Source of the DNA: Syntrophaceae bacterium UBA7544
GTDB taxonomy: Bacteria > Desulfobacterota > Syntrophia > Syntrophales > Smithellaceae
DNA: 5,368 bases
Assembly (NCBI GenBank): GCA_002479215.1
Contig: DLME01000255.1
Coordinates: forward strand, 1-5,368
Direction: 5' to 3'
Of this stretch, positions 1-5,368 are shown piece after piece (within the stretch, counting starts at the first letter, position 1; each line of letters starts with the position of its first letter). The notes below the pieces were generated by a model. It was not told the DNA's origin and ran no database searches. It saw only the letters and a program-made list of their open reading frames with translations. A program made the position numbers and the translations under genes.

Positions 1-54
1 GTTCAGCGTGTTTTGAGACGCTGGACTTATAAGTACAACACCCGTGTTATCCAT
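1..54 (-). CDS. Start of an unidentified gene, truncated by the window edge
   Basis: Eighteen codons are visible, beginning MDNTGVVLISPASQNTLN, and the frame is still open at base 1. The ATG at 54 is chosen because GAGGT lies about 6 bases upstream, next to the TGA of the preceding gene at 62; that tight spacing is the same as elsewhere in this operon. An earlier ATG overlapping that TGA gives only 12 codons before a TAA. The visible part is polar with a short hydrophobic strand and shows no signal peptide. I do not recognise it. By position it is another late structural or membrane-associated gene of the virus. Confidence 0.55.
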   Translation of the reverse strand, partial: MDNTGVVLISPASQNTLN

Positions 55-61
55 AGATACC

Positions 62-367
62 TCATACGTAGAAATCTGAGCCAGTGGATGGTTTATTCAT
101 TCCCGGTGGATTCTGAATGAGTTGCAGACCTGTCCACTTGTTAGGCTATGGCTGCGGGCTGAAAACAGGATTTACATCTGCGTTTGGCTGTCCAATGGTT
201 CGGAACAAGAATCTTACCCAGCCCCAAATAATGGTAGGCCAAGGAGCGGTTTCAACCTCGACAACGCCTGACGGCGCCCCGACGCCGACCCAATGGATTT
301 GCTGTCCCTCGTTGTAAACACGATTTCGGACTGCCATCTGACCGTTCTATGTGCCATGATTAGCCAT
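62..367 (-). CDS. Unidentified 101-residue late protein with two in-frame TAG codons
   Basis: Read with TAG as sense this is one gene of 101 residues ending in TGA. TAG occurs at codon 7 (347..349) and codon 74 (146..148). The start at 367 has GGAG about 9 bases upstream; the internal ATG at 337, which a standard-code caller would pick, has no Shine-Dalgarno. The middle part is rich in Trp, Val, Gly and Pro (HWVGVGAPSGVVEVE, TIIWGWVRF, residues about 30 to 62) and looks beta-stranded and soluble. The second TAG falls in a Gln/Pro stretch (SPQP, TAG, PNKW), where Gln would fit naturally. No family is recognised. It follows the membrane-protein cluster of a PRD1-like virus, so a virion or assembly role is an inference only. 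Confidence 0.8.
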
Positions 368-382
368 TTTGCTTAACTCCGA

Positions 383-601
383 TCAAGCACTTACGCTTGG
401 TGCATACGTTTGGCTTGTGCCACCGTAGTTTGTCCCGCCAACACCACCCGACATCGCGGTTGCCATTGTCTGCGACAGAGCGTTAGCGCTGCTTGAGAGC
501 ACTTGCGCCGTACCCTGACTATTACGGATCAAGACGGCAAGCGTTGCGAGTCCGATAATATTCAGACTAATTGCTGTCATGCTTTGCATTATTTCGTTCA
601 C
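383..601 (-). CDS. Small one-helix membrane protein, paralogue of its upstream neighbour
   Basis: This is 72 residues with a GTG start at 601, whose bases overlap the TGA of the preceding gene; GGGAG lies just upstream and supports that start. One hydrophobic helix spans roughly residues 9 to 24 (AISLNIIGLATLAVLI), followed by IRN, an Ala/Ser-rich amphipathic stretch, and a Gly/Ser/Thr-rich tail. It resembles the protein of 598..792: both share IIGLA, then IRN, then GT, then TAM.GG at matching spacing. The pair therefore looks like a tandem duplication. Small membrane proteins of this kind are abundant in tectiviruses, where they sit in the internal membrane beneath the capsid; that location is inferred from context. 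It ends in TGA and has no internal TAG. Confidence 0.88.
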   Translation of the reverse strand: MNEIMQSMTAISLNIIGLATLAVLIRNSQGTAQVLSSSANALSQTMATAMSGGVGGTNYGGTSQTYAPSVSA

Positions 602-792
602 TGTTGTACTCCCGATATAGAAGATGATCCGCCCATCGCGGTCGATAATACCTTGCTAAATCCCGTTGATGTTGCATTGAGGATATTCACGGTTCCACTC
701 GCATTTCGAATAATGGTTCCAAGAATTGCTAATCCTATTATGGATGCCGCTATGCTTGTACCGTTTTTTATAATTTCATCCAAACCGTTCAT
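598..792 (-). CDS. Small one-helix membrane protein, paralogue of its downstream neighbour
   Basis: This is 64 residues. The ATG at 792 overlaps the TGA of the preceding gene (ATGA), a typical translational-coupling arrangement, with AAGG about 9 bases upstream. A charged N-terminus (MNGLDEIIKNG) leads into a hydrophobic helix at about residues 12 to 28 (SIAASIIGLAILGTII), then RNASGTVNIL, an amphipathic stretch ending in STAMGG, and a short Ser-rich tail. It is a clear sequence relative of the 383..601 product (shared IIGLA, IRN, GT, TAM.GG). It probably sits in the virion's internal membrane. No enzyme motif is present, and the exact PRD1 counterpart cannot be named. The stop is TGA. Confidence 0.9.
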   Translation of the reverse strand: MNGLDEIIKNGTSIAASIIGLAILGTIIRNASGTVNILNATSTGFSKVLSTAMGGSSSISGVQQ

Positions 793-1073
793 TTGCTTAC
801 CTTCGCATACTGGTTATAAAACTTGCTCACATTACCAATAAACTGTGACTGATTGTTACTATTCAATAGAAATGCAGTCAGAACCAATAGCAAAAACAAC
901 TAGCCCACATTTTTACCTAACATATCTCCAAACATCGCCGCTGCGGTTATAATTATAACCCACGAAATAAACTGACCTTCTTTTTGAAGATTGGTAACAA
1001 GTTGTTTAGCGTTACCTTGCACACCGACCAATATCAGGTAGGTTGCATATCCAATAACCAAAAGGGTTTCCAT
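789..1073 (-). CDS. Three-helix membrane protein with one in-frame TAG
   Basis: With TAG read as sense this encodes 94 residues. Hydrophobic segments lie at about 3 to 17 (TLLVIGYATYLILVG), 38 to 54 (ending in the FGDM turn) and 59 to 70 (LFLLLVLTAFLL). The last begins immediately after the TAG at codon 58 (900..902), so termination there would remove a whole transmembrane helix and the polar C-terminal tail. GAGGTGATATC sits just before the ATG at 1073. The TGA overlaps the ATG of the next gene. There is no ORF listed at standard code longer than about 57 codons, so conventional annotation would miss the gene. A virion membrane protein is likely; the family is not recognised. Confidence 0.85.
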
Positions 1074-1082
1074 GATATCACC

Positions 1083-1175
1083 TCAAGCAAGAGCAAGATA
1101 CGTCGGTAACTCACCTTTGAATAAGAGATACAAAGGAAACCCCAAGAGTAGAGCAATAAAGACTGTGCTGTTCAT
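1083..1175 (-). CDS. Very small one-helix membrane protein (30 residues)
   Basis: The reading frame begins MNSTVFIALLLGFPLYLL, continues with FKGELPTYLALA and ends in TGA. One transmembrane helix occupies about residues 5 to 18, followed by a short Lys/Glu segment and a second short hydrophobic end. GAGGGG lies 5 to 6 bases upstream of the ATG at 1175, and the gene fits between its neighbours with gaps of about 9 bases on each side. At 30 residues, support rests on the Shine-Dalgarno, the operon spacing and the hydrophobic pattern rather than on length. It probably belongs to the set of tiny membrane proteins that tectivirus-like virions carry. No specific counterpart is claimed. Confidence 0.75.
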   Translation of the reverse strand: MNSTVFIALLLGFPLYLLFKGELPTYLALA

Positions 1176-1183
1176 GGCACCCC

Positions 1184-1291
1184 TCAATCAATGGTTGTGC
1201 CAATGTATATTTGTACACCCATAATCATCAATACGAGTGCCACGAAAAAGGCAACTGCCTTGAAGTTTATCTGAGATAGATCGAAGTTCAT
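1184..1291 (-). CDS. Very small one-helix membrane protein (35 residues)
   Basis: The protein starts MNFDLSQINFK, then has a single hydrophobic helix at about residues 12 to 30 (VAFFVALVLMIMGVQIYI), and ends GTTID before TGA. The start at 1291 is preceded by AAAGGA about 8 bases upstream. It is the first gene after the capsid protein and after the long RNA hairpin at 1316..1384, so its expression relative to the capsid protein may be set by that structure. The amphipathic N-terminus followed by one helix fits a small protein of the virion's internal membrane. It is too short for family assignment. Confidence 0.78.
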   Translation of the reverse strand: MNFDLSQINFKAVAFFVALVLMIMGVQIYIGTTID

Positions 1292-1315
1292 TTGTCGAAT
1301 CCTTTAGTTAAAAGT

Positions 1316-1384
1316 CTATAAGAACCCTTCGAGGGGATGTGTCAGTCAAGGGAGAGGACTTGACCAACCGAAGGATTCCTATAG
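1316..1384 (-). terminator. Long imperfect RNA hairpin between capsid and membrane-protein genes
   Basis: On the minus-strand transcript the outer arms are CTATAGGAATCCTTCG (1384..1369) and CGAAGGGTTCTTATAG (1331..1316), 16 pairs. The inner arms GTTGGTCAAG (1368..1359) and CTTGACTGAC (1350..1341) add 10 pairs, closed by an 8-base loop TCCTCTCC. A 9-base bulge (1340..1332) lies on the 3' side only. Four of the 26 pairs are not Watson-Crick, and all four are G-U in the minus-strand RNA but A-C in the plus strand, so the structure fits the mRNA strand specifically. The run of U after it is weak (ACTTTTAAC), so it may be an attenuator, an RNA-processing site or an mRNA 3'-end stabiliser as well as a terminator. 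The type given here is the closest available. Confidence 0.7.
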
Positions 1385-1388
1385 GCAA

Positions 1389-1403
1389 ATCCCTTTTAGG
1401 GAT
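1389..1403 (-). promoter_or_regulatory. Short hairpin just after the capsid stop codon
   Basis: ATCCC, TAAAA, GGGAT forms a 5-pair stem with a 5-base loop about 30 bases past the capsid TGA and 5 bases before the long hairpin. It is small and could be chance by itself. Next to the larger structure it may help protect or process the 3' end of the capsid message. Confidence 0.35.
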
Positions 1404-1431
1404 ATTTATCACTGTTGTAACGCAGTCAGCA

Positions 1432-2532
1432 TCATTGCTGTACTGCACCAATAGCGCCTGCAATACCGAGGGAATATGTAGATTCCCAGCAAACATCCAA
1501 GTGACTGTTTGCATTCACGGTGTTGAACACGAGAGCTTTTTGGATCGCCCCGTAGGTCTGAGTCTGGATTGATTGGTGTCTGTGATCTTGGTAATAGTAT
1601 CCCGCTGGAAGATCGCTCTTAAAACGGGTACGCATATCAGCGCGAATCATTTGAGGCGTCTGTTGCAGTATGATCGAATTGGAGTTCATCACCAAGTTGA
1701 TGCTTGCGATATCGGTTCCGTTAGTGGTAACCGCTCCACCGTTAACGTACCACATATGATTTGCAAGGATGTTTCTCGCCTGTGGGTAATCAACGAACAT
1801 CTGCACGCCCGGTGCCATGGTGGAGTAACTAAAGCCACCGAGAAGTTCATATACGGTCTGTGCGGAGATCAACGGTATAGCGTTGTTTTGCGGGATGATT
1901 CCTTGCTGATAAACGGTCACATAGATGTTATTGATAATCGCTGTGCCGCTCGTAAAGAGATTCGCTGCTACATCAGTTCCATCAATGTTATTCGCAAAAT
2001 TAAGATTCAAATTTACTTGTCCATTCGAGACCGAGGCCATGACTAAACAGCCGTCTAAATTACTGCGTGCGTCATAGGACACGGGTAAATTTAACTCGAA
2101 CATTAGGTTTTTTGTAACCGCGCCTGTGGTGTCTTGAGTCGGAAAGTACATGAGGTCTGTATCAACCGCAGACGACGCCAACATCCAAGGCTAACCGTAA
2201 CGAGCACATAAGATGCTGTACAGTTGATGTCCCGGCAAATTGATTCTGCTTATACCAGCAAAATCCCGAAGCGTGATATTGCTAAGCAAATTGTAAGGCG
2301 CGTATGGAGACGCGGTCACAGGAGATGTAACTGTGCAGTCCGCCTGTACTACAATTCGAAGTCCCGTAAGTATCCCGGCGTTGTTCAGCTTGATTGTGGT
2401 ACAAGACTGGCCGGGCTGGAACGGCCCGGCCTGAGTGACCAATTGTTCGTAATGTATACCTGTGCGAAGAAGCGTTCTGGTGTCGGCAAGGTTATTAGCC
2501 GCTGTATATTGCTGTTGCTGTGTTGCAGCCAT
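1432..2532 (-). CDS. Double jelly-roll major capsid protein, PRD1 P3-like, with in-frame TAG
   Basis: With TAG read as sense the gene encodes 366 residues, against about 395 for PRD1 P3. Visual alignment to P3 is convincing along the chain: Gln/Ala-rich N-terminus (QQQQYTAANNLADTRTLL); GILTGLRIVVQADCTVT against P3 GIVKGFLVKVTAAIT; YNLLSNITLRD; LMFELNLPVSY against LTMYYWVPLAY; INNIYVTVYQQ against EISYTVYQSY; PLISAQTVYEL against PLIDLSTLYNL; VNGGAVTTNGTDI against FDNGGSFNAGTDI; and RTRFKSDLPAGYYYQDHR against RRRIATDFPKGVYYCDNR. P3 has two jelly-roll domains and forms trimers that build the pseudo-T=25 shell. The TAG (2191..2193) is codon 114, in the first jelly roll. The ATG at 2532 has AAAGGA 8 bases upstream; a TTG at 2550 lies inside that signal and is not the start. 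The stop is TGA. Confidence 0.96.
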
Positions 2533-2566
2533 TGTATCAATTCCTTTCAAAAGGTTTTGTGTGTCA

Positions 2567-2581
2567 GACAGTCAAACCGTC
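2567..2581 (-). promoter_or_regulatory. Small hairpin upstream of the capsid gene
   Basis: GACGGT, TTG, ACTGTC forms a 6-pair stem (one G-U pair, again valid only on the minus-strand RNA) over the stop codon of 2572..2685. Just downstream, CCTTTTGAAAGG (2543..2554) can fold on itself and would pair the capsid Shine-Dalgarno. Both are small and could be chance, but together they could tune capsid translation. Confidence 0.3.
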
Positions 2582-2685
2582 AGGTCAGCCATATTGATTG
2601 ATCTGAGGACAGCGTTAATCCCCCAAATCGAAAAATATGCCACCACTGTTATAAACAGTATGTCTTTGGGATTCAGGATATTCAT
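2572..2685 (-). CDS. Tiny one-helix membrane protein, P20/P22 position
   Basis: This is a 37-residue protein starting MNILNPKDILF, with a hydrophobic helix at about residues 9 to 25 (ILFITVVAYFSIWGINA), then RSINMADLTV and TGA. GGGAG lies 7 bases before the ATG at 2685, directly after the TGA of the previous gene. It is one of two tiny membrane proteins between the packaging ATPase and the capsid protein. In PRD1 exactly that slot holds P20 and P22, about 42 and 47 residues, the integral membrane proteins of the unique packaging vertex. The functional parallel is inferred from position, size and single helix; sequence similarity cannot be judged at this length. Confidence 0.78.
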   Translation of the reverse strand: MNILNPKDILFITVVAYFSIWGINAVLRSINMADLTV

Positions 2686-2697
2686 TGTGTACTCCCA

Positions 2698-2820
2698 TCA
2701 AAGATTCTTTGAATTGTATTGGGAGAGTCCGACCACGTTCAGGAGTTGGTCGATGAGAAAAAGTCCTGCATAGGCGGTCAAGCCGATGATAACGATATTC
2801 ATGAGGTCTAATTTTAGCAA
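2698..2820 (-). CDS. Tiny one-helix membrane protein with TTG start, P20/P22 position
   Basis: The start is taken as TTG at 2820 because AAAGGA lies 8 bases upstream of it; the in-frame ATG at 2802 would be about 26 bases from that signal. This gives 40 residues (34 from the ATG). A hydrophobic helix covers about residues 8 to 23 (NIVIIGLTAYAGLFLI), followed by DQLLNVVGLSQYN and a Lys-containing end. The stop is TGA. It is the first gene after the ATPase and the AT-rich spacer. With its neighbour 2572..2685 it occupies the place of PRD1 P20/P22, which anchor the packaging machinery to the vertex membrane. That role is an inference from synteny. Confidence 0.75.
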   Translation of the reverse strand: MLKLDLMNIVIIGLTAYAGLFLIDQLLNVVGLSQYNSKNL

Positions 2821-2928
2821 TGTAGTAATCCTTTCAAGCGAAAAAATGGTTGTCAGAAAAAACCTTTGCAAAAGTCTTTTGATTAATTAGTTATCAAATA
2901 TTGACGTTACTGAGGTAACGAAGTCCGC
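2821..2928 (-). promoter_or_regulatory. AT-rich spacer with hairpins and U-tracts between ATPase and capsid cluster
   Basis: No gene fits here. In transcription order it holds a hairpin CGTTAC-CTCA-GTAACG (2920..2905), an imperfect AT stem TTGATAA...TTAATCAA around 2879..2897, a stem CAAAA-GAC-TTTTG (2881..2869), then runs of six T at 2862..2857 and 2846..2841, and finally the AAAGGA for the TTG-start gene. Hairpins followed by T runs could end or attenuate transcription from the upstream genes. An AT-rich gap here would also suit a late promoter for the capsid cluster, but I cannot point to convincing -35 and -10 boxes. Confidence 0.4.
2905..2920 (-). terminator. Hairpin just after the ATPase stop, possible weak terminator
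   Basis: CGTTAC, CTCA, GTAACG makes a perfect 6-pair stem with a 4-base loop, beginning 8 bases past the ATPase TGA. There is no T run immediately after it; T tracts come only 40 to 60 bases later, so classical intrinsic termination is uncertain. Confidence 0.35.
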
Positions 2929-3555
2929 TCATTGGGGTATCACCCCATACGTTCTCAAGTTGTCCGTTGCGACGGTGTAGAATCTCTAACAATAACGAGG
3001 TGGATTGGTCATGACTTCCTCGCGCCCACATGCCTCATACATACGTTTTCGATCTTCTTTAAGGTTGAGGCTGAAGATGGATAGATAATCCGACTCGGAG
3101 AACACGAAACGTGAAACCCATGCAGGCCGCTGTGTTCCACCCAAAAAAGACTGTCTTCGAGACCTGCCCCTTGTGAGCCATGAGGTTAAGCCAACACCAG
3201 CTTGCCCCTGATGGTGGAGCATATACAATTCATCTATGTATAAGCCGATGTTCGTTATGCTTTCATGAACATAATGAATCTATCCATCAACGTAATCATA
3301 TTGATGTGCTGGTGGACGTAAGACAAGCCACTGGCTTTCCTCAAACACCTTGAGTATCTTATTAGTATCGGGAAGGTCTTCGATGATCCTGAAATTATTA
3401 AACCCCTCATCAATCTTGAGATCAACGATAAGCCATTTAAGCGGAGACCGTTTAACCATCCACTTGGACTATACCGATTTTCCCGATCCTGTCCGACCGA
3501 CCACACAGCATCGTTTACCCGGATTAATGTATGGAAGTGGTGTCGCTGACTTCAT
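2929..3555 (-). CDS. Genome-packaging ATPase, P9-like FtsK/HerA family, with three in-frame TAGs
   Basis: Read through TAG this is one 208-residue protein ending in TGA; PRD1 P9 is about 227 residues. The Walker A loop is GRTGSGKSV (residues 20 to 28). Walker B is GLYIDE (104 to 109), with Asp108 and Glu109 as the expected metal-binding and catalytic acids. The stretch LTRGRSRRQ (127 to 135) and TQRP (141 to 144) match the arginine-rich and P9-specific motifs of membrane-containing double jelly-roll viruses. The family forms a ring at the special vertex and drives DNA into a preformed shell. TAGs are codons 29 (3469..3471, directly after the P-loop), 92 (3280..3282) and 190 (2986..2988). The start overlaps the preceding gene by 32 bases and has AGGGA about 10 bases upstream. 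No standard-code frame contains both Walker motifs. Confidence 0.95.
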
Positions 3556-4021
3556 TTTTTGGTTTCCCTGCTTGTGCTTTTTTCGCGGCAATACGCTTTA
3601 AAATGATCGGCATTCTTGGCACATAAATCATTGCACTGGTGCCAATCAATGTTATACACGCCATTATTTTTGGATTGGGCTGGAAGTCGAATTCTTCGCC
3701 AAAGGTGATTATGGCTTTCGCCAATGATGCCGCCTCTTCAGGCTGCAAAGCAACTTCAGGTATCCCGCTCATCATTGCCATAATAGCGTGCAGGCCGTAT
3801 ATCTGTTTACCGACATCCTCAACCGTCGCAACTTTTTTGGACTTGCGTTTCACGGGTTTTTCATCGGCCTTCGGAATTTCAATGACTCGATCTGCTTCGG
3901 GCTTTGGTGCCGCTTCCGCTGGATTTTTTTTCGGCCTGCCCCGCCTTTTTTTCGGCTCTGAAACCGTTGAATCTGGATTCAGTTCCAAAACATCTTCAAA
4001 TGTTTGTGTTGTGTCACTCAT
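3524..4021 (-). CDS. AT-hook protein with one membrane segment, P10 position
   Basis: This 165-residue protein has three parts. Residues 1 to about 65 are charged and probably disordered, with a textbook AT-hook KKRRGRPKK (24 to 32) and a second basic cluster KPVKRKSKK (55 to 63). Residues 66 to 118 are helical (VGKQIYGLHAIMAMMSG, PEEAASLAKAI). Residues about 119 to 135 form a likely transmembrane helix (IMACITLIGTSAMIYVPR), followed by a basic tail. An AT-hook binds the minor groove of AT-rich DNA, so the protein could join viral DNA to the membrane. It sits directly upstream of, and overlaps, the ATPase, where PRD1 has the membrane assembly protein P10; correspondence is positional only. 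AGGGG lies 8 bases before the ATG. It ends in TAA, one of two such stops here, with no internal TAG. Confidence 0.88.
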   Translation of the reverse strand: MSDTTQTFEDVLELNPDSTVSEPKKRRGRPKKNPAEAAPKPEADRVIEIPKADEKPVKRKSKKVATVEDVGKQIYGLHAIMAMMSGIPEVALQPEEAASLAKAIITFGEEFDFQPNPKIMACITLIGTSAMIYVPRMPIILKRIAAKKAQAGKPKNEVSDTTSIH

Positions 4022-4043
4022 TTTTCATCCCCTTTGCAGTCGG

Positions 4044-4409
4044 TCAAATCCAACCACGTTTGTGCTTCTTGGTTTTCTTCTTTGGCTCTTCGTCTTCCTT
4101 GGGTGCCTTTTCAGTCACCGGCTCAACCACTTCCTCGACTGCGGTTTCCTCAACCTTTTCCTCTTTTTTGGGAAGCCTTTCATCAATCTTTAATTCAATG
4201 TCGCTCAATCGACTGAAGATATTAGCAACATCGTTTTTGAGCTATTCAAATTCGGCCTCTTTCATTTTTTCCTGTATCTTTTCCTCTTTTATTTCTTCGG
4301 CCTCAACGATGGCTTCTTTTACGGCTTCCTTGATTTCTTCAGGCTCTGGCGTAGCCACTCCTACCGCTGGCTCTGTTACCACTACGGGAGTTTCAAAATT
4401 TTCGTCCAT
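4044..4409 (-). CDS. Acidic coiled-coil protein with in-frame TAG and basic tail
   Basis: This is 121 residues with TAG at codon 56 (4242..4244) read as sense. After a Val/Pro/Glu N-terminus, residues about 22 to 56 are a highly charged helix (EIKEAVKEAIVEAEEIKEEK). Residues about 57 to 78 have a heptad-like hydrophobic pattern (LKNDVANIFSRLSDIELKI) typical of a short coiled coil, which lies entirely after the TAG. A second Glu/Pro-rich stretch follows, then a basic end KKKTKKHKRGWI. The ATG at 4409 is preferred over an upstream one at 4460 because AAAGGA lies about 7 bases upstream. The stop is TGA. PRD1 has the packaging-efficiency protein P6 in this region, but I see no sequence basis for naming it so; a scaffold, assembly or DNA-associated role is possible. 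Confidence 0.82.
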
Positions 4410-4413
4410 GGTT

Positions 4414-4614
4414 TTATCCTTTGGGAAAATATTCCTCTTTAATAAGGAGCATCTTAACAAGATTGCTCAACGTCTTGTCCATTTCAAGTAAACTATCCCT
4501 TATCTGTATTAGTAACTTCGTCTGATTGTCGTCCATCTTAGCCTTGTTCAACATGAACATTTCGATCTGTTTGGCTTTATTGCCAAGGTCGTTAAAATCA
4601 ATGGAATGGAACAT
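4414..4614 (-). CDS. Small helical protein, possible assembly factor
   Basis: This 66-residue protein has almost continuous helical, amphipathic character (NKAKQIEMFMLNKAKMDDN, IRDSLLEMDKTLSNLVKMLL) with leucines and methionines at heptad-like spacing, consistent with a short coiled coil. It has no membrane segment and no signal peptide. AAGGAG lies 9 bases before the ATG at 4614, and the previous gene's TGA ends at 4616, so the two are tightly coupled. The stop is TAA. In PRD1 the genes between the spike and packaging genes encode small helical non-structural assembly factors (P17, P33). Similar size and place make that a reasonable guess, but no homology can be claimed. Confidence 0.82.
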   Translation of the reverse strand: MFHSIDFNDLGNKAKQIEMFMLNKAKMDDNQTKLLIQIRDSLLEMDKTLSNLVKMLLIKEEYFPKG

Positions 4615-4615
4615 C

Positions 4616-5089
4616 TCAGATTACTCCTTTGCTAACGATATGTCCAGCCGCCGTTGCTACGGCCTGTCCAGTTAATGCTTTTGCTGGCTGTTGAGTTTCG
4701 AGGAGAGATTCGATATCTTTTGCAACTTTAAACACCATTACCGCTATGTTGCGTAGGTGATCTATCTCTTCACCCTTGGTGATCCATTCAATAGTGCATT
4801 GAACATTTGTCCCTGTCAATGATACGTAGATTCCATTCTGTAGATGCATTGGGTGTATCTAGTCACGTCCGAAAAAGAACGACCCACCGGGATTAGTATA
4901 CGCGCCAATGAGATTTAGAGTCGATGCCTGTGCTTGATCCATGCAATCATAGACTGTCACACACCCGCTGTTAGTGCCGTCGCCAAATACTTGAATTGCA
5001 GATATATTACAAGCGCCCCTGTATATCAGAGTATTGGCACTGACAAGACCGCTATATCGTACATTAGTTGTTGTCGTGTTGGTTCTCAT
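4616..5089 (-). CDS. Beta-rich probable virion surface protein with in-frame TAG and helical C-terminus
   Basis: With TAG read as sense this is 157 residues. Residues about 10 to 104 look like a compact beta-sandwich seen in many small phage surface proteins: a Gly-containing strand (GACNISAIQVF), a loop DGTNSG, then VTVYDCMD, a GGSFFFGRD turn, NGIYVSLTGT and CTIEWI. The TAG (4859..4861) is codon 77, between the GGSFFFGRD turn and the NGIYV strand, so the fold is complete only after read-through. Residues about 105 to 132 form a helix (EIDHLRNIAVMVFKVAKDIE), followed by an Ala/Gly-rich tail. AAAGGA lies 6 bases before the ATG at 5089; the internal ATG at 4849 has no ribosome binding site. In PRD1 the penton and spike genes lie in this part of the late region. 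The exact role is not established. Confidence 0.87.
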
Positions 5090-5099
5090 TTTGTTCCTT

Positions 5100-5368
5100 T
5101 CAAAATTGAGCTAAATATGCAACGCAATACAATTGACCTTTTGAAAGCGTTGCAGTCGATGCAAACGTTAAAACGCCCGATGAACTTGTTAAGTACACAG
5201 GTTGTGTTAACGAAACGTTAGCAAGCATTTGACTTAAGACTGAGGCAGTTGCAGCCGCTGGAAAATAGGCATGAGTCTGTAATAGGGTGGCTAATGCAAG
5301 TGCAAGTGTGACTTCCGATTCTGAGGCGGAAGTAGCAGCAAGATAAGCCCCTTGTATATATCCACCAC
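5100..5368 (-). CDS. C-terminal part of an unidentified Ala/Thr/Ser-rich protein
   Basis: The frame is open from the right edge and ends in TGA at 5100; 88 residues are visible. The upstream half is Ala/Ser/Leu-rich and probably helical (SASESEVTLALALATLLQTH), and the last 40 residues alternate Val/Leu with Ser/Thr (SLTQPVYLTSSSGVLTF, KGQLYCVAYLAQF), suggesting beta strands. The stop overlaps the region carrying the Shine-Dalgarno of the next gene, so the two are co-transcribed. No TAG occurs in the visible part. It may be a virion protein, perhaps of the vertex or spike, judging only by its neighbours. The start lies outside the window. Confidence 0.78.
   Translation of the reverse strand, partial: GGYIQGAYLAATSASESEVTLALALATLLQTHAYFPAAATASVLSQMLANVSLTQPVYLTSSSGVLTFASTATLSKGQLYCVAYLAQF

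Follow-up and report, generated by a model that had tools for sequence, protein, structure and literature searches.

In-frame TAG codons, most likely read as tryptophan, in a PRD1-like virus

The window analysed here, a stretch of 5,368 nucleotides from contig DLME01000255.1 of Syntrophaceae bacterium UBA7544, carries genes of a virus in which the amber codon TAG recurs in frame, and raises the question whether TAG is a sense codon there and, if so, for which amino acid. TAG occurs in frame in 8 of the 17 genes seen across the whole contig and most likely encodes tryptophan, with a probability of roughly 0.8, by way of a predicted viral tRNA-Trp(CUA) in the unassembled part of the genome.

The virus, its genes and its relatives

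The whole contig (L032) comprises 8095 bases, of which the window covers only part, in correction of an earlier note on this DNA; it represents roughly half of a viral genome of about 16 kb. Contigs of up to 16361 bases in the database encode the capsid and Cys proteins of this virus. Judged from its sequence the virus is PRD1-like (Tectiviridae and kin), as the earlier note had proposed. The major capsid protein (1432..2532, 366 aa, TAG at codon 114, 2191..2193) is a P3-type double jelly-roll protein with matches above cut-off to PF25514 and PF09018 and to PDB 1cjd (E=7e-18). The packaging ATPase (2929..3555, 208 aa), whose start is corrected to the ATG at 3555, is of P9 type (phrog_2666; 26.4% to the PRD1 gene IX product) and contains TAG at codons 29 (3469..3471), 92 (3280..3282) and 190 (2986..2988). 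P18b (383..589; phrog_8052, E=3e-5) is a small protein like the PRD1 membrane DNA-delivery protein and P18a (598..792; phrog_8052, E=4e-6) a second one of this kind, both without TAG; P18a matched PF11087 with E=6e-6 at 26 bits, below the curated cut-off of 46. P3-type capsid, P9-type ATPase and P18-like proteins are common to this virus, PRD1 and the PRD1-like viruses of IMG/VR. The nearest relative among the IMG/VR loci, L115, shares with the window the gene order spike, g4, ATPase, capsid, g10, g11, P18.

All genes of the window lie on the minus strand. Homologues were found for g4 (3524..4021, 165 aa, stop TAA; phrog_14814, 44 homologous ORFs) and g10 (1083..1175, 30 aa; 22 homologous ORFs in viral loci), both free of TAG, and for the membrane-like g11 (789..1073, 94 aa, TAG at codon 58, 900..902), which is 38% identical to its L115 homologue over 66 columns. 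Open frames without TAG are g9 (1184..1291, 35 aa, hydrophobic, AAAGGA upstream), g7 (2572..2685, 37 aa), g6 (2698..2802, 34 aa) and g2 (4414..4614, 66 aa, stop TAA, AAAGGAG upstream). Three genes are open only with TAG as sense and yielded no usable homologue: g14 (62..367, stop TGA), an unknown 101-aa protein with TAG at codons 7 (347..349) and 74 (146..148); g3 (4044..4409), an acidic, lysine-rich protein of 121 aa with TAG at codon 56 (4242..4244); and g1 (4616..5089, 157 aa) with TAG at codon 77 (4859..4861). Neither g14, g1 nor a small Cys gene elsewhere on the contig had a match in phage records, and a protein search with the latter returned only the virus's own protein. The C-terminal piece of a spike-like gene (5100..5366) continues over a gap of 2 N to position 6052 of L032; its TAG, codon 65, lies outside the window at L032 5858..5860.

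Scans of IMG/VR with the capsid and with a polymerase-like frame as queries gave no relative, and a capsid-motif pattern scan matched 19 contigs. A scan of genome contigs gave at least five short P-loop matches covering at most query residues 10-38. The ATPase alignment, run against 395 genomes of the phylum of the metagenome-assembled genome (MAG) that holds the contig, matched six: one was the window, and the other five were marginal hits to the P-loop with E between 5e-4 and 9e-4. Searches of the MAG for the rest of the virus with the contig end, the whole contig and PF03175 returned only the contig itself or short matches at chance level, the best of 24 bases in C203 (E=0.02), with no CRISPR-like repeats flanking. 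A 16S gene was not found in the MAG.

TAG inside genes and at gene ends

The nine minus-strand TAGs in six genes listed by the earlier note are all present at the positions given above, and its tally of 15 gene ends within the window, 13 TGA and 2 TAA, is correct. The contig beyond the window adds three TAGs, two in the small Cys gene and one in the spike-like gene. In total the eight TAG-bearing genes contain 12 in-frame TAG, no TAA and no TGA, whereas the other two frames of the same DNA contain 20 TAG, 72 TAA and 71 TGA; the chance of drawing 12 of 12 TAG from this mix is P=1e-11, a value that is optimistic because the absence of TAA and TGA was itself a condition for choosing these frames as genes. 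Across the whole contig the 17 genes end in TGA (13) or TAA (4). Since TAG is the only stop codon found inside genes and terminates none of them, TAG is a sense codon in this PRD1-like virus, as the earlier note had claimed; 12 TAGs within eight genes and none at 17 ends is also the pattern of code 32.

Homology that runs across the TAGs of the ATPase, the capsid protein and the spike is firmer evidence than this probability. It was drawn from 120 full-length ATPase homologues, from 50 viral loci whose alignment shows either a residue or a gap at the capsid column, together with PRD1 P3, and from the spike of L115. The suspicion that recoding is unusual for such a virus is also borne out: the 56 PRD1-like IMG/VR loci (39 from one search and 17 from another) differ from the present virus in that no stop codon lies inside their reported ATPase (56) or capsid (49) matches. 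Coding density of whole loci under altered codes was too noisy.

Decayed or hypermutated genes, in which G-to-A changes turned TGG into TAG in a dead virus copy, or base errors, could mimic such a pattern, as TAG is a single transition away from TGG and, according to one report, stops in yeast pseudogenes gave false calls of TAG as tryptophan (PMC8629427). TGA is equally near TGG, yet 12 TAG face no TGA (P=2e-4), and there is no in-frame TAA. The genes are free of frameshifts except at the 2-N gap, no gene ends in TAG, GG-rich glycine codons are still common (110 GGN in 1551 codons), and a purine-rich site, judged by eye, precedes the start in 7 of the 8 TAG-bearing genes. Decay or error is the least probable of the explanations considered and very improbable.

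The amino acid at TAG

Glutamine was the starting hypothesis. It is the usual meaning of phage TAG recoding according to two studies (PMC7886860, PMC10879173) and would imply code 15 with a Gln-type suppressor tRNA as in crAss-like phages, the precedent cited by the earlier note. It was set aside after inspection of the ATPase columns. In the six nearest ATPase homologues, with which the protein of the window groups at a support of 0.993 when the TAGs are masked, columns 29, 92 and 190 hold tryptophan in 18 of 18 cells. Only eight of the 208 columns are tryptophan throughout these six, and the placement of three of three TAGs on them has a chance of P=4e-5; glutamine would thus replace tryptophan at three positions by coincidence. 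Among the 120 homologues listed, 117 have tryptophan at column 190, a minority of 12 have it at column 29 and 17 at column 92, and glutamine occurs at none of the three columns. The alignment is sound at sense Gln codons 135 and 142, because all 120 homologues listed carry glutamine there.

Six of the 12 TAG sites have no usable homologue. For the six alignable sites a Codetta-like log-odds sum gave 7.9 nats for tryptophan, 0.9 for methionine and 0.4 for phenylalanine, which likewise does not sustain the glutamine reading. Of the 7.9 nats, 3.5 stem from one spike pair, and at ATPase column 29 tryptophan scores narrowly above leucine (0.82 vs 0.76). Applied to sense codons, the procedure named 48 of 61 correctly and called CAT tryptophan once.

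At the spike column the single close relative, L115, has tryptophan; weaker matches have glutamine in five cases (E 0.05-0.65) and histidine in one (E 0.005). Database proteins P0001 and P0123 also show glutamine at TAG positions, presumably from automatic code-15 translation. Set against the ATPase columns, these points leave glutamine an unlikely reading, although the strongest of the rivals to tryptophan.

The region around capsid codon 114 is variable, and at this codon the 50 loci have tryptophan in 3, glutamine in 4, arginine in 7, alanine in 7 and other residues, and at g11 codon 58 homologues have arginine or lysine (MAFFT, 5 sequences) or, in pairwise alignments, proline and arginine, which speaks against tryptophan. 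On these alignments the two sites do not favour tryptophan, and the case for it is carried only by the ATPase and the one spike pair. The g11 column, and arginine among the commonest residues at capsid codon 114, would fit insertion of other or mixed residues, be it by near-cognate readthrough, by an Arg- or Lys-type suppressor or by a tRNA-Trp(CUA) partly charged with glutamine. A Trp-derived amber suppressor of Escherichia coli gets charged with glutamine, a further point in favour of mixed residues. Against these stand the 18 of 18 tryptophan cells of the nearest ATPases, and against pyrrolysine the lack of a CUA tRNA in the MAG; we regard other or mixed residues as quite improbable, about half as probable as glutamine.

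Decoding and relation to known codes

A tRNA with anticodon CUA, which the earlier note had proposed to look for, was found neither on the 8095-base contig (about half of the genome) nor among the 37 tRNAs of the MAG. For tryptophan, the decoder would be a predicted virus-borne tRNA-Trp with a CUA anticodon in the genome part outside the contig. A Trp-charged amber suppressor may have been present first, followed by conversion of TGG to TAG in single G-to-A steps, and both codons would now serve tryptophan (12 TAG and 20 TGG outside the polymerase). The viral tRNA would compete with host RF1. Of 11 genomes searched for RF1, 9 gave a match above cut-off and two, G000 and G004, partial matches; in the MAG its apparent split is a run of N.

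Of the protein-primed DNA polymerase, terminal protein and inverted terminal repeats expected of PRD1-like viruses, the contig, which stops short of the genome ends, offers a partial polymerase-like frame (phrog_11119, E=0.004; no Pfam match at 0.01). This frame has no TAG and 8 TGG, and set against the 12 TAG and 20 TGG elsewhere (Fisher P=0.079) an early/late contrast in TAG use is only suggestive. Exclusion of TAG from early genes would restrict the completion of virion proteins to the late stage. A tentative picture, somewhat short of an even chance, is that of a PRD1-like phage with a genome near 16 kb, its own code (UAG=Trp), a virus-borne tRNA-Trp(CUA), a standard-code host with RF1 and a UAG-free polymerase, which would leave the virion proteins alone dependent on the switch.

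UAG is read as tryptophan alongside UGG (code 32) in Balanophora plastids, where the decoder is a tRNA-Trp with a mutated CUA anticodon (PMC13128298); there an organelle has lost its own RF1 and imports a nuclear tRNA, whereas here a bacterial virus meets a presumed host lineage with RF1. CrAss-like and other code 15 phages resemble the present virus in in-frame TAG in structural genes, a standard-code host and possibly TAG-free early genes (PMC7886860), but have large tailed genomes and TAG taken as glutamine, in contrast to a small PRD1-like virus with tryptophan indicated. Among 180 suppressor tRNAs that lie close to theta ribozymes in phages, 19.4% were predicted as Trp and termed the rarely reported code 32 (PMC10879173); those are tRNA-side predictions in other phages, whereas in the present virus the proteins supply the evidence and no such tRNA was found on the contig or in the MAG. 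No protein-level phage case of UAG=Trp was found in the literature searched.

If true, a bacterial virus would show UAG=Trp in its proteins, a rarely seen version of the code, and stop-codon recoding would reach beyond large tailed phages to a small phage of PRD1 type. Phage amber recoding, commonly annotated as code 15 (Gln), may in part be tryptophan, and therefore database proteins, here P0001 and P0123, may hold wrong residues. The virus would be a compact model for studying how a tRNA-Trp(CUA) retains its tryptophan identity and competes with RF1.

The virus and its gene content

The window forms bases 1-5368 of contig C185 (8095 bases), which is part of the bacterial MAG G000 (2.98 Mb, 305 contigs). 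All genes described here are encoded on the minus strand. The capsid protein is a member of the PRD1 P3 family (matches to PF25514 and PF09018 exceed the cut-off; PDB 1cjd, E=7e-18), and the ATPase is P9-type, with a match to phrog_2666 and 26.4% identity to the PRD1 gene IX product. Two small proteins of the window resemble the PRD1 membrane DNA-delivery protein, with a Pfam match that falls short of the curated cut-off.

Beyond the window, the contig (locus L032) carries on the minus strand a spike-like gene and a small Cys gene, and, beside the TAG-bearing genes and on their strand, a partial polymerase-like frame of 607 codons (L032 6272..8095), its motifs recognized by reading. A Pfam search of this frame gave no match, and phrog_11119 was matched only at E=0.004. 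The spike-like gene is split by a gap of two N (L032 5369..5370), which shifts its frame and is probably an assembly join. The largest database contig bearing the same capsid protein has 16361 bases, so about half of the viral genome is unseen.

TAG as a sense codon

The earlier note had placed nine in-frame TAG codons in six genes of the window; all nine are present at their positions. Three more lie in the remainder of the contig, two of them in the Cys gene and the third in the spike gene. The eight TAG-bearing genes contain 12 TAG, no TAA and no TGA in frame, and 20 TAG, 72 TAA and 71 TGA in the two other frames; the P of 1e-11 for the in-frame codons is optimistic, because the genes were picked as open to TAA and TGA. 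None of the 17 gene ends of the whole contig is TAG (13 TGA, 4 TAA), and homology spans the TAG sites in the ATPase, capsid, spike and g11 genes. Because TAG alone occurs in frame, ends no gene and is crossed by homology, it is taken to be a sense codon, with a probability of about 95%.

Decaying genes can imitate such a pattern: according to excerpts of PMC8629427, yeast pseudogenes with in-frame stops have caused automated inference to assign TAG or TGA wrongly to Trp. Decay is opposed here by the ratio of 12 TAG to 0 TGA, although TGG reaches TGA as easily (P=2e-4), by the absence of in-frame TAA and of any frameshift except the 2-N gap, and by a purine-rich site, seen by eye, upstream of the start in seven of the eight TAG-bearing genes.

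The amino acid at TAG

In the ATPase alignment TAG was entered as Q. Columns 29, 92 and 190 are W in all six nearest homologues, P0003-P0008 (18/18 cells), which are known as protein sequences only. Among the best 120 of 259 homologues column 29 holds L 95, W 12 and others 13, column 92 F 53, L 26, W 17 and others 24, and column 190 W 117 and F 3. A FastTree tree with the TAGs masked groups the window ATPase with P0003-P0008 (support 0.993). Eight all-W columns are common to these six; of these positions four are TGG, three TAG and one F in the window protein of 208 residues, and the placement of all three ATPase TAGs on 8 of 208 columns has P=4e-5. The window protein is 58% identical to P0003 if TAG is read as Q and 60% if it is read as W.

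The spike TAG column is W in the nearest of the relatives compared, the PRD1-like virus L115 (E=5e-9, 139 columns). L048 (E=0.005) has H there, and five weak matches (E=0.05 to 0.65), two of them alike (L045, L046), have Q. At capsid codon 114, where the sequence is variable, 50 loci have R 7, A 7, S 6, Y 6, K 4, Q 4, W 3, H 3 and others 10; PRD1 has A. Codon 58 of g11 is R or K in five homologues aligned with MAFFT and P and R in two aligned pairwise. The other six TAG sites (g1, g3, two in g14, two in the Cys gene) have no usable homologue, the sole matches being at E 0.02 or worse.

A Codetta-like log-odds sum over the six alignable sites gave W 7.9, M 0.9 and F 0.4 nats, with 3.5 of the 7.9 nats coming from the single spike pair and W barely ahead of L at ATPase column 29. 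The best residue per site is W at four and R at two. Applied to sense codons, the procedure called 48/61 correctly and CAT once as W. The ATPase columns of the nearest clade form the core of the case for Trp (code 32), to which the sum adds moderate weight, and together they make this the probable assignment.

In the protein database, P0001 (capsid) and P0123 (Cys) differ from the proteins of the virus only at the TAG positions, where they have Q. We take this for code-15 gene calling; alternatively, other copies of the virus may carry CAG. A near-identical ATPase was not found in the same protein database (best match listed 58%). Excerpts of PMC10879173 give 19.4% of 180 phage suppressor tRNAs as predicted Trp isotype and call code 32 rarely reported; those of PMC12386605 describe TGA as Trp plus an apparently idle amber suppressor. 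Among the matches listed in the open-licence PMC literature, no protein-level case of UAG/TAG as Trp in phages was found.

Predicted decoding tRNA, putative host and relatives

In Balanophora plastids UAG is documented as Trp and read by a CUA-anticodon tRNA of Trp identity (PMC13128298, in excerpts). To read UAG as Trp, the virus would likewise need a CUA tRNA of Trp identity. The CUA tRNA that the earlier note had suggested looking for was detected neither on the 8095-base contig (ARAGORN; Rfam) nor among the 37 tRNAs of the MAG above the cut-off; of three weaker matches in the MAG, one is a tRNA-SeC and two are unrecognised by ARAGORN. The CUA tRNA is predicted to sit in the unseen half of the viral genome. 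The tRNA-SeC of the MAG (anticodon tca) lies at L086 (G000 C159:3800-4700).

The MAG is a putative host. Its composition is compatible with that of the contig (the tetranucleotide distance is 0.205, and 11 host segments range over 0.113-0.316). Short matches to the contig within the MAG are at chance level. In six stretches of the MAG (115,887 bases), 83 long ORFs end in 53 TAA, 18 TGA and 12 TAG. RF1 is present in its relatives, with scores over the cut-off in 9 of the 11 genomes searched. Runs of N break up the RF1 gene of the MAG itself (L188, G000 C30:28900-31158), whose start region seems to be present in two copies with a gap between them.

TAG is absent from the polymerase-like frame, where 8 TGG codons occur; the other genes have 20 TGG and 12 TAG (P=0.079). 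This is in line with, but does not prove, the late-gene pattern of recoding reported for crAss-like phages (PMC7886860, in excerpts).

A pattern search of IMG/VR yielded 44 viral contigs (L139-L182) with a CUA tRNA bearing a Trp-like anticodon arm, called by ARAGORN in 44/44 and labelled Pyl; several look TAG-recoded near this tRNA, e.g. L178 with a 1421-codon frame of 24 TAG and 7 TGG.

In 56 IMG/VR loci, neither the reported ATPase matches nor the 49 reported capsid matches contain a stop codon. An ARAGORN scan of 53 of these loci (all but L069-L071) detected no tRNA, and a capsid search over 197 relatives of the MAG matched the window itself alone. The recoding, judged from these sequences and with the closest homologues, P0003-P0008, known as proteins only, therefore looks recent or limited to a narrow lineage.
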